Shown one piece after another: positions 1 to 61,640 of a stretch of DNA of 61,640 nt. A model generated the notes under the pieces. It was given only the letters and a program-made list of their open reading frames with translations. It was not told the DNA's origin and did no database searches. The DNA lies in NCBI GenBank assembly GCA_025963465.1, contig JAOQAP010000211.1, positions 1 to 61,640 on the forward strand. Direction: 5' to 3'. The position numbers were made by a program, and so were the translations under genes. Source of the stretch: Flavipsychrobacter sp. (lineage in GTDB: Bacteria; Bacteroidota; Bacteroidia; Chitinophagales; Chitinophagaceae). Positions within the stretch are counted from its first letter, which is position 1. Each line of letters opens with the position of its first letter.

Positions 1-33
1 GGCTACAACGATTACTTCAGGTATTAAATAACT

Positions 34-1341
34 TTATTCCTTTACAAACCTACCCACATATACGCCATTAGCTTTTACAAAATACAGGCCGCTTGCAAAA
101 TGGCTGATGTCTATCGTGGTTTTATTCTTTCCGGCTGGTTGTGCATACATTGATTGCCCTATAGTGTTGCTGATACTTAGCATTTCTATTTCACATTCTG
201 CTTCTATTGTTATCTGTTCTGTTGCAGGGTTAGGGTAAATGTTTATGTATTGTATTGCATTATTCAGTTCGTTTATTCCGGTGTTATTATAAGTTATCTT
301 ACGTATACGGTGATTTTCCATATCAGCTATGTATACATTACCCAATTTGTCTACAGTTACGGTATTAAGTCCAAGCTGAGCTAACGTTGCTGCCGCCCCA
401 TCGCCACTATAGCCAAGTATACCAGTTCCTGCAACCTTTGTTATGATGCCTGCACTGTTTATTTTACGCACAGCATATGCGCCACGGTCTGCTATATATA
501 CATTACCCGCATTATCTGTGACTGCATTATTAAGCAACATAAAAGTAGCCGCTGTTGCCTGCCCACCATCGCCTGTACTACCTATGCTCCCAGTTCCCGC
601 AACAGTAGTTATAACGCCCGAAGGACTCACTTTCCTTAATTGGTTAAATGAATTATCAGGTATATATATATCACCAGCAACACTCCTATGCACCCAGCAA
701 GGTGTTCCCACACCTGCAGCTGTTGCAGGACCATTATCGCCACCATTTGTGTTTGTTCCGTTCCCCGCTACGGTTGTTATTATGCCTGTAGTGCTTATTT
801 TACGCACACGGTGATTATTATAGTCACCAAAATATACATTACCTGCATCATCAGTAGTACCTACGTAAGGTGCAGACAATTGTGCATCCGTTGCTGGTAT
901 GTTATCACCATTGTAGCCAAAAGTTCCGGTCCCTGCAATTGTCGTTATTATTCCTGCTGGATTTATCTTTCGTATGCGTTGGTCTGCTGATGAAATAAAA
1001 ATATTTCCAAATACATCAACAGCAATACCTCCGGGGTGATAAAAAGAAGCTAATGTGGCAGGCCCACCATCTCCGCTATATAATGCTGTTCCATTACCTG
1101 CTATAGTACTGATGATCCCCGTTGCGCTAATTTTTCTTATCCTGCTGTTTATTGCATCACACACATAAGCATTACCACTTGCATCAAATGCTAATGTATT
1201 GGGCTTATTCAGCTGTGCTGTTGTAGCAGATGTATGGTCGCCGCTATACCCAGCAGTACCTGTGCCAGCTATCGTAGTTATTGTTTGCCCCTGAACTGCC
1301 ACTCCAAATAAAATGAAAAGAATGCTCAATCTCTTATTCAT
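34..1341 (-). CDS. Secreted NHL-repeat protein with T9SS C-terminal sorting tail
   Basis: A 435-residue protein with an N-terminal signal peptide (about residues 1-18, ending VQGQ). The body is a series of roughly 55-residue repeats, each with the pattern I-T-T-I/V-A-G-x-G-x-x-G-x-x-G-D followed by G-N-x-Y-I-A-D and R-I-R-K-I; this is the NHL beta-propeller blade pattern, with about six blades visible. The last 75 residues (from YINIYPNPA to the end GRFVKE) match the type A Por secretion tail that directs proteins through the type IX system of Bacteroidota. It is therefore probably exported to the cell surface or medium; its ligand is unknown. It diverges from parA across a 446-bp gap. Confidence 0.85.
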   Translation of the reverse strand: MNKRLSILFILFGVAVQGQTITTIAGTGTAGYSGDHTSATTAQLNKPNTLAFDASGNAYVCDAINSRIRKISATGIISTIAGNGTALYSGDGGPATLASFYHPGGIAVDVFGNIFISSADQRIRKINPAGIITTIAGTGTFGYNGDNIPATDAQLSAPYVGTTDDAGNVYFGDYNNHRVRKISTTGIITTVAGNGTNTNGGDNGPATAAGVGTPCWVHRSVAGDIYIPDNSFNQLRKVSPSGVITTVAGTGSIGSTGDGGQATAATFMLLNNAVTDNAGNVYIADRGAYAVRKINSAGIITKVAGTGILGYSGDGAAATLAQLGLNTVTVDKLGNVYIADMENHRIRKITYNNTGINELNNAIQYINIYPNPATEQITIEAECEIEMLSISNTIGQSMYAQPAGKNKTTIDISHFASGLYFVKANGVYVGRFVKE

Positions 1342-1787
1342 TACAAGAAATTTTCAGTAAAGTTAGGTAATTTAAATTTAATAAAATTTAATTTGATTTT
1401 CTGAATTACTCGAATTAAAAAGAAAGTTTAGGGCAAGTCTAAAAAAAAATAAATTAAGTAGAAAGATTATGATAAAATAGATGTTTTATATAAAATGGTT
1501 TATAAAAAATGTGTTGCTCACGTTGTTGTTCACGTTAATGCGAAAAATCTCCTCTTCAAAACTCACATTACAAATGGGAGGTTAAAACACACAGAAAAAA
1601 GGATTTGTTTTAATTAGCGCAAATGTCGGCTAATCAGCAAAATAGCTTTTCACCTCCTTTTTCCGTAATTTTACAACCTTTACACTATATAAATGTGGGT
1701 AAATAGTTATTGCCATTTATTGGTGAAACTATTATCTTGCAAGAATATTTAATGAGGCAAAAACAGGCCCTTTAAAGGGTACGTAAC
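1342..1787. other. 446-bp divergent intergenic region, NHL gene / parA
   Basis: AT-rich non-coding stretch between the minus-strand NHL gene and plus-strand parA. It contains an A/T-only tract around 1370-1500 and a short imperfect direct repeat of CTCACGTTG / TTCACGTTA near 1513-1536. No ORF with a plausible start was seen. A possible parA promoter is listed separately. No convincing parS site was found here. Confidence 0.6.
1710..1740 (+). promoter_or_regulatory. Candidate Bacteroidota-type promoter for parA
   Basis: TTG at 1710-1712 and TATCTTGC at 1733-1740 are separated by 20 bases, close to the Bacteroidota TTG / TAnnTTTG arrangement but with a one-base deviation in the -7 box. It sits 48 bases upstream of the parA start. 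This is an inference from motif and spacing only. Confidence 0.3.
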
Positions 1788-2612
1788 ATGGCTAAAGTAA
1801 TAGCAGTAGCAAATCAGAAGGGGGGAGTGGGTAAGACCACAACGGCAATAAACCTGGCGGCAAGCCTGGCTGTGCTGGAGTATAAAACATTGCTGGTAGA
1901 TGCTGACCCCCAGGCAAACAGCACTACAGGTAATGGTTTTGACCTGAAAAATATACAGATAAGCCTGTATGACTGCATGGTGAACGAAACGCCGGCAGTG
2001 CAGGTGATACTGGAAACTGAAACGCCTAACCTGAACCTCTTACCGAGTCACCTGGACCTGGTAGGAGCGGAGATAGAGCTCATTAACCACCCGAACAGGG
2101 AATTTGTACTGCGCAATGCACTGGAGCCGGAACTGGCTAAGTATGATTTCATTGTCATAGACTGTTCTCCGTCCCTTGGTCTTATTACCATCAATGCGCT
2201 GGCTGCGGCCGATAGCGTGGTGATACCTGTGCAGTGCGAGTATTTTGCATTAGAAGGGCTTGGTAAGTTGCTGAATACCATTAAGATAGTTCAGTCTAGG
2301 ATAAACGCTGACTTGAAAGTGGAAGGCATCTTGATGACCATGTACGACGGGCGTCTGCGCCTGAGCAACCAGGTAGTGGAAGAGATCAAGAACCACTTTG
2401 GCGACCTGGTATTCAACACCATTCTGCACCGTAATACAAGGCTGGGCGAGGCGCCAAGCTTTGGTATGCCGGCGCTGCTGTATGATGCGGAAAGCACAGG
2501 AGCAGTGAACTACCTGAACCTGGCGAAAGAGATTCTCCAGAAGAACAACATGACCAAAATAAAGAACGAGGATAAAATATTTGAAATAGATGAGCATGGC
2601 GCAGATCAATAA
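1788..2612 (+). CDS. parA: Chromosome-partitioning ATPase ParA/Soj
   Basis: 274-residue MinD/ParA-family ATPase that, with ParB, segregates the replication-origin region. The deviant Walker A motif KGGVGKTT is at residues 11-18, the second switch Asp at D40 (VDADPQ), and the Walker B strand FIVIDCSPS at 121-129. The length is normal for chromosomal Soj proteins. Its 3' end overlaps the parB start by 23 bases, so the two are co-transcribed and probably translationally coupled. The chromosomal type of this pair (single, no plasmid replication gene nearby) argues for a housekeeping parABS locus. Confidence 0.96.
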   Translation: MAKVIAVANQKGGVGKTTTAINLAASLAVLEYKTLLVDADPQANSTTGNGFDLKNIQISLYDCMVNETPAVQVILETETPNLNLLPSHLDLVGAEIELINHPNREFVLRNALEPELAKYDFIVIDCSPSLGLITINALAAADSVVIPVQCEYFALEGLGKLLNTIKIVQSRINADLKVEGILMTMYDGRLRLSNQVVEEIKNHFGDLVFNTILHRNTRLGEAPSFGMPALLYDAESTGAVNYLNLAKEILQKNNMTKIKNEDKIFEIDEHGADQ

Positions 2613-3510
2613 GAAACAGGGATTGGGTAAGGGCATCCGCGCACTGCTGGACACGATAGATGAGGAGATGTCATCGAAAGATGCAGTACCTGCAGCTACG
2701 GGCCAAAATACCGTTACCGCTACCGCACGTATACCTCTAGACCAGATAATAGTAAATCCCAAGCAGCCACGTCATGATTTTGATGAAACGGCGCTGAAGG
2801 AATTATCAGAAAGCATAAAGCTGCACGACATCATACAGCCGGTAACGGTCGTGAAGGTGGGACATAACCAATACCAGCTTATATCGGGAGAGCGCAGATT
2901 GCGTGCTTCCAGGTTGGCGGGGCTGGCAGATATACCTGCATACGTACGTACCGCAGACAGCCAGGGCATGCTGGAAATGGCACTGCTGGAAAACCTGCAG
3001 CGTGAGAACCTTAATGCCATAGAAATAGCGCTGAGCTATCGCCAGCTGATGGACGAATGTGGCCTGAACCAGGAACAGGTATCTGAACGAATGAAGAAGG
3101 AGCGCAGCACAGTAGCTAACTACCTGCGTCTTTTAAAATTGCCGCCTGATGTGCAGAAGTCTGTACGCGATGGTGAGTTGAGTATGGGACATGCAAGGGC
3201 TATCATAGGCCTTGATCATATAGAACAACAGTTATACGTATACCGTGAGACAATACAAAAGGGATTGTCTGTGCGCCAGGTAGAGCAGATGGTGAAGGAC
3301 ATGGCGAGTGAAAAGACACCATCAGGTAGTCTTCCTAAATCGTTGCCTGCTAAGCTACCGCCTGCATACAAGCGTATAGAAGATAACATGGCTTCCCATT
3401 TTTCTACAAAGGTGAAACTGGACAGGAAAAAGACAGGGAAGGGTAGTATTCATATTGAGTTCTATAATGATGAGGACCTGGAGCGTATCATGGATATGAT
3501 GAAGCTGTAA
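2590..3510 (+). CDS. parB: Chromosome-partitioning protein ParB/Spo0J
   Basis: 306-residue ParB. An N-terminal basic ParA-interaction segment (GLGKGIRALL, residues 11-20) is followed by the ParB/Srx nuclease-like domain with the CTP-binding box GERRLRA (100-106), then the central helix-turn-helix region (about 145-180, including KKERSTVANYLRLLKLP) and a short C-terminal dimerisation domain. In the canonical model it loads at parS and slides as a CTP-gated clamp. The ATG at 2590 overlaps parA; the next ATG at 2596 is an equally possible start and gives a two-residue shorter protein. Confidence 0.95.
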   Translation: MSMAQINKKQGLGKGIRALLDTIDEEMSSKDAVPAATGQNTVTATARIPLDQIIVNPKQPRHDFDETALKELSESIKLHDIIQPVTVVKVGHNQYQLISGERRLRASRLAGLADIPAYVRTADSQGMLEMALLENLQRENLNAIEIALSYRQLMDECGLNQEQVSERMKKERSTVANYLRLLKLPPDVQKSVRDGELSMGHARAIIGLDHIEQQLYVYRETIQKGLSVRQVEQMVKDMASEKTPSGSLPKSLPAKLPPAYKRIEDNMASHFSTKVKLDRKKTGKGSIHIEFYNDEDLERIMDMMKL

Positions 3511-3522
3511 ACCCCTAGCCCC

Positions 3523-3541
3523 TCCCGCTGAAAAAGCGGGA
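3523..3541 (+). terminator. Hairpin after parB
   Basis: Perfect 7-bp inverted repeat TCCCGCT / AGCGGGA around a GAAAA loop, 13 bases after the parB stop. There is no strong T-run after it, so it may be only a weak terminator or an mRNA-stabilising hairpin. Confidence 0.4.
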
Positions 3542-3608
3542 CCTTGTTCCGTGGAGCTATCATTTGACGTAAACCGGAACAGTATGTCTATTGATTACCT
3601 GATATAAT

Positions 3609-4154
3609 ATGGCACGGAACAAAAAGCCGAAAGAAGCGGAGGAGCAGCAGGAAGGAGACAACAATGGTTTGTCGATACACTGGGAGAAGGAGGCTAATGA
3701 GCACCAGAAGCAATATAAGTATATGCTGGAGCGGGGCAACTTCAATAAGATGCTGAAGGCATTGCCCGAGCTGCATGATGCTGCCTTTGCCAAAATAGAC
3801 TGCCTGAAGTGTGCCAACTGCTGCAAGAACCACTCCCCCCGTTTTAAACAGCCAGACATAAAGCGCATAGCCAAAAGCCTGAACATGAAAGAGGGCGACC
3901 TGGTGGAAAACTACCTGATGCTGGATAAAGAGGGTGACTATGTGAGCCGCACCAAGCCATGCCCCTTCCTGGCGGAAGATAATACCTGTAATATCTACGA
4001 CGACCGCCCCAGTGACTGTGCCCGCTACCCGTATACGGATGAAGATGTACTGATAAAACGAGTACAGCTGACGCTCAAAAATGCCACTGTGTGCCCGATT
4101 ACATTTACTGTGCTTGAGGCATTGCTTGTGGACAATGGCGGTAAGAAACAATAA
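3609..4154 (+). CDS. YkgJ-family cysteine-cluster protein
   Basis: 181-residue protein with the cysteine spacing of the YkgJ (CxxCxxCC) family: CLKCANCC near residues 60-67, then KPCPFL, NTCNIYDDRPSDCARYP further on. These Cys residues are thought to bind zinc or an iron-sulfur cluster; the molecular function of the family is not settled. The N-terminal 25 residues are highly charged (many K and E) and probably disordered. It follows parB in the same direction after 98 bp with a hairpin between, so it may form its own transcript. Confidence 0.8.
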   Translation: MARNKKPKEAEEQQEGDNNGLSIHWEKEANEHQKQYKYMLERGNFNKMLKALPELHDAAFAKIDCLKCANCCKNHSPRFKQPDIKRIAKSLNMKEGDLVENYLMLDKEGDYVSRTKPCPFLAEDNTCNIYDDRPSDCARYPYTDEDVLIKRVQLTLKNATVCPITFTVLEALLVDNGGKKQ

Positions 4155-4413
4155 GAAGAAACCGCTCCCGTGAGCTTCGCTCGTGCCTTTGCAGGCACTC
4201 CGAAGGAGAGGTGAAGTTGCATAAGACCCGTACGAGTAAACCTGCGCGAAGGTTGTTGGTGAAGAACACCAACAACGGAGTGCTCTCTCAATAATTCATT
4301 ATTCTAATTTCTATATTTGGCATTATTTTTGTGGCAATAGCTACAACTATTATTCTTATCTTGCAGCTTTCTATTTATTTACATACAGGGTATATAATAA
4401 CCGCAGATCTGCA
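4155..4413. other. Structured intergenic region downstream of the YkgJ gene
   Basis: The 259-bp gap holds several short hairpins: GAGC/GCTC at 4172-4182, GTGCC/GGCAC at 4183-4198, CTCC/GGAG at 4198-4208, and a perfect 10-bp stem GTTGTTGGTG / CACCAACAAC at 4252-4276. CACTCCG (near 4196) could also pair with CGGAGTG (near 4275). No T-run follows the last hairpin. Two TAnnTTTG boxes (4312-4319 and 4324-4331) lie further on, before the next gene. It may be a 3' UTR or an unrecognised structured RNA. Confidence 0.4.
4312..4331 (+). promoter_or_regulatory. Candidate -7 boxes upstream of the Gfo/Idh operon
   Basis: TATATTTG at 4312-4319 and TATTTTTG at 4324-4331 both match TAnnTTTG exactly. Neither has a well-spaced upstream TTG, so the transcription start is uncertain. 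They lie about 85-100 bases before the first gene of the 4414-7726 polysaccharide operon. Confidence 0.3.
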
Positions 4414-5400
4414 ATGCTTAAAATAGGAGTTTTTGGTGCCGGCCACCTCGGCAAGATACATATACAGCAGTGGCAGGAAGTAGAGGGTATTGAACTGGTT
4501 GGTTTTTACGATCCTGATGATACCAATGCCGCCCTGGCCATATCAAAATACCAGGTTCCCCGTTATACAGATATAGACCAGCTGATAGCCGGTTCTGACG
4601 CTATTGATATTGTGTCGCCTACTATTTCTCATTTTGATCTTGCGAAGAGAGCTTTACTGAGTGGTAAGCATGTATTTATAGAAAAGCCACTGGCTCATAC
4701 ACTGGAAGAAGCCAATGAACTGGTGAAACTGGTAAAGGAAGCCAATGTAAAATGCCAGGTGGGACATGTGGAGCGCTACAACCCTGCTTTTTTAGCATTG
4801 GGCGAGCAGACGCTACAACCATTATTTATAGAGGCGCATCGCCTTGCACAGTTCAATCCACGGGGCACAGATGTATCGGTTATACTGGACCTGATGATAC
4901 ATGATATTGATATCGTATTATGCCTGGTAAAATCCCCTGTAAAGCGGATATCTGCAAGTGGTGTGAATGTGCTTAGTGAGACCGCAGATATAGCCAACGC
5001 CCGTATCGAATTTGATAATGGCTGTGTGGCCAACCTTACTTCCAGCCGTATCTCTTTAAAGAATATGCGCAAACTACGCCTGTTCCAGCGTGATGCCTAT
5101 ATAGGTATCGACTTCCTGGACAAGAAAACAGAGGTCATCAGGCTTAAAGATGATGGTGCACAGCCAGGGATGATGGATTTTCCTATAGAAATGGGCAATG
5201 GCGATAAGAAGATCATCTCTGTTCAGCTGCCCGAAGTTGCTCCGTTAAACGCTATCAGAACAGAACTCACAGAATTTGCCAATGCAATTATTCATGACCG
5301 CCAGGTACGTGTATCGGTATACGATGGCTACCAGGCGATGGATGTAGCACACCAGATCCTGAAAAAAATGAGTTTGCACAATGAGTTGCACAATGTTTAA
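4414..5400 (+). CDS. Gfo/Idh/MocA-family NAD(P)-dependent oxidoreductase
   Basis: 328-residue sugar or nucleotide-sugar dehydrogenase family member. The N-terminal Rossmann fold carries GAGHLG (residues 8-13), and the family's EKP motif is at 90-92 (FIEKPLAHT). HVERYNPAF and the DLMIHDIDIV segment match the substrate domain of the nucleotide-sugar (WlbA-like) branch. It is the first gene of an apparent operon with a lipoprotein and a lipid-linked sugar transferase, so oxidation of a UDP-sugar for surface glycan is the likely role; the exact substrate cannot be read from sequence. Confidence 0.85.
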   Translation: MLKIGVFGAGHLGKIHIQQWQEVEGIELVGFYDPDDTNAALAISKYQVPRYTDIDQLIAGSDAIDIVSPTISHFDLAKRALLSGKHVFIEKPLAHTLEEANELVKLVKEANVKCQVGHVERYNPAFLALGEQTLQPLFIEAHRLAQFNPRGTDVSVILDLMIHDIDIVLCLVKSPVKRISASGVNVLSETADIANARIEFDNGCVANLTSSRISLKNMRKLRLFQRDAYIGIDFLDKKTEVIRLKDDGAQPGMMDFPIEMGNGDKKIISVQLPEVAPLNAIRTELTEFANAIIHDRQVRVSVYDGYQAMDVAHQILKKMSLHNELHNV

Positions 5401-5438
5401 CATTATTTTACGTTAATAGTTTCAGAGGAGTCATTTTT

Positions 5439-6299
5439 ATGGGTCATGTTTACAATAAAATAAGGCTGGTAATAATTGCGGTAGTGTGTGGCCTTATATG
5501 GCAAAGCTGTAAGGTCATTGATCCTAAAGAGCGGACCCCTACTTATTTTCATATAGATTCTTTTGTTTTTAATACTTGTCTTCCGGGGTTAAATACATTG
5601 CACAAGATCACAGCTGTAGCTGTATTTTATAATAATGCCCCGGTAGGTTTCTTCGATCTTCCTGCCAATGTTCCCATATTGGCCAATGCTACAGGACAGA
5701 TGTCTGTAGCACCCGCAATATTTATCAATGGTTTAAGCTCGCTGACGAGTGTATACCCGTTTTACCAGTTCGATACATCTACTATCACTTCCCAGCCGGG
5801 TAAGGTGGTCACTTATTTGCCTAAGACCTGTTATTACCCGACCACTAAAGTAAAATACATCTCCCGCTTCGATGGTGCGCCGGGTTTCGTGCGTGTGGCA
5901 GGAAATAAGGACCTGCTGACAACAACGAATCCTGATCTTGAGTTTGAAGGTGGTACGGGTATTATAACACTTAGCGCCCTTGGCGACAGTTCTGTAAACA
6001 GCACAAATACTACTTTCCCGATCCCTTCCGGGTCTGCGTTTATAGAAATCACTTATAAAAGCACCATACCTTTTTATATAGGGTTGCAGGCAAAACTGGG
6101 ATCTGTTGTTTCTTCCGAGCCATATTACCTGGCAGGTATCAATCCATCATCTACCTGGACGAAATTCTACCTGAACGTTGCTGATTTTCACGGACAATAC
6201 CAGGGGACGGACTATAACTTCTATCTAAAAGCTGTATTGGCAGACGGACAAACAAGCGGGCAGCTGCTTATTGATAACATTCAATTGGTAACTTTCTAG
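5439..6299 (+). CDS. Putative lipoprotein of the polysaccharide operon
   Basis: 286 residues with a lipoprotein signal: basic start, hydrophobic stretch about 10-22, then lipobox-like WQSC with the Cys near residue 24. The mature part is rich in Thr, Ser, Asn and aromatic residues with alternating hydrophobics. It ends with FYLKAVLADG and LLIDNIQLVTF, which resembles the edge strands of a jelly-roll or galactose-binding-like beta-sandwich. I do not recognise the family. An unusually good Shine-Dalgarno-like AGAGGAG lies 8 bases before the ATG. It ends two bases before the next start, so both are probably co-translated; a role in glycan handling in the envelope is inferred from context. Confidence 0.7.
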   Translation: MGHVYNKIRLVIIAVVCGLIWQSCKVIDPKERTPTYFHIDSFVFNTCLPGLNTLHKITAVAVFYNNAPVGFFDLPANVPILANATGQMSVAPAIFINGLSSLTSVYPFYQFDTSTITSQPGKVVTYLPKTCYYPTTKVKYISRFDGAPGFVRVAGNKDLLTTTNPDLEFEGGTGIITLSALGDSSVNSTNTTFPIPSGSAFIEITYKSTIPFYIGLQAKLGSVVSSEPYYLAGINPSSTWTKFYLNVADFHGQYQGTDYNFYLKAVLADGQTSGQLLIDNIQLVTF

Positions 6300-6301
6300 T
6301 C

Positions 6302-7726
6302 ATGCGCCTTAGCCCAATGAAACGACAAGCTATACGGCAAATGATATTGCTGGATTACGTAGCTGCCGCATTGGCCTGGTTTACATTTTGGATGTACCGC
6401 CAGCATATGCTTACTAAGCTGGACTACATTACAACACTTCAAAAATTCTTTGTCCGCGATTATATTAATACACTGCTGATCATTCCGGGGTGCTGGTTGC
6501 TTGCCTATGTGATGTCTGGTACCTATTTCGACCTGTACCGTAAGTCGCGCCTCAACGAGATAAACCGTACACTCATTTCGTGTATCATGGGCTGTCTACT
6601 GGTATCGGTTATCGTATTTGCCAATGACAACGGCGACTATTCGTACATCATCAGTGCGTTCGGGCATTATTTGCTGATACACACTATATATGCATTAGTA
6701 TCCCGGTTGTTCATACTATACAGGGTGAAGGTGAACCTCACGAAGGGCACTGTGGGCTTCAATACGCTGATCATTGGCGGTAACCAGCAGGCCATCAATA
6801 TCTACAAGCAGGTACTGGACAACCCTAAGGCGCTTGGTAATATTTTCATCGGCTTTATCTATTCCAATAAAGAAGCCAGCAATGGTATGACCAAGTACCT
6901 GCCACAGCTGGGGCACCTGTCACAACTGGAAGAGATCATAGATAAGCATGAGATAGAAGAGGTAATAGTGGCGGTAGACTCATCTGAACACCACCTGTTG
7001 GAGAATATAGTTACGCGCCTTTGCTATCGTCCTGTTGTTGTGAAGGTATTGCCAGATTATTATGACATCATATCGGGTTCTGTGAAGACGAGCAATGTGT
7101 ATGATGCGGTACTGATACACATACATCCTGACCTGATGCCGGATTGGCAAAGGGTATGGAAGCGGGTAATAGACATATTCATATCTGCAATAGCCCTTAT
7201 TGCATTAGCGCCATTCCTTGTTTTTGCGGCAATCATGGTAAAGCTATCATCTAAAGGCGGCGTTTTCTATAAACAGGAACGTATAGGCAGGTTTGGCAGG
7301 CCGTTCTATATTTATAAGTTCCGGTCCATGTTCATGGAAGCAGAGCAAGGTGGCCCTGCGTTGTCGAGCAAGCTGGATCCGCGTATCACAGGGTGGGGCA
7401 GGTTCATGCGTAAGTGGCGCATAGATGAGTTGCCACAGTTCGTGAACATCATTAAGGGCGATATGTCGCTGGTGGGGCCACGTCCCGAGCGTAAACATTA
7501 TATAGATATTATCAGTGACACTCATGCACACTATAAGTACCTGCACAAAGTAAAGCCCGGCCTTACCTCATGGGGCATGGTGCAGTTTGGCTATGCGGAG
7601 AACGTAGATGAAATGATAGAGCGTATGAAGTATGACCTGCTCTACATAGAGAACTGCTCACTGGCGCTGGATGTAAAGATCATTCTGTACACGTTCATGG
7701 TTATCTTCCAGGGAAGGGGTAAGTAG
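6302..7726 (+). CDS. Undecaprenyl-phosphate sugar phosphotransferase (polyprenyl glycosylphosphotransferase, WcaJ/WbaP type)
   Basis: 474-residue initiating enzyme that moves a hexose-1-phosphate from a nucleotide sugar to undecaprenyl phosphate in the inner membrane. Four N-terminal membrane segments (within 1-150) precede a CoA-binding-like Rossmann region (about 155-260). The catalytic bacterial-sugar-transferase domain starts near 285 with a membrane re-entrant helix, then KFRSM, DELPQ and the conserved VGPRPE loop. Full length for the large (WbaP-like) class. A second, differently built initiator lies at 29293-30483. Confidence 0.92.
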   Translation: MRLSPMKRQAIRQMILLDYVAAALAWFTFWMYRQHMLTKLDYITTLQKFFVRDYINTLLIIPGCWLLAYVMSGTYFDLYRKSRLNEINRTLISCIMGCLLVSVIVFANDNGDYSYIISAFGHYLLIHTIYALVSRLFILYRVKVNLTKGTVGFNTLIIGGNQQAINIYKQVLDNPKALGNIFIGFIYSNKEASNGMTKYLPQLGHLSQLEEIIDKHEIEEVIVAVDSSEHHLLENIVTRLCYRPVVVKVLPDYYDIISGSVKTSNVYDAVLIHIHPDLMPDWQRVWKRVIDIFISAIALIALAPFLVFAAIMVKLSSKGGVFYKQERIGRFGRPFYIYKFRSMFMEAEQGGPALSSKLDPRITGWGRFMRKWRIDELPQFVNIIKGDMSLVGPRPERKHYIDIISDTHAHYKYLHKVKPGLTSWGMVQFGYAENVDEMIERMKYDLLYIENCSLALDVKIILYTFMVIFQGRGK

Positions 7727-7772
7727 TTTGTAATTTGTAATTGGGTGTTTGGAATTTGGATTGTTATGCGTG

Positions 7773-9092
7773 CTATGCCGGTATTCCTTCAATAGATTGT
7801 AATGCTTCTCCCACAATAAAAAAGCTTCCGGTTATCAGTAATGCGTCAGTTTCCTTCATGGCGGCTTTTGCTGCATTTATAGCATCGGATACGCTATTGT
7901 AAGCTTCGCCTTGCAGTTCATTCTTTGTTGCTATTTCTTTGAGCTCAACAGCAGGTAAAGCTCTTGGCATATCTGCATTGCAGAAATAGTATGTTGCATT
8001 CTTAGGGAACAGTGCCAGCGCTTCGGCTACATCTTTATCTTTTACGAAGCCTACTACTATATGCTTATTGGTTGCTTTTACCTGTTGCCATTGCTGCATT
8101 ACTTCCTTTATGCCTGCGGGGTTGTGCGCCACATCGCAGATGATAGCAGGGTACTCCTGTATCCAGTCCCAACGGCCGCGGAGGCCGGTTGTTTTTTTTA
8201 CGTTGGACAGGGCCGCTAATGTTGCAGGAATGGATAAGTTGAAGCCTTTATGTGATAATACTTCGCTTGCGGTCAGTATTGTTTTCAGGTTGTGTTGCTG
8301 GTAGTTGCCAAGGAGGTCGGTATGCAGGTTATACATTTCCAGCTTTGCATTATTCACGGCTTTATAATACTGGTATCTCGCATCCTGGCTCACACGTACC
8401 ATACCCCATAGCGATTGCGCATAGTACAGTGTGCTCTGCTTATGGACAGAATGCTCAAAGAATACACGTTCTGTTTCGTCATTCTGCTCACCTATGATAG
8501 TGGGTATGCCAGCCTTTATGATGCCGGCTTTTTCGGCGGCTATTTCGGGCAGGGTGTTGCCCAGAAGGTCTTTGTGGTCGTAGCTGATATTGGTGATGAT
8601 AGACAGGATAGGTGTAATGACATTAGTGCTGTCCAGCCGGCCACCGAGGCCTGTTTCTATCACCGCTATATTCACATTGGCTTCTGCAAATGCAAGGAAG
8701 GCCATAGCTACATTTATCTCGAAGAAAGAAGGCTTTACTTCTTCTATCAGTGCTTTATTGGCTTCCACAAAATCAACTACCCATTGCTCGCTGATGGGTT
8801 CGCCATTGATGCGAATGCGTTCACGGAAGTCTACCAGGTGCGGGGAAGTGTATAAGCCTGTTTTGTAACCTGCGTCCTGTAATACTGCCGCAAGGCCATG
8901 ACTGGTACTGCCTTTGCCATTAGTACCTGCAATGTGTACTGATTTGAATTTCAGCTGCGGGTTATCAAGTGCAGCACAAAGCTTTAAAGTATTGACCAGG
9001 TCAGGCTTTAAAGCGGCCTTACCGAGTCTTGAGAACATGGGCAGTTTTTCGTACAGGTAATCGAGTGTTTGCTGGTAAGATGGATTGCCCAT
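7773..9092 (-). CDS. folC: Bifunctional folylpolyglutamate synthase / dihydrofolate synthase
   Basis: 439-residue Mur-ligase-family enzyme that adds glutamate to dihydropteroate or to folates using ATP. The P-loop GTNGKGST is at residues 56-63. Further family signatures are GLGGRLDSTNV, TNISYDHKDLLG and the C-domain DVAHNPAGI. It starts four bases after the TonB stop codon, so the two genes are co-transcribed. It is convergent with the sugar transferase operon across 46 bp. Confidence 0.94.
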   Translation of the reverse strand: MGNPSYQQTLDYLYEKLPMFSRLGKAALKPDLVNTLKLCAALDNPQLKFKSVHIAGTNGKGSTSHGLAAVLQDAGYKTGLYTSPHLVDFRERIRINGEPISEQWVVDFVEANKALIEEVKPSFFEINVAMAFLAFAEANVNIAVIETGLGGRLDSTNVITPILSIITNISYDHKDLLGNTLPEIAAEKAGIIKAGIPTIIGEQNDETERVFFEHSVHKQSTLYYAQSLWGMVRVSQDARYQYYKAVNNAKLEMYNLHTDLLGNYQQHNLKTILTASEVLSHKGFNLSIPATLAALSNVKKTTGLRGRWDWIQEYPAIICDVAHNPAGIKEVMQQWQQVKATNKHIVVGFVKDKDVAEALALFPKNATYYFCNADMPRALPAVELKEIATKNELQGEAYNSVSDAINAAKAAMKETDALLITGSFFIVGEALQSIEGIPA

Positions 9093-9096
9093 GAAA

Positions 9097-9921
9097 CTAT
9101 TGACGGGTTTTGAAATAGAAAGTGACGTCTCCTGATTGTTCCGGTTCAGATCCGTTACTGGCGCTGAATTTAACTGTATTTATTTTTTCCAGTGCCAGTT
9201 TTGTCAGCTGGGGGCTCGATGTGCTTTTTACCCTTTTATTAATAATAGCACCGCTTTTGTTTACGGTAACATGTATGACCACTTTACCGCTTTCGCTGAA
9301 CTCCGCCTCAAATTTCTTAGGATAGATATCTCTGCCGGTAAGTGTGTGGCCTATACCGCCGGTACCATCACCGGGTATGCCTGTATAGTTTGGTGCGCCG
9401 GGTGTGCCGCCGGGAACTCCCCTGTCGCCGGGACCATGCGTATTACCTTCACTGGTGCCCGGGCTGTTCTGTGCTGCGCTATTGCCACCGGGGCCATGAT
9501 CGCCTGCATAGGCATATTTAGGTTTTTCCTGTGGTTTGGTAACAGGCTTATTTTCTATCGCAGGTGTTGGTGCGTTATTCTTGTGTCTTGTATTGTCTAC
9601 TTCAGGTGCATCGGGTTCCGTGGTCTGCACGATCTCTTTGGGGAGACTGCTGGTCACAGCAGCGCTTTTGAATACAACAGTAGCCTGGTATGCTGCCGGA
9701 GCCTTCTTAGACATTGGCTGGTTCTTGCCGCTGCCATTATCACTAGTGCCGAGGTTTACCTCTATGCCTCCACTGTCCACAGTAGGCACTGCGAGTACGG
9801 GAGGTGTTACCGTATAGCTGAGCAGTATGAACAACAATAACAACAATGCATGCACACCTACCGTCCATAGGGCGGCCTTTGTGTTGAACGCAGGTTGCTG
9901 TTGTTGCTGTATAGCTATCAT
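9097..9921 (-). CDS. TonB-like energy transducer
   Basis: 274 residues: short cytoplasmic N-terminus, one membrane helix (about 18-42, VGVHALLLLLFILLSY), a Pro/Gly/Asn-rich periplasmic linker (about 60-190), and a C-terminal TonB domain (KVVIHVTVNKSGAIINKRVKSTSS onward). It would carry proton-motive energy from ExbB/ExbD to outer-membrane receptors. No exbB or exbD gene is seen next to it in this window, though these usually precede tonB in Bacteroidota. Its downstream partner is folC. Confidence 0.8.
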   Translation of the reverse strand: MIAIQQQQQPAFNTKAALWTVGVHALLLLLFILLSYTVTPPVLAVPTVDSGGIEVNLGTSDNGSGKNQPMSKKAPAAYQATVVFKSAAVTSSLPKEIVQTTEPDAPEVDNTRHKNNAPTPAIENKPVTKPQEKPKYAYAGDHGPGGNSAAQNSPGTSEGNTHGPGDRGVPGGTPGAPNYTGIPGDGTGGIGHTLTGRDIYPKKFEAEFSESGKVVIHVTVNKSGAIINKRVKSTSSPQLTKLALEKINTVKFSASNGSEPEQSGDVTFYFKTRQ

Positions 9922-10004
9922 TCAGAATAAAAGTAGGTAAAAATACAGAATGTAAAAGTTAAAAATCAACTTAAATGGCTGAAAAACGCATGCCCAATAG
10001 CGAC

Positions 10005-10063
10005 TGTCATTTCGCAATGGAGCGTAGCCTGTATAACAGTCAAGCGAAATGGAGAAATCTCCT
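10005..10063 (-). repeat. Interspersed palindromic repeat, copy A (inverted)
   Basis: Begins TGTCATTTCGCAA and ends GGAGAAATCTCCT. It is the reverse complement of copy B at both ends (about 14 bases each), with a diverged middle. A and B could form a long stem of about 170 nt. Confidence 0.75.
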
Positions 10064-10114
10064 GAAGATTTGAATTGTGGCTTAATGCCTTGATTTGGTC
10101 AATTGCAGATGCTT

Positions 10115-10175
10115 AGGAGATCTCTCCACTACGCAATCCGGCGGAGCCGGAGTTTTGCTTCGTTGCGAGATGACA
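10115..10175 (+). repeat. Interspersed palindromic repeat, copy B
   Basis: AGGAGATCTCTCC at the left end, central hairpin TCCGGC-GGA-GCCGGA, then TTTTGCTTCGTTGCGA and GATGACA, followed 17 bases later by a seven-T run. Same orientation as copy C. The shared segment extends beyond the core: TGCAGATGCT before it and GGCTCTATT after it also resemble copy C. Confidence 0.8.
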
Positions 10176-10207
10176 GGCTCTATTGGATTTTTTTGTGTTG
10201 TGTTCTT

Positions 10208-10501
10208 TTAACTTATTTCATCCCAGAGGTCTTTCCAGTCGGGGTTCATGGAATTGATGAGCTCTATTTTCCTGGATCTGCTTAATTTCTTTACTTTTTT
10301 CTCGCGGATTATTACGTCTGTTATATGACCGTGATGTTCATAATAAACGAGAAATTCAATATTGTAGCGAGCGGTAAAGCTGTTCTTATAAAAATGGGTT
10401 TTATGTTGGTCTGTTCTTCCAACAAGATCTGAGGTCATGCCAGTATAAAGGACTGTGCGATGTGCATTGGTCATTATATAGACGTGTCCGCCCTTTTGCA
10501 T
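10208..10501 (-). CDS. GIY-YIG nuclease-family protein (single domain, UPF0213/YhbQ-like)
   Basis: 97-residue single-domain protein. The GIY and YIG strands are VYI (about 8-10) and YTG (near 20-22); the conserved Arg follows in DLVGRTDQHK. The catalytic Glu is in IIREKKVKKLSR and the C-terminal Asn in MNPDWKDL, so the active site looks intact. These small proteins are common in Bacteroidota, often in several copies, with unknown role. The gene is flanked by direct copies (B and C) of a palindromic repeat with a third inverted copy beyond, which suggests linked mobility or a shared function. Confidence 0.88.
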   Translation of the reverse strand: MQKGGHVYIMTNAHRTVLYTGMTSDLVGRTDQHKTHFYKNSFTARYNIEFLVYYEHHGHITDVIIREKKVKKLSRSRKIELINSMNPDWKDLWDEIS

Positions 10502-10588
10502 ATTCTGTCCGTTTATGCTAAAGTATGGTTTTTTGTTTGCTGCCGCAATAGGGAGTCAGTGCCCCGGTTCGGCTAACTGCGGATGCTC

Positions 10589-10650
10589 AGGAGATTTCTC
10601 CACTTCGCAAATCCGACTAACGTCGGAGTTTTGCTTCGTTGCGAAATGAC
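10589..10650 (+). repeat. Interspersed palindromic repeat, copy C
   Basis: AGGAGATTTCTCC, then TTCGCAA, central hairpin TCCGAC-TAAC-GTCGGA, then TTTTGCTTCGTTGCGAA and ATGAC. Against copy B the fifth stem pair is A-T instead of G-C, a compensatory change that keeps the stem. It lies between the radical SAM gene stop and the start of the GIY-YIG gene. Confidence 0.8.
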
Positions 10651-10668
10651 GGTTCTATTTTTCTTTTT

Positions 10669-11952
10669 TTAGTGGGCGAAATCTGTTTCAAAATTCTTCA
10701 TCCTTTCTATTGGTGGGTTGAAGTAGCCGAATTTTACGTTGGGGAATTCTTCGTGAATGAGCTCCATCATTTGCTTTACGCCCAAACAGTCACCTATTTC
10801 ACCTATGCCCATATTGCCGAGGTACCAGTCCGGGTCAATGTTGAAGCTGCGCCATTGTATCATGCTGAGGTCGGTTGTGATGATCAGCTCGCGGAGCGCT
10901 TCATATTCTGCTACGCTGTCTGTCATGCCGGGGAAAACGAAGTAGTTGATAGATGCCCAGCCGCCGTGTTTCCTTACCACACGCAGGCTTTCTACGATGT
11001 CTTCAAACTTGTAGTTGTTAGGGCGGTAATACTTAGTGTATATGTCTTCCTGTGCTGAGTTAAGGCTTACTCGTATGCTGTTAAGCCCGGCCTGCATGAG
11101 TTGCTCTACGGCTGCCGGTTTGCTGCCATTAGTATTTATGTTGATGCTGCCTTTCTGCGTGTGCTTGCGTATCTCTATTATAGATTCTTTGATCGTTTCC
11201 CACATGAGCAATGGTTCGCCTTCGCAGCCCTGTCCGAAGCTGACGAGCGGGTAGGGAGCAGTTTCCAGGTGTGGTACCGTAAACTCTACGATCTCTGCGG
11301 CAGTTGGTTTGAACTGCAGCCTGTCCTGTGGAGATATGATTGTTTCCTCCTCGGGCTGGAAGGATATGCAGCCCATGCAGTTGGCATTGCAGGCAGGTGA
11401 TGTAGGTATCGGGCATTCCCAACGGCCCATGAAATAGTTCTTTGCCGCTGGGCAGTCGTAAGTGAGGGCGCAGTTCTCGGCAAGGTGTTTTACAAGCCTG
11501 TTGTGCGGGTATGCTTTCATCAGCACTTCTACGCCGTGCTGCACTTTGCTGTCATCATAGCCTTTTGCTTCCTGGCGTATATCGCGCTCTATGCGTATGG
11601 CGGGTACATAAAATTTATCGTTGTGCCAGCCTGCTGCAACATAGCAGAACAGGGGCAGGGTAGGTGCATCTTCCAAAGCCTCGAAGGCTGCAAGATACAA
11701 GCCGGAATGTGCCGGTGGTATAAACGCAGCAACGGCCCAGCCTTTCAGGCACAGACGCATTTCGCCTGTCTTTACGTCCAGTCCTATGCCCCTGCGGCCA
11801 GGTAGCTCGTAAAGGTTGCCGCCTTCGGGCAGCTCCATCCAGTCCTCTTCAGGTATCGGCATGGCATCCCAACCACTACGCCCTACGCTATATAAAGACG
11901 TATCTTCAAATATCTTTCCCTCGCCATCAGAATACATTAAGTACGGACTCAT
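10669..11952 (-). CDS. Radical SAM protein of unknown substrate
   Basis: 427 residues. The iron-sulfur motif CNANCMGC (C188, C192, C195; CxxxCxxC) sits unusually far from the N-terminus. It is followed by family features including SFGQGCEGEPLL (SAM-binding GGE-like segment), SININTNGSKP and IRVSLNSAQ. The 180-residue N-terminal part has no recognised motif. Additional Cys lie just before the cluster motif (ENCALTYDCP, RWECP) and could hold another metal site. Substrate unknown; the gene stands alone between repeat copy C and a 59-bp gap. Confidence 0.85.
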   Translation of the reverse strand: MSPYLMYSDGEGKIFEDTSLYSVGRSGWDAMPIPEEDWMELPEGGNLYELPGRRGIGLDVKTGEMRLCLKGWAVAAFIPPAHSGLYLAAFEALEDAPTLPLFCYVAAGWHNDKFYVPAIRIERDIRQEAKGYDDSKVQHGVEVLMKAYPHNRLVKHLAENCALTYDCPAAKNYFMGRWECPIPTSPACNANCMGCISFQPEEETIISPQDRLQFKPTAAEIVEFTVPHLETAPYPLVSFGQGCEGEPLLMWETIKESIIEIRKHTQKGSININTNGSKPAAVEQLMQAGLNSIRVSLNSAQEDIYTKYYRPNNYKFEDIVESLRVVRKHGGWASINYFVFPGMTDSVAEYEALRELIITTDLSMIQWRSFNIDPDWYLGNMGIGEIGDCLGVKQMMELIHEEFPNVKFGYFNPPIERMKNFETDFAH

Positions 11953-12011
11953 AAACTACATTTTAAAAACAATAAACTATTTTCATCACTCCAATTGAGC
12001 CATTGAGTATT

Positions 12012-12623
12012 TTACCACTCATCATTCCTTCTCTTATCCCTATGCTCATCTACTTTCCCCTTGCAATAAGCTTCAAACGCATCTATGTCTATCCCGGGGT
12101 TTTCAATATTCCATTGAAACAAACGGTTGTCCACGCAATCAATAGATACAGTACCGAACCTGAACACTACCTGTTCTATCTCCGTCCACTGTATGAAACG
12201 TTTGCGGGCGCTTGCCGGTAATTTTACGCCTGCGTCATCTATGTGTATCACTAGTTTGCTATCTGCATCACGCTCATAATACAGGGCGAATAATAATGCT
12301 GCGCTCAGTACTCCGAATATTCCCGAAGGAAATTTCCATTGCTGCATCACTGAATATGCTGCCACCCAAATGGCTATTACCAGTTCTACAGAACGGATAA
12401 CAGGATTCATTTTTGCACCGGTCACCCATCCGTTCTTTGCGATAGTGGCTATAGCAAGCAGCAGCCCTATGATCAGTAAAGTAAGCCCGTATGCAGTAAT
12501 AATAAAATTATATCTGAATATTATTGCACCTGTAACTATAAAAGCCAGTGCGCAAACCAAATGCAGGGTGGTGATCTGGTGAGGTTTTACCTTTTCCTCT
12601 TCCACCGGCAAGTCATATACCAT
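12012..12623 (-). CDS. Membrane protein with C-terminal PH-like domain (unknown)
   Basis: 203 residues with four hydrophobic segments in the first 115 residues (two pairs), then a soluble region of alternating strands (KLVIHIDDAGVKLP, FIQWTEIEQVVFRFGTVSIDC) that looks like a bacterial PH-type domain as found in YdbS or DUF304-like membrane proteins. The last 25 residues are highly charged. Family and function not recognised. A perfect -7 box (TACCTTTG, minus strand, 12628-12635) lies five bases before the start, implying an almost leaderless mRNA. Confidence 0.65.
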   Translation of the reverse strand: MVYDLPVEEEKVKPHQITTLHLVCALAFIVTGAIIFRYNFIITAYGLTLLIIGLLLAIATIAKNGWVTGAKMNPVIRSVELVIAIWVAAYSVMQQWKFPSGIFGVLSAALLFALYYERDADSKLVIHIDDAGVKLPASARKRFIQWTEIEQVVFRFGTVSIDCVDNRLFQWNIENPGIDIDAFEAYCKGKVDEHRDKRRNDEW

Positions 12624-12627
12624 GCTG

Positions 12628-12635
12628 CAAAGGTA
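12628..12635 (-). promoter_or_regulatory. -7 box (TACCTTTG) of the 203-aa membrane protein gene
   Basis: CAAAGGTA on the plus strand reads TACCTTTG on the minus strand, an exact match to TAnnTTTG. Its distance to the ATG (12623) leaves almost no 5' untranslated region. Confidence 0.4.
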
Positions 12636-12644
12636 AGAAAAAAC

Positions 12645-12672
12645 AACCCCAAACCCCTAAAGGGGCTTTCCC
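12645..12672. repeat. CCCCTAAAGGGG palindrome repeat, copy 1
   Basis: AACCCCAAACCCCTAAAGGGGCTT-type element; CCCCTaAAGGGG can fold into a short hairpin. The same element occurs twice, inverted, at 49678-49703 and 49747-49770. Confidence 0.6.
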
Positions 12673-12749
12673 ATATGGTTATTTCATTGCAATTAATTGT
12701 CTGGTCGTGCGTTAAATAATAAGATTGTATTTTTGATAAATAGCATTTT

Positions 12750-12956
12750 ATGAAGCCGTATAAAAAGATATTCCTGCTATCAGTATTATGTACCATTGCG
12801 CTCTTTGCTATGGACAAAGGCCCGTGGGTCTTTACCTTAAGGTCTGTACTAGGATATATTATTGTTGGGTCTGTTTATGTCGGGTCTATCTTCTTTGTGG
12901 CTATGGCATTGTACTATATAGTGGAGTTTGTGCGAAAAAAATACCGTCGCAGTTAG
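12750..12956 (+). CDS. Small membrane protein (unknown)
   Basis: 68 residues with two predicted membrane helices (about 7-22 and 32-57) and a basic C-terminus (RKKYRRS). A TATTTTTG -7 box at 12728-12735 supports expression. The stop codon and the last five codons lie inside the stem of the bidirectional terminator that follows, so part of the C-terminus is dictated by the hairpin. No family recognised; it could be a real small protein because of promoter and terminator placement. Confidence 0.55.
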   Translation: MKPYKKIFLLSVLCTIALFAMDKGPWVFTLRSVLGYIIVGSVYVGSIFFVAMALYYIVEFVRKKYRRS

Positions 12957-12979
12957 GTAACTGCGACGGTACACACTTT
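12935..12979. terminator. Bidirectional rho-independent terminator
   Basis: Perfect 13-bp stem TACCGTCGCAGTT (12942-12954) with AACTGCGACGGTA (12959-12971) around a 4-base loop. Eight T follow on the plus side (12977 on) and a run of seven A precedes it, which reads as T on the minus strand. It serves the convergent 68-aa gene and the DUF1835 gene. Confidence 0.9.
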
Positions 12980-12991
12980 TTTTTAATACAT

Positions 12992-13834
12992 TTATTCCGC
13001 AGCCTGCACAGGCTCATCGCCAAATTCCAGTAAGCCACTTGGGAGTTTTACATCGAAGTCTTTGAGGCCTTTATTTGGGTCGCCCTGTAGTTGCAGCACT
13101 TCTGTTTCGGCTATTTTACGCAGGCGCCAGCCCAGGTATAGGTCGCCGGTAGGTATGTTAAATTTGGCCAGTGCCTGTCCAACTACTTTAGATGCTTTCT
13201 GGTATTGCTGTGAGCAGAAACTAATGAGCTGGTTATCGTAATGAGTTTCGTTCTTTGATATAAGTCTTTTGCCGCCTTCGTGGGTGCGTATGCCGCCATT
13301 CTCTTTTACCAGCTTGCTCCACTCCTCCCCGTCCACTTCCAGCTCGGCAGGAGTTACAGGGCGGGCCAGTTTTCTTGCTTTTACCAGTTCTCTTGGCTGT
13401 ATGTCGCCAATGCTTTTAGGGAAGAATATCTTGCCCTGCTCATCGAGGAAGGGGAGGCCGGCAATGTTTACCACAAAGAAACGACCGGTATAAGTGCCCA
13501 GGTACTTCAGCACCCAGTGATACGTGCATATATCTGCAGGCCATGGCGCTATCCACAGCCACACTTTAGCATCTTCATTTTTAGATAGCTCTATGCTTAT
13601 GTCAGATAGCCTTTCCAGGTCATCTACCTGTATAGGGTGCTTTTCATTGACCACCACCTGCTGCCAGAAAGCGCTGCGAAGATCAGAGAACTTCTGGCCT
13701 TCTTCCTTTTGAAGCGGGCCAACGCTCAGTACATCCTTCATCACTATTACTTCGCCTTCCATTGATGGCTCGGTAGCTATTGCAGCTGCGAGTGGTGCGG
13801 CTGCCACATCCCCTGTTACTATATGGTATATCAT
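12992..13834 (-). CDS. DUF1835 domain-containing protein
   Basis: 280-residue cytoplasmic protein. The N-terminus (MIYHIVTGDVAAAPL, then IVMKDVLSVGPL) matches the DUF1835 pattern, common in Bacteroidota and Bacillota. A mid-section WLWIAPWPADICTYHW fits the conserved W-x-x-x-D-x-C region. The C-terminal half corresponds to the DUF3658-like extension. The function is unknown. TACATTTG on the minus strand at 13854-13861 is a possible -7 box about 20 bases upstream of the start. Confidence 0.8.
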   Translation of the reverse strand: MIYHIVTGDVAAAPLAAAIATEPSMEGEVIVMKDVLSVGPLQKEEGQKFSDLRSAFWQQVVVNEKHPIQVDDLERLSDISIELSKNEDAKVWLWIAPWPADICTYHWVLKYLGTYTGRFFVVNIAGLPFLDEQGKIFFPKSIGDIQPRELVKARKLARPVTPAELEVDGEEWSKLVKENGGIRTHEGGKRLISKNETHYDNQLISFCSQQYQKASKVVGQALAKFNIPTGDLYLGWRLRKIAETEVLQLQGDPNKGLKDFDVKLPSGLLEFGDEPVQAAE

Positions 13835-13999
13835 TATTAATTTGCTTACTGCGCAAATGTAATACAGATTTAAAGGCCTAATTTTGCGTTTTTCCTGTAG
13901 TTATCCACAATCATGGTATAACTAAATTTCTATCACTTTTATAAAGTATTAATTTTACTGAATTCATATTTTATTTACAAATTATATATTTCTACGTTG

Positions 14000-14680
14000 A
14001 TGGTTTTCAGATACGCATGGGTAATATTGTTTCTGTTAGTAATAGGTAATGCTTCCGCCCAGGAAGGGGAGTCAATGCTGGCAAATGTGGATAATGCATA
14101 TCTTGAAAAGCTGATAGCGGCCGCAAGGGCCAACTATCCGAAATCGAAAGCCAACGATATAAAGGTGAACCTGGCGGAAATGGCCATAAAAAAGGCGAAA
14201 CTGGAATGGTTCAGTATTGTTTCCTTTACATATCTCTACAGTCCTAATAATAATGCACTGAATATTGCCAACCCTTCATTGCTGAACGGGTACCAGTTCG
14301 GGTTTTCTACCAGCATAGGGAGCATATTACAAAGACCGGGCGAGGTGAAGGTGGCGCGTGAAAATTACAAACTGGCACAGCTAAGCCAGGACGAGTATAA
14401 CCTGAACGTAGTGGCTGTAGTGAAAAAACTATACTATGCCTACGTACTGCAGCAGACAGTGCTGACATGGAGAACGAAGTCGCTGGAGGGTGCGGAAAGC
14501 TCACTGAAAGAAATGAAGTATAAGTTTGAGAAGGGTGTGGAGAGCTTTGATAATTTTAACAGGGCGCAGGCATTTTTCTCTACTAGTATACAGTCCAAAC
14601 TTGAATCGGAAGGAGCTTTATTAACGGCTAAAAGCAGCCTGGAAGAAATCGTTGGCGTCAACCTTGAATCGATAAAATAA
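14000..14680 (+). CDS. Half-size TolC-like outer-membrane protein of the EPS locus
   Basis: 226 residues counted from the ATG at 14000 (an in-frame TTG at 13997 is less likely). A signal peptide ends at NASAQ. The mature protein has one beta-strand/long-helix repeat of the outer-membrane efflux family (NLAEMAIKKAKLEWFSIVS; long amphipathic helices at about 120-215), whereas TolC-family proteins have two and are about twice as long. Its stop overlaps the next start (TAATG), so it is coupled to the Wzc-like gene. The likely role is the outer-membrane or periplasmic part of polysaccharide export. It is not an obvious truncation, since the genes abut cleanly. Confidence 0.75.
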   Translation: MVFRYAWVILFLLVIGNASAQEGESMLANVDNAYLEKLIAAARANYPKSKANDIKVNLAEMAIKKAKLEWFSIVSFTYLYSPNNNALNIANPSLLNGYQFGFSTSIGSILQRPGEVKVARENYKLAQLSQDEYNLNVVAVVKKLYYAYVLQQTVLTWRTKSLEGAESSLKEMKYKFEKGVESFDNFNRAQAFFSTSIQSKLESEGALLTAKSSLEEIVGVNLESIK

Positions 14681-16968
14681 TGGAATTTAAAAAGTTCTGG
14701 AACATCATTAAAAAGCATAAGTTTGGGATAGTTCTTATTCCGCTGCTGGTAATGGGTATTACTTTCATGCTGGTAAGAAAGCAACCAAGCGTGTATATTT
14801 CCAAATCAAGGTTATCTGCCGGGCTTACTGCCGGCTCGCAGGACCTGATGAGCAAGGAGGTGATGATGGACTCCAAGATCACACAGACGTTCACGAACCT
14901 GATACAGACCATGCAGCTAAAGTCGATGTATGACCAGGTGTCTTACATACTGATGCTTCATGACCTGGACCCTAAAAACGAACCTTTCCGCAAGCCAAGT
15001 AAGCTGTTGAATGACCTGAACCCGGAAGCAAGAAAACACGCAATAGAGGTTTATACTGCCAAGCATGATAACCGCGAAGCGCTTTCCCTGTATGATAATG
15101 ACCAGAAGGGCCTGTATGAAGTATTAAAGTCTATGGGCTATAATTACGAGGCGCTCAGGGATAAAATGAAGATCTACCGTATTGAGAACAGTGACTTCAT
15201 TGATGTGGAATTTGAGTCGGACAATCCTGTGCTATCGGCTTTTGTTGTTAATACGCTTGCCCGTGAGTTCATCACGTACTACACAGCCTATGCCGATCAG
15301 AATGGTAAAAGAAATGTAGACTTCCTGAATGCTATGGTGGGAGAGAAGAAAGACTCCCTGGACAGGAAGATGAACGGACTGAAGGATTACAAGATAAATC
15401 AGCACGTACTTAACCTTAATGAGCAGGCAAAAAGCCTGTTCCTGCAGATATCTGATTTTGAAACACGACTGGAACTGGCGCAGAAAGAAATAGCAACCGA
15501 CTCAGGCGCTATAAAAGATATAGACGCAAAGCTGGACCCTGATGATAAGCAGAAGATGGAGCTGATTAATAAGGAGATCGTTTCCACGCAGGAAAAGCTG
15601 AGCCAGCTGAATAATAAGTATATAAAAAGCAATTTTGACAAATACATAAAAGCCGAGATAGATGCGACCAAGGATATCCTGAACCAGAGGATAAACATGG
15701 CCACTGACAAGCTGATACAGAGTCCTAACTCGAATAAAGAAAGCATGATAGCCCAAAAGCTGAAGCTGCAATTTGAGCTGGAGCTGGCGAGGAATAGTAT
15801 AGGGTCTTACAAATCGGCGATCGAAGAGTTGAACGTAAAACTGGACAAACTGGTGCCGAGAGAGGCTGTGATACAGGCTTATGAAGGAGATATAGCAGTA
15901 GCCAGCCAGGAGTACCTGGAGATACTGAAGAAGTACAACCAGGCCAGTATGGACCTGAACGCTGCTGCACACATCAAGCAGATAGAAATGGCAATACCCG
16001 GCATGAAAATGCCATCTAAAAAGAGTATACTGGTATTGCTGAGCGGTATTGTGAGCTTTGTTTTTTACCTGCTGGTTCTGTTCGTTCTGTTCTACCTTGA
16101 CGACTCAGTAAAAGTACCGGACGACCTGGTGCTGAAAACTGATGAGAAAGTGCTGGGTTTCCTGCCTGTTATCAAAAGCTCATTCCTGGATATACAGAAG
16201 ATGTGGAGCATAGACCCGATAAACCCGGTAAATGCTGAGATCAAAAAGCTGGTACGCTCTACACGCCAGGACCTGGCCAAGATAAAAGGCAGCAAGAAGC
16301 TATCCTCTTCAAATATTGAATTTAAGAACCTCATCCGTTCTACCCGTTTCGAGATCAATATGGCGCTTATGGGCAGCCGTAACCTGGTAGTGACAAGTAC
16401 CACGCAGGCAGAAGGCAAGACCTTGTTCTCCCTGAGCCTGGTAAGCGCTTACCAGATGACCAATAAAAAGGTGCTGCTGATAGATGGTAACTTCCTGAGC
16501 CCGGATATCACAGAGATCACCCAGCCAAAGTATTATATAGAGGATTACCTGAAAGGCAGAGTATCATTGTCTATGATAGCAGAGAGCGGTAATGTAAGCG
16601 TATTGGGCAACCAGGGCTATGATGTTTCTTTGTTTGAGATCAACAGCGAATACCAGATAGAACAGAAACTGCTGGAGCTGAAAGATGTATTTGACCTGAT
16701 CATTATTGAAGCGTCGGCATTGAATACACTGAACCAGTCTAAGGAGTGGATATCTGTAGCTGATAGGGTGCTGAGTGTATTCGAGGCCAATACATCTATA
16801 TCTCATGACATGGACGGCCAGATAGAATACCTTAAAACGCTGGACAGCAAGTTCATTGGTTTCGTAATGAATAAAGTGACCGATAACGACAAGGCTGATT
16901 TCAATAATACCAAGGCCAATAAAAAGAAGCGGTCGTCAAAACTGTTATTTTTCAGAAGAGAACAATGA
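14680..16968 (+). CDS. Wzc/Wzz-like polysaccharide co-polymerase with degenerate BY-kinase domain
   Basis: 762 residues. A membrane helix at about 14-33, a long coiled periplasmic part (about 35-445), a second helix at about 449-472, then a cytoplasmic BY-kinase-like domain. The oligomerisation motif appears twice, as RSTR helices starting at E520 and E547. Walker A is altered but keeps EGKT (578-581). Walker A' reads DGN (D602, N604) instead of DxD. The Walker B Asp is Glu (E677, IIIEAS). The C-terminus (KKKRSSKLLFFRREQ) has no tyrosine cluster. It is therefore a chain-length/export co-polymerase whose kinase is probably inactive or ATP-binding only. Confidence 0.85.
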   Translation: MEFKKFWNIIKKHKFGIVLIPLLVMGITFMLVRKQPSVYISKSRLSAGLTAGSQDLMSKEVMMDSKITQTFTNLIQTMQLKSMYDQVSYILMLHDLDPKNEPFRKPSKLLNDLNPEARKHAIEVYTAKHDNREALSLYDNDQKGLYEVLKSMGYNYEALRDKMKIYRIENSDFIDVEFESDNPVLSAFVVNTLAREFITYYTAYADQNGKRNVDFLNAMVGEKKDSLDRKMNGLKDYKINQHVLNLNEQAKSLFLQISDFETRLELAQKEIATDSGAIKDIDAKLDPDDKQKMELINKEIVSTQEKLSQLNNKYIKSNFDKYIKAEIDATKDILNQRINMATDKLIQSPNSNKESMIAQKLKLQFELELARNSIGSYKSAIEELNVKLDKLVPREAVIQAYEGDIAVASQEYLEILKKYNQASMDLNAAAHIKQIEMAIPGMKMPSKKSILVLLSGIVSFVFYLLVLFVLFYLDDSVKVPDDLVLKTDEKVLGFLPVIKSSFLDIQKMWSIDPINPVNAEIKKLVRSTRQDLAKIKGSKKLSSSNIEFKNLIRSTRFEINMALMGSRNLVVTSTTQAEGKTLFSLSLVSAYQMTNKKVLLIDGNFLSPDITEITQPKYYIEDYLKGRVSLSMIAESGNVSVLGNQGYDVSLFEINSEYQIEQKLLELKDVFDLIIIEASALNTLNQSKEWISVADRVLSVFEANTSISHDMDGQIEYLKTLDSKFIGFVMNKVTDNDKADFNNTKANKKKRSSKLLFFRREQ

Positions 16969-16974
16969 TAATAT

Positions 16975-18174
16975 ATGATCGCCACCATTCTTACTGATCT
17001 GTGGATTGTTCTTCAAATAATAGTAGGTTACAATCTGTTTGTTCCGCTTTTTTTGTACCTGCTTTATGTTGTTTTTAAAAGAAAGCCTAAAGCGAATAAA
17101 GGAACTGCAGGGCCAGAACGTGATTATGCGATCATTGTTACTGCTTATGAGCAGACAGATTCGCTGCCGGCGGTAGTTGATTCTATCCTGAAACTGAAAT
17201 ACAGTAATTACCTTGTTTATATAGTTGCAGATAAGTGCGACATTTCTTCATTGAAGTTTGCCGATAAACGTGTTGTTGTGCTGCGCCCGCCTGAGACTCT
17301 GGCGAGCAATACAAGGTCTCATTTTTATGCCATCAATAATTTTCAGCGTGCCCACGAGCTGCTTATTATTATAGATTCAGATAATCTTATTGAGCCTGAT
17401 TGCCTGAATGAGCTGAACAAGGATTTTGACCGAGGGTATTCTGCAGTGCAGGGCTTGCGTGAAGCTAAGAACCTGGATACTACTTATGCCTGCCTTGACG
17501 CATCCCGTGATATCTATTATCACTTTTATGATGGTGAGGTGTTGTTCGGGCTCGGCTCTTCCGCTACACTTTCGGGTTCCGGTATGGCATTCAAGACATC
17601 TTTGTATAAGGAATGCCTGGAACACCTGGATATCACAGGCGCAGGTTTCGACAAGGTGCTGCAAAAGGAAATAGTGAGCCGTGGCATGCGTATCGCATTT
17701 AATGAACATGCGGTAGTGTATGATGAAAAGACATCGCGTTCAGACCAGTTAGTAAAGCAACGTGCCCGCTGGATCAATACATGGTTCAAATATTTTAAAT
17801 TTGGTTTTTCATTAGTTGCACAGGGGGTAGCAAAGTTTGACCTGAACAGGTTCCTGTTTGGTATTATCCTGCTTCGCCCGCCATTGTTCATCTTCCTTAT
17901 CCTGTCTGTATTTTGTTTGGTGGCAGATATATGGTTGAGCACAACAGGCGCTTTGATATGGGGAGCAGGCTTCATCAGTTTTATACTTGGGTTCATTATA
18001 GCACTTGTTCATGCGCGGCCGGATAAACGTATAGTGCGTTCTTTGGTCAGCATACCTAAGTTTGTATTCTTCCAGGTGCTATCGCTGCTACAGGTAAAGA
18101 AAGCTAATAAAGTATCTGTAGCCACACAGCACTATAGCAAGAAAAGTATAAATGATATAGATAATGAAGCGTAA
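16975..18174 (+). CDS. Processive-type family 2 glycosyltransferase (membrane synthase)
   Basis: 399 residues. One N-terminal membrane helix (about 8-32) leads into a GT-A domain (AIIVTAYEQTDSLPAVV; DSDN metal-binding motif). The processive-synthase signature QRARW lies at 262-266 and three or more C-terminal helices follow (from about 290). This layout resembles cellulose/hyaluronan/PNAG synthases, so it may polymerise or extend the polymer across the inner membrane rather than add a single sugar. It starts seven bases after the Wzc-like gene. Confidence 0.85.
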   Translation: MIATILTDLWIVLQIIVGYNLFVPLFLYLLYVVFKRKPKANKGTAGPERDYAIIVTAYEQTDSLPAVVDSILKLKYSNYLVYIVADKCDISSLKFADKRVVVLRPPETLASNTRSHFYAINNFQRAHELLIIIDSDNLIEPDCLNELNKDFDRGYSAVQGLREAKNLDTTYACLDASRDIYYHFYDGEVLFGLGSSATLSGSGMAFKTSLYKECLEHLDITGAGFDKVLQKEIVSRGMRIAFNEHAVVYDEKTSRSDQLVKQRARWINTWFKYFKFGFSLVAQGVAKFDLNRFLFGIILLRPPLFIFLILSVFCLVADIWLSTTGALIWGAGFISFILGFIIALVHARPDKRIVRSLVSIPKFVFFQVLSLLQVKKANKVSVATQHYSKKSINDIDNEA

Positions 18175-18310
18175 GAAAGAAGAGACGCCTAAACAAATAC
18201 TACTTGCAGCGAAAAAGCAGGAAAAGGTGGATAATATCACCCATAAGCTTGCTATTGCTTTTGTGTTTGTCGCTGTATTCTATTTTTTCATTAAGCTGGT
18301 ATTTTTATGA
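18164..18310 (+). CDS. 48-aa single-pass membrane ORF between synthase and polymerase genes
   Basis: ATG at 18164 to TGA at 18310 gives 48 residues: a Lys/Glu-rich cytoplasmic half (MKRKKEETPKQ...), then one hydrophobic helix (about 29-48, IAFVFVAVFYFFIKLVFL) ending the protein. It overlaps the end of the GT2 gene by 11 bases and shares an ATGA stop/start with the Wzy-like gene, so it fills the only gap in the operon exactly. That placement is strong evidence for a real, translationally coupled small protein. Function unknown; a small subunit of the synthase or polymerase is a reasonable guess. Confidence 0.65.
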   Translation: MKRKKEETPKQILLAAKKQEKVDNITHKLAIAFVFVAVFYFFIKLVFL

Positions 18311-19818
18311 TAGATAAGGAGATCATTATACCCATAGGTACATCATCTTCCCGCGGACGGAAGGGTGGCAGTGCTATGCGTAAATTATTCCTTATCCAGA
18401 AGCTCAATAATCCACTGGGTTATACTTTATTCATGCTATTGTCTGTAGGTATCGCAATAGGCGTGGGTATGTATGGATTCAAGTTTGGTGCCCTCACTAT
18501 AGCAGGCCTTTTAGCTATACCTATCGTCTATTCATTAGTTGTTTATCCTGTTATAGGTATGGTCTTCTTCCTGATAATGGCCTACTTTCTTATTTATAGT
18601 GCCAAGCTGGGAGTAGATTTCCCCGTGGGCACCCTCATGGATGGTATGGAAGGACTATTCCTGCTGGGTATGTTCATACAACAGCGACAGCGAAGGGACT
18701 GGTCTATATTCAAAAGCCCTATAACGATCATGGTGCTGGTCTGGATAGGTTATAACCTTATGGAGTTTGCCAATCCCACAGCTGATTCTCAAATGGCATG
18801 GGTATACACAGTACGTACCGTTGCCCTGATAATGATTATGTATTTTGTATTTACCTACAATATCAGGACAATAAAGGTAGTCAGGTTGATGCTGAACCTG
18901 TGGCTGGCACTGGCATTTTTTGCTGCCATGTACGCCTTCAAACAGCAGTATATTGGTTTCACCAGCTTTGAATCGGCATATCTTTATTCTGATCCGGGCA
19001 TAGCAGACCTGCTGTTTATAGGTGGTGTGTGGCGTAAGTTCTCCATATTTTCAGACCCGGTAGTGTTTGCATACACCATGGTGGTGAGTGCGCTGCTGTG
19101 CATAGGTATGCTTACCGGCCCTGTTTCCAAAAAAAGGAAATGGCTGCTCTGGTTCCTGATCATTGTCTTTCTTGATGCTATGCTGTTTTCCGGTACACGC
19201 GGCGCATATGTATTGGTGCCTGCATCCTTATTTTTGTACGCGATATTAAAATTCAACAAACGCATTCTCCTGGCAGGTGTTATAGGTGCGGCTGTTTTTG
19301 TTGTGCTGGTCTTTATACCTACTTCCAATAATACATTGTACAGGTTTCAGACTGCATTTAAGCCATCTAATGATGCCTCTTTTAATCTCAGGAAAACGAA
19401 CCAGAAAAGGATACAACCTTTTATCCAGTCACATCCCCTGGGCGGCGGGCTTGGCGCTACAGGTATATGGGGTATAAAGTTTGCTCCGAACTCCTACCTG
19501 GCTCATTTTCCGCCGGACAGCGGCTATGTGCGAGTAGCAGTAGAGACGGGGTGGATAGGCCTGTTCCTGATATGCCTGCTGATATTTGTGGTATTAAAGA
19601 CCGGTATTGACAACTACTATAAGATAAGAGATCCGGAACTGAAGTCGTATGCGCTGGCTATGGTACTTATTATCTTTGCTTTCCAGGTGGGTAATTACCC
19701 GCAAGAGGCATTGGTACAGTATCCATCCAATGTTAATTTCTATCTTGCTATGGCTATGATAAATGTGGTCATGCGCCTTGATCAGCAGAAAAACCAAACC
19801 GATGTTGCCATTAAATGA
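18307..19818 (+). CDS. O-antigen ligase / Wzy-type polymerase family protein
   Basis: 503 residues with about twelve membrane helices from residue 35 on. The Wzy_C region includes the TRGAY motif at 297-301, followed by a large loop (about 335-405) carrying IQSHPLGGGLGATG, the region that holds catalytic residues in this superfamily. It would polymerise or ligate lipid-linked repeat units at the periplasmic face. Start overlaps the 48-aa ORF (ATGA). A later in-frame ATG (M24) is possible, but the overlap supports the upstream start. Confidence 0.85.
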   Translation: MIDKEIIIPIGTSSSRGRKGGSAMRKLFLIQKLNNPLGYTLFMLLSVGIAIGVGMYGFKFGALTIAGLLAIPIVYSLVVYPVIGMVFFLIMAYFLIYSAKLGVDFPVGTLMDGMEGLFLLGMFIQQRQRRDWSIFKSPITIMVLVWIGYNLMEFANPTADSQMAWVYTVRTVALIMIMYFVFTYNIRTIKVVRLMLNLWLALAFFAAMYAFKQQYIGFTSFESAYLYSDPGIADLLFIGGVWRKFSIFSDPVVFAYTMVVSALLCIGMLTGPVSKKRKWLLWFLIIVFLDAMLFSGTRGAYVLVPASLFLYAILKFNKRILLAGVIGAAVFVVLVFIPTSNNTLYRFQTAFKPSNDASFNLRKTNQKRIQPFIQSHPLGGGLGATGIWGIKFAPNSYLAHFPPDSGYVRVAVETGWIGLFLICLLIFVVLKTGIDNYYKIRDPELKSYALAMVLIIFAFQVGNYPQEALVQYPSNVNFYLAMAMINVVMRLDQQKNQTDVAIK

Positions 19819-21016
19819 CCTGGTAAAAGGAAGGGATATAGTGATAGTAGGGCAGCAGCCCTGGGATGAACCTATTGGCAGTAATTGTAAGAACATCGCT
19901 ATTGAGTTCAGTAAGCATAACAGGGTATTGTATGTTAATTCTCCCCTGGACAGGATAACGCAACTGAAAGAAAAGAAAACACCAAGAGTACAGAAAAGGC
20001 TGGCAGTAATAAAGGGTAAGGCAGATGGCATAGTGCCACTACAGAAAAATCTCTGGAACCTTTATCCGGACCGTATAGTAGAGTCAATCAACTGGCTGAA
20101 GAGCCGGAAGGTGTTCAATCACATCAATAAGATCAACAATAAACGCTTTGCGGCATCTATAAAGGAAGCGATCAACAGGTTGGGTTTTAAGGTCATTATC
20201 CTGTTTGATGATAATGAGATGTTCCGTTCGTTCTACCTGAAAGAATTGCTGGCTCCAGCTATCAGTATCTACTATTCCCGTGATTATATGCTGGCTGTAG
20301 ACTACTGGAAATATCATGGCGAAAAGCTGGAACCATTGTTGATAGCCAAGAGTGACATCTGCATAGCTAATTCCACTTATCTCGCTAACTATTGTCGTAA
20401 ATATAACCCGCGCTCTTTTTATGTTGGGCAGGGGTGTGATCTATCTATGTTTACTGCACTGGCTGATAAGACAGTCCCTGCAAATATTGCTGGTATCTCC
20501 AGACCATTGATCGGTTATGTAGGTGTGCTGCAAAGCATTCGCCTGGACATGGAACTGCTGGCGTACATAGCCGAGCAGCGCCCGGACTGGAGCATAGTGC
20601 TGGTAGGGCCAATGGACGAGGATTTCAGGAATAGCAGACTGCATAGCATCCCCAATGTTCACATACCCGGCCCTGTGCCACCCGAAATGCTGCCCGCCTA
20701 TATCAATGCATTTGATGTATGCCTGAACCCGCAGCTGATCAATGAAGTGACGATAGGTAACTACCCACGGAAAATAGATGAGTACCTGGCCATGGGCAAG
20801 CCGGTAGTAGCTACTGCTACGGAGGCCATGAGCATATTTGCCGGCCATACTTACCTGGCCACAACAAAGGAAGAATACATCAAGGCGATAGAAAAAGCAC
20901 TGAAGGAAAACCATCCCTCTCTGCAGGTGGAACGAATAGCTTTCGCTTCATCGCACACGTGGGAGAACAATGTTAAGGAGATATACAAAGCAATTAACAG
21001 TTTAAACGCTGAATAA
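19802..21016 (+). CDS. Glycosyltransferase, GT4-like
   Basis: 404 residues from the ATG at 19802 (an upstream in-frame ATG at 19763 would add 13 residues with no conserved character). N-terminal GRDIVIVGQQPWDEPIGSNCKN and a C-terminal GT-B half with IGYVGVLQ, SIVLVGP, HIPGPVPPEMLPAYINAFDV and KIDEYLAMGKPVVAT, the nucleotide-binding E-x7-E-like region of GT4 enzymes. It overlaps the Wzy-like gene by 17 bases. It probably transfers one sugar to the lipid-linked repeat in the cytoplasm; donor unknown. Confidence 0.85.
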   Translation: MLPLNDLVKGRDIVIVGQQPWDEPIGSNCKNIAIEFSKHNRVLYVNSPLDRITQLKEKKTPRVQKRLAVIKGKADGIVPLQKNLWNLYPDRIVESINWLKSRKVFNHINKINNKRFAASIKEAINRLGFKVIILFDDNEMFRSFYLKELLAPAISIYYSRDYMLAVDYWKYHGEKLEPLLIAKSDICIANSTYLANYCRKYNPRSFYVGQGCDLSMFTALADKTVPANIAGISRPLIGYVGVLQSIRLDMELLAYIAEQRPDWSIVLVGPMDEDFRNSRLHSIPNVHIPGPVPPEMLPAYINAFDVCLNPQLINEVTIGNYPRKIDEYLAMGKPVVATATEAMSIFAGHTYLATTKEEYIKAIEKALKENHPSLQVERIAFASSHTWENNVKEIYKAINSLNAE

Positions 21017-21018
21017 CT

Positions 21019-21849
21019 ATGAGCAAAGCAGGCATACCGGTACTGAACTATCATGCTATAGATGGCAACATGGCCGCTAATCCGGATTCAAGGAATGTGT
21101 CAGTTTCCCTGCAGTCGTTCAAAAACCATATGGAGTGGCTGCATAAGCATGGTTACAAATCTATAAGTGAAGCTGACCTGAGAAACCTTGTATTGCACCG
21201 CAAGCCGGTATCCGGCAAGCATATGCTCATTACATTTGATGATGGTTATTATTCCCTGTACCAGCATGCGCAGCCTATAATGGCTCAGTATGGCTTTACT
21301 GCTACGCTGTTTTTAAGTACTGCATATATTGGCAAGCCATACGGTCTAAGCGATTTCTACTTTGTAGGTGATGATCGCCAGCTATCGTGGGAAGAGATAC
21401 GCTCACTGTCGGCTAATGGATGGTCTATACAGTCGCATGGCGACAACCATGTAAAGATGAACGGACTGGACAAACAGACCCTCATAAAAGAAATAACAGA
21501 CAGTAAGAAAGCTATAGAGGAAAACCTGGGCAAGCCTGTTGATTCTTTTGCATTTCCTTATGGGTTGTATAACAAGATGGTGCTCGACCAGTTGAAAGCT
21601 ACCGGATATACTATGGCATACTCTGTTCACTCCGGCCTTTTGTCGCGCTCTTCTCAAAGAATGCGTATCCCCCGCATTGAGATCAATAATATGGATACGA
21701 TGGAAAGCTTTATGACAAAGGTGACCACAGGCTATATATCGCCGGAAAATGAGCGCAGGTCAAAGATACGCGACATCATCTATGGTAATCCGGCTGTGAA
21801 AGACCTGATAGAGAAAGTGACCCCGAAGTTTGGTTTCGGAAACCACTGA
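21019..21849 (+). CDS. Polysaccharide deacetylase (NodB-homology, CE4)
   Basis: 276 residues. Motif 1 TFDDGY is at 72-77, with the general base and metal Asp at D74/D75. Motif 2 SHGDNH provides metal ligands H140 and H144. Motif 3 FAFPYG follows at about 178-183. The first 15 residues (GIPVLNYHAID) match the PgaB/IcaB-like branch. No signal peptide is visible, so it may act in the cytoplasm or by an unrecognised route. It starts two bases after the GT4 gene. With the processive synthase upstream it suggests a partly de-N-acetylated polymer. Confidence 0.87.
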   Translation: MSKAGIPVLNYHAIDGNMAANPDSRNVSVSLQSFKNHMEWLHKHGYKSISEADLRNLVLHRKPVSGKHMLITFDDGYYSLYQHAQPIMAQYGFTATLFLSTAYIGKPYGLSDFYFVGDDRQLSWEEIRSLSANGWSIQSHGDNHVKMNGLDKQTLIKEITDSKKAIEENLGKPVDSFAFPYGLYNKMVLDQLKATGYTMAYSVHSGLLSRSSQRMRIPRIEINNMDTMESFMTKVTTGYISPENERRSKIRDIIYGNPAVKDLIEKVTPKFGFGNH

Positions 21850-21850
21850 C

Positions 21851-22630
21851 CTACTTTTTAGGTTCCTTGAAAAACCTGTAGTTGAACTTTAAGTGCCTGA
21901 AGGCATGGCGTGTAAGCGCTATGACCGGGTTCTCACTTTCGCGCCAGAAATTGCGTTTGAAGGTGCTTGGTTCGGCGGTTGAGTTCACCTGGTCCAGCAG
22001 CCCCTGGAAATCTTCGTAGAACAATGCTTTGCCGTTATTTTTCAGGAAAGACATCATCATTCCATACTCAGATACTTCTACGTTGACACCCTCGGGGTAG
22101 CGACCGAATTTCTGTAAGAAATTGCTGCGGCGCAGGTGCGGGTGGTCGCTGTACATGTAGAACTTCTTATACCCTGTATACCATATTCTGAACTTCATTT
22201 CGCTGAATCCGTTCTTTAATGGTTTCAGATACGGATACTTAAAGTATGCATAGAAGCGCACCATGTCCAGGTCCTTGCGCTCATTCATGAATTGCAGGGC
22301 ATCCTGCAGTTTTTCGGGAAAAGCTGCAAGTGGTACAAAGTCTTCCTGTATGTACAGTGTATATGGCGTAGTTATTGCATCCTGGCCTTTGTTGATATTG
22401 TTGCCCAGCCCCCTGTTTTTAGGAGTGGTAATCAACCGGAATAAATAATGGGCATGCAACTCTTTAATATGGTCCAGGTGTTCCTGTTTGCTGCCGTCAT
22501 CAGAAACTACTATGTCTTCAAATTTACAATTCAGTTTTTTGAATGACTCTAACAAACGCTCCAGCGAGCTGCTCCTGTTGTAATGAGTGATGAGTAAGGT
22601 AATACCCTGGAAGTAGTAAGTGCCCGGCAT
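21851..22630 (-). CDS. Family 2 glycosyltransferase, tandem paralogue 1
   Basis: 259 residues. The N-terminal GT-A core starts ITLLITHYNRSSSLERLL, with the DDGS nucleotide/metal motif in IVVSDDGSK and a second acidic motif in YIQEDFVP. HLRRSNFLQKFGRYPEG is shared with the next two genes. No membrane helix. Last of three adjacent, similar genes read on the minus strand, opposite to the EPS operon, and only one base from the deacetylase stop. Likely a cytoplasmic side-branch or decorating transferase. Confidence 0.85.
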   Translation of the reverse strand: MPGTYYFQGITLLITHYNRSSSLERLLESFKKLNCKFEDIVVSDDGSKQEHLDHIKELHAHYLFRLITTPKNRGLGNNINKGQDAITTPYTLYIQEDFVPLAAFPEKLQDALQFMNERKDLDMVRFYAYFKYPYLKPLKNGFSEMKFRIWYTGYKKFYMYSDHPHLRRSNFLQKFGRYPEGVNVEVSEYGMMMSFLKNNGKALFYEDFQGLLDQVNSTAEPSTFKRNFWRESENPVIALTRHAFRHLKFNYRFFKEPKK

Positions 22631-22633
22631 GAG

Positions 22634-23440
22634 TTACTTTTTTTTCTGTATAGATTCTAAACGCATGAATTTCACGTCTAAGGTACACTTTAACCACTTA
22701 TATCTTAAATATAGAAAGCGCAGGAACAGGAATACGGGGTTCCGGCTTTGCCGCCATGTGGCGCGCGGCTGTGTGCTGGGCTCTCCGGGAGGGTTCTCAT
22801 GCGTAAGCAAGGTAGAATAGTTCTCAAAGAACAGTCCTTTCCCCTTATGCTGTAAAAAAGAAACGGCCATGAGGTATTCGCCTACGTCCCCGGAAAAACC
22901 TTCTATATATCTTCCGAATTTTTCAAAATAATTGCTGCGGCGCAGGTGTGGTGTATCGCTGTAAATGAAAAATTTCAGGTGGTTCATATTCCACGGACTG
23001 AATTTCATTTCCGAAAATCCCTTGCCGTAAGGCTTCAGGGTAGGATACCTGTAGTGTGCCCAGAAGCGTACGAGGTCAAGGTTGCGATCTTCATTCATAA
23101 ACTGCAAGGCATCTGCAAGGCTTGCGGCAAATAGCTGTGTAGGTATGAAATCTTCCTGTACGTAAAGTGTGTATGGCGTTTTTACTGCATCCTGCCCAAG
23201 GTTTATATTGGCAGCTATATTCCCGTTCTTTGCAGCAACTACCAGCCGGAAATTATAGGTGGCCTGCATTTCTTTTACCTTTTCCAGTTGCTCAGGTGTG
23301 CTGGCATCATCGGCTACCACTATTTCATCAAACTGCATCTGCCGTTGCACGAAGCTGTTCAATATCCGTTCAAGGGAGCTGCTCCGGTTGTAATGAGTGA
23401 TCAGTAATGTTACGCCCGGAAAAGAATGTTGGCCCGCCAT
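22634..23440 (-). CDS. Family 2 glycosyltransferase, tandem paralogue 2
   Basis: 268 residues, clearly homologous over its full length to both neighbours (start VTLLITHYNRSSSLERIL; acidic motif DDAS instead of DDGS; YVQEDFIP; TPHLRRSNYFEKFGRY). The C-terminus is extended and basic (ends QKKK). Three bases separate it from paralogue 1 and 30 from paralogue 3. It is closest to paralogue 3 at both protein and DNA level by eye, which suggests recent duplication. Confidence 0.85.
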   Translation of the reverse strand: MAGQHSFPGVTLLITHYNRSSSLERILNSFVQRQMQFDEIVVADDASTPEQLEKVKEMQATYNFRLVVAAKNGNIAANINLGQDAVKTPYTLYVQEDFIPTQLFAASLADALQFMNEDRNLDLVRFWAHYRYPTLKPYGKGFSEMKFSPWNMNHLKFFIYSDTPHLRRSNYFEKFGRYIEGFSGDVGEYLMAVSFLQHKGKGLFFENYSTLLTHENPPGEPSTQPRATWRQSRNPVFLFLRFLYLRYKWLKCTLDVKFMRLESIQKKK

Positions 23441-23470
23441 AGGTCTTTCAAAAGTATTTTGTCCGCAATA

Positions 23471-24259
23471 CTAATGCATAAATCTGACATCTAATGTACA
23501 CTTTATCCATTTGTATTTCAGGTATGCCCAACGCAAGGGCCTTGTAAACAGGTTGCGTCTCTGGCGCCAGTTGATCAGCTCGCGCATCATACTTGGCTCG
23601 TCTTCTGAGTTTTCGTGTGCAAATAAGCTGTTGTAGTTATTATAAAACAGGCCTTTACCCTTGTTCTGAAGGAATGAGATAGCCATTCTATAATCTATTA
23701 CATCCCCTTTCAAACCTTCCTTATATCTTCCGAACCGTTCGAAAAAATTACTTCTGCGCAGGTGCGGTGTATCACTGTATTGATAAAATTTCAGGTGGTT
23801 GAGCGTAGTTAGCTTGTACTGCATTTCGGAAAAACCTTTGCCATAGGGCTTCAGGTCGGGGTAGCTGTCTGCCAGCGCCCAGAAGCGTATATAGTCGAGC
23901 GTTTCATCCTTTTCCATGAACTGAAATGCATCAGCAAGGTGTTCAGGGAATATATCAGACGGCACAAAATCTTCCTGTACGTATATTGTATATGGTGTGG
24001 TGACGAGATCCTGCCCTTTATTAATGCTGTTGCCATGTCCCCTGTTTATGGGGGTCGTAACCAGCCTGAAGTTATATTCATGCTGCATTGCTTTCACATT
24101 GTCCAGATGCTCCGGCCTGCTTGCATCATCGGAAACGATGATCTCGGCGAAAGTGCAGTTTAACCTGCGAAATGTGGCCAGTAAGCGCTCCAGCGAGCTA
24201 CTCCTGTTGTAATGTGTGATCAGTAACGTTATGCCCGGGAAGGAATAAGATACGGCCAT
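23471..24259 (-). CDS. Family 2 glycosyltransferase, tandem paralogue 3
   Basis: 262 residues from the ATG at 24259; the open frame continues upstream to an ATG at 24301, but the internal Met (MAVSYSFPGITLL) aligns with the starts of both paralogues and has AAGAGA just upstream. Motifs: ITLLITHYNRSSSLERLL, SDDASRPEHL, YVQEDFVP, TPHLRRSNFFERFGRY. It is the first gene of the three-gene minus-strand cassette. The 216 bases upstream are shared with the divergent GT2 at 24476. Confidence 0.85.
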   Translation of the reverse strand: MAVSYSFPGITLLITHYNRSSSLERLLATFRRLNCTFAEIIVSDDASRPEHLDNVKAMQHEYNFRLVTTPINRGHGNSINKGQDLVTTPYTIYVQEDFVPSDIFPEHLADAFQFMEKDETLDYIRFWALADSYPDLKPYGKGFSEMQYKLTTLNHLKFYQYSDTPHLRRSNFFERFGRYKEGLKGDVIDYRMAISFLQNKGKGLFYNNYNSLFAHENSEDEPSMMRELINWRQRRNLFTRPLRWAYLKYKWIKCTLDVRFMH

Positions 24260-24475
24260 TATCTCTTGTCGTTTACGTATAGGCACCTTCAAATCATACA
24301 TTTGATATTGCTTTATTTCTTCAAGTCAATATCATGGATTTTGAAAGAGTTATACAAAATTACTGCTCCTTATTTAGAGTGAGCATTAGAATGCTTTAAT
24401 GTTACCACCATGATTTAATAATAAAATTGCCGCCTTGTCTTGATATTATTCATTCATGAAGTAGTTTAGCAGATT

Positions 24476-25399
24476 ATGCGCCTTGTTTCCGTTATTACCG
24501 TCAATTTTAACCACAGCAGTGTAACGGAAGCGCTATTAGATTCTATTTTCAGCAAGAATACTTACGCGGCCATAGAAGTAATAGTTGTGGACAATGGCAG
24601 CGAGGTAAACCCTGTGCCGGGGTGGATGCAAAAATACCCTCAGGTAAAGTTCATACGTTCTGAGATCAATCTTGGTTTTGCCGGAGGTAATAACCTGGGT
24701 ATTAAAGCGGCCAAAGGTGATTACCTGTTCTTTGTGAACAACGATACGGAGGTGACGGCTGACCTTATAGGTATACTTGCCGGTACATTAGACGCTCACC
24801 CGGAGATAGGTATAATATCCCCTAAGATCCGCTACTTCGACCAGCCGAATGTGTTGCAATATGCGGGATTTACTCCTATGAACTATTTCACCGCACGAAA
24901 TAAATGCATAGGCCAGTTTGAAGAGGATAATGGCCAGTATGATATACTGACGGGCGAGACGGGCTATATACATGGGGCCGCTATGATGCTGCGCAGGGAG
25001 GCGATTGAAAAAGCAGGCCCTATGCCGGAAAATTATTTCCTGTATTATGAAGAGATGGACTGGTGTGAACAGGTGAAAAGAGCAGGGTACACTATATGGG
25101 TAAACATGCAGGCGCTTATTTATCATAAAGAATCGATGACGATAGGCAGCAAAAGCGCACTGAAAGAGTATTTTATGAACAGGAACCGTATCCTGTTCGT
25201 TCGCAGGAGCTGTTCTTTTTTGGTGCGTGCCGTATTTTGGCCGTACTTTATGCTGGTAGTTGTGCCGCGGAATGTGCTTGGGTATATAAAAGACGGGCAA
25301 TGGAGTTTTATAAGTGTATTGTGCAGGGCTATTGTGTGGAACCTTACGCACAGTAAGAACAGTACAGACCTGGGATTTAAAGTAAAGAATACTGCATGA
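24476..25399 (+). CDS. Family 2 glycosyltransferase, rhamnosyltransferase-like
   Basis: 307 residues. GT-A start LVSVITVNFNHSSVTEALL, IEVIVVDNGS, NLGFAGGNNLGI, VNNDTEV (DxD-like) and the YYEEMDWCEQVKRAGY segment together mark the WbbL/RfbF-like group. A C-terminal hydrophobic stretch (about 255-275) may anchor it to the membrane. It shares an ATGA stop/start with the next gene. It resumes the plus-strand EPS block after the inserted minus-strand cassette. Confidence 0.87.
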   Translation: MRLVSVITVNFNHSSVTEALLDSIFSKNTYAAIEVIVVDNGSEVNPVPGWMQKYPQVKFIRSEINLGFAGGNNLGIKAAKGDYLFFVNNDTEVTADLIGILAGTLDAHPEIGIISPKIRYFDQPNVLQYAGFTPMNYFTARNKCIGQFEEDNGQYDILTGETGYIHGAAMMLRREAIEKAGPMPENYFLYYEEMDWCEQVKRAGYTIWVNMQALIYHKESMTIGSKSALKEYFMNRNRILFVRRSCSFLVRAVFWPYFMLVVVPRNVLGYIKDGQWSFISVLCRAIVWNLTHSKNSTDLGFKVKNTA

Positions 25400-26565
25400 C
25401 ATTAGTTTTCTGGATAAGCCTTTTTATTGTTTTCTATACCTTCTTCGGGTATGGTGTACTGCTGTATTTCCTGGTGAAACTGCGCACCATAGTAATGGGT
25501 AAAAGGCAGCTACCTGACAACGGTGGCATATGGCCTACGCTTACAGTAATAGTAGCTGCATACAATGAAGAAGATTTTATTATTGAGAAGATAAATAATA
25601 CACTCGCGCTTAACTACCCGCAAGACAAGCTGCATTTCATTTTTGTGACAGATGGCTCCAATGACCGTACCCCTGAACTGGTAGCGGGTTTCCCACAGAT
25701 AAAGCTGATGCATAGCCCTGAACGCAATGGCAAGATAGCAGCCATGCACCGTGCCATGCAGGAGGTGAGTACAGAGATCGTGATATTCACAGATGCCAAT
25801 ACGATACTTAACAAGGATGCGCTTACCAACATCTGCCGCCATTATAAAGACATATCTGTAGGGGCCGTTTCCGGCGAAAAGAGGGTGAATATAGAGAACG
25901 TGGAAGATGCCACAGCAGGGGAGGGTTTTTACTGGAAGTATGAATCGAAGCTGAAGACATGGGACTCTGAATTGTACTCCGTGGTGGGCGCTGCGGGCGA
26001 ACTGTTCAGTATACGCACACGCTTGTATGAACCTATACCGCAGGATACTATACTGGACGACTTCATGATATCTATGTTGATAGCAAAGAAGGGCTACCGT
26101 ATAGTGTATGAGCCAATGGCGTATGCTACAGAGAATGGCTCTGAAAATGTGCAGGAAGAACTGAAACGGAAGATAAGGATAGCTGCAGGTGGTATACAAT
26201 CTATCGTGCGGTTAAAATCGCTGCTCAGCCCTTTTGGTAATTTTGTGTTGTCGTTCCAGTACATCAGCCATCGTGTGCTGCGGTGGACGGTGACTCCCTA
26301 CCTGATGTTGCTGGCGTTGCTTACCAATATCCTGATCGCATTCCATCCGTCTATACCCATTATCTACTGGGTGCTGTTATATTGCCAGCTTGGTTTTTAT
26401 GCGTTGGCATTACTCGGCTGGATATTTGAAAAAAGGCAGGTGAGGATAAAGGTGCTGTTCATTCCTTACTACTTCTGCATGATGAACTACGCAGTGATGG
26501 CGGGCATCAGCCGCTACCGGAACGGATCGCAGAGTGCGGTGTGGGAGAAGGCGAAGAGGAAGTAA
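25396..26565 (+). CDS. Membrane-bound family 2 glycosyltransferase
   Basis: 389 residues. N-terminal membrane helix (about 3-25), GT-A domain with TLTVIVAAYNEEDFI, FVTDGSNDRTPEL, TDAN and DDFMISMLIAKKGYRIVYEP, then a RKIRIAAGGIQ segment and three or four C-terminal helices (from about 300). This is the layout of inner-membrane synthase-type GT2 proteins; the QxxRW motif of the 16975 enzyme is replaced here. Translation is coupled to the preceding gene by an ATGA overlap. Confidence 0.87.
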   Translation: MTLVFWISLFIVFYTFFGYGVLLYFLVKLRTIVMGKRQLPDNGGIWPTLTVIVAAYNEEDFIIEKINNTLALNYPQDKLHFIFVTDGSNDRTPELVAGFPQIKLMHSPERNGKIAAMHRAMQEVSTEIVIFTDANTILNKDALTNICRHYKDISVGAVSGEKRVNIENVEDATAGEGFYWKYESKLKTWDSELYSVVGAAGELFSIRTRLYEPIPQDTILDDFMISMLIAKKGYRIVYEPMAYATENGSENVQEELKRKIRIAAGGIQSIVRLKSLLSPFGNFVLSFQYISHRVLRWTVTPYLMLLALLTNILIAFHPSIPIIYWVLLYCQLGFYALALLGWIFEKRQVRIKVLFIPYYFCMMNYAVMAGISRYRNGSQSAVWEKAKRK

Positions 26566-26584
26566 TCTACTTTGTCTGTATTGA

Positions 26585-26983
26585 TTATTTTAATAGTCTT
26601 TTCTTTTGTGTTTCATATTCCTGCTCGTTTATTGCGCCCTTCTCTTTAAGCTCATATAGCTTTAGTAACTCATCGCTTGTTGAAATAGAAGGATTGTTTT
26701 TATTGCTACTATCATTATCACTTGGCATTATTAGATAGATAAGTATACCTGCGACGGTTCCAATGCCAGTACTTATGTATACCTTCTCTTTTATTGGCTG
26801 GAGTATATAGTTCGCTATATCTGAATCCAAACTAAAGAAGGCATTTATTGGAATATTTACACCTAGTATTTGCCCATACATTAAGTACCCAATAAAAAAG
26901 CCGCCGGCAGCACCCAAAAGGATCCACACAATAGCTGTCAATAAATTTCCTAAAAAATTTCCAGCAGAGGTTATTTCGCTCAT
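26585..26983 (-). CDS. SHOCT-domain membrane protein
   Basis: 132 residues. Two membrane helices (about 10-32 and 70-86) and a C-terminal SHOCT motif (LLKLYELKEKGAINEQEYE), the short helical domain often found at protein ends and linked to oligomerisation. It is convergent with the GT2 gene across 19 bp, and lies 37 bp downstream of the minus-strand polysaccharide genes, so it may be transcribed with them. Function unknown. Confidence 0.7.
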   Translation of the reverse strand: MSEITSAGNFLGNLLTAIVWILLGAAGGFFIGYLMYGQILGVNIPINAFFSLDSDIANYILQPIKEKVYISTGIGTVAGILIYLIMPSDNDSSNKNNPSISTSDELLKLYELKEKGAINEQEYETQKKRLLK

Positions 26984-27020
26984 CGTAATAGTTCAGTTTA
27001 TGTGGTTAAGAAAAAATAAA

Positions 27021-27857
27021 CTACAGATCCTTCCTTATCACTACCTCCTTTGGTGGGAATAATATCCTCTTTGCTCTCATGAATAATGCTTTCCAGAGGC
27101 CGCCGTCCATTTCTATGCGGCGGTCGGCGGTCCATACCATGGCATTTATATCGGTAACGCAGTGCAGTTTGCCAAAGCCTTTTTCTCTGAGCTTTACAGC
27201 CAGCCAGCCGTCTTCGTTGGCGCCGGGTGGGTGGTTGAAGCCCTCTACTTCCAGTCCTTCTGTGCGCCTGAACCCTGAGTTGAAGCCATACACGTTCACT
27301 GCTTCTTCGCGGAATCGTTTATTTACCCAGCGTACGGAATCTGCCATTTGCTCATAGAAATAATAGCTCGTTCGTGAAGTTACGCCTGTGGGTATGAATG
27401 CAAACCTGCCGTAGGTGATACAAGCATCGCCTGTTGCCAGTGGGGCTATCATTAGTTCTATCCAGTCGGGTGGGTATATGGAGTCGGCATCGGCGTTGAG
27501 CACATATTTTCCTTTGGCCACAGCCAGCCCTGCATTGCGTGCTGCTGTTATGCCCTGCTTCACTTCGGTAATGCAGGTCACACCCGTAGCTTTTACCAAC
27601 GCTTCTGTATTGTCCTTGGAGTTATTGTTCACCACTATTATCTCTACAGACCACTTTGTTCTGTTAGAGCTGAGGGATAAAAGTGTCCTGAGTATGTTCT
27701 TCTCTTCATTGTATGCCGGTATCACTACAGATACGTCCGAGGTACCTTTCAGCAGGGTAGCGTAGTGCTTCCTGATCAGTGAAGTATTTGCCTCATTGGT
27801 GGCATTGTCTGCCTCCCAAAGCAATTTTATAGGTGCGGGTATAACAACAGGTCTCAT
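27021..27857 (-). CDS. Family 2 glycosyltransferase
   Basis: 278 residues. An N-terminal 35-residue extension precedes the GT-A core: DVSVVIPAYNEEKNILRTL, IIVVNNNSKDNT, GITAARNAGL and LNADADSIYPP (the DxD region). No membrane helices. It overlaps the flippase gene stop by four bases (minus-strand ATGA), making it the last polysaccharide gene of the 35060-27021 minus-strand block. Confidence 0.87.
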   Translation of the reverse strand: MRPVVIPAPIKLLWEADNATNEANTSLIRKHYATLLKGTSDVSVVIPAYNEEKNILRTLLSLSSNRTKWSVEIIVVNNNSKDNTEALVKATGVTCITEVKQGITAARNAGLAVAKGKYVLNADADSIYPPDWIELMIAPLATGDACITYGRFAFIPTGVTSRTSYYFYEQMADSVRWVNKRFREEAVNVYGFNSGFRRTEGLEVEGFNHPPGANEDGWLAVKLREKGFGKLHCVTDINAMVWTADRRIEMDGGLWKALFMRAKRILFPPKEVVIRKDL

Positions 27858-29218
27858 GATACACCTTTAGGTTTTGACGTTAACTTAAGTTCCTTCCTGA
27901 TAAAATCACGTAATTCGTTATAGCCGGTCACTATTATGCCGGTTATAGTATGCGGCATATACCTGTTCAGGTGGTGATAACCAAACCAGATAGCCGCAAT
28001 GGTCATCAGGTAGTTGGCAATAACAATACCAAAGATATGCTTAAATACAAGGGTCAGTATAAGCCCCGCAATTGTTTTTACCACAAGCATAATGATCACC
28101 TTCTGAAAGTTCGTCTTTGTCTTGTGAATGATGTCCAGTGCCAGCCCGTTGAACCTGTCAATAGGGAATGTAATAGCCAGAATGAGTATCATGCCATAAG
28201 CATTGATGGCTTCCATCAGCGGTTCGCCATCATAACGGTGGCCGCCCATAAATTTGATGGCGATTACCCCACCTATAAATGCAAGGATATTGAAAGGGAT
28301 AAAGACAATGGTGAGCATACCCGCATACTTCTTGAATAGCTGTGTTACCTCCGCCATTTTACCTGCGTTATAAGCAATAGCCATTTCAGACATTCCTGTT
28401 GTTACAAAGGTACGTAAGGGGAGGTCTATGAGGCCCATAAAGCGCATGGCAAGGTTGTATATAGCTACCGCCGCAGGTCCTAATATAAAGTTGATGATCC
28501 AGGTATCTGAGCTGCCCAGCATACTGGAAAACATGGTGGTGCCAAATGTATACTTACCAAAATGGAATATCTCGCTGATCGTTTCTTTAGACCTGTGCAT
28601 TATATCTTTTATCCCCGAAAGATTAAAGACGATAGCTACTGCACTGGAAAAACAATTGGACAGGAAGTTAAATAGCAGTGCATTCTCGAGGCTGAATTTG
28701 TGCAAATAGATAAGGACAGAAAAAGCGACCAGGCTGCTCAGGCTATTCAGCAGCCGGAAGAGGAACATGGTCCCGTATTTTTCATTTGCCTGCATTCTCC
28801 AGAATGCCACATCTGCCGGCAGTGAGCTTAAAAAGGTCAGCCCTATCCACTTGATGCATACGATCAGTTCTGTGTTGGTAGTATATGGCAGGTAGGCCAG
28901 TGCTACGGCGTTTGCCACCAGCACAATAGAGGTAAGCAATATAGCCAGCACCCAAACGGAACCCAGCACATTTGCTGCTCGTTTCACAGCCGTACCTGCA
29001 TAAAATTTTACTGTCGCTGTGGCCAGGAACCCATACCGGGCAGCTTCACATAGCCCTACAAAGCTTTGCATGAAATACCAAGTGCCTGCTTCTGCCAGTG
29101 TGAGGTAATGAAATAAAATAAAGGAGGTGGCAAAACCTACCACCATCTGCACTCCATTGCCAAAGAGCACCAGAAAGTGCTTATTGTAATATCGTGATAG
29201 CTTTATTTTATCGATCAT
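27854..29218 (-). CDS. Wzx-type oligosaccharide flippase (MOP superfamily)
   Basis: 454 residues with about 12-14 membrane helices throughout. The N-terminus (KHFLVLFGNGVQMVVGFATSFIL) and the central ILGPAAVAIYNLAMRFMGLIDLPLR segment are typical of polysaccharide flippases that move undecaprenyl-linked repeat units to the periplasm. Together with the Wzy-like protein and two initiating transferases it makes a Wzx/Wzy-type pathway likely. Ends within the GT2 gene by overlap. Confidence 0.85.
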   Translation of the reverse strand: MIDKIKLSRYYNKHFLVLFGNGVQMVVGFATSFILFHYLTLAEAGTWYFMQSFVGLCEAARYGFLATATVKFYAGTAVKRAANVLGSVWVLAILLTSIVLVANAVALAYLPYTTNTELIVCIKWIGLTFLSSLPADVAFWRMQANEKYGTMFLFRLLNSLSSLVAFSVLIYLHKFSLENALLFNFLSNCFSSAVAIVFNLSGIKDIMHRSKETISEIFHFGKYTFGTTMFSSMLGSSDTWIINFILGPAAVAIYNLAMRFMGLIDLPLRTFVTTGMSEMAIAYNAGKMAEVTQLFKKYAGMLTIVFIPFNILAFIGGVIAIKFMGGHRYDGEPLMEAINAYGMILILAITFPIDRFNGLALDIIHKTKTNFQKVIIMLVVKTIAGLILTLVFKHIFGIVIANYLMTIAAIWFGYHHLNRYMPHTITGIIVTGYNELRDFIRKELKLTSKPKGVS

Positions 29219-29292
29219 TCAATGTAGTAGTAAGCACCGGTTACTGATTCGCTAAAACTGCTCAGCGCACAATTGTATTTATAGTTGCGCAC

Positions 29293-30483
29293 TTACACAT
29301 TTTCCTTCTGGAATAATGCTGGTATTGTTTTGAATATTAGTCCTATGTCGTACCAGAAGCTGTGGCTCTCTGCGTAAGTATTATCCAGCAGCAGTCGTTC
29401 ATCTTCAGACATTTCTCCTTTTCCTCTCTTTTCTACCTGCCATAGCCCGGTCATTCCTGCGGGTGCCAGGAAGCGGGATGCGTATTTATCTGTAGTTAAT
29501 TTCTCAGCTTCGTATAGCGGTAAGGGCCTGTTGCCTACTATGCTCATGTCACCTATCACAACGTTCCACAATTGTGGTAACTCATCTATGCTATAGTTGC
29601 GTATAAAGCGTCCCACTTTCGTGATGCGGGGGTCATTCTTTAGTTTAAAGAAAGCTGCATCGCCTTGCTGCTTTTTTGAATCGAGGTATTGCTTCTCGCA
29701 CCATTTTATATTGTCGGCATATATCATGCTCCTGCATGTTACGCCTGTGGCGGCGCATTCATCACACAGGTATACTATGTTCGATTCCTCTGCTGCTTTT
29801 TCGCCACTGCTATATTGGTTCAGGTGCTTCAGGTCTTTCAGTCTTTTGTCCGCATCTACGAACATAGACCTGAACTTATAGAATTTGAACACCCTGTAGC
29901 CTGTGCCTACCCGGTAAGAGTAATAGAACACAGGGCCCCTTGATTCCAACTTCATGATAATGATGACCAGCAGTATCAATGGCGACAGAAATATGAGTGC
30001 CATGCCTGAAAATACTATATCGAAAGATCTCTTGAGGAAAGGTGTTTTATATGCCGGGGTGTGCTTATTGTCGGTCTCTTTTTTCTGTATGGTTCGCCAG
30101 TATTGTATCAGGAAGTTGACCCTTGTTTCTATCTGTGGCAGGTTTAGCGGCATCAGGAATACATCTGCCACGCCACCCTGCATGGCTATCATAGCGAGGT
30201 TATTATCAAGCTTGTGAGACAGGAGGAAGAATGGAATGTGGCTTAATCCTTTCTTGCTAAGTATTTCGGCCAGGGTAACGCCTGAAGCGCCCATTACTTC
30301 ACTTTCGGCTATTACGGCAACTACATTTAGTTTTAACCGTTCATAGTCCTTGACCATATCATAAATGCTGTTGAACTGTACCAGCTTATGATTGCCTAAA
30401 AGGGCCCCCTTTAAAACATCATGAGTAGTATTGTTAAAGTTCAAAAGTGCGATAACACCCACACCCGCATTGCTATGCTGCAT
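29293..30483 (-). CDS. Sugar transferase with N-terminal pseudo-receiver domain
   Basis: 396 residues. Residues 8-128 follow the receiver-domain pattern, but the acidic pocket is lost, the phospho-acceptor position is Glu (E60), and the conserved Lys is Met (LMPLNLPQIETRV). Residues 148-396 are a bacterial sugar transferase: FLKRSFDIVFSG, a membrane helix (about 155-177), FKFYKFRSM, DELPQLWNVVIGDMSIVGNRPLP. A Cys-containing insert (CDECAATGVTC...WCEKQYLD, about 243-273) lies within it. It initiates lipid-linked sugar synthesis; the receiver-like part suggests control by protein contact rather than phosphorylation. Gene starts 12 bases after a response-regulator gene. Confidence 0.87.
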   Translation of the reverse strand: MQHSNAGVGVIALLNFNNTTHDVLKGALLGNHKLVQFNSIYDMVKDYERLKLNVVAVIAESEVMGASGVTLAEILSKKGLSHIPFFLLSHKLDNNLAMIAMQGGVADVFLMPLNLPQIETRVNFLIQYWRTIQKKETDNKHTPAYKTPFLKRSFDIVFSGMALIFLSPLILLVIIIMKLESRGPVFYYSYRVGTGYRVFKFYKFRSMFVDADKRLKDLKHLNQYSSGEKAAEESNIVYLCDECAATGVTCRSMIYADNIKWCEKQYLDSKKQQGDAAFFKLKNDPRITKVGRFIRNYSIDELPQLWNVVIGDMSIVGNRPLPLYEAEKLTTDKYASRFLAPAGMTGLWQVEKRGKGEMSEDERLLLDNTYAESHSFWYDIGLIFKTIPALFQKENV

Positions 30484-30494
30484 TTACCTGTTCA

Positions 30495-30911
30495 TTAAAA
30501 ATGTTTCGTGATCAATGACTTACCGTAACGTTTAAGTATCACGTTTATACGTACTTCCAGTTCCCTGGGATTAAAAGGCTTTACGATATAGTCATCTGCT
30601 CCGCCTTCCAGGCATTTTATCCTTGTTTCAGAGCCTTCTTCGCCGGAAAGTATAATAACAGGAATAGATTTGAATAAATTGCTGGCTTTTAATTGTATCA
30701 GCAATTCATAGCCGTTTAATTCAGGAGTATTCAGATCGCTGATGATAATGTCCGGTATATTGCCTTTTTGCATGTAAGCAAGTGCATCCATCCCGTTCTC
30801 AAAAGCGGTTACAACAAAATTATATTCTAATACAGTACAGAGTAAGGTCTTAATAGCCAGGTCATCTTCAATGATGATCAGTTGTTGCAGGCCCCGACTG
30901 TTTGCATTCAT
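30495..30911 (-). CDS. Single-domain response regulator (CheY-like)
   Basis: 138 residues, one receiver domain only. The acidic pair is ED/D in IIIEDD (15-17), the phospho-acceptor is D59 (IIISDLNTPELNG), the switch Ser is S89 (ILSGEE) and the Lys is K111 (VKPF). No output domain. Placed directly before the pseudo-receiver sugar transferase and downstream of a hybrid histidine kinase in the same block, so a phosphorelay controlling polysaccharide start is plausible. Confidence 0.93.
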   Translation of the reverse strand: MNANSRGLQQLIIIEDDLAIKTLLCTVLEYNFVVTAFENGMDALAYMQKGNIPDIIISDLNTPELNGYELLIQLKASNLFKSIPVIILSGEEGSETRIKCLEGGADDYIVKPFNPRELEVRINVILKRYGKSLITKHF

Positions 30912-31084
30912 AATTCAGATGATTATAATTCAATCTATTACATTAAAACAATATTATTTTAAATATAATAAACCTGAAAAATTCAGTACGCAAAATACAA
31001 TAAAAAAGTTAGCACAGGGTGTTTTTTACCGTGCTTAACTGCTTTCAAAAATAATTATTTAATTATTAACTCAATAACAATCCC

Positions 31085-31108
31085 AAAAAGTATTCTTTTG
31101 GTAATACT
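31085..31108 (-). terminator. Possible terminator after the acyltransferase
   Basis: On the minus strand AGTATT / AATACT forms a 6-bp stem around an 8-base loop and is followed by TTTTTGGG, 20 bases after the acyltransferase stop. Weak but correctly placed. If real, the response regulator and sugar transferase would have their own promoter in 30912-31084. Confidence 0.4.
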
Positions 31109-31127
31109 GGCAGGAAATGTACCGGCA

Positions 31128-31745
31128 TTATTCAGATCTTACCCATTCCTTTTTACCGGCATCGTATCTCTTTATTACTTTGGCCGGATTGCCCGCAGCT
31201 ATGGAATAGGCCGGAATGTCTTTGGTCACGACCGAGCCTGCCGCCACCACGCAATGCTTGCCTATAGTTACCCCAGCAGTTATCACTACATTAGCGGCAA
31301 TCCAGCAGTCATCAGCTATTGTTATCAGGGAGGTAGTTACCGGTTGCAGGTGAATTGGGGTTTCCGGGTCTTTATATTCGTGGTTCAGTCCACTGGCTAC
31401 TACATTCTGTGCCAGTATCACATTATTGCCTATTGTCACGGGGCCTATGATCACATTGCCCATACCTACCAGGCTATGGTTGCCTATAATAACATTACCT
31501 ACACCATTATTGATCGTGCAAAAGTCTTCTATGGTGGAATATTCGCCCAGTTCAAATTTATTGAATGGCAATATGTCCATTCTTGTGCGCCAGCCTACAG
31601 AGGAACCTTTTTTGTGGGTATGAAAAAAACGGTTCACGAATATCCTTACCCATAACCGTGGGCGTGCACCTCCTTTAGGCAGCAACATTCTGTGAACTAT
31701 CTTTTTTAATGTGGGATTACTTTTTATAGTACCTGCAATGGACAT
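31128..31745 (-). CDS. Hexapeptide-repeat acyltransferase (LbetaH family)
   Basis: 205 residues. The second half is built of hexapeptide repeats ([I/V]-G-x-x-x-x: TIGNNVIL, VIGNHSLVG, TIADDCWIAANVVITAGVTIGKHCVVAAGSVVTKDIPAYSIAAGNPAKVIKR), the left-handed beta-helix of O- and N-acetyltransferases. The catalytic His is probably in GLNHEY. It starts 15 bases after the hybrid kinase gene and would acetylate a sugar of the polymer or its precursor. Confidence 0.87.
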   Translation of the reverse strand: MSIAGTIKSNPTLKKIVHRMLLPKGGARPRLWVRIFVNRFFHTHKKGSSVGWRTRMDILPFNKFELGEYSTIEDFCTINNGVGNVIIGNHSLVGMGNVIIGPVTIGNNVILAQNVVASGLNHEYKDPETPIHLQPVTTSLITIADDCWIAANVVITAGVTIGKHCVVAAGSVVTKDIPAYSIAAGNPAKVIKRYDAGKKEWVRSE

Positions 31746-31760
31746 ATGATATTGTTGTTC

Positions 31761-34700
31761 CTAAACTAGTTCCTTTAATTGTATAAATGCTTTCTTCAGC
31801 GTATCGTTTACCTTTTGCACATTAACAGCGGTCACAGGACTTCCTGTTTTATCAGCTTCCAGTTCCCTGATCACATCTTTGAGCGGGTGAATGCCCATTG
31901 AATCTATATTCGATTTCATCTTATGGGCTACCTTGGCTACCTGTTCATAGTTTTCTTCTTCCAGCGCCTTTATTAGCGCAGCCAGACTCTGTGGCATGGT
32001 CTCCAGGAATATGCCCACGATCTTTTTTGTGAACACTGCGTCATCCTTACCTATGGTATTGATGAGCGAAAGGTCGTAAAGCTTTTCTGTATGTTCAGGC
32101 ACAGTGTCTTGTATGTGTTTGGTACCGGGTGCGATCTTCAATCGTAAGCTGTCATTCGTTTTAATGATCTCATTGATCACCGTAAACAACTTCTCTTCTG
32201 TATATGGCTTGGTAATATAGCCGTCCATTCCGATGCTCAGGTAACGGTTCCCATCACCTTTTAATGCGTTGGCTGTAAGCGCTATGATAGGTATAGATGA
32301 CTTGTCCTTGGCATTTAAGGTACGGATTTTTTTCGTAAGTGAAGATTTGTCGACAACCGGCTTAGCTGGCATATTCAGCGAGCGTATCAGTTTTGTAGCC
32401 GTAATGCCATCCATCTCCGGCATCTGTATGTCCATCAGTATCAGGTCGAAATATTGTTTCTGCACCTTTTCCAATGCCTCTTTACCATTGCCTACTATGG
32501 TCACTTCGCAGCCCCATGCCTCAAGTATATGCCTTACGAGGAACTGGTTGAGCTCTACGTCTTCCGCTACCAGTATCCTTATCGATTCCAGGTCTTTAAA
32601 GTTCAGGTTTGTATTGCCATCATCCGGCAACATTGATGCGTCACCTTTTTCATACGGTATGAAAAAAGTGAAGGTCGTTCCTTCGTTCACTTTGCTGGCT
32701 ACCGTTATTCTTCCGCCCTGCATTTCCACCAGGTTTTTGCATATGGTAAGGCCAAGGCCGGTGCCGCCGTACTTCCTGGTAGTATCGGACGATGCCTGTA
32801 CAAACGGGTTGAATATCTGCGACAGCCTGTCGGACTTGATGCCAATGCCCGTATCCTGTACCTGTATTTCTATAGTTACCTTTTTGCCTTCGTTCTTCTT
32901 ATAGTCAAGGTTAATAACTATTTCACCTTCTCTTGTAAACTTAAGTGCGTTGCTCAGCAGGTTGTTCAATATCTGGCTTAGCCTGAACGGGTCGCCTACT
33001 ACTACCAGGTCATCTGCAAGCGTGCTGTTCAGCAGCAGGTTTATATTTTTATCCTCAGCTTTAAACTGGAATGACTGTAACGTTGTGAATACTTTTTCCT
33101 CGAGTTTAAAAGGTATGGATTCAAGATCCAGCTTACCTGCGGCTATTTTTTCTATGTCCAGGACGTCATTTACTATTGTCAGCAGGTTATTGGCAGATTC
33201 CGATATCAGCTTGGTAAACTTTCTCTGCTGTTCATCAAGACCTGTTTTAGAAAGCAAATTAGCTATGCCCAGTATCCCGGTCATTGGGGTGCGGATCTCG
33301 TGGCTCATATTGGCCAGGAAGGTTTCCTTGGCTTTATGTGCATCCTCTGTTATTTTTTTGGCCTGCAGTAATTCTTTCTCCGTCTTGATACGGTCAGTAA
33401 TGTCCTGTGAGAATCCTACAATGTATGGTTCCGAGTTGTCTTCATGAACGGTGAAGTTCTTGTAGAGCAGGAATGTCTTTTTATTGTTCTTGCCTATTAC
33501 CCTGAATACTCCTGTTGCCGTACCCTCATTGATCACTTTTTCGAGGTAGCCGGTATAGAAGCTTTTGATGTCCTCCTTAGGCAAGAAGTCTGCCAGCAAC
33601 ATACCTGTCAGTTCTTCCTGCGAATGGCCCAGCAGCTCGCAGGTAGCAGGGTTTGCAGTAAGCAGTTTTCCGTTCAGGTCATGGGTACAAATAAAAGCCT
33701 GGCTGTAGTTGAACAGGTCCCTATACCTTTTCTCATTCAGCTTTACCTGGTCTTCTATCTTTTTACGGTCAGATATGTTCAGCCCGAAGCCTATGACCTG
33801 CATTACTTCGCCCTGTTCATTGAGTACAGGGTACATATTGCGCAGGTGGTATTCCACAGACCCATCAGGCATCGTCATTTTTTCTTCCCAGTTATTCAGC
33901 CTTTTTGAGCTGATCACTTTGTTAAATACCGCTCTCCGTTCTGTTGCAAGGCTCATTGGCTTGTTGCGGTATATGCAAAAATCCTCGTCCCTTTTGCCTA
34001 TCATCCATTTACGCAATTCCTTGTCCTTCATTGCCATAGGATTGATGAACAGGTATTCATGTTCCGGGCTGAAGGCTACTATATCGGCAGGTATATTATT
34101 GAGTACATTTTCATAGAACACCTTTTGCTGCTCCAGCTTCTGCTCTGCGTTCAGCTGTTCAGTAACATCCAGGTATTGCCATAAGTGACCTTCATATTTC
34201 CCGTCGAGAAGAATAGGAACATAATCTCTTTTAAAGAAGCGTCCGTCTGCCAGTTCTACCAACTCATTGATCACTGATTGCTTTTCGTCCAGTATATTTT
34301 GTATCCTTGCTATTGCTGCGTCAGGATCCTTATACAGGTGCTTGCTTTGCTTGCCTATAAAGGTATAGTTAAACCCTACCAGCTGTTCCGGAGTTTGTGC
34401 GATACCCAGGAACCTGCAGAATTTGTCGTTCACAAGTATTATCTTGTTATCTGCCCCCTCTACCACTATACCGGAGTCCAGGTTTTTGATCAGGAATGCC
34501 AGGCGACTGGCTGTTTCCTTCAATTGCAGCTCCAGTTGCTTCTGCTGCTCTATGAATTTTTCACTGTTCTTTATAGCGTCTTTTTGTTCGCTTACTGTGT
34601 CCAGCAGCCCTTGTATATTGTTGCTGGCTATCTCCTGGGCTTTAAGGTTGCTTAGCTGGCTTATGAGAGAGTCATGCTTTGCATAGTCGTTAAGTGTCAG

Positions 34701-35060
34701 GTTTTCCTGTATCACTTCTTCCATAGAGTAAAAAGCAGGAGTGCCGATAAATAATAACTGTTCCTGTTCTTCAAGGTATTCAAACTGGCCTCTTAAGGTA
34801 TGTGCAATTGTACTTTTGATGTTGATGAGCACTACCTGTTTTTCGAGTCCTTTCAGTGCAAAAAATGAGAGGTCTTTAATGATCGGCAGCTTCAGTTCAA
34901 AATAATCGTCGAAAGGTTGACCTTGTTTTATGGTATGTAGCTTGGCAATAGAGCTACCAAAAGAAGCGACCTCCAGATCGCTATTGATAAGTATATAAAA
35001 CGGGAAAATCCTGTTGAATTGTTCAGTCCCAAAAGAAAATACAGATCCGGATCCAACCAT
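31761..35060 (-). CDS. Hybrid histidine kinase: HNOBA-like - PAS x3 - HisKA - HATPase - REC - HPt
   Basis: 1099 residues. Residues about 12-115 match the HNOBA domain of guanylate cyclases (FNRIFPFYILINSDL, LRGQFEYLEEQEQLLFIGTP), followed by a coiled coil (about 135-185). Three PAS/PAC units span about 185-300, 310-430 and 435-560. The kinase phospho-His is H587 (NMSHEIRTPM), with HATPase boxes ending GGTGLGLTICKNL. A receiver has D877 (MDIQMPEMDG), and a C-terminal HPt carries H1046 (AHKMKS). No membrane helix, so it is a cytoplasmic sensor with a complete internal phosphorelay. It heads the minus-strand EPS block. Confidence 0.92.
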   Translation of the reverse strand: MVGSGSVFSFGTEQFNRIFPFYILINSDLEVASFGSSIAKLHTIKQGQPFDDYFELKLPIIKDLSFFALKGLEKQVVLINIKSTIAHTLRGQFEYLEEQEQLLFIGTPAFYSMEEVIQENLTLNDYAKHDSLISQLSNLKAQEIASNNIQGLLDTVSEQKDAIKNSEKFIEQQKQLELQLKETASRLAFLIKNLDSGIVVEGADNKIILVNDKFCRFLGIAQTPEQLVGFNYTFIGKQSKHLYKDPDAAIARIQNILDEKQSVINELVELADGRFFKRDYVPILLDGKYEGHLWQYLDVTEQLNAEQKLEQQKVFYENVLNNIPADIVAFSPEHEYLFINPMAMKDKELRKWMIGKRDEDFCIYRNKPMSLATERRAVFNKVISSKRLNNWEEKMTMPDGSVEYHLRNMYPVLNEQGEVMQVIGFGLNISDRKKIEDQVKLNEKRYRDLFNYSQAFICTHDLNGKLLTANPATCELLGHSQEELTGMLLADFLPKEDIKSFYTGYLEKVINEGTATGVFRVIGKNNKKTFLLYKNFTVHEDNSEPYIVGFSQDITDRIKTEKELLQAKKITEDAHKAKETFLANMSHEIRTPMTGILGIANLLSKTGLDEQQRKFTKLISESANNLLTIVNDVLDIEKIAAGKLDLESIPFKLEEKVFTTLQSFQFKAEDKNINLLLNSTLADDLVVVGDPFRLSQILNNLLSNALKFTREGEIVINLDYKKNEGKKVTIEIQVQDTGIGIKSDRLSQIFNPFVQASSDTTRKYGGTGLGLTICKNLVEMQGGRITVASKVNEGTTFTFFIPYEKGDASMLPDDGNTNLNFKDLESIRILVAEDVELNQFLVRHILEAWGCEVTIVGNGKEALEKVQKQYFDLILMDIQMPEMDGITATKLIRSLNMPAKPVVDKSSLTKKIRTLNAKDKSSIPIIALTANALKGDGNRYLSIGMDGYITKPYTEEKLFTVINEIIKTNDSLRLKIAPGTKHIQDTVPEHTEKLYDLSLINTIGKDDAVFTKKIVGIFLETMPQSLAALIKALEEENYEQVAKVAHKMKSNIDSMGIHPLKDVIRELEADKTGSPVTAVNVQKVNDTLKKAFIQLKELV

Positions 35061-35259
35061 GACTAATAACTGCTTACTTTATTTTAATACGTACGATTTG
35101 CATTTACTCTACTATTGCTTATAGTACTTGTTTTCAGTGTAATGCTTCCATATAAATATTATATGTGTTTCAAAGGTATCTTTATTTATTCAAACCGTAT
35201 AACTGTCGGGACAAAAAATAATGTAATTGGAAAGTTAATCATTTCGCTTGCCTTTTAGT

Positions 35260-35267
35260 TATTTTTG
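35260..35267 (+). promoter_or_regulatory. -7 box (TATTTTTG) upstream of the PolX-like gene
   Basis: Exact TAnnTTTG match. The in-frame TTG at 35265 lies inside this box and so cannot be the translation start, which supports the ATG at 35295. No well-spaced upstream TTG was found. Confidence 0.45.
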
Positions 35268-35294
35268 ACGAGTTTCAACCATTGCTTTAGCATC

Positions 35295-36977
35295 ATGAAT
35301 AATTACGAAATAGCCGACCATTTTTCCCTGCTGTCCAAACTGATGGATATACATGGCGAGAACAGCTTTAAGTCCAAATCATACAGCACTGCTGCGTTCA
35401 ATATAGAGCGTCTTCCCGCAGAAGTAGCTACAATGGACGATACTATACTGTTCAGCCAGAGAGGGATAGGGGAGTCTACGGGTAAAAAGATACGTGAATT
35501 GCTGGCAACAGGTAAACTGCCACAACTTGACTCCCTGGTAGCCGAAACTCCTCCCGGTATACTGCAAATGCTGGACATAAAGGGCCTGGGCCCTAAGAAG
35601 ATAGCTGTTATCTGGAAAGAAATGGGTCTGGAGTCCCTGGGTGAGCTAGAATATGCCTGCAATGAGAACCGTCTTGTAGCACTTAAAGGCTTTGGTGCTA
35701 AAACACAGGAAAGTATTCTGCAGAGCATTGTCTATTTCAACCAGAACCTTGGATTTCATCTTTGGGCAGAAGTAGAGGCATTTGCCAACTCTGTATTACA
35801 GCAATTGAAAAAGCAACACCCGGACAACCTGTTCGAGATAACGGGAGACTTCCGGAGGCAAAGCGAAACTGTAGAGTTTGTAGAAATTGTTACTGACCTC
35901 GATAAAAAAAGCATCGCCGGTGATTTTACAACTTTTCCGGGTACTGTAGTTGAAGAGGAGCAGGCAGGTGATAGTATACTGGTACGTATACCTAATCAGC
36001 CGCGACTCCGTTTCTACCTTACTGATGCGGATAGTTTTTATAATGTATTGTTCAGCACTACAGCTACCAATGAGTTCATGAGCTCATTCCTTGATGGCTA
36101 TTCATTGCCTGATGCACCCGAGTCGGAAGAGGAGATATTTGACGCAAATGATCTTGAATATATCTCACCCATACACCGCGAACATAGCGGCTCCGTAGAA
36201 AGGTCCATCCAGGGATTGCACAAGGATATTATCAAGCCTTCGGACATTAAGGGTATCATACATTCCCATTCCACATGGAGCGATGGCGTGCATACTATAG
36301 AGCAAATGGCGAAAGCTGCCCGTGACCAGGGACTGGAATACCTCGTTATCAGCGACCACTCACAATCAGCTTTTTATGCAGGCGGGCTGAAGCCGGAACA
36401 GGTAGCCGCACAACACCAGGAGGTGAATGCGCTTAATGATAAACTTGCCCCGTTCAAAATATTCAAGAGCATAGAATCTGATATATTGAGTGATGGCAGC
36501 CTTGATTATAACCCGCAGGTGCTCAATACGTTCGATCTTGTTATTGGAAGTGTGCATAGTAACTTAAAAATGTCATTGGAGAAGGCAATGGATAGGGTAT
36601 TAACCGCTGTTCGTAATCCTTATACAGCAATACTGGGGCACCCAACAGGCCGTTTATTGCTTTCCCGTAAAGGCTACCCGCTGGATCATAAAGTGCTTAT
36701 TGATGCCTGTGCTGAACATAGTGTGGTGATAGAAATAAATGCCCATCCCCGCAGGTTAGATATAGATTGGAGATGGGTAGAATACGCTATAGAAAAGGGA
36801 GTACTATTATCTATTAACCCCGATGCGCATTCCATTGACGGATTTAAAGATACCTATTATGGGGTGATGGTGGCGCAGAAAGGCGGGCTTACTGCCAGCA
36901 ATAACCTGAGTAGTTTTACACTTGCACAATTCGAGGAGTTCCTGGTGAAATACAGAGCTAAAAGAGGCGCTATTTAA
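35295..36977 (+). CDS. DNA polymerase X-family protein with PHP domain; polymerase site degenerate
   Basis: 560 residues from the ATG at 35295. Helix-hairpin-helix and 8-kDa-like region at about 1-140 (IGESTGKKI; GLGPKKI; GFGAKTQ), a palm-like region (about 145-300), and a PHP phosphoesterase domain (about 325-555) with intact metal motifs HSHSTWSDG, SDHSQS, ESDI, GSVHS, HPTG and NPDAHS. In the palm, the usual GSxRR...DxD reads G184-DFRR...FVE (F195, E197 at the Asp positions) and the third Asp region reads PRLRFYLT. All three catalytic Asp therefore seem lost. It probably acts as a 3'-5' exonuclease/AP nuclease in DNA repair rather than a polymerase. Confidence 0.87.
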   Translation: MNNYEIADHFSLLSKLMDIHGENSFKSKSYSTAAFNIERLPAEVATMDDTILFSQRGIGESTGKKIRELLATGKLPQLDSLVAETPPGILQMLDIKGLGPKKIAVIWKEMGLESLGELEYACNENRLVALKGFGAKTQESILQSIVYFNQNLGFHLWAEVEAFANSVLQQLKKQHPDNLFEITGDFRRQSETVEFVEIVTDLDKKSIAGDFTTFPGTVVEEEQAGDSILVRIPNQPRLRFYLTDADSFYNVLFSTTATNEFMSSFLDGYSLPDAPESEEEIFDANDLEYISPIHREHSGSVERSIQGLHKDIIKPSDIKGIIHSHSTWSDGVHTIEQMAKAARDQGLEYLVISDHSQSAFYAGGLKPEQVAAQHQEVNALNDKLAPFKIFKSIESDILSDGSLDYNPQVLNTFDLVIGSVHSNLKMSLEKAMDRVLTAVRNPYTAILGHPTGRLLLSRKGYPLDHKVLIDACAEHSVVIEINAHPRRLDIDWRWVEYAIEKGVLLSINPDAHSIDGFKDTYYGVMVAQKGGLTASNNLSSFTLAQFEEFLVKYRAKRGAI

Positions 36978-37043
36978 TACGCGGTGGCATAGTTTTAATG
37001 AGGTTAGGACAGATACACAATTGTATAACCTAAATTCATTATT

Positions 37044-37436
37044 ATGGACAACCAGATGATTTTTGACGATAAAGCCAAGGCAAGAATAGGGTTCATTTGT
37101 TTTATCCCCATTATAGCATTCCTGCTATGTCTTGCATATTACATTTTCCTGTTGCTTCCTTTGTCAGGCCCGCATGAGCCGGGAGCCGTGGTAGGGATTA
37201 CAAATGCTAATTATGATACTTTATTCATGATGCTGGCATCAGCAGCGGTGATCACAGCCCCTATATTCATTTATTGTATAGTGCTGATCGCACGTTTCAA
37301 GACCATGAATGCTGCAGACAAGCTGATGTGGATCGTCTTCCTTTCTGTGATAGCTCCTATTGCATCAGGATTATTTTACATGTTCGTGATCAGGAAAGCA
37401 CCAAGATATATGCCCACTTATCCTGATATCGCATAA
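37044..37436 (+). CDS. Small membrane protein, paralogue 1 of a tandem pair
   Basis: 130 residues: acidic/basic N-terminus (MIFDDKAKARIGF), three predicted membrane helices (about 17-38, 60-80, 95-118) and a C-terminal PRYMPTYPDIA. It aligns along its whole length with the next gene (shared YDTLFMMLA, IYCIVLI, KAPRYMP). Family not recognised. Follows the PolX gene by 66 bases. Confidence 0.65.
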   Translation: MDNQMIFDDKAKARIGFICFIPIIAFLLCLAYYIFLLLPLSGPHEPGAVVGITNANYDTLFMMLASAAVITAPIFIYCIVLIARFKTMNAADKLMWIVFLSVIAPIASGLFYMFVIRKAPRYMPTYPDIA

Positions 37437-37445
37437 GACGTGGTG

Positions 37446-37841
37446 ATGGAAAAGTTTATAATAATAGACGAAAAAGAGAAAAGAAGAATGGGTGTCATTT
37501 GTGCCCTTCCTGCTTTTCTCTTTTTTATTTGTGTTGTGTATTATCTGTTTTTATTATTGCCAATTGCACGATCACCGCATCCTATTTACAGTATAGAGGG
37601 TATTACGTCTCACCACTACGATACTTTGTTCATCATGCTCGCAGTTTATGCCTGCGCAGGAGCAGCTGTCCTTATTTATTGCATGGTGCATCTTTTGAAG
37701 ATAAAAACGCTAAATACCCAAACAAAGATGTTATGGGTGCTTGTACTGGTAACCTTTATGCCATTGTCTCCTGTACTGTTCTGGATATTCCAGGTAAAGA
37801 AAGAACCGCGGAAAATGCCTGTCTACACCGACATTGCCTGA
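37446..37841 (+). CDS. Small membrane protein, paralogue 2 of a tandem pair
   Basis: 131 residues from the ATG at 37446; two in-frame GTG codons just upstream (37440, 37443) are less likely because the ATG aligns with the paralogue's start. Three membrane helices in the same places, HHYDTLFIMLA, and the same C-terminal pattern PRKMPVYTDIA. The gap to the first copy is nine bases, so they form a bicistronic unit produced by tandem duplication. Function unknown. Confidence 0.65.
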   Translation: MEKFIIIDEKEKRRMGVICALPAFLFFICVVYYLFLLLPIARSPHPIYSIEGITSHHYDTLFIMLAVYACAGAAVLIYCMVHLLKIKTLNTQTKMLWVLVLVTFMPLSPVLFWIFQVKKEPRKMPVYTDIA

Positions 37842-37844
37842 GCA

Positions 37845-38729
37845 TTACTTAGCCTGTGCTGCCAGGAACTCTTTCATATAACTATCGATATTACCAAACA
37901 GGAATTCAGGGTACTCATCGCTGAACTTAGCCTTGATGAATCCGCCGAGCAATGGCCTTGCAGCCGGTTGTTTCATATCTGCTGTGCTGATAGGTATCAG
38001 GTCATATTCTGCATCGGGGAAGTAGCTGAGCACCCGCAGCGCCAGCTCAACACGGTTCAGGTAATCTGTGCTTGCTACATTGTAAACGCCCTTCTTGCCA
38101 TCGCGCAGCAGCACGAACATAACACGTGCTATGTCCCATGCGTTAGCAGGTGACGCATACTGGTCGTAAGGCAGTTTTAGTGTCATCTTTTGGTTGTTAA
38201 TGGCCTGGTCGGCAATGCGGGCTACAAAGTTCTTACCCCTTACTTCGTTGCCATAAACATTGGTAACACGTAGTACTAACGAATCCGGTAGTTCGCGCAA
38301 TACCAATTCTTCAGCCTCCAGTTTGTGGCGGGCGTATACACTTATCGGGTTTACCGGTGCGTCTTCTTTATATGGGCCATGCTTGCCGTCAAACACGTAG
38401 TCGGTAGAGATAAATACCATTTTGGCATTGCACTGTTTGGTAAGCTCCACCAGGTTTATGGTGCTTTGTACGGTCTTTTCGTAGCTTTCTTCCTCGTGTG
38501 TTTCGCAGTAGTCTACATGGGTAAGCGCACCGCAGTGAACGATAACGTCCGGTGCAAATGCACGTACGTCAAAGTTGTCAGCGTGATCAGCATTAAGCGT
38601 GTCATAGAATACCGTATTGTCGGTCTTGAACGAAAAGTAAGAGCCTACTGTTTCCCAGCCCTGCTCTGTAAAATGTTTCAGGCAATTGCCGCCTACTAGT
38701 CCTGATGCTCCTGATATGAATACTTTCAT
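37845..38729 (-). CDS. dTDP-4-dehydrorhamnose reductase-like SDR (RmlD family)
   Basis: 294 residues from the ATG at 38729 (the frame opens two codons earlier at a TTG). Extended SDR: nucleotide-binding SGASGLVGG at the N-terminus, VHCGALTHVDYCE, VFISTDYVFDG, and the catalytic YxxxK pair in YARHKLEAE. This is the RmlD/RfbD branch that reduces dTDP-4-keto-sugars, or a related SDR acting on another nucleotide sugar. No rmlA, rmlB or rmlC gene is next to it. Convergent with the small membrane protein pair across three bases. Confidence 0.8.
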   Translation of the reverse strand: MKVFISGASGLVGGNCLKHFTEQGWETVGSYFSFKTDNTVFYDTLNADHADNFDVRAFAPDVIVHCGALTHVDYCETHEEESYEKTVQSTINLVELTKQCNAKMVFISTDYVFDGKHGPYKEDAPVNPISVYARHKLEAEELVLRELPDSLVLRVTNVYGNEVRGKNFVARIADQAINNQKMTLKLPYDQYASPANAWDIARVMFVLLRDGKKGVYNVASTDYLNRVELALRVLSYFPDAEYDLIPISTADMKQPAARPLLGGFIKAKFSDEYPEFLFGNIDSYMKEFLAAQAK

Positions 38730-38855
38730 GAACAATGGTTTTAATATAGTTGAGTAATCTGATTAGTATTTTACCATGGCTAATATAGACAGGGTTCTTA
38801 ATAGTGTAAATTTTCTGATAACGTATTTGTTGCCTTTGTATGCTTTGTAAAAATC

Positions 38856-38884
38856 ACAGAAGCCACGTATTATGTGGCTTCTGT
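38856..38884 (-). terminator. Rho-independent terminator of the alpha-oxoamine synthase gene
   Basis: Perfect 11-bp stem ACAGAAGCCAC / GTGGCTTCTGT with a 7-base loop. On the minus strand it is followed by GATTTTTAC. It lies 36 bases after the stop codon at 38920. Confidence 0.8.
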
Positions 38885-38919
38885 AATTGGTTAAATAAAA
38901 TCATTAAAGCAGTTATTGC

Positions 38920-40170
38920 TTATGCAGGTACTCCTACATTCGGCATTTCCTGCGGGTAAAGCTTCTTTTCAAGTTTCTCACGTACTGCTGCAAATGCTGC
39001 CAGTGTTTCATCTATGTCCTGGTCGGTATGTGCTGCTGTAGGTATGATACGCAGCTCTATCTGTCCCTTAGGGATAACAGGGTATACGATCACTGAGCAG
39101 AAGATGTTGTAGTTCTCACGCATATCATACGTAAGCTGAACTGCATCATACAGACCACCTTTCATAAATACAGGCGTTACCGGTGTGTTGGTAGTGCCCA
39201 GGTCGAAACCTGCATCTTTAAAGCCCTGCTGCAGCCTTTTTACATTGTGCCACAGTTTTTCGCGCAGATCAGGCATGCTCCTTAATAATTCCAGGCGTTT
39301 CAGGTTGCCTGCCACAAATGCCATAGGCAGTGACTTAGCATATATCTGCGAGCGCATGTTGTAACGGAGGAAGGTAAGTATCTTTTTGTCTGCTGCCAGG
39401 AAGCCGCCTATGCTTGCCATAGACTTAGCGAATGTAGAGAAGTAGATATCGATGTCCTCGATACAATCCTGCTCATCGCCTATACCTGCACCTCTTTTGC
39501 CCATAGTACCAAAACCATGCGCATCATCTACGAACAGGCGGAAACCATATTTTTCTTTCAGTACGGCCAGTTCCTTTATCTTGCCCTGGTTGCCGCTCAT
39601 ACCGAAAACACCTTCAGTGATCACTAATATACCACCACCGGTCTTCTTGGTCATTTCAGCAGCGCGTGCCAGCTGCTTATCGCAGTCAGCTATATCATTG
39701 TGCTTGTATACATAACGATGGCTTGGTATCAAACGCAGACCATCTATGATACATGCATGAGATTCCGCATCATATACTACTACATCGTGGCGGCCGCAAA
39801 GTGTATCGATAGTGGATACCATACCCTGGTATCCAAAGTTGAACAGCATTGCATCTTCCTTACCTACAAATGAAGCCAGTTCTTTTTCCAACTGCACGTG
39901 GATGTCTGAGTTACCACTCATCATACGCGCACCCATTGGTGATGCCAGGCCATACTTAGCTGCTGCATCGGCATCAGCCTTGCGCACTTCAGGGTGGTTA
40001 GCCAGTCCCAGGTAGTTGTTCAGACTCCAGACTATCTTTTCTTTTCCACGAAAATTCATACGGTTGCCGATCTCACCTTCCAGCTTTGGAAATGCGAAAT
40101 AGCCCGGTGATTTTTCTGCATAGTCACCTATTGGCCCTAGTTTGTTCTCAAATTTTGCAAATATGTCCAT
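38920..40170 (-). CDS. Alpha-oxoamine synthase (serine palmitoyltransferase / cysteate acyltransferase / Kbl family)
   Basis: 416-residue fold-type I PLP enzyme. The PLP-binding Lys is K249 (STFAKSMASIGG), with VDDAHGFGTMG carrying the Asp that contacts PLP, MSGNSDIH and the YDAESHACIIDG His. These enzymes condense an amino acid with an acyl-CoA or acyl-ACP. In Bacteroidota, members make 3-ketosphinganine (sphingolipids) or 3-ketocapnine (sulfonolipids), while others are AONS or Kbl. The length and the N-terminal extension (GYFAFPKLEGEI) resemble a Bacteroidota-specific subgroup. Single gene with its own terminator. Exact substrate is not decidable by eye. Confidence 0.83.
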   Translation of the reverse strand: MDIFAKFENKLGPIGDYAEKSPGYFAFPKLEGEIGNRMNFRGKEKIVWSLNNYLGLANHPEVRKADADAAAKYGLASPMGARMMSGNSDIHVQLEKELASFVGKEDAMLFNFGYQGMVSTIDTLCGRHDVVVYDAESHACIIDGLRLIPSHRYVYKHNDIADCDKQLARAAEMTKKTGGGILVITEGVFGMSGNQGKIKELAVLKEKYGFRLFVDDAHGFGTMGKRGAGIGDEQDCIEDIDIYFSTFAKSMASIGGFLAADKKILTFLRYNMRSQIYAKSLPMAFVAGNLKRLELLRSMPDLREKLWHNVKRLQQGFKDAGFDLGTTNTPVTPVFMKGGLYDAVQLTYDMRENYNIFCSVIVYPVIPKGQIELRIIPTAAHTDQDIDETLAAFAAVREKLEKKLYPQEMPNVGVPA

Positions 40171-40286
40171 GATCCCTTGTTTAATTATACTATTACAGTG
40201 AATAAAATTGCTGTGCGAAATTAATAAAAATATAAATCACCTTTGTCGTTGTATTTTGCACATATGCACATCAAAACTAATTTTCT

Positions 40287-41966
40287 ATGTTATATACCCG
40301 AAAAGCTATTGTAATAAAGAGCTTTGCGCTATTTATTGTTTTGTTAATAGTGGTTTTTCCTGCTGCTGCAAAGCGCCGGAACACCATAAAAAAGCCCAAA
40401 ATAGTGGTGGGCATAGTGGTAGACCAAATGAGGTGGGACTATTTATACCGTTATAACGCCCAGTATAAAGAGGGTGGTTTTAAACGACTTATGCGTGATG
40501 GCTATAATTGCCAGAATACGATGATAGACTACCTGCCCAGCTACACGGCCCCCGGACACAGCTGTATATATACCGGCTCGGTGCCGTCTATACATGGTAT
40601 AGCAGGCAATACCTGGATAGATAACCGGACCGGCAGGGGATGGTACTGCGTGGAAGATACCAGTGTGTACCTGGCGGGTGACGAGCTTAAGAAAACAAGT
40701 ATGAGCCCGCGTAATTTGCTAACCACCACCATTACCGATGAACTGCGGCTGGCTACCAACTTCAGAAGCAGGGTGTATGGCGTGGCGCTGAAGGACAGGA
40801 GCAGCATACTGCCCGCAGGGCACCTGGCCAATGCAGCTTACTGGTATAATGACAAGACTGCCTCATTTGTTACCAGTACCTACTATAACCGGGAGGATCA
40901 AAACCCGGCATGGCTGCAGGCATTTAATAACCGCCACGAGGTGGACAGACTGGTGAAGCAGAACTGGAACCTTTTGTATGACACGTGTGTGTATAAGGGG
41001 CAATGCACTGCTGATGCCAATAAGTATGAAGCAGCCTTTAACGGAGAGCAATCTCCGGAATTTCCCCATGTGTTTGATAAACTGTCTGCATGGGAACGTA
41101 ATAATATAATAAGGTGCACGCCTGCCGGTAATACCTATACCCTGATGATGGCGCAAGCCTGTATGGACAGCAACCAACTGGGCATGGGTGAGGAAACTGA
41201 TTTTATGGCAATCAGCCTGAGCAGTTCTGATTATGTGGGGCACAGGTTCGGAACCAACTCTATAGAAGTGGAAGACATGTACCTGCGACTGGATATAGAC
41301 ATAGCTAACTTTCTGAAATACATGGATGATAAATACGGAGACGGCAATTACCTGCTCTTCCTGACGGCTGACCATGGAGGGGCTCATAATGCATCTTTCC
41401 TGCATGATAAGGAGGTACCCTCCGGAGTGCTGGATGCGCACCTGATGAAGGACATAAATACTAACCTTGCTAAACGATTCGGAAGGGACTCTATAGTGGT
41501 AATGATAGACAACAATCAGTTGTATCTGAATAATAAACTTATAGAAAATAGCAAATTTGATGTTGCTAAGATCAAAGAGTTTATTATGGAAAAACTAAAT
41601 AAGATGCCGGAGATATTGTATGTAATAGATATGGAACATATGGATAGAACACCGGTGCCGGAGCATATCAGGAATATGATAGTGAACGGGTACAACAAAG
41701 ACCGCAGTGGTGCTATATCAATAATACTTAATGCGGGATGGTATGATGATGAGGGTAGACTTACCGGAACAACGCATGGCGGGTGGAATCCTTATGACAC
41801 TCATATACCGCTATTATGGTATGGTTGTAATGTGTCGCACGGTGAATGTTATAGAACGCTGGAAATGAAAGATATAAGTGCTACACTTGCAACGATGCTT
41901 CATATTCAGATGCCCAATGGGTGTATAGGAACTCCTATAGTGGAACTGGTGAAAAGGGTGGATTAA
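40287..41966 (+). CDS. pafA: PafA-like alkaline phosphatase superfamily enzyme
   Basis: 559 residues. An N-terminal hydrophobic segment (about 8-27) ending FPAAA is a signal peptide or anchor. The active site is that of the PafA/nucleotide pyrophosphatase branch: first metal Asp D46 (VVDQMRWDYL), nucleophile T87 (SYTAPGHS), DHGGAHN with further metal ligands, and THGGWNPYDTHIPLLW near the end. It should be a periplasmic phosphomonoesterase scavenging phosphate. PafA is known from Bacteroidota as a calcium-activated, phosphate-insensitive enzyme; those properties are not visible here. Confidence 0.87.
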   Translation: MLYTRKAIVIKSFALFIVLLIVVFPAAAKRRNTIKKPKIVVGIVVDQMRWDYLYRYNAQYKEGGFKRLMRDGYNCQNTMIDYLPSYTAPGHSCIYTGSVPSIHGIAGNTWIDNRTGRGWYCVEDTSVYLAGDELKKTSMSPRNLLTTTITDELRLATNFRSRVYGVALKDRSSILPAGHLANAAYWYNDKTASFVTSTYYNREDQNPAWLQAFNNRHEVDRLVKQNWNLLYDTCVYKGQCTADANKYEAAFNGEQSPEFPHVFDKLSAWERNNIIRCTPAGNTYTLMMAQACMDSNQLGMGEETDFMAISLSSSDYVGHRFGTNSIEVEDMYLRLDIDIANFLKYMDDKYGDGNYLLFLTADHGGAHNASFLHDKEVPSGVLDAHLMKDINTNLAKRFGRDSIVVMIDNNQLYLNNKLIENSKFDVAKIKEFIMEKLNKMPEILYVIDMEHMDRTPVPEHIRNMIVNGYNKDRSGAISIILNAGWYDDEGRLTGTTHGGWNPYDTHIPLLWYGCNVSHGECYRTLEMKDISATLATMLHIQMPNGCIGTPIVELVKRVD

Positions 41967-42032
41967 TCTAGTTTGTGTTGATGTCGTGTTTTTTAAGTAA
42001 TTGATTTTCAGTTATTTGTAATTGTTAATTCA

Positions 42033-42533
42033 TTAGTAATCTAAATGCAGTATTAGCCAGTTATTGTCATGCAATTCTCCTTTAGTCGGTACGACTGTGC
42101 CGTTCTTTTTTATTATTACACTTTCCGGGCCAACAACAAAGTGGCGATCTCTGCAGTCGGGAGTTTCATAAGTGCTATTTGGGCTATATACAGCATGTAC
42201 CTGGTATGTGATGTTTACTGAAGGGATAAATAATTCGACATCATAGGCTCCATCAATGCCATAGATGTTATGGAGGTTGTTTGTTTTTGTATATAAAACA
42301 TGGGTAGTGGTGTCTATGTATATAGTCGTGTCGTTAATAGTATCTATTGAAATTATATTTGTAAAAGTGTTGTCGGGTGTGAAGAGCCGGACGTAGAAAG
42401 TGTCTACATCTGATATCTTAAAGCCTCTGAAGGTAAGTCCGTCTCCTCGTTTTGTCATAGAGTAGGTGCATGTGTGTTCTTTTGTTTTACAGCTGCAAAT
42501 GGCAAGCAGCATAATCAAGATAATTACTCTCAT
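42033..42533 (-). CDS. Putative lipoprotein (unknown)
   Basis: 166 residues. Signal MRVIILIMLLAICSC with a lipobox ICSC (Cys at 15), then a mature part of alternating beta-type residues and many Thr and Asp, with no recognised motif. It is likely an envelope lipoprotein. Convergent with pafA across 66 bp. Confidence 0.6.
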   Translation of the reverse strand: MRVIILIMLLAICSCKTKEHTCTYSMTKRGDGLTFRGFKISDVDTFYVRLFTPDNTFTNIISIDTINDTTIYIDTTTHVLYTKTNNLHNIYGIDGAYDVELFIPSVNITYQVHAVYSPNSTYETPDCRDRHFVVGPESVIIKKNGTVVPTKGELHDNNWLILHLDY

Positions 42534-42899
42534 AAGTTTAGGTGTAAAGGTTTACTGTATTCCATCAATTTCTATGCCTGATTGCATTTGCCTGGGTGGG
42601 CGGATGTAGTCAAGTTCGGGTTGTGATGGCGTCGGGAGTTTAGTGATAATATTTTTTTATTTTCAATCAATATTTTGGTTATCAATTATTTGTGAATCAT
42701 AATTATGCAAAATAACAAAGCTGCCGGGACTCAACCGGCAGCTTCTAAACAAACAAAACTTCTCACTTAAAACTTAATCTTTACTGACTTATAACTGGCT
42801 CCCGGATATTGAGTCTCGGTTCGGGACCGGTCAGTGTGTAATGTGTTTGTTATATATATTGTACTGTATATTTTAGCTGACCTTAGCCAGCGAATGATC
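42534..42899. other. 366-bp intergenic region with terminator hairpin
   Basis: Between the start of the lipoprotein gene and the stop of the DUF4402 gene, both on the minus strand. It contains one strong hairpin (42718-42744, listed separately), an AT-rich stretch (42645-42716) that may carry the lipoprotein promoter, and near 42782-42836 a region with ACTGAC/GTCAGT that could pair around GTTCGGGACCG. No ORF with support was seen. Confidence 0.5.
42718..42744 (-). terminator. Terminator downstream of the DUF4402 gene
   Basis: Perfect 10-bp stem AAGCTGCCGG / CCGGCAGCTT with a 7-base loop. On the minus strand it is followed by TGTTATTTTG. It lies about 155 bases after the DUF4402 stop. Confidence 0.7.
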
Positions 42900-43424
42900 T
42901 TAGTTGTAGTTAACAGTTACCGGAACTGCAGTAGAGTTAGTGTAAACACCTGCCGCCTGTGCCGCTGATACGCTAAGGGTAGCACCCACTTTCAAAGTCT
43001 GTGCACCTAAAGAGCTCAGTGTACCTGTAGTAGCAGGGCTGCTCACGAAAGAACCAACGCTCATAGTGTGTGAGCTACCATCGGTCAATGTAGCAGTAGA
43101 TGGCAATGTGATAGCGTAAGTGTAAGAAGCCTGGCCTGCAACTGCGAACTCAGCAGCTGTAACAGTACCTGTAGTAGATGGCAGTGTAACACCACCCGAA
43201 CCGCCTGTAGTACGTGTGCTACCAGTAGCGAGAACAACAGTACCTGAAGTAGAAGCAGAAACTGCGATGTTACCGAAGTTCATGTCAACTGTTTTAGAGA
43301 TAGATATAGGAGTGATGATGGTAGCAGTTGCAGAAGCGGTAGCGGTTGCCTGGGCGAAAGAAGCTGTTGCTGATGCGAAAACGATTGTTGCTGCTACGAA
43401 TACTTTAGAGATGATGTTTTTCAT
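42900..43424 (-). CDS. DUF4402 domain-containing secreted protein
   Basis: 174 residues. Signal peptide about 1-24 (ends SFAQ). The mature part is rich in Ala, Thr, Ser and Gly with ITPISISKTVDMNFGNIAVS at its start and ends VPVTVNYN, the DUF4402 pattern of secreted or surface proteins that look like fimbrial-type beta-sandwiches. No cysteine in the mature part. The A/C-rich leader upstream and the strong terminator suggest high expression. The role is unknown, possibly structural. Confidence 0.8.
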   Translation of the reverse strand: MKNIISKVFVAATIVFASATASFAQATATASATATIITPISISKTVDMNFGNIAVSASTSGTVVLATGSTRTTGGSGGVTLPSTTGTVTAAEFAVAGQASYTYAITLPSTATLTDGSSHTMSVGSFVSSPATTGTLSSLGAQTLKVGATLSVSAAQAAGVYTNSTAVPVTVNYN

Positions 43425-43467
43425 TTTGTTTGTTTTTAAGTTTGTTTGAGTTTGTTTGTTTCGTTTG
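43425..43467 (-). promoter_or_regulatory. A/C-rich CAAACAAA leader of the DUF4402 gene
   Basis: On the minus strand the 43 bases before the ATG consist almost wholly of A and C with repeated CAAAC/CAAACAAA units and no Shine-Dalgarno. A-rich unstructured leaders support strong translation in Bacteroidota. Confidence 0.5.
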
Positions 43468-43592
43468 CCTGCCCGACTGGATAGGCGGGTTTGAATAGTA
43501 TATTGCTATTTGTATGCCATAATCTTAAATGATTGATTATCAGTGCTTTAATTTCTGGCATAGTACTAAATGTTCCGTAGGGAGGAAGATTT

Positions 43593-43607
43593 TTCCAAAA
43601 TTTGGAA
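43593..43607. promoter_or_regulatory. Palindrome TTCCAAA-A-TTTGGAA upstream of the DUF4402 gene
   Basis: Perfect 7-bp arms around one central base, about 170 bases upstream of the DUF4402 start and 40 bases beyond the histidine kinase stop. Candidate operator; the binding protein is unknown. Confidence 0.35.
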
Positions 43608-43628
43608 GAGATGACATGATTTTGGGTG

Positions 43629-43646
43629 TTCTGTACATGTACAGAA
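43629..43646. promoter_or_regulatory. 18-bp perfect palindrome with core CTGTACATGTACAG, copy 1
   Basis: TTCTGTACATGTACAGAA abuts the stop codon of the histidine kinase gene exactly. The 14-bp core recurs upstream of kup at 53471-53484, and 13 of its 14 bases recur inside the TPR gene at 48249-48261. Candidate operator. Confidence 0.45.
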
Positions 43647-44384
43647 TTAAAAGGTCACGGTAAACTCTGTACCCTCGTTTACCTTGCTTTTCACAGTTAT
43701 TGTACCGCCCAGCGATTCTATCTGTGCTTTGGTCATGTAGAGGCCTATGCCACGGCTGTCGTATCCTTTATGAAACGTTTCGTATAGTTTAAAGAGCTTA
43801 TCGCCAAACCGGTTGAGGTCTATACCTATACCATTATCTTTTACCTTGAGTACGGTACGTCCTTCTTCTTTATAGGTAACAATGGCTATGTCGGCAGGCA
43901 CATCTTTACGTGCATACTTCATTGCATTGCTGATGAGGTTATACAATATGCTTTCCAGGTAAGGGCAGGGGTAGGTAATGTGTGTAACGCCAAGGAACAC
44001 GTGTATAGTATCATCCTTTATACTGCCCTTCAGTTGCGTGGTAATGTCCCGGATCATTTTTGCCAGGTCACATTTCTCCTGCAACAGGCCGCCTTTCAGG
44101 TGTATTTCCGACATTTCCATAAATGCATTGAGCGAGTTCAGCAATGCAAGGCTGCTGTCGTGTATGTATTGAAGGCCCTCGCTTGTGCTCATGCCCAGGT
44201 TGCTGTTCTTTAATTGTGCCTTGGTGGTTTTTTTTTCCATCAGCATTTCGGTGAGCAGTTTTATATTACTCACGCCGCCACGCAGGTTATGGGCTATTGC
44301 CCTGTTCAGCTCCTCCAGGTGTTTTATTTTGTTGGCCAGGGCGTCATCCCCGGTTTTGTTTTCGTTGTTCTCTTGTTGCGACAT
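43647..44384 (-). CDS. Soluble histidine kinase without a sensor domain
   Basis: 245 residues. A short coiled N-terminus is followed directly by an H-box with AHNLRGGVSNIKLL (phospho-His near residue 36), then N-box LYNLISNAMKYAR, G1 VKDNGIGIDL and G2 RGIGLYMTK. No transmembrane, PAS or receiver part is present, so input must come from a partner protein or it works as an orphan kinase. It has no adjacent response regulator gene. Divergent from the 72-aa gene across 172 bp. Confidence 0.85.
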   Translation of the reverse strand: MSQQENNENKTGDDALANKIKHLEELNRAIAHNLRGGVSNIKLLTEMLMEKKTTKAQLKNSNLGMSTSEGLQYIHDSSLALLNSLNAFMEMSEIHLKGGLLQEKCDLAKMIRDITTQLKGSIKDDTIHVFLGVTHITYPCPYLESILYNLISNAMKYARKDVPADIAIVTYKEEGRTVLKVKDNGIGIDLNRFGDKLFKLYETFHKGYDSRGIGLYMTKAQIESLGGTITVKSKVNEGTEFTVTF

Positions 44385-44556
44385 AGAGTAAATGGGCTTA
44401 TGTTTTATATAACTTATTTATTACCGTGCCAACAGCTTTGTTACACAGTAAATGTCTGATGTATATAATAAAAACTATCCTGTAAGCCTTTATCAGATTC
44501 TTTCGCTACTTTCGTACACGACCAGGCGCCAATTTTATATACTGCAAAAGTTATAA

Positions 44557-44775
44557 ATGGCTACGTTACAGGAGGTGCACAATAAGCTTCAGGAGCTATG
44601 TAACAGTGATGACTATGTTCCATTAACTGCCTTCCTGAAGGAATTTGATAACGATGCAGAAGTAAAACAGCATATAAGGTCGTTGGTACAGCTTGAATTT
44701 ATAGAGCTGCACCGGCATCCCGATCTGATCTTCCTCACCCTGAGCGGCAGACTTACCATCCCACCTTTGAAGTAG
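44557..44775 (+). CDS. Small winged-helix-like protein (72 aa, unknown)
   Basis: 72 residues: helices (LQEVHNKLQELC; LTAFLKEF; AEVKQHIRSLVQLEFIELH) and a short C-terminal hairpin (LIFLTLSGRL), the order expected of a small winged helix. No known family recognised. Convergent with a similar-sized gene on the other strand with a single base between their stops. Confidence 0.5.
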   Translation: MATLQEVHNKLQELCNSDDYVPLTAFLKEFDNDAEVKQHIRSLVQLEFIELHRHPDLIFLTLSGRLTIPPLK

Positions 44776-44776
44776 G

Positions 44777-45031
44777 TCAATTCAGCGATATGCTATCGGG
44801 CTTTACCGTTCGCGTACCTTTAGACATGTTGTGATGTATTGTAATATCACCATTGGCATGCAGGTGATCTATAACCGGTCTCAGTTCATGCAGCTTGATG
44901 CGCAGCACCAGTGCTATAGAGTCGAGGCATATCGGTTTCCTCGTTTGCTGTTTACCGGTCATGTCCTTTATTACGTCCAGTACGGTTCCCGATACCTTTT
45001 CCATCAGTTGTTCGGCTTGTTCATTTGTCAT
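44777..45031 (-). CDS. Small winged-helix-like protein (84 aa, unknown)
   Basis: 84 residues. An N-terminal helix (QAEQLMEKVSGTVLDVI), a charged linker, then CLDSIALVLRIKLHELRPVIDHLHANGDITIHHN, which reads as helix-turn-helix plus wing. It shares the general helix-turn-helix-wing order with the convergent 72-aa protein, without clear sequence identity. Function unknown. Confidence 0.5.
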   Translation of the reverse strand: MTNEQAEQLMEKVSGTVLDVIKDMTGKQQTRKPICLDSIALVLRIKLHELRPVIDHLHANGDITIHHNMSKGTRTVKPDSISLN

Positions 45032-45166
45032 ATCGCGTGTGTTTTACGATGTGGCACTTGGTCAAAAAAATCGCTGAAAAAATCATGCCATGAGGACGTA
45101 CATATATGCTGAGTATAGGGTTCGGTTCAAAACTCATAAATGGCGTTCGCAACTTATAGCATAAGC

Positions 45167-45210
45167 ATAAACAAGAGCGCCTTCCATAACGGGAAGGCGC
45201 TCTTGTTTAT
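45167..45210 (-). terminator. Strong terminator after amt
   Basis: Perfect 19-bp inverted repeat (45167-45185 with 45192-45210) around a 6-base loop, core GAGCGCCTTCC / GGAAGGCGCTC, with A/T-rich stem ends. It starts 16 bases beyond the amt stop codon and could terminate in both directions. Confidence 0.88.
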
Positions 45211-45226
45211 GTTCATTGCGTTACAA

Positions 45227-46456
45227 TCATATCACTCCGGCATCATAAGCCTGTTCACCATGCAGGGCGGCATCAAGCCCTTTTTCTTCATCTTCCTCAC
45301 CCACCTTTACAGGGGTGAACAAATTGATGACCGTGAGCATGCCATAGGTAAATACAAAGCCATAGATGCAAGTGCCTACTACAGCTATCAGTTGGTGTAC
45401 AAAGAAGGTAGGATTGCCATACATAAGACCGTCGGCACCGTGTGCGTTCATGGTCTTGGTAGCAAATACGCCCAGCAATATTGTACCCAGGCAACCGCCT
45501 ATACCATGCACGCCCCATACATCCAATGCATCGTCCCAGCCGCGTTTGTTCTTAAAGTGTACCGCCACATAGCATACAATACCCGATGCGATACCTATCA
45601 TAATAGCAGATGGCAGCGTCACATAGCCTGCAGCCGGGGTGATGGTAGCCAGTCCGGCAACGGCACCTGTAAGCAGGCCCACGAACTTTGGTTTCTTTAC
45701 CAGTGTCCACTCTATGGCCAGCCAGGTAATAGCTGCAAATGATGCGGCTACGTCTGTGTTCACAAATGCAAGACCTGTTACGGCATCCACATCCAGTTCG
45801 CTGCCGGCATTAAAGCCATACCAGCCAAACCACAGCAGTCCTGTGCCTATAGCTATCAGCGGGATACTGTTAGGAGGGGAGTCTGTGTCTTTACGTTTGC
45901 CCACATAGATCACCGATGCCAATGCGGCAAAACCTGCAGTAGCATGTACCACTATACCACCGGCAAAGTCGAGTACGCCCCACTTGGCCAGCAGGCCACC
46001 GCCCCACACCATGTGCGCGAACGGATAGTATACCAGTACCTGCCACATAACAAGGAACACGAGGTACGACTTGAAGGTGATACGGTTAACAAATGCACCT
46101 GTGATAAGTGCAGGGGTGATGATGGCAAACATCATCTGGTAAGCAAAGAATACGAATTCAGGCATCTTGGTATTACCGGGGAATGGAGTGTTGAGGTCCA
46201 CACCATGCAGGCATGCCTTGTCGAGGTTGCCTATGATACCGCCCAGTGCATCGCCGCTGAAGCATAGCGAGTAGCCGCACAGGTACCACATAATAGTAGT
46301 GATACCCATAGACACAAAACTCTGTATCATGATACCCAGGATATTTTTCTTGCCTGCAAGGCCACCGTAAAAGAACGCGAGGCCGGGAGTCATTAACATA
46401 ACAAGACTGGTGGCGAGGAGCATAAAGCCCGTGGTGCCTGTGTCGAACGTAGCCAT
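45227..46456 (-). CDS. amt: Ammonium transporter Amt
   Basis: 409 residues with about eleven membrane helices. Family signatures: LVMLMTPGLAFFYGGL near the N-terminus, DFAGGIVVHATAGFAAL with the pore His, and DVWGVHGIGGCLGTILLGVFA with the second pore His. It forms a trimeric inner-membrane channel for ammonium uptake. It follows a beta-barrel porin gene by 39 bp in the same direction; in Bacteroidota this pair is often joined by a P-II (glnK/glnB) gene, which is not seen here. Confidence 0.95.
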   Translation of the reverse strand: MATFDTGTTGFMLLATSLVMLMTPGLAFFYGGLAGKKNILGIMIQSFVSMGITTIMWYLCGYSLCFSGDALGGIIGNLDKACLHGVDLNTPFPGNTKMPEFVFFAYQMMFAIITPALITGAFVNRITFKSYLVFLVMWQVLVYYPFAHMVWGGGLLAKWGVLDFAGGIVVHATAGFAALASVIYVGKRKDTDSPPNSIPLIAIGTGLLWFGWYGFNAGSELDVDAVTGLAFVNTDVAASFAAITWLAIEWTLVKKPKFVGLLTGAVAGLATITPAAGYVTLPSAIMIGIASGIVCYVAVHFKNKRGWDDALDVWGVHGIGGCLGTILLGVFATKTMNAHGADGLMYGNPTFFVHQLIAVVGTCIYGFVFTYGMLTVINLFTPVKVGEEDEEKGLDAALHGEQAYDAGVI

Positions 46457-46495
46457 AGTTTTATTTATTATTTAGGTGTGATCAATAATAATTGG

Positions 46496-47668
46496 TTACT
46501 CTTCAATGCCCGCGTTGTCTTTAGCAGCAGTGAACTTTGTCTTTATGCTCTTCAGTATGTCGAAGGTGATGCCGCCATGCACCATTACCTCGTAGCGTAC
46601 ATTTTGTGGTGCATTGTTGTAGGTAAATATGTACTGATCCTTGTCCATCATCAATGTCCTTCCTTCCAGTCTTATGTATGATTCGTCGGTAGGTTTGAAT
46701 TCTGCCCCTAATGTAAAGCCGGCCAGCTTGTATCCTGTCAGCTTGCCTTTGACATCTGTAATTAAAGTGGACATATATCCGTCAGGGTCCTGGAAGATCT
46801 CTCCACGCCCATAGATAGCAAATTTATTGGTGCATTGGTATTTCAGTGTAGCCAGTGCACTGTACATACTTGCCTGTTTGGTTCCTGTAGCTGCGTCAGC
46901 ATTCTGCTGTATGCAGTAGTCGCCGCCCACCTGTAGCTTCAGCTTGCCGAACTGGTAATTCAGGAAAAGGTTGTTGTGGAAGCGCAAATGCGACGTGGTA
47001 ATTCCCGGAGGGCTGTCGTCTCCTATATAGTTAGTATAGCCTATGCCGCCTTTGTCGCTCAGTGCATAAGTGATACCCATGCCCATCGATTTCTTTTCAT
47101 TATTATCTACATACATGCCATACCCATTAAGCAGGAACACATTGATCTCCAGTTTTGGCGTGGGGTCAAAGTTCAGGCGCAGGCCGCTCTCATAGTATGG
47201 TTCGTAAAAAGTACCAACCGCTACAGAGCTAGTCAGGTTCTCTGATGGCAACAGGAATTCTGTGCCAAAGTGTGTGCGGAAGAAGCCCGCATCTACCCAT
47301 AACTTGTTGCATACCTTAAAGCCGGCATGTGCCTCCATCAGGTGATTAAAAGGCGCCGGTGACCATGTAGCCGCAGCTATATCGCCAAAGTGCAGTACGG
47401 CAGTACCTCTTACCTTATCAGAGGTATACTGCACGGCTATCTGTGCCGTATTCAGCGATGGTGCATTGCTGCGGGGTGATACAGAGGGGAACTTCTGGAA
47501 ATTGCCCGGGCCTACGGAATCGGTATAGTAGGCATAATATGCATCTACATATCCCGTAACAGAGAAAGAAGATACAGTGTCCATCTTCTGCGCACGGCCC
47601 TGCGATGCTGCCAGTAAAGAGGAGAGTAATAACAATGCGGGTAAGCGTTTTCTGTTGCGTGTAGACAT
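46496..47668 (-). CDS. Outer-membrane beta-barrel porin (OmpL-like/BBP2 type)
   Basis: 390 residues from the ATG at 47668 (a TTG eight codons upstream is less likely because the signal peptide begins MSTRNRKRLPALLLL). Signal cleavage is near QGRAQ. The rest is alternating strands with aromatic girdles (VTGYVDAYYAYYTD, LHFGDIAAATWSPAPFN, GYTNYIGDDSP) typical of the BBP2 porin family. Directly upstream of amt, it probably lets ammonium or another small solute cross the outer membrane. Confidence 0.8.
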   Translation of the reverse strand: MSTRNRKRLPALLLLSSLLAASQGRAQKMDTVSSFSVTGYVDAYYAYYTDSVGPGNFQKFPSVSPRSNAPSLNTAQIAVQYTSDKVRGTAVLHFGDIAAATWSPAPFNHLMEAHAGFKVCNKLWVDAGFFRTHFGTEFLLPSENLTSSVAVGTFYEPYYESGLRLNFDPTPKLEINVFLLNGYGMYVDNNEKKSMGMGITYALSDKGGIGYTNYIGDDSPPGITTSHLRFHNNLFLNYQFGKLKLQVGGDYCIQQNADAATGTKQASMYSALATLKYQCTNKFAIYGRGEIFQDPDGYMSTLITDVKGKLTGYKLAGFTLGAEFKPTDESYIRLEGRTLMMDKDQYIFTYNNAPQNVRYEVMVHGGITFDILKSIKTKFTAAKDNAGIEE

Positions 47669-47743
47669 ATAGAAGGAACTAGTGTCTAACAAACATATTG
47701 AGAAAAATCTTAAAAGTCAAGGGTGTGGATAATTAAATCCGGG

Positions 47744-49279
47744 TCAGTTTGCAGACTTGCTGCTTACCTGTAAAATGAAGGTAAGGGTGTTTTCTACATG
47801 GTCCTTATATATCTCAGGAGCTTTTTCCTGTAGTTTCATGTAAATATCCAGTGCTTCTCTATAGTATTTCAAAGCATCTTCATTTGCCGTTACCTGTCCA
47901 TATAAGCTGCCCATGTTGAACAACAAGTTCGCGAGGGTTGGGTTGTATGCTTCAGGGTTGCCGGCCGCTAACTCGTCGGTTAGCGTGAGTGCATACAAAT
48001 AGATCTCTTCAGATTCAGCGTAACGCCCGATAGTAAAATAAAAATTGCCCACATTGTTCAATGTTACCGCAAGTGATGGCAAATATGCTTCCCTGTTTTT
48101 CTTTATTAATGCGCTATAGATATTAATAGCCTCGCTGAATTCCTCGTCTGCAAGATCAGGGTCTGTCAGTTTATCCAGATGTCCCAGCGATACAAGTGTT
48201 TGAGCCACATTGCTTATATATGCATCGTGATTGACTTTTAACATCTCCCTGTACATGTACAAACATTCTGCAAGTTCATTACGGGCTTCTTCCCGTTTAT
48301 CAACTCTCGTATGTAGAATGCCAAGGTTATACAGACTGATGGCGTAATTCAGATAGTATATTTTTTCGCCGTTCTCTATTAATGTAAGGTAAATTGCAGA
48401 AGAATAACGCAACTCTTTTTCCGCTTTATCATACTCAAGCATATTCTTATGCAGGATGCCAAGGTTGCCGTAAATAAGCGCTATTTCACTTATGTATTGG
48501 CCGGGATATTTTTCAAGTAATGGCTGGTAAGCGTCAATAGCATTGCTATAGGCCTGCTCTGCCTGCCGGTACTTGTTATTCCTTGTATGGATAGCTCCCG
48601 ATACGCCCAGGGCTGTTACTTTCTGCAGGTCACTTTCGGTATGCCCGTTTAATACGATTTCAATGTATTTTTCCGCCTTTAAAAGATCGTTGTGGTCAAA
48701 AAGAAAATTTGCGTACTCCATTAAGCTATCATACGAGGCAGCGCTCTGTATGCTTTTTTCATAATACCCACACACCTTGGCTACACGGCTTTCTACACTG
48801 TAATCTACAACTGTGGTCTGGGCAAGCAGCCTGTATTCCATAGCATTATTCTGCAGGCGTTCAGTCAATTGCTGTTGCTGTTTCAGCAGGTAGTCCTGCT
48901 CGGCAGCCATATCTGGCTCCTGCGCTTCCAGCATTGCTCTTGTTTCAGCGAATTTTCCTTCTTCGAACAATGTACGGGCATCGTTTATTCGTTTGGTATT
49001 TATTGTAGTTTGTCCAAACGTTTGCGCAAGCAGAAGCACATCTTTTTTAAATGCTTCTATCTGATTTTCCTTATCGCGTATCTGCTGTTTTACTCTTTGT
49101 TTTACTGCTTCCTTTTCGTCAGGTATCGCATCACACGTGTCTTTAAGTTCGGCAAGCGCTACACACATTTCCTTATACTCACCCGACTTACCCAGGTACT
49201 GGGTAATATTAATGGTGGCATCCGACACATTTTGTATGCCTATATTCCTGTCGCCCGAAATATACTGACCGTTATCCAT
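47744..49279 (-). CDS. Tetratricopeptide-repeat protein with N-terminal G-N-Q-TINI motif
   Basis: 511 residues. Residues 9-25 form the motif GDRNIGIQNVSDATINI. A helical, possibly coiled-coil region follows (about 38-140), then at least seven TPR-type helix pairs (about 170-505; for example LGNLGILHKNM-like and LNNVGNFYFTIGRYAESEEIY). No enzymatic domain recognised. It starts six bases after the 118-aa gene, whose C-terminus carries the same motif. TPR units with tetrad spacing near 48 residues (ISEIALIYGNLG, LNYAISLYNLG, ISNVAQTLVSLG, LPSLAVTLNNVG, NPTLANLLFNMG) resemble those in signalling and conflict-type proteins. Confidence 0.75.
   Translation of the reverse strand: MDNGQYISGDRNIGIQNVSDATINITQYLGKSGEYKEMCVALAELKDTCDAIPDEKEAVKQRVKQQIRDKENQIEAFKKDVLLLAQTFGQTTINTKRINDARTLFEEGKFAETRAMLEAQEPDMAAEQDYLLKQQQQLTERLQNNAMEYRLLAQTTVVDYSVESRVAKVCGYYEKSIQSAASYDSLMEYANFLFDHNDLLKAEKYIEIVLNGHTESDLQKVTALGVSGAIHTRNNKYRQAEQAYSNAIDAYQPLLEKYPGQYISEIALIYGNLGILHKNMLEYDKAEKELRYSSAIYLTLIENGEKIYYLNYAISLYNLGILHTRVDKREEARNELAECLYMYREMLKVNHDAYISNVAQTLVSLGHLDKLTDPDLADEEFSEAINIYSALIKKNREAYLPSLAVTLNNVGNFYFTIGRYAESEEIYLYALTLTDELAAGNPEAYNPTLANLLFNMGSLYGQVTANEDALKYYREALDIYMKLQEKAPEIYKDHVENTLTFILQVSSKSAN
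48249..48261. repeat. CTGTACATGTACA element inside the TPR gene
   Basis: Matches 13 of 14 bases of the palindrome found at 43631-43644 and 53471-53484. It lies in coding sequence. Confidence 0.3.
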
Positions 49280-49285
49280 TGCCTG

Positions 49286-49642
49286 TTACGATATGTTTAT
49301 CGTACTGTTGTGTGAGCCCTGCACTGTTTTGTTTCCGTTACCCGTAATGTTCAATGTATTCTCATTATTCATTCCCGGCGCTATAGTGGGTAGTATTTTG
49401 GTAAGTTCCGCTACCAGGTCCGGGTGTTGTTCCAGTATATCTGTCAGCTTATATTCAATGATGCCTTTAGATACCGCATCATCGGGATTCTCAGCTACCT
49501 TTTCGATCAGTGCTTTATCCTTGTCGCTCTGAAAGGGTTTTTTGATAATGTCCCATGCATTTTCTCCAATTTTCTCTATCAGTTTCTCACTGCCTTTCAG
49601 CAGCATAGGTATCAGTGCCTCGCATATCAGTGCTATTCCCAT
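49286..49642 (-). CDS. 118-aa protein with C-terminal G-N-Q-TINI motif, partner of the TPR protein
   Basis: 118 residues: N-terminal hydrophobic/amphipathic helix (ALICEALIPMLLKG), a Lys/Asp-rich helical middle (about 25-90) and the C-terminal motif GNGNKTVQGSHNSTINI at 101-117, which aligns without gaps with residues 9-25 of the TPR protein encoded next. A minus-strand TATATTTG -7 box lies at 49662-49669, 19 bases before the start. Family not recognised. The pair looks like one functional unit. Confidence 0.6.
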   Translation of the reverse strand: MGIALICEALIPMLLKGSEKLIEKIGENAWDIIKKPFQSDKDKALIEKVAENPDDAVSKGIIEYKLTDILEQHPDLVAELTKILPTIAPGMNNENTLNITGNGNKTVQGSHNSTINIS

Positions 49643-49661
49643 AAAATGGTTTTAAGTTTCT

Positions 49662-49669
49662 CAAATATA
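49662..49669 (-). promoter_or_regulatory. -7 box (TATATTTG) before the 118-aa gene
   Basis: Exact TAnnTTTG match on the minus strand, 19 bases upstream of the ATG at 49642. No well-spaced upstream TTG. Likely promoter of the 118-aa/TPR pair. Confidence 0.4.
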
Positions 49670-49677
49670 GTAATAAA

Positions 49678-49703
49678 AACCCCAAACCACTAAAGGGGCT
49701 TCC
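49678..49703 (+). repeat. CCCCTAAAGGGG-type repeat, copy 2
   Basis: AACCCCAAACCACTAAAGGGGCTT-type element, the inverse of copy 3 at 49747-49770 with one mismatch. The two could form a 24-bp stem with a 45-base loop between two genes of the same strand. Confidence 0.65.
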
Positions 49704-49746
49704 CCTCACAACTCTATAACTTAACGGGATATACAACAACAAGAGT

Positions 49747-49770
49747 AAGCCCCTTTAGGGGTTTGGGGTT
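49747..49770 (-). repeat. CCCCTAAAGGGG-type repeat, copy 3, overlapping a stop codon
   Basis: Inverted relative to copy 2 and same sequence as copy 1 (12645-12672) read on the minus strand. It contains the stop codon of the phosphoesterase gene and encodes its last residues (TTPNP). With copy 2 it probably acts as a terminator for the minus-strand phosphoesterase gene. Confidence 0.65.
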
Positions 49771-50264
49771 GTTCTCGGTCCAAGCTCTATCACTTCACAC
49801 TGCTTCATATCCTTGCCATCTATCACAAAGCGGATAAGGGTACGTACTTTATGCCAACCATGCACACCCGCAGCGCCGGGGTTCATGTGCAGGCATTTGA
49901 GCTTTTCATCAAACATTACCTTAAGTATATGGGAGTGTCCCGTAATAAAAAGCTTTGGTGGATCAGCATATAGTTCTGTGCGTATAGCTGGTACATACCT
50001 ACCGGGATAGCCACCTATATGCACCATCATTACATCCACTTCTTCGCAGGTAAATCTCAGTTTTTCAGGGTATTCCAGTCTTATATCCTGGCCATCTATA
50101 TTGCCATATACGCCACGCAACGGTTTGAAGGCTTTGAGCTTATCTGCAATGGCTGCAGTGCCAAAGTCGCCCGCATGCCATATCTCATCACATTGATCAA
50201 AGTGTTTGAATACAGCATCGTCAAGGTAGTTATGGGTGTCAGATATCAGGCCTATGCGGGTCAT
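49755..50264 (-). CDS. YfcE/MJ0936-type metallophosphoesterase
   Basis: 169 residues of the calcineurin-like fold. Metal motifs: ISDTHNYLDD (DxH), WHAGDFG (GDxx), YGNIDG (GNxD-like), VHIGGYPG and TGHSH. The length matches the small YfcE/MJ0936 phosphodiesterases, with no appended domain. The natural substrate of this family is generally unknown. The last five residues come from a repeat element that includes the stop codon. Confidence 0.85.
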   Translation of the reverse strand: MTRIGLISDTHNYLDDAVFKHFDQCDEIWHAGDFGTAAIADKLKAFKPLRGVYGNIDGQDIRLEYPEKLRFTCEEVDVMMVHIGGYPGRYVPAIRTELYADPPKLFITGHSHILKVMFDEKLKCLHMNPGAAGVHGWHKVRTLIRFVIDGKDMKQCEVIELGPRTTPNP

Positions 50265-50289
50265 GCAGGCAAATTACAAAATGTTGCTC

Positions 50290-51453
50290 TTACCAGAACC
50301 ATTTATAATCCTGCAGATCTTTTTTGTGATACTTCGCATGAATGGTACTTCCGTATTGGGTACCATCTATCAGTAAGGTATCTCCCTTAAGCCTGTAGGT
50401 GCCAATGAAGGTAGTTGCTGAATCTACTGCATCCCTGATCACGTCATTCTGTTTTTTCAGCATGGTGTATACAGAGTCGTTCTGCTTGTTCCATTTTATG
50501 GTCATAGCCTTGGGGTGAAAGGTTGTGGCATAGGTCACTACCGAATTCCAGCGGCTTTGCGGCTCTATGTATATCTTCTTATAGTACATGGTATTCCCGG
50601 TATCGGGGCGAATGATGCTGTCATTTACCCTTAGCTCAGTTAATTCAAAGCCACCGGTGAATTTATTGCGCTGTGTGTAATTAGGTTTTTTCCTGAATAC
50701 AGGCATGATCAGTGTTACAAATATTATATAACCGACAGTGCCTGCAATAGCCAGCTTAAAGAACCAGCGTAACCCATTCAAGTATTTATTCAGTGCAGGC
50801 CCTTTGGGTTCGGTAATGCTTTTCAGGAAGGCAATGATCGCAGTCTTATGCCCGTAGAGCAGGTATATATTGGCCAGTACAATAAATATGGATAACGGGA
50901 AGGTAATACCCGACACATGATTGAAGGTGTTTACTATAAGTACATTCATAGCTACCGGGAAAAGCAATATGTAGCCGAGAAATGAGGTACGGCGGAAGAA
51001 GAGCAGTATAGCCGGAACGAACTCCATCAGCCCTATCATAAATTCCTGCACGTTAGACCTGCCGAAGAAATACCACACCAGCGAAAAACTATCTACTTCT
51101 GCCAGCCTTGTGTCCTGCGACATATAGGTGATCTCGAAGAACTTATGGCGCATCTTGGCATAGCCGTAATAGAACATGAGATAGGCTACAATATACCGCA
51201 GCATGGAGCGGCATATATATTCCAGTTGTATTGCACGTTCGCCACTTCTGCAGATAACAGTGGCAATTATAGGTGCAATGAGCAGCAGGATACCGACAGT
51301 TACGAGTGTAGGAACACTTTCAATAATTCGCCCCATGCCCACATCGCCAAAGCCTGCCACATCGAACAGGAAGAACATAAAGAAGAACAGGAAGCCGATA
51401 AAGGCCAGCAGGGAACCGAAATAATAATAGAGCGCACTTTTCTTAGTATACAT
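50290..51453 (-). CDS. DoxX-like multi-pass membrane protein
   Basis: 387 residues. Two N-terminal helices (about 9-28 and 46-66), then a DoxX-like block (YIVAYLMFYYGYAKMRH, FFGRSNVQEFMIGLMEFVPAILLFFRRTS, helices to about 205), another helix near 235-255, and a C-terminal soluble region (about 262-387) of alternating strands with no recognised motif. Function unknown. The gene is 25 bp upstream of the phosphoesterase start on the minus strand. Confidence 0.65.
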   Translation of the reverse strand: MYTKKSALYYYFGSLLAFIGFLFFFMFFLFDVAGFGDVGMGRIIESVPTLVTVGILLLIAPIIATVICRSGERAIQLEYICRSMLRYIVAYLMFYYGYAKMRHKFFEITYMSQDTRLAEVDSFSLVWYFFGRSNVQEFMIGLMEFVPAILLFFRRTSFLGYILLFPVAMNVLIVNTFNHVSGITFPLSIFIVLANIYLLYGHKTAIIAFLKSITEPKGPALNKYLNGLRWFFKLAIAGTVGYIIFVTLIMPVFRKKPNYTQRNKFTGGFELTELRVNDSIIRPDTGNTMYYKKIYIEPQSRWNSVVTYATTFHPKAMTIKWNKQNDSVYTMLKKQNDVIRDAVDSATTFIGTYRLKGDTLLIDGTQYGSTIHAKYHKKDLQDYKWFW

Positions 51454-51519
51454 AATACAGGAATGAAAGTGTAAAACTGCGTAATTATGGCAAGAAAAAA
51501 TTGTAGTATTTGGACAATC

Positions 51520-52341
51520 TCAGAAAAAACGGAAAACGACCTTGTTCTTCCCGAAGGCAGATACATCTTTGAAGAACTGTTTAGGATTCTCACCTGTAAG
51601 CTTGTGAAACTGTTTGGTGAAGTAGGCCTGGTCGGTATAATTGCTGTTGTAGCACAGCTCTATCAATTTCATCGCGTCACCCTTGTCCAGTTTTGCATAT
51701 ACTGCATTCCGAAATTTTACCACCTTGCGGTAGTGCGCTGGGCTGCAACCTATATACTGCATAAAATGCCTGTAAAGGTACTTTTGGTGCACTCCCACCT
51801 GTTTAGCTATTTCCTGTATCTTATCTTCATTGTTGGGGTCTGCAAGCAGGGCACAGGCACGGGTGAGTATATCTTCATCATCAATAGGAGTGTACCGGCT
51901 TAACAGGAATGCTTCTAGCAATGCAGCCCGTTCATGTTGTTCCTGTGCCCGGAAGATATGGGTGAGTAGTCGTTCCAGGTCGCCATCCCATTCGGTGAAT
52001 ACAAAACAGTCGGAACTGTTGCCGGTATATTGCCAGCCGGTAAACGCTGAAAAGCCGGCGGGTTTGAAATTGATGGCTATCTCATCTACCATCTGCATAT
52101 AATGCAGGTTTACGCGCCTGAGCAAGCGGTTGAATGCTATGCCGAACGGTTTTGTATCTGCCGATGCCTGAACAATTACCGGGTCATCAGTGATGTCGAC
52201 AGTTGCATTACGAAACAGGCCCACGGCGGTATTTGCAGAAGGATATGACGTGTATTGTACCGGCTCCTGTCCTTTCTCGAAGATGTAGATGTTGTCTATA
52301 TACTTCTTCAGAAGTGGGTCGTTCGGTTCAAATACATTCAT
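51520..52341 (-). CDS. AraC-family transcriptional regulator
   Basis: 273 residues. The N-terminal half (about 1-150) is a sensor part of the DUF6597-like type seen in AraC proteins that start EPNDPLLKKYIDNIYIFE. The C-terminal 100 residues hold two helix-turn-helix motifs: IQEIAKQVGVHQKYLYRHFMQYIGCSPAHYRKVVKF and a second with CYNSNYTDQAYFTKQFHKLTGENPKQF. Probably regulates a nearby gene such as the DoxX-like gene 66 bp away on the same strand; the ligand is unknown. Confidence 0.88.
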   Translation of the reverse strand: MNVFEPNDPLLKKYIDNIYIFEKGQEPVQYTSYPSANTAVGLFRNATVDITDDPVIVQASADTKPFGIAFNRLLRRVNLHYMQMVDEIAINFKPAGFSAFTGWQYTGNSSDCFVFTEWDGDLERLLTHIFRAQEQHERAALLEAFLLSRYTPIDDEDILTRACALLADPNNEDKIQEIAKQVGVHQKYLYRHFMQYIGCSPAHYRKVVKFRNAVYAKLDKGDAMKLIELCYNSNYTDQAYFTKQFHKLTGENPKQFFKDVSAFGKNKVVFRFF

Positions 52342-52367
52342 CTTGCAGTAATGATGATGTGATAATG

Positions 52368-53363
52368 TTAAGCCAGTTCCGGAATATTTGTATAATGCTC
52401 TTCCACCTCACTCAGTATGCCTTCTATCTCGGTGAGGTTCTCTGTAGATACCAGCCTTGTACGGTATTCCTTCACATGAGAAAGGCCTTTCAGGTAGCTG
52501 GCATAGTGGCGGCGCATTTCCAGCAGTCCCAGTTTCTCACCTTTCCATTGGGTGGAGCCATACAGGTGCTTGCGGCATGCCTGCAGACGTTCTGCTATGG
52601 TAGGTGGTGCCAGTATCTCGCCGGTAGCCATATAGTGCTTTATCTCGCGGAATATCCATGGGTACCCTATGGCAGCCCGTCCTATCATTATGCCATCCAC
52701 ACCATAGCGGTTCTTATACTCCATGGCTTTCTGCGGAGAGTCTATGTCGCCATTGCCAAAGATGGGGATATGTATGCGGGGATTATTCTTTATTTTAGCT
52801 ATCAGCGTCCAGTTCGCCTCGCCCTTATACAGCTGCATACGGGTGCGGCCGTGAACGGTCAGGGCTTGTACACCTATGTCCTGCAGGCGTTCAGCTACTT
52901 CTTCTATGTTCTTTGTTTTTTCGTCCCAGCCCAGTCGGGTCTTTACTGTTACAGGTAGCCTGGTAGAGTTGATACAGGCCTTTGTAAGGCGCACCATCAG
53001 GTCTATGTCCTTTAGTACGGCAGCACCGGCACCCTTGCATACCACTTTCTTTACCGGGCAGCCAAAATTGATGTCCAGCAGGTCGGGGTTGGTAGCATCT
53101 ACTATTTTGGCGCTCATGGCCATAGCATCTTCATCGCCGCCAAATATCTGTATGCCTATCGGTTTTTCGTAGTCAAATATGTCCAGTTTCTGCCTGCTTT
53201 TTATAGCATCACGTATCAGTCCTTCGCTGGAGATAAACTCGGTATACATCAGGTCAGCACCATTTTCCTTGCACACCGCACGGAAGGGCGGATCACTCAC
53301 ATCTTCCATCGGTGCCAGCAGCAGCGGGAAGTCTCCTAATTCTATGTTAGCTATTTTTGCCAT
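52368..53363 (-). CDS. dusB: tRNA-dihydrouridine synthase (DusB type)
   Basis: 331 residues from the ATG at 53363. The upstream in-frame TTG at 53375 lies inside the promoter's -7 box and is rejected. TIM-barrel flavoprotein: LLAPMEDVSDPPFR at the N-terminus, DINFGCPVKKV with the conserved catalytic Cys, LPVTVKTRLGWDE, LTVHGRTRMQLYKG and GVDGIMIGRAAIGYPWIF (FMN phosphate site), with a C-terminal helical domain. It reduces specific uridines of tRNA using NADPH and FMN. Confidence 0.94.
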   Translation of the reverse strand: MAKIANIELGDFPLLLAPMEDVSDPPFRAVCKENGADLMYTEFISSEGLIRDAIKSRQKLDIFDYEKPIGIQIFGGDEDAMAMSAKIVDATNPDLLDINFGCPVKKVVCKGAGAAVLKDIDLMVRLTKACINSTRLPVTVKTRLGWDEKTKNIEEVAERLQDIGVQALTVHGRTRMQLYKGEANWTLIAKIKNNPRIHIPIFGNGDIDSPQKAMEYKNRYGVDGIMIGRAAIGYPWIFREIKHYMATGEILAPPTIAERLQACRKHLYGSTQWKGEKLGLLEMRRHYASYLKGLSHVKEYRTRLVSTENLTEIEGILSEVEEHYTNIPELA

Positions 53364-53372
53364 GTAACGGCG

Positions 53373-53380
53373 CAAAGGTA
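53373..53380 (-). promoter_or_regulatory. -7 box (TACCTTTG) of dusB
   Basis: Exact TAnnTTTG match on the minus strand, 9 bases upstream of the ATG at 53363, leaving a very short leader. It shows that the longer reading frame start is not used. Confidence 0.5.
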
Positions 53381-53470
53381 CGGGAGAATTAGTTAAAATG
53401 ATGATAAGTTATGATGGAATAAATACCACGCAACTGCGTCACATGTACACCTCATACAATAGTGTAACAC

Positions 53471-53484
53471 CTGTACATGTACAG
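53471..53484. promoter_or_regulatory. Palindrome CTGTACATGTACAG, copy 2, upstream of kup
   Basis: Perfect 14-bp palindrome about 115 bases before the kup -33 box, identical to the core at 43631-43644. A partial copy ACATGTACA lies at 53441-53449 and repeated ACACCT units surround it. Candidate operator for kup or dusB. Confidence 0.45.
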
Positions 53485-53585
53485 ACACCTATGTGTCAAC
53501 CTCGGCAAATGTCGATGCAAACTCACACATACTGTTTCTCCGTCTTTCGCGCTAAAAATAAATGGACTGTTAATGGCATAGTTTT

Positions 53586-53617
53586 TTGAATTTTGATTTT
53601 CTTTATTCCTAACTTTG
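53586..53617 (+). promoter_or_regulatory. Promoter of kup (TTG / TAACTTTG)
   Basis: TTG at 53586-53588 and TAACTTTG at 53610-53617 with a 21-base spacer, both exact matches to the Bacteroidota primary sigma-factor consensus. The expected transcription start is around 53622-53625, before the proposed kup start codon at 53651. Confidence 0.65.
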
Positions 53618-53650
53618 CGCCGCTCGCATAATAAATTACGACCCCACGGT

Positions 53651-55618
53651 TTGACAAAGAATCTGAAGAAAGCGTCTGTAGCTGGTATGTTGATCGCCCT
53701 AGGCATTATCTATGGTGATATCGGTACCTCGCCGCTCTACGTTATGAATGAAATATGCAATGGGAAGGAAATCAATGAATTCCTGATCACCGGCGCTCTT
53801 TCCTGCATTATCTGGACACTTACCCTGCAAACAACAGTAAAGTATGTAATGCTTACCCTTAAAGCGGACAACAAGGGGGAGGGTGGTATCTTCTCTTTAT
53901 TCGCCCTTGTGCGACGGCATGGTAAGTGGACGGTCTTTCCCGCCATGGTGGGTGGTGCAGCCCTGCTGGCAGATGGTATGATCACTCCGCCTATCTCCGT
54001 CACATCGGCTATAGAGGGTTTGCGCAATATTCACTCAATGGCGGCGATCAGTACACATACTATTGTCATGATAGTTATTGTGATCCTCACCGTTCTTTTC
54101 TTTTTTCAGCAGTTTGGTACCACATCTATAGGTAAGGCGTTCGGGCCCATCATGTTTGTCTGGTTTATTATGCTGGCATTGCTGGGGCTTAACCAATTGT
54201 ATATTGCCAATGACTGGAGAATATTCCGCGCACTTAATCCTTACTACGCTATAAGGGTGCTCACCGTTTACCCCAAAGGGTTCTGGATATTAGGTGCAGT
54301 GTTCCTGTGTACCACCGGGGCCGAAGCGCTTTACTCGGACCTTGGGCACTGCGGACGGGCTAATATCCGTTTTTCCTGGACATTTGTAAAGAGCGCACTT
54401 ATCATCAATTACCTGGGGCAGGGTGCTTACCTGCTCAACGTGCACAGTAATATGCCATGGAACTCATTGGTCAGAAATCCCTTTTATGAGACAATGCCGC
54501 AGTGGTTCATCATCCCGGGCATCTGTATATCTACCATAGCTGCCATTATTGCCAGCCAGGCATTGATATCGGGTTCGTTTACCCTCATCAGCGAGGCCAT
54601 GAAACTGAATCTCTGGCCTAAAATGAAGATAAATTACCCTACAGTTGAGCGTGGCCAGTCATTTATCCCGGGCATTAACCTCCTGCTGTTCGTAGGCTGT
54701 GTAGCTATTACAATATACTTCCAGCGTTCAGCAAGCATGGGTGCCGCATATGGTTTGTCTATTACCATATGTATGATCATGACATCCTGCCTGTTCGCAT
54801 ATTATATGTTCATAAAGCGGGTGCCTATAGTATGGATAGTGGCTTACCTGGTGGTATATCTTACTATTGAGTTCTCCTTCCTGTATGCCAACCTTGTGGA
54901 GAAATTTCTTGAAGGAGGGGTAGTAACAGTAATAGTAGGCGGCGGGCTCTTCATGACGATGATCGTGTGGTTCAAATCCCGCAAGATCAAGAACAGGTAT
55001 GTGGAGTTTGTTAGGCTGGACAACTATATACCTATCATGCAGGAGCTTAGCAATGATACCAGTATCAACAAGTATGCAACCCATCTTGTATATCTTACCA
55101 GTGCCAACAATCCTAAGGAAATAGAACATAAAATATTATATTCTATCCTCTATCGCAAGCCTAAGCGTGCAGATATATACTGGTTTGTGCACCTGGACGT
55201 ATTGGATGATCCGTACACAACAGAATATGTGGTGCAGACCATAGTGCCTAACGAGGTGATCAGGGTAGAGTTTCGTCTTGGTTTCCGTGTAGACCACAGG
55301 ATACAGTACATGTTCAAAAAGGTAGTAGAGGAAATGGTGGCAAACAAAGAAGTGAACGTTGTGAGCCGCTATGAATCGCTGAGCAAGAACAATGTAATGG
55401 GTGATTTCCGTTTCATAGTAATGGAGAAATTCCTGAGCCGCGATAATGCGTTGCCTATGTGGGAGCGGCTTATTATGAGAGGCTACTTCCTGCTGAAGAA
55501 AGTAAGTCTTTCGGAAGAACGTGGCTTTGGTCTTGATTCATCGGATGTGACGCTGGAAAAGTACCCGATCATCGTATCTGCCATACCTGATTTCAACCTG
55601 AAAAGGGTAGTGGATTAA
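53651..55618 (+). CDS. kup: Kup-family low-affinity potassium transporter
   Basis: 655 residues from the TTG at 53651. The longer frame from TTG 53615 begins inside the promoter -7 box. Starting at 53651 leaves a normal short N-terminus (TKNLKKASVAG) before the first helix LIALGIIYGDIGTSPLYV, the Kup signature. About twelve helices span residues 14-450 (DNKGEGGIFSLFALVRR; TGAEALYSDLGHCGRANIR), and a C-terminal cytoplasmic domain follows. It imports K+ with protons. A TTG start is inferred because no ATG lies between the promoter and helix 1. Confidence 0.93.
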   Translation: MTKNLKKASVAGMLIALGIIYGDIGTSPLYVMNEICNGKEINEFLITGALSCIIWTLTLQTTVKYVMLTLKADNKGEGGIFSLFALVRRHGKWTVFPAMVGGAALLADGMITPPISVTSAIEGLRNIHSMAAISTHTIVMIVIVILTVLFFFQQFGTTSIGKAFGPIMFVWFIMLALLGLNQLYIANDWRIFRALNPYYAIRVLTVYPKGFWILGAVFLCTTGAEALYSDLGHCGRANIRFSWTFVKSALIINYLGQGAYLLNVHSNMPWNSLVRNPFYETMPQWFIIPGICISTIAAIIASQALISGSFTLISEAMKLNLWPKMKINYPTVERGQSFIPGINLLLFVGCVAITIYFQRSASMGAAYGLSITICMIMTSCLFAYYMFIKRVPIVWIVAYLVVYLTIEFSFLYANLVEKFLEGGVVTVIVGGGLFMTMIVWFKSRKIKNRYVEFVRLDNYIPIMQELSNDTSINKYATHLVYLTSANNPKEIEHKILYSILYRKPKRADIYWFVHLDVLDDPYTTEYVVQTIVPNEVIRVEFRLGFRVDHRIQYMFKKVVEEMVANKEVNVVSRYESLSKNNVMGDFRFIVMEKFLSRDNALPMWERLIMRGYFLLKKVSLSEERGFGLDSSDVTLEKYPIIVSAIPDFNLKRVVD

Positions 55619-55661
55619 CAATCCGGCTATTCTTGCTATTTTTAGTATTCAATCAGTCACC

Positions 55662-57029
55662 TTGAAGGCATTACCGGGTTCTTTATTACAGCAGTTGCAG
55701 GGCATACAAGGCTTTGATGAGGCATCTTTTATTGCAGCGCATCAGCAGGCTGCTGTAACCTCAGTAAGGCGGAACCCCGCAAAAGACCTTGGTTTGTTCC
55801 CTTCGAATGAACAGGTGCCATGGTGCACCAGCGCTGTTTATCTTCCCGAACGCCCTGTTTTCACGCTCGACCCATCTTATCATGCAGGTGCCTATTATGT
55901 GCAAGAGGCTTCTTCCATGTTTCTCAGCCATATGTGGCAGCACATAATGCAAGGGAATGAAGGCCTTCGTGTGCTGGATCTTTGTGCTGCACCCGGTGGT
56001 AAGAGTACCCTTATTGCCTCCCTGCTGGACCGTGACAGCCTGCTTATATCTAACGAGGTGATACGTACCCGGGCCTCTATACTGGATGAGAACATGACCC
56101 GTTGGGGCTATATGAATACATGGGTAACCAGTAACGATCCCCGTGACTTTGCAAAGCTTCCGGGTTATTTCGATGCTATAATAGTGGATGCGCCATGCAG
56201 CGGGTCTGGCCTGTTCAGGAAAGATGCCCGTGCGCTGGATGAATGGAGTGAGGCCAATGTGAAGTTATGCTGTGAGCGCCAGGAGCGTATACTGGCTGAT
56301 GTATGGCCGTCGCTTAAAGAAGATGGTGTGCTTATCTACGCCACCTGCTCTTATTCGCAACAGGAAGATGAGCAGATACTGGACTGGCTGGCAAATGAAT
56401 ACGAGGTGGAAACGCTCACAGTTCCGGTGGCAGACGAGTGGGGTATAGTCACCGTCTCCTCACCTGAAAAAGGGATGACCGGCTACCGTTTCTTTCCTGG
56501 CAAGACCAGGGGTGAAGGTTTTTTCATAGCAGCCCTGCGCAAGAAAGAAACAACGGATACAATAAGCGTACACAGGTACAAGACCGCTCATGACAAAAAG
56601 ATACAGCAGCAGGCATCGTATTTATTAAGCGATACAGATGTAATATTCCTGCAGACCGATAAGGAGAATTTCGGGGCCATGCATCCTGCCCATGAGGAAG
56701 ATATGCAATTGCTGCAAAAAGCAGTTTACCTTCGGAAAACAGGGTTGACCCTGGGTACACCAACGGCAAAAGACTGGATTCCAGCTCATGATGTAGCGCT
56801 AAGTATTGACGCAAATAGCAACCTTCCATGCCTCCATGTTACTAAAGACCAGGCGCTCCATTTTTTGAAAAGGGAGGACATGGGTATTGACGATGCTGAA
56901 AAAGGATGGTTGATGATCCGCTATAAAGGTTTAGGAATAGGGTGGGTAAAAAGCCTTGGAAACCGGATGAACAACTATTTACCAAAGCATTGGCGAATCA
57001 GAATGGAATTAACGGATAGTGATTGGTAA
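55662..57029 (+). CDS. NOL1/NOP2/Sun-family RNA m5C methyltransferase (RsmF-like)
   Basis: 455 residues from a TTG at 55662. SAM-dependent methyltransferase with motif I VLDLCAAPGGKST, motif IV VDAPCSGSGLFRKD (catalytic Cys) and motif VI YATCSYSQQEDE (second Cys). The C-terminal 170 residues form a PUA-like domain ending with GIGWVKSLGNRMNNYLPKHWRIR, as in RsmF. It probably makes an rRNA m5C. No upstream in-frame ATG was found within the 43-bp gap from kup. Confidence 0.88.
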   Translation: MKALPGSLLQQLQGIQGFDEASFIAAHQQAAVTSVRRNPAKDLGLFPSNEQVPWCTSAVYLPERPVFTLDPSYHAGAYYVQEASSMFLSHMWQHIMQGNEGLRVLDLCAAPGGKSTLIASLLDRDSLLISNEVIRTRASILDENMTRWGYMNTWVTSNDPRDFAKLPGYFDAIIVDAPCSGSGLFRKDARALDEWSEANVKLCCERQERILADVWPSLKEDGVLIYATCSYSQQEDEQILDWLANEYEVETLTVPVADEWGIVTVSSPEKGMTGYRFFPGKTRGEGFFIAALRKKETTDTISVHRYKTAHDKKIQQQASYLLSDTDVIFLQTDKENFGAMHPAHEEDMQLLQKAVYLRKTGLTLGTPTAKDWIPAHDVALSIDANSNLPCLHVTKDQALHFLKREDMGIDDAEKGWLMIRYKGLGIGWVKSLGNRMNNYLPKHWRIRMELTDSDW

Positions 57030-57169
57030 GTATTTGGAAATCAATGTTAAATGTGGTTTACTTGCACTTCTTTTTCTCTTCATAAATTGCTCATATTAAC
57101 TTAATGCAGACTTTGTGCTGAAATTTTGGGCATAATTGTTGTACTTTTCGGAATAAATATCAAGGTGTT

Positions 57170-58033
57170 ATGCGGAGATCTTTAATAGTATTATTATTTA
57201 GTATATTTTATTTAGGTGCTAATGGCCAGTCGATCGACTCATTATTTGTAATACGTAAGGGTAATAACTGGGCGATACAATATATAGTGAAGCCTGGGGA
57301 GAACGTGCATATGCTGGCGCAGAGATTTTACCTCACAGACAGGGTGCTGGAAACAGCAAATGAATATGGACCCGGCAAAAAACTAACTCCGGGAGGAATT
57401 ATAGAGATACCTGTTATTGCAGATAATTACTTCAGGGTAAAACAATCAATTGACAATTCAACCCAGCGGGAAATATATTACCATGTAGGTAGTAAAGATG
57501 ATATAGCTATTATCAGTACGTATGCAGGTGTTACCAAGGTGGAAATGAGAAGATGGAACAACCTGAAAGGAAACACCCTTACTGTAAATGAAGTGCTGTT
57601 TGTAGGCTGGATAAAAGTAATGGCATTTGATACGCTTGATCCTGTTAGCCTGGCGGCCTATCCGCCGATAAGAAAGGCCCCGGTTGTCAAGTCTGTGGTG
57701 CAGGAAAAAGTATTGGGTGGCCTTGACTCCATATATAACAGGCAGACAAATGACGGCATGAATGTGCTGACAGAAAAAGGTACGGCAGTATTCTTTGAAA
57801 AAGCCGGTAAAAGCAATATGTATGTTGCTTTTCACAATGCATCTCCCCGTGGAAGTATCATAAAGGTCTCCAACCCGGGCAACGGTAAGTTCATATATGT
57901 AAAAGTACTTGGCCCGGTGCCCGATACAAAGGTTTATGCTAATTGCATAATAGGCATTTGCAGTGCAGCAAAAGAAGCGCTGGGCGTAACAGATACCAAG
58001 GCATGGTGCGAACTATCGTACGCTGCTAACTAA
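57170..58033 (+). CDS. Secreted LysM protein with C-terminal DPBB/RlpA-like domain
   Basis: 287 residues. Signal peptide about 1-19 (GANGQ). Two LysM-type segments: YIVKPGENVHMLAQRFYLT (about 37-55) and YYHVGSKDDIAIISTYAGVT (about 102-121). The C-terminal 90 residues (GTAVFFEKAGKSNMYVAFHN to ELSYA) have the double-psi beta-barrel pattern of RlpA-like proteins, but the catalytic Asp of lytic RlpA was not identified. Likely a periplasmic peptidoglycan-binding protein. Preceded by a 140-bp gap with no clear promoter box. Confidence 0.75.
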   Translation: MRRSLIVLLFSIFYLGANGQSIDSLFVIRKGNNWAIQYIVKPGENVHMLAQRFYLTDRVLETANEYGPGKKLTPGGIIEIPVIADNYFRVKQSIDNSTQREIYYHVGSKDDIAIISTYAGVTKVEMRRWNNLKGNTLTVNEVLFVGWIKVMAFDTLDPVSLAAYPPIRKAPVVKSVVQEKVLGGLDSIYNRQTNDGMNVLTEKGTAVFFEKAGKSNMYVAFHNASPRGSIIKVSNPGNGKFIYVKVLGPVPDTKVYANCIIGICSAAKEALGVTDTKAWCELSYAAN

Positions 58034-58066
58034 CCTTCGGTCCATTTAAATATTTACACTTTTGCG

Positions 58067-59077
58067 ATGAAGGTGCTGGTCATTCGTTTTTCTTCTATTG
58101 GTGACATTGTGCTTACCACTCCCATTGTGCGCTGTATCAAACAACAGCGCCCTGATGCGGAGGTGCATTATCTCACGAAATCTGCATACGGCACATTGCT
58201 CATCAATGATCCGTATATAGATCACCTGCATTACCTGCACGATGACCTGGAAGAGGTGATAGAAGACCTGAAGAAAACAAAGTTCGATTATGTAATAGAC
58301 CTGCATAACAACATCCGTACGCTTCGTGTAAAAAGGGCGTTGAATGTACCGTCTTATTCATTCCCGAAACTGAACATACAAAAGTGGCTGCTTACCAATC
58401 TTAAAATAGACATGATGCCCGATAAGAGCATTGTGGAAAGATACTTTGAAACAGTAAAGCCACTGGGTATACATAATGATGGTAAAGGACTGGATTATTT
58501 CCTGCCTGAAGACAAGCAGCTGGATAACAACGATATACCAATGAGCCACTGGGGTGGTTACGTAGGTTGCGTAATAGGCGGCTCATACAATACCAAAAAG
58601 CTGCCGGTGGAGCAATGGAGGAAATTCTGTGAGCTGGTGCCATACCCGGTTATACTGCTGGGAGGCCCCGAAGATAAATATGATGGCAGCGAGATAGCTG
58701 CACAGGATACTGTGAAAATATATAACTCCTGCGGTAAGTTCAACATCAATGAATCAGCAGACCTGGTAAAACATGCCCGTGTAGTAGTAAGCAACGATAC
58801 GGGCCTCATGCATACAGCAGCTGCATTTCAGAAACCCATTATTTCGCTATGGGGCAATACCTCTCCTGAAATGGGTATGTTTCCATACTATGGCTTTAAT
58901 AACCTGAAAGAAAGAATAGCGCCGCAATCATTTATAATGGAGAACAAAACATTGCGTTGCCACCCCTGTAGCAAGATAGGCTATAACAAATGTCCAAAAG
59001 GCCATTTTAAGTGCATGAAAGACCTGGACATGAACGTAGCGGCAGAGCAGGTTAAAAAATACTGGGCACTTAAATAG
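58067..59077 (+). CDS. Glycosyltransferase family 9 (heptosyltransferase-like)
   Basis: 336 residues, GT-B fold. N-terminus MKVLVIRFSSIGDIVLTTPIVR is the GT9 signature; the C-terminal half has VVSNDTGLMHTAAAFQKPIISLWGNTSPEMG, the ADP-heptose-binding loop with the catalytic Asp. A Cys-rich C-terminal segment (LRCHPCSKIGYNKCPKGHFKCM) is typical of a GT9 subgroup. It adds a heptose or related sugar to LPS core. It starts 33 bp after the LysM gene. Confidence 0.9.
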   Translation: MKVLVIRFSSIGDIVLTTPIVRCIKQQRPDAEVHYLTKSAYGTLLINDPYIDHLHYLHDDLEEVIEDLKKTKFDYVIDLHNNIRTLRVKRALNVPSYSFPKLNIQKWLLTNLKIDMMPDKSIVERYFETVKPLGIHNDGKGLDYFLPEDKQLDNNDIPMSHWGGYVGCVIGGSYNTKKLPVEQWRKFCELVPYPVILLGGPEDKYDGSEIAAQDTVKIYNSCGKFNINESADLVKHARVVVSNDTGLMHTAAAFQKPIISLWGNTSPEMGMFPYYGFNNLKERIAPQSFIMENKTLRCHPCSKIGYNKCPKGHFKCMKDLDMNVAAEQVKKYWALK

Positions 59078-59085
59078 CTATTCTT

Positions 59086-59577
59086 ATGCCTGCATCCAGA
59101 TCTTATGATACTATACCTCTTACTATTGTTTATATATTGTTGATAGTTATGGCATTGTATTATTCGACTAGGGGAATTGATACACGATCAAAATACACTG
59201 GGGAAGTAATAGGCAAATGGGAGGAAAATGAAGATTCAAAGTATGTTTCCAGGACAGGAATGTGGGTGATCAACCTTGTATGGCTTGAGGCGATAGTGAT
59301 CAGCACAGGAGTTTATTTTCTTGTAAAAAGAATACTCCCCTATAAAAAGGATGCGAATTCCGGCATTAAGGAAAAAGTGCCTTATGAAATAATACGTAAA
59401 GAATATTTTCCATTGACCGACCAGTATTATTTTGCTCTTGATGACCCAAACTATTTACATCATGAAGTTGACGCTGTCTTTTTCTCATCGTGTAACGAAG
59501 GTGACTCGATCTTTGTGTACAGAGCTATAAGATCGAAGTTTGTTTTTGAGGCAAACGGACGTTTTTCAATTTTGTAA
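59086..59577 (+). CDS. Small membrane protein (unknown, 163 aa)
   Basis: 163 residues with two helices (about 11-26 and 62-82) and a C-terminal soluble part (about 95-163; EYFPLTDQYYFALDD, SIFVYRAIRSKFVFE). It follows the GT9 gene by eight bases and is likely co-transcribed. No family recognised. Convergent with the SRPBCC gene across six bases. Confidence 0.6.
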   Translation: MPASRSYDTIPLTIVYILLIVMALYYSTRGIDTRSKYTGEVIGKWEENEDSKYVSRTGMWVINLVWLEAIVISTGVYFLVKRILPYKKDANSGIKEKVPYEIIRKEYFPLTDQYYFALDDPNYLHHEVDAVFFSSCNEGDSIFVYRAIRSKFVFEANGRFSIL

Positions 59578-59583
59578 TAATAA

Positions 59584-60060
59584 TCAGCTGATATCATTTA
59601 CAGGCATCCCTAATTTCCCTTCCAGGTATTTCGCACCTTTTTTCATCACCATCCTGTGATTATATTCAAATGCTGGTCTCAGGATAAACGCCAGCATATT
59701 CATCCATGCTTTTGTTGTGGCTACGTTCCATTTGCATTCTATATAGGTCTTGTTGTCCCGTACATTAAAATGCCAGGTGCCTGTTCCTGCCAGCTCGCCG
59801 GTAGCCTTACCTGAGAGTAGCTTATGATCTACCCGGTCGGTGAGCAGCATATCGAATGATAGCTTATAACCTGTCGGGCTTTTTAAGGTGTAGGTACGTA
59901 TGCTGCCTATGCCACGATCGTCACCCCCTTTTGTTTCGGTTACAGAGACAAAGCTCTTCCACCATAAAGGCCAGTCCAGTGAATTGCGTATTGCTTCCCA
60001 TGCGTCGGCTACCGGTGCTGTGGTTTCCCATTTTGTAGTAAATGAATATTCGATTGCCAT
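59584..60060 (-). CDS. SRPBCC-family protein
   Basis: 158 residues with the START/Bet v1-type order of a polyketide-cyclase or lipid-binding protein: N-terminal strand EYSFTTKWETTAPVADAWEAI, repeated strands (IRTYTLKSP, HKLLSGKATGELAGTGTWHFN), and a long C-terminal helix (AWMNMLAFILRPAFEYNHRMVMKKG). The ligand cannot be read from sequence. Confidence 0.78.
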   Translation of the reverse strand: MAIEYSFTTKWETTAPVADAWEAIRNSLDWPLWWKSFVSVTETKGGDDRGIGSIRTYTLKSPTGYKLSFDMLLTDRVDHKLLSGKATGELAGTGTWHFNVRDNKTYIECKWNVATTKAWMNMLAFILRPAFEYNHRMVMKKGAKYLEGKLGMPVNDIS

Positions 60061-60096
60061 GCGAAAATATACGTATGAAAAAGAGATCGTGATCTT

Positions 60097-61640
60097 CTAA
60101 GATAAATATTTCCCTACAATCGGTACCCTTCTACCCACCCCGAATGCTTTTGGCGATACACGTATGATAGGGCAGAACTGGTTGCGTTTGTATTCATTGC
60201 TATTCACCAGTTTCAGTATGCGTGCTACCAGCGGTGCATCATTACCCATATCCACTATGTCTTTCGGCCCTTGTCTTCTTTCTATATATTGGTAGAGTAT
60301 GGGGTCAAGTACATCATATTCAGGAAGACTGTCGCTGTCTTTCTGGTCGTGGCGTAGCTCTGCGCTTGGTGCCTTTTCTATGATGTTTACCGGTATTATT
60401 TCTCTGTTCCTGTTTATGTACCTCGCAAGGGCATACACCTGCATTTTATACAGGTCGCCCAGCACACCAAGGCCTCCGGCCATATCTCCATATAGGGTAC
60501 CATAGCCGGTAGCCAGTTCGCTTTTGTTAGAAGTATTCAGTAATATAGAACCAAACTTATTGGAAACCGCCATCACCAACGCTCCACGTATGCGCGATTG
60601 CAGGTTCTCTTCCGCCACATTGAATGGTAATCCGTTGAATATAGGTGCCAGTGAGCGTTCAAATTGTTGAAATATACTTTCTATGGGTATAGTGTTATAA
60701 GGATTGCCCATGTTCTTCGATAGCTGTTCTGCATCGCTTACCGAATGACCGGTAGAGAACTGTGATGGCAGCAACAATGCACTTACATTTTCTGCCCCCA
60801 AAGCCTCACATGCCATGGCCAGCACCACGGCACTGTCTATGCCACCAGACGAGGCTACAATAGCCTTCTTAAAGCCCATTTTGTTGAAGTAATCTCTTAT
60901 GCCCAGCAGTATAGCCTCGTATATTTTGTCGGTACTCTTATTTGGCTCAAATTTTTCTGGAGTAAGTGCTACTACCTGCACTGTATCTGCCGCACGAACC
61001 ACATCTGCCGCAAAGGATCCGTCCTCATTCCATATTATAGAATGCATGGCTTCTGCAAAATAGGGTAGCTCAGCTACAATGTCGCCATTGGTATTCATCA
61101 CCAGCGATCCTCCATCAAATACGATCTCCGTTTGAGAGCCTATCGTATTGCAATACACCATCGGCAGGTTATACTTCAATACATTTTGTTTCACTATTCC
61201 TTTACGTCCGTCTGCATGCACATAGTCAAACGGTGATGCGCTCAGGTTGATCATAATATCCGGCTGTTGCTTTGCCAGTTCGTCCATAGGGCGCATTCTG
61301 TACAGCGGGTCATCTACCAGGTCCCATATATCTTCACATATGGTTACTGCAAGTTTTTTACCTTTGAAGTTCAGTACGTTCCATTCAAATGCCGGCTCAA
61401 AATAGCGGTACTCATCAAATATGTCGTAGTTCGGTAGCAGACTTTTGTGCACTATGCCTTTAATCTCTTTTTCATAGAGCAGGTAAGCGCTGTTGAACAA
61501 TTCTTTACCTTTCACCTGGTTATTCCTCGATGGGCAGCCTACAAGTACGCCAATAGTATCTGCAGCTTCCTTAATATTATCTATAAATGCCCGGCACTGC
61601 TCAATAAAATCATTGAAATCCAGAAAATCCATCGGCTGGA
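60097..61640 (-). CDS. nadE: Glutamine-dependent NAD+ synthetase (partial, 5' end beyond window)
   Basis: The frame stays open to the right edge; the residues before the ATG at 61632 read QP, matching the GYxPxDFLxFxDF motif, so the N-terminus is outside. The N-terminal nitrilase-type glutaminase carries the catalytic Cys in VTICEDIWD. The C-terminal synthetase has the P-loop SSGGIDSAVVLAM and SNKSELATGYGTLYGDMAGG. About 514 residues are visible. It makes NAD+ from deamido-NAD+, ATP and glutamine. Confidence 0.95.
   Translation of the reverse strand, partial: QPMDFLDFNDFIEQCRAFIDNIKEAADTIGVLVGCPSRNNQVKGKELFNSAYLLYEKEIKGIVHKSLLPNYDIFDEYRYFEPAFEWNVLNFKGKKLAVTICEDIWDLVDDPLYRMRPMDELAKQQPDIMINLSASPFDYVHADGRKGIVKQNVLKYNLPMVYCNTIGSQTEIVFDGGSLVMNTNGDIVAELPYFAEAMHSIIWNEDGSFAADVVRAADTVQVVALTPEKFEPNKSTDKIYEAILLGIRDYFNKMGFKKAIVASSGGIDSAVVLAMACEALGAENVSALLLPSQFSTGHSVSDAEQLSKNMGNPYNTIPIESIFQQFERSLAPIFNGLPFNVAEENLQSRIRGALVMAVSNKFGSILLNTSNKSELATGYGTLYGDMAGGLGVLGDLYKMQVYALARYINRNREIIPVNIIEKAPSAELRHDQKDSDSLPEYDVLDPILYQYIERRQGPKDIVDMGNDAPLVARILKLVNSNEYKRNQFCPIIRVSPKAFGVGRRVPIVGKYLS

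Follow-up and report, generated by a model that had tools for sequence, protein, structure and literature searches.

A likely Ssn-type cassette of a small GIY-YIG nuclease gene and CGTC-tagged hairpin repeats in Flavipsychrobacter sp.

We have analysed a 61,640-nucleotide stretch of DNA (hereafter, the window), one contig (G000:C73) of the draft genome of Flavipsychrobacter sp. (4.18 Mb, 277 contigs), and describe in it a locus that is likely to represent a small cassette made up of a single-domain GIY-YIG nuclease and CGTC-tagged hairpins recognised by this nuclease, with binding and cleavage being inferred. In our opinion, the locus most probably consists of a nuclease of the Ssn type and the REPs cognate to it, which were inserted as one cassette; neither cleavage nor mobility has been shown. 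In a wider survey, such hairpins were found to be closely linked to one GIY-YIG family in Bacteroidota and Proteobacteria, with examples in Paceibacterota, and the identity of the hairpin stem was found to track the protein and not the genome. The features of the locus are listed in Table 1.

Table 1. Positions and strands of the cassette, its components and the flanking genes, numbered from the first nucleotide of the window
Feature	Position	Strand	Remarks
GIY-YIG nuclease ORF	10208..10501	-	97 aa
Repeat A	10006..10061	+	TGTC tag; outer left edge of cassette
Repeat B	10116..10174	-	TGTC tag; stem ATCTC/GAGAT; inner hairpin TCCGGC/GCCGGA
Repeat C	10590..10650	-	CGTC tag; stem ATTTC/GAAAT; inner hairpin TCCGAC/GTCGGA; outer right cassette edge
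Whole cassette A-B-gene-C	10003..10654	.	edges inferred from A and C
Radical SAM gene, flanking (host context)	10669..11952	-	
TonB_C-like gene, flanking (host context)	9097..9921	-	24.1 bits, just below Pfam cut-off 24.6

Repeats A and B are mutually inverted and lie on the 3' side of the GIY-YIG gene, and C, in the orientation of B, lies on its 5' side. Read from the tag, A (plus strand) is GTC-ATTTC...GAAAT-CTC, B (minus strand) GTC-ATCTC...GAGAT-CTC and C (minus strand) GTC-ATTTC...GAAAT-CTC. The skeleton common to all copies consists of an unpaired GTC tag, a stem AT-N1N2N3, a loop, the complementary arm and C[T/C]. Two compensated pairs distinguish B from C: in the inner hairpin, a G-C pair of B is an A-T pair in C, and in the outer stem, ATCTC/GAGAT of B stands against ATTTC/GAAAT, which C shares with A. 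The initial annotation, made from the sequence alone, had described three palindromic elements around the gene, with A and B inverted and C oriented as B, as well as the compensatory pair in the inner hairpin; both claims held and the coordinates were confirmed, and the pair in the outer stem had been missed. DNA folds of both strands of each element beat those of shuffled sequences (z of -1.7 to -2.9). The outer stems of B and C are 5 bp long, their loops of 42-44 nt enclosing the second hairpin. The lowest-energy fold contains the outer stem in B (minus strand) and a lengthened version of it in A; that of C contains the inner hairpin and lacks the outer stem. Repeat A has an alternative pairing, ATTTCGC with an inner GCGAAAT, which is favoured by the fold, the other option being ATTTC with the GAAAT beside CTC.

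The first of two strict patterns matched four copies in the genome, three of which belong to the GIY-YIG locus. The second recovered A and C, again the fourth copy, and an additional one, so that by the two patterns together the 4.18 Mb genome has five ATYTC copies. Backward-read controls of the strict patterns had no matches in this genome; over 36 genomes, the second pattern had one backward-control match. The genome also contains 15 short-loop copies with other stems (ATTGC, ATCGC, ATTCT, ATGCT and ATCTT), which differ from the stems of its two family genes (see below). A separate dispersed repeat of approx. 37-39 nt (AACCCC...AAAGGGGCTT) occurs in the window in three copies (12636-12680, 49669-49706 and 49735-49773), two of which form an inverted pair.

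The window protein matches the Pfam GIY-YIG domain (PF01541) with 43.4 bits (cut-off 22.6), thus meeting the criterion for the superfamily, and no extra DNA-binding domain was found in its 97 aa by Pfam. Residues Y8, Y19, G21, R29, E67 and N86, invariant in 29 aligned proteins, are retained in it; conserved Tyr, Arg and Glu have catalytic roles in GIY-YIG domains. Position 73 is occupied by Leu, which is unusual. In an AlphaFold2 model (mean pLDDT 93.5), residues 73-74 are predicted to be located in a turn between helices 60-72 and 75-85. Among solved folds, the sole match at E <= 0.001 was the UPF0213 protein 1ZG2 (E 6.8e-4), with weaker matches to Slx1 (from E 0.09) and the UvrC N-domain (E 0.3). 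The sequence search of PDB with the window protein gave no match at E <= 1, and that of NCBIfam a single match with E 0.14.

Eight PF01541 matches were detected in the genome. Profile A1, whose 29 rows comprise only the window protein and relatives of it, gives more than 100 bits for two of them: the window gene and a second family gene, L002, which has its own repeat with the stem ATCCT. The window's own repeat was not found near other GIY-YIG genes of this genome. Outside the family, three small GIY-YIG genes (L001, L003 and L006; G000:C27, C203 and C253) each adjoin a tRNA gene (Asp, Arg and Ala, respectively) and have a direct repeat of the tRNA end, 35-78 nt long, on the far side of the gene, an arrangement that would fit the entry of each cassette into a tRNA gene.

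The flanking radical SAM gene is present in 31/35 genomes of the genus. The radical SAM loci of 29 relatives were compared, and the TonB-like gene adjoins the radical SAM gene in ten of them. The gap between the flanking matches measures 59-264 bp in eight of these relatives and 416 and 815 bp in the other two (747 bp in the window), and neither a GIY-YIG gene nor a strict hairpin was found in the gap in any of the ten. With the gene and the repeats both missing, they were gained or lost together, the direction not being proved. Outside the cassette, the window has approx. 95 bp of spacer, which resembles the entire spacers of relatives; no target-site duplication was found, and the spacers of relatives are too diverged to reveal one. 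For the second family gene, support for insertion is one-sided only, since the genes downstream are not syntenic: the loci of its neighbour gene in 28 relatives have no adjoining GIY-YIG match (in one there is only 48 bp of room), and four of them carry a lone hairpin with a different stem 0.9-1.4 kb away. Three clustered ATCCT hairpins were also observed approx. 2 kb from this second gene (L419, G000:C205:19000-29500, positions 2732-3020).

Homologues of the window protein were matched in 36/60 relatives, and the search of the phylum of the window, Bacteroidota, with profile A1 gave matches in 190/296 genomes. It should be noted that the loci fetched from the latter search favour close members of the family, having been taken from its best-scoring matches. 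The flanks of most fetched family genes contain one hairpin skeleton with many stems (ATTTC, ATTCC, ATTGC, ATCCT, ATGCT, ATTCT and others). In a set of 122 loci with 128 genes and 127 distinct proteins, hairpin density was 2.96 per kb at less than 250 bp from the gene, 1.80 at 250-500 bp and approx. 0.1 at more than 1.5 kb; with reversed sequences, 3 matches were obtained, vs 509 in the real ones. A strict hairpin lies within 500 bp of 97/127 distinct genes, and on both sides of 79; it is missing within this distance for 30 genes, some of which (L024, L026 and L031 among them) carry near-perfect copies escaping the strict rule. When all loci with at least 80 bits against A1 were considered, a hairpin was present within 500 bp of 177/218 distinct family genes, 41 having no strict hairpin within this distance (166/207 with a hairpin after removal of 11 genes reached via the dRS3 pattern, for which see below). 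As a negative control, small GIY-YIG genes outside the family were inspected, and a hairpin was near 1 of the 25. The copies closest to the gene show every one of the four possible combinations of orientation with it (counts of 26, 23, 17 and 13).

As the scan itself demands complementary arms, pairing was recounted without requiring it, using GTCAT sites with an independent 3' anchor on the fetched loci. Full pairing was observed at 783/1705 sites, compared with a mean of 74 and a maximum of 98 for shuffled partners; with double sites removed, the figures were 779/1696, 73 and 100. All four Watson-Crick pairs were seen at both N1 and N2. A pattern with free stem letters had matches in 33 of 247 genomes and none in the listed backward controls. 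Among long loops, an inner stem of at least 5 bp was present in 66/246, vs 12% in shuffles.

The repeats were also found without the gene. The complete genome G061 contains 211 short-loop copies, its only GIY-YIG proteins being two large ones, which indicates that repeats can persist without the nuclease, and G260 has 15 copies and no A1 match (phylum search, in which part of the candidates were scored). Other arrangements were noted in passing. In G029, family genes are located head-to-tail, approx. 600 bp apart, three at L347 (G029:C1:166158-170648) and two at L027 (G029:C34), and at L027 the flanks were duplicated along with the gene. G540 and G384 have several short matches to the C-terminal part alone of the family profile (approx. 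58-96 or 41-96), possibly shortened cassettes retaining the 3' end of the gene.

On a tree of 93 genes, the N2N3 label requires 27 changes, compared with at least 44 in 500 shuffles. Base by base, N2 clusters clearly on this tree (21 changes, against 38 or more in shuffles), and N1 (21 vs at least 22) and N3 (12 vs at least 12) only weakly. Same-genome paralogues with less than 60% identity share N2N3 in 1/25 pairs, proteins of the same range of identity from different genomes in 909/4016 pairs, and proteins with at least 60% identity from different genomes in 134/230 pairs. That the stem type follows the protein clade and not the genome points to cognate recognition; together with the related gene-repeat pairs of other bacteria, this makes it probable that the enzyme recognises its own repeat.

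The initial annotation had suggested a REP/RAYT-like arrangement, in which the nuclease recognises, spreads or processes the element, and had asked for four checks. The genome copy count was run, with the result given above; enrichment near GIY-YIG genes was confirmed, within the family, and the stems were found to covary, so that neither of the two outcomes named by the annotation as refuting its idea was obtained; and, as to empty sites, the junction lacks gene and strict hairpin in all ten relatives with the flanking pair. Recognition of the element is well supported, and its spreading or processing remains an inference. The REP/RAYT-like idea holds by analogy only: the protein is no tyrosine transposase, and the repeats are CGTC-like and not the RAYT-linked GTAG type.

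Column 73 of the alignment, just past the helix of Glu67, is exceptional in its association with N2 (z 30.9, against a median of 2.7). In the training set, N2 was C/T in 49 and a purine in 3 of the 52 cases with Trp73; with Gly73, it was G/A in 36 cases and a pyrimidine in one. The held-out set consisted of 60 further stretches from the two homologue searches (part of the matches not used before), plus other phyla; ten held-out loci came from loci or genomes picked by the dRS3 pattern, besides L383, which equals L254. The class of N2 was correct in 73/73 held-out Trp/Gly genes (62/62 Trp with C/T; 11/11 Gly with G/A). Held-out loci of the window's phylum comprised 57 distinct genes, 11 without a hairpin and 4 without the motif; Trp was found with C/T in 31/31, Gly with G/A in 5/5, and the six others (F, K) all had C. 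For the other phyla, with 39 genes (2 without a hairpin), the values were 31/31 for Trp and 6/6 for Gly. When all genes scoring at least 80 bits were pooled, the counts of pyrimidine and purine were 109 and 2 for Trp73, 1 and 42 for Gly73, 3 and 4 for F, and 3 and 1 for Y; K was found with 6 pyrimidines, T with one purine, and L, which is the window protein, with one pyrimidine. Among Trp73 genes, Lys72 was accompanied by C at N3 in 54/55, Gly72 by T in 19/27 and Asn72 by T in 9/16. The association is confounded with clade, since Trp/Gly switches number approx. three on the tree and independent pairs just 2-3 (sign test, p = 0.5). The paucity of independent switches, and Leu73 in the window protein itself, speak against a causal code.

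We propose that the protein would bind the hairpin as single-stranded DNA, either of the lagging strand or taken up in transformation, and would nick it in the vicinity of either the GTC tag or the base of the stem; stem bases N2 and N3 would be read by residues 72-74, located where the catalytic helix ends. Nicking may promote the spread of cassettes and of solo repeats, through recombination or through transformation; alternatively, it may limit what incoming DNA recombines. Cleavage, strand choice and transposition are all inferred, and no biochemistry stands behind the mechanism. A bolder reading would regard the GIY-YIG family as the missing dedicated enzyme of the entire CGTC-REP superfamily, the nuclease and its hairpins as autonomous mobile cassettes ('GIY-REPtrons'), and the two helix-end residues as reading the stem by a simple code, in which Trp73 would mean a pyrimidine and Gly73 a purine at N2, and Lys72 a C at N3, with Gly72 or Asn72 oftener T. 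Taken jointly, these propositions are in our judgement rather less likely than not.

Of the rival explanations, the one that survives best, and that we nonetheless consider unlikely, is that the hairpins are operators or RNA attenuators/terminators by which the nuclease regulates itself, spreading as passengers only. In its favour are the copies close on both sides of 79/127 genes, the position of the copies between co-directional genes at the window locus, and the location of REPs mostly downstream of coding regions (PMC3733652). Against it are solo copies away from any family gene detected (L012 and L421), the presence of as many as 211 copies per genome, and the occurrence of the nearest copies in all four orientation combinations. 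According to a second explanation, the repeats are ordinary CGTC-REPs moved by an unrelated transposase, and the GIY-YIG genes are hitchhikers or insertion hotspots. G061, with its 211 copies and no small family gene, is consistent with this, and GIY-YIG domains have many other roles; however, the association is largely confined to the GIY-YIG family (1/25 other small GIY-YIG genes), the stem tracks the protein and not the genome, and an association of CGTC repeats with transposase genes is lacking (PMC3733652). We regard this explanation as very unlikely. Still less probable is a homing-type endonuclease targeting the junction, with the hairpins as recombination substrates only: the cassette is missing from the same junction in relatives and GIY-YIG domains do occur in homing endonucleases, but the protein has only 97 aa without an added DNA-binding domain by Pfam, and coevolution of stem and protein would not be expected if the junction were the target.

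The survey of 2013 (Di Nocera et al. 2013, PMC3733652) left open which enzyme serves the CGTC-tagged REPs, one of two REP superfamilies, for which a dedicated transposase is apparently lacking. The present data tie CGTC-type repeats of Bacteroidota and Proteobacteria to one small GIY-YIG family, and lead to a two-residue hypothesis of stem reading, which is open to testing by means of oligonucleotides and point mutants. If true, a large class of intergenic repeats would gain a named partner, and the enzymes would represent single-strand nucleases of readable specificity. In the open-access literature searched, which leaves out most subscription journals, no paper linking GIY-YIG genes with such REPs was found.

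In comparison with known systems, the window protein has the GIY-YIG fold in common with UPF0213 (1ZG2), Slx1 and the UvrC N-terminal domain; it differs in the linkage to hairpins, which were near just 1/25 small non-family GIY-YIG genes (UPF0213 members were not distinguished among the 25). With REP/RAYT systems (REPtrons), the locus shares an enzyme gene flanked by tagged hairpins thought to be processed by it, and solo copies elsewhere. RAYTs, however, are HUH tyrosine transposases with GTAG-tagged REPs (PMC3733652), whereas the window has a GIY-YIG protein and a CGTC/TGTC tag. In CGTC-tagged REPs, one end carries CGTC, or often TGTC or CCTC, in unpaired form; the first two stem pairs are AT, the stem has 8-9 bp and the loop 4-5 nt, with other loops allowed in some families (PMC3733652); CGTC-1 of Neisseria is dRS3, and Bacteroidetes are among the hosts (PMC3733652). 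Repeats A (TGTC), B (TGTC) and C (CGTC) resemble these in their unpaired tags, in the AT first pairs and in the heterogeneity of stems. They differ in the 5-bp outer stem of B and C and its loops of 42-44 nt with an inner hairpin, by which the length criterion is unmet, in copy number, with five strict ATYTC copies and 15 short-loop others not meeting the high-copy criterion, and in having a GIY-YIG partner.

The closest relation is seen with Ssn. Chenal et al. (Nat Commun 2025) reportedly described Ssn as site-specific single-stranded DNA GIY-YIG nucleases with a repeat (NTS/dRS3) in Neisseria meningitidis and with thousands of homologues of differing specificity; the general fact of such differing specificities may thus already be published. 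A scan of public genomes with a dRS3-type 24-mer gave at least 120 loci, with many phyla among the titles, and a GIY-YIG match was present in 8/120, six with more than 90 bits at 3-95 bp from the 24-mer and two weak ones (34-35 bits) at least 800 bp away. One small GIY-YIG gene, of Neisseria dentiae (contig L209), reached 106.7 bits with profile A1; two inverted dRS3-type 23-mers lie on the same side of it, at distances of 39 and 116 bp, and the gene product we take to be a member of the Ssn family. In Paceibacterota, the family genes have ATCCT/ATTCT hairpins. The window pair differs from Ssn in its ATTTC/ATCTC stem, in the long loop with a second hairpin, in Leu73 and in the five strict copies of its genome vs the hundreds reported for Neisseria. 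It resembles Ssn in its single-domain GIY-YIG protein of approx. 100 aa and in the hairpin repeats near the gene, and the criteria for Ssn that are met are homology to the dRS3-associated GIY-YIG protein of Neisseria and the presence of the cognate repeats A, B and C near the gene. Judged by what the Ssn paper reportedly describes, and with cleavage of single-stranded DNA inferred, the assignment of the window pair to the Ssn kind appears likely.
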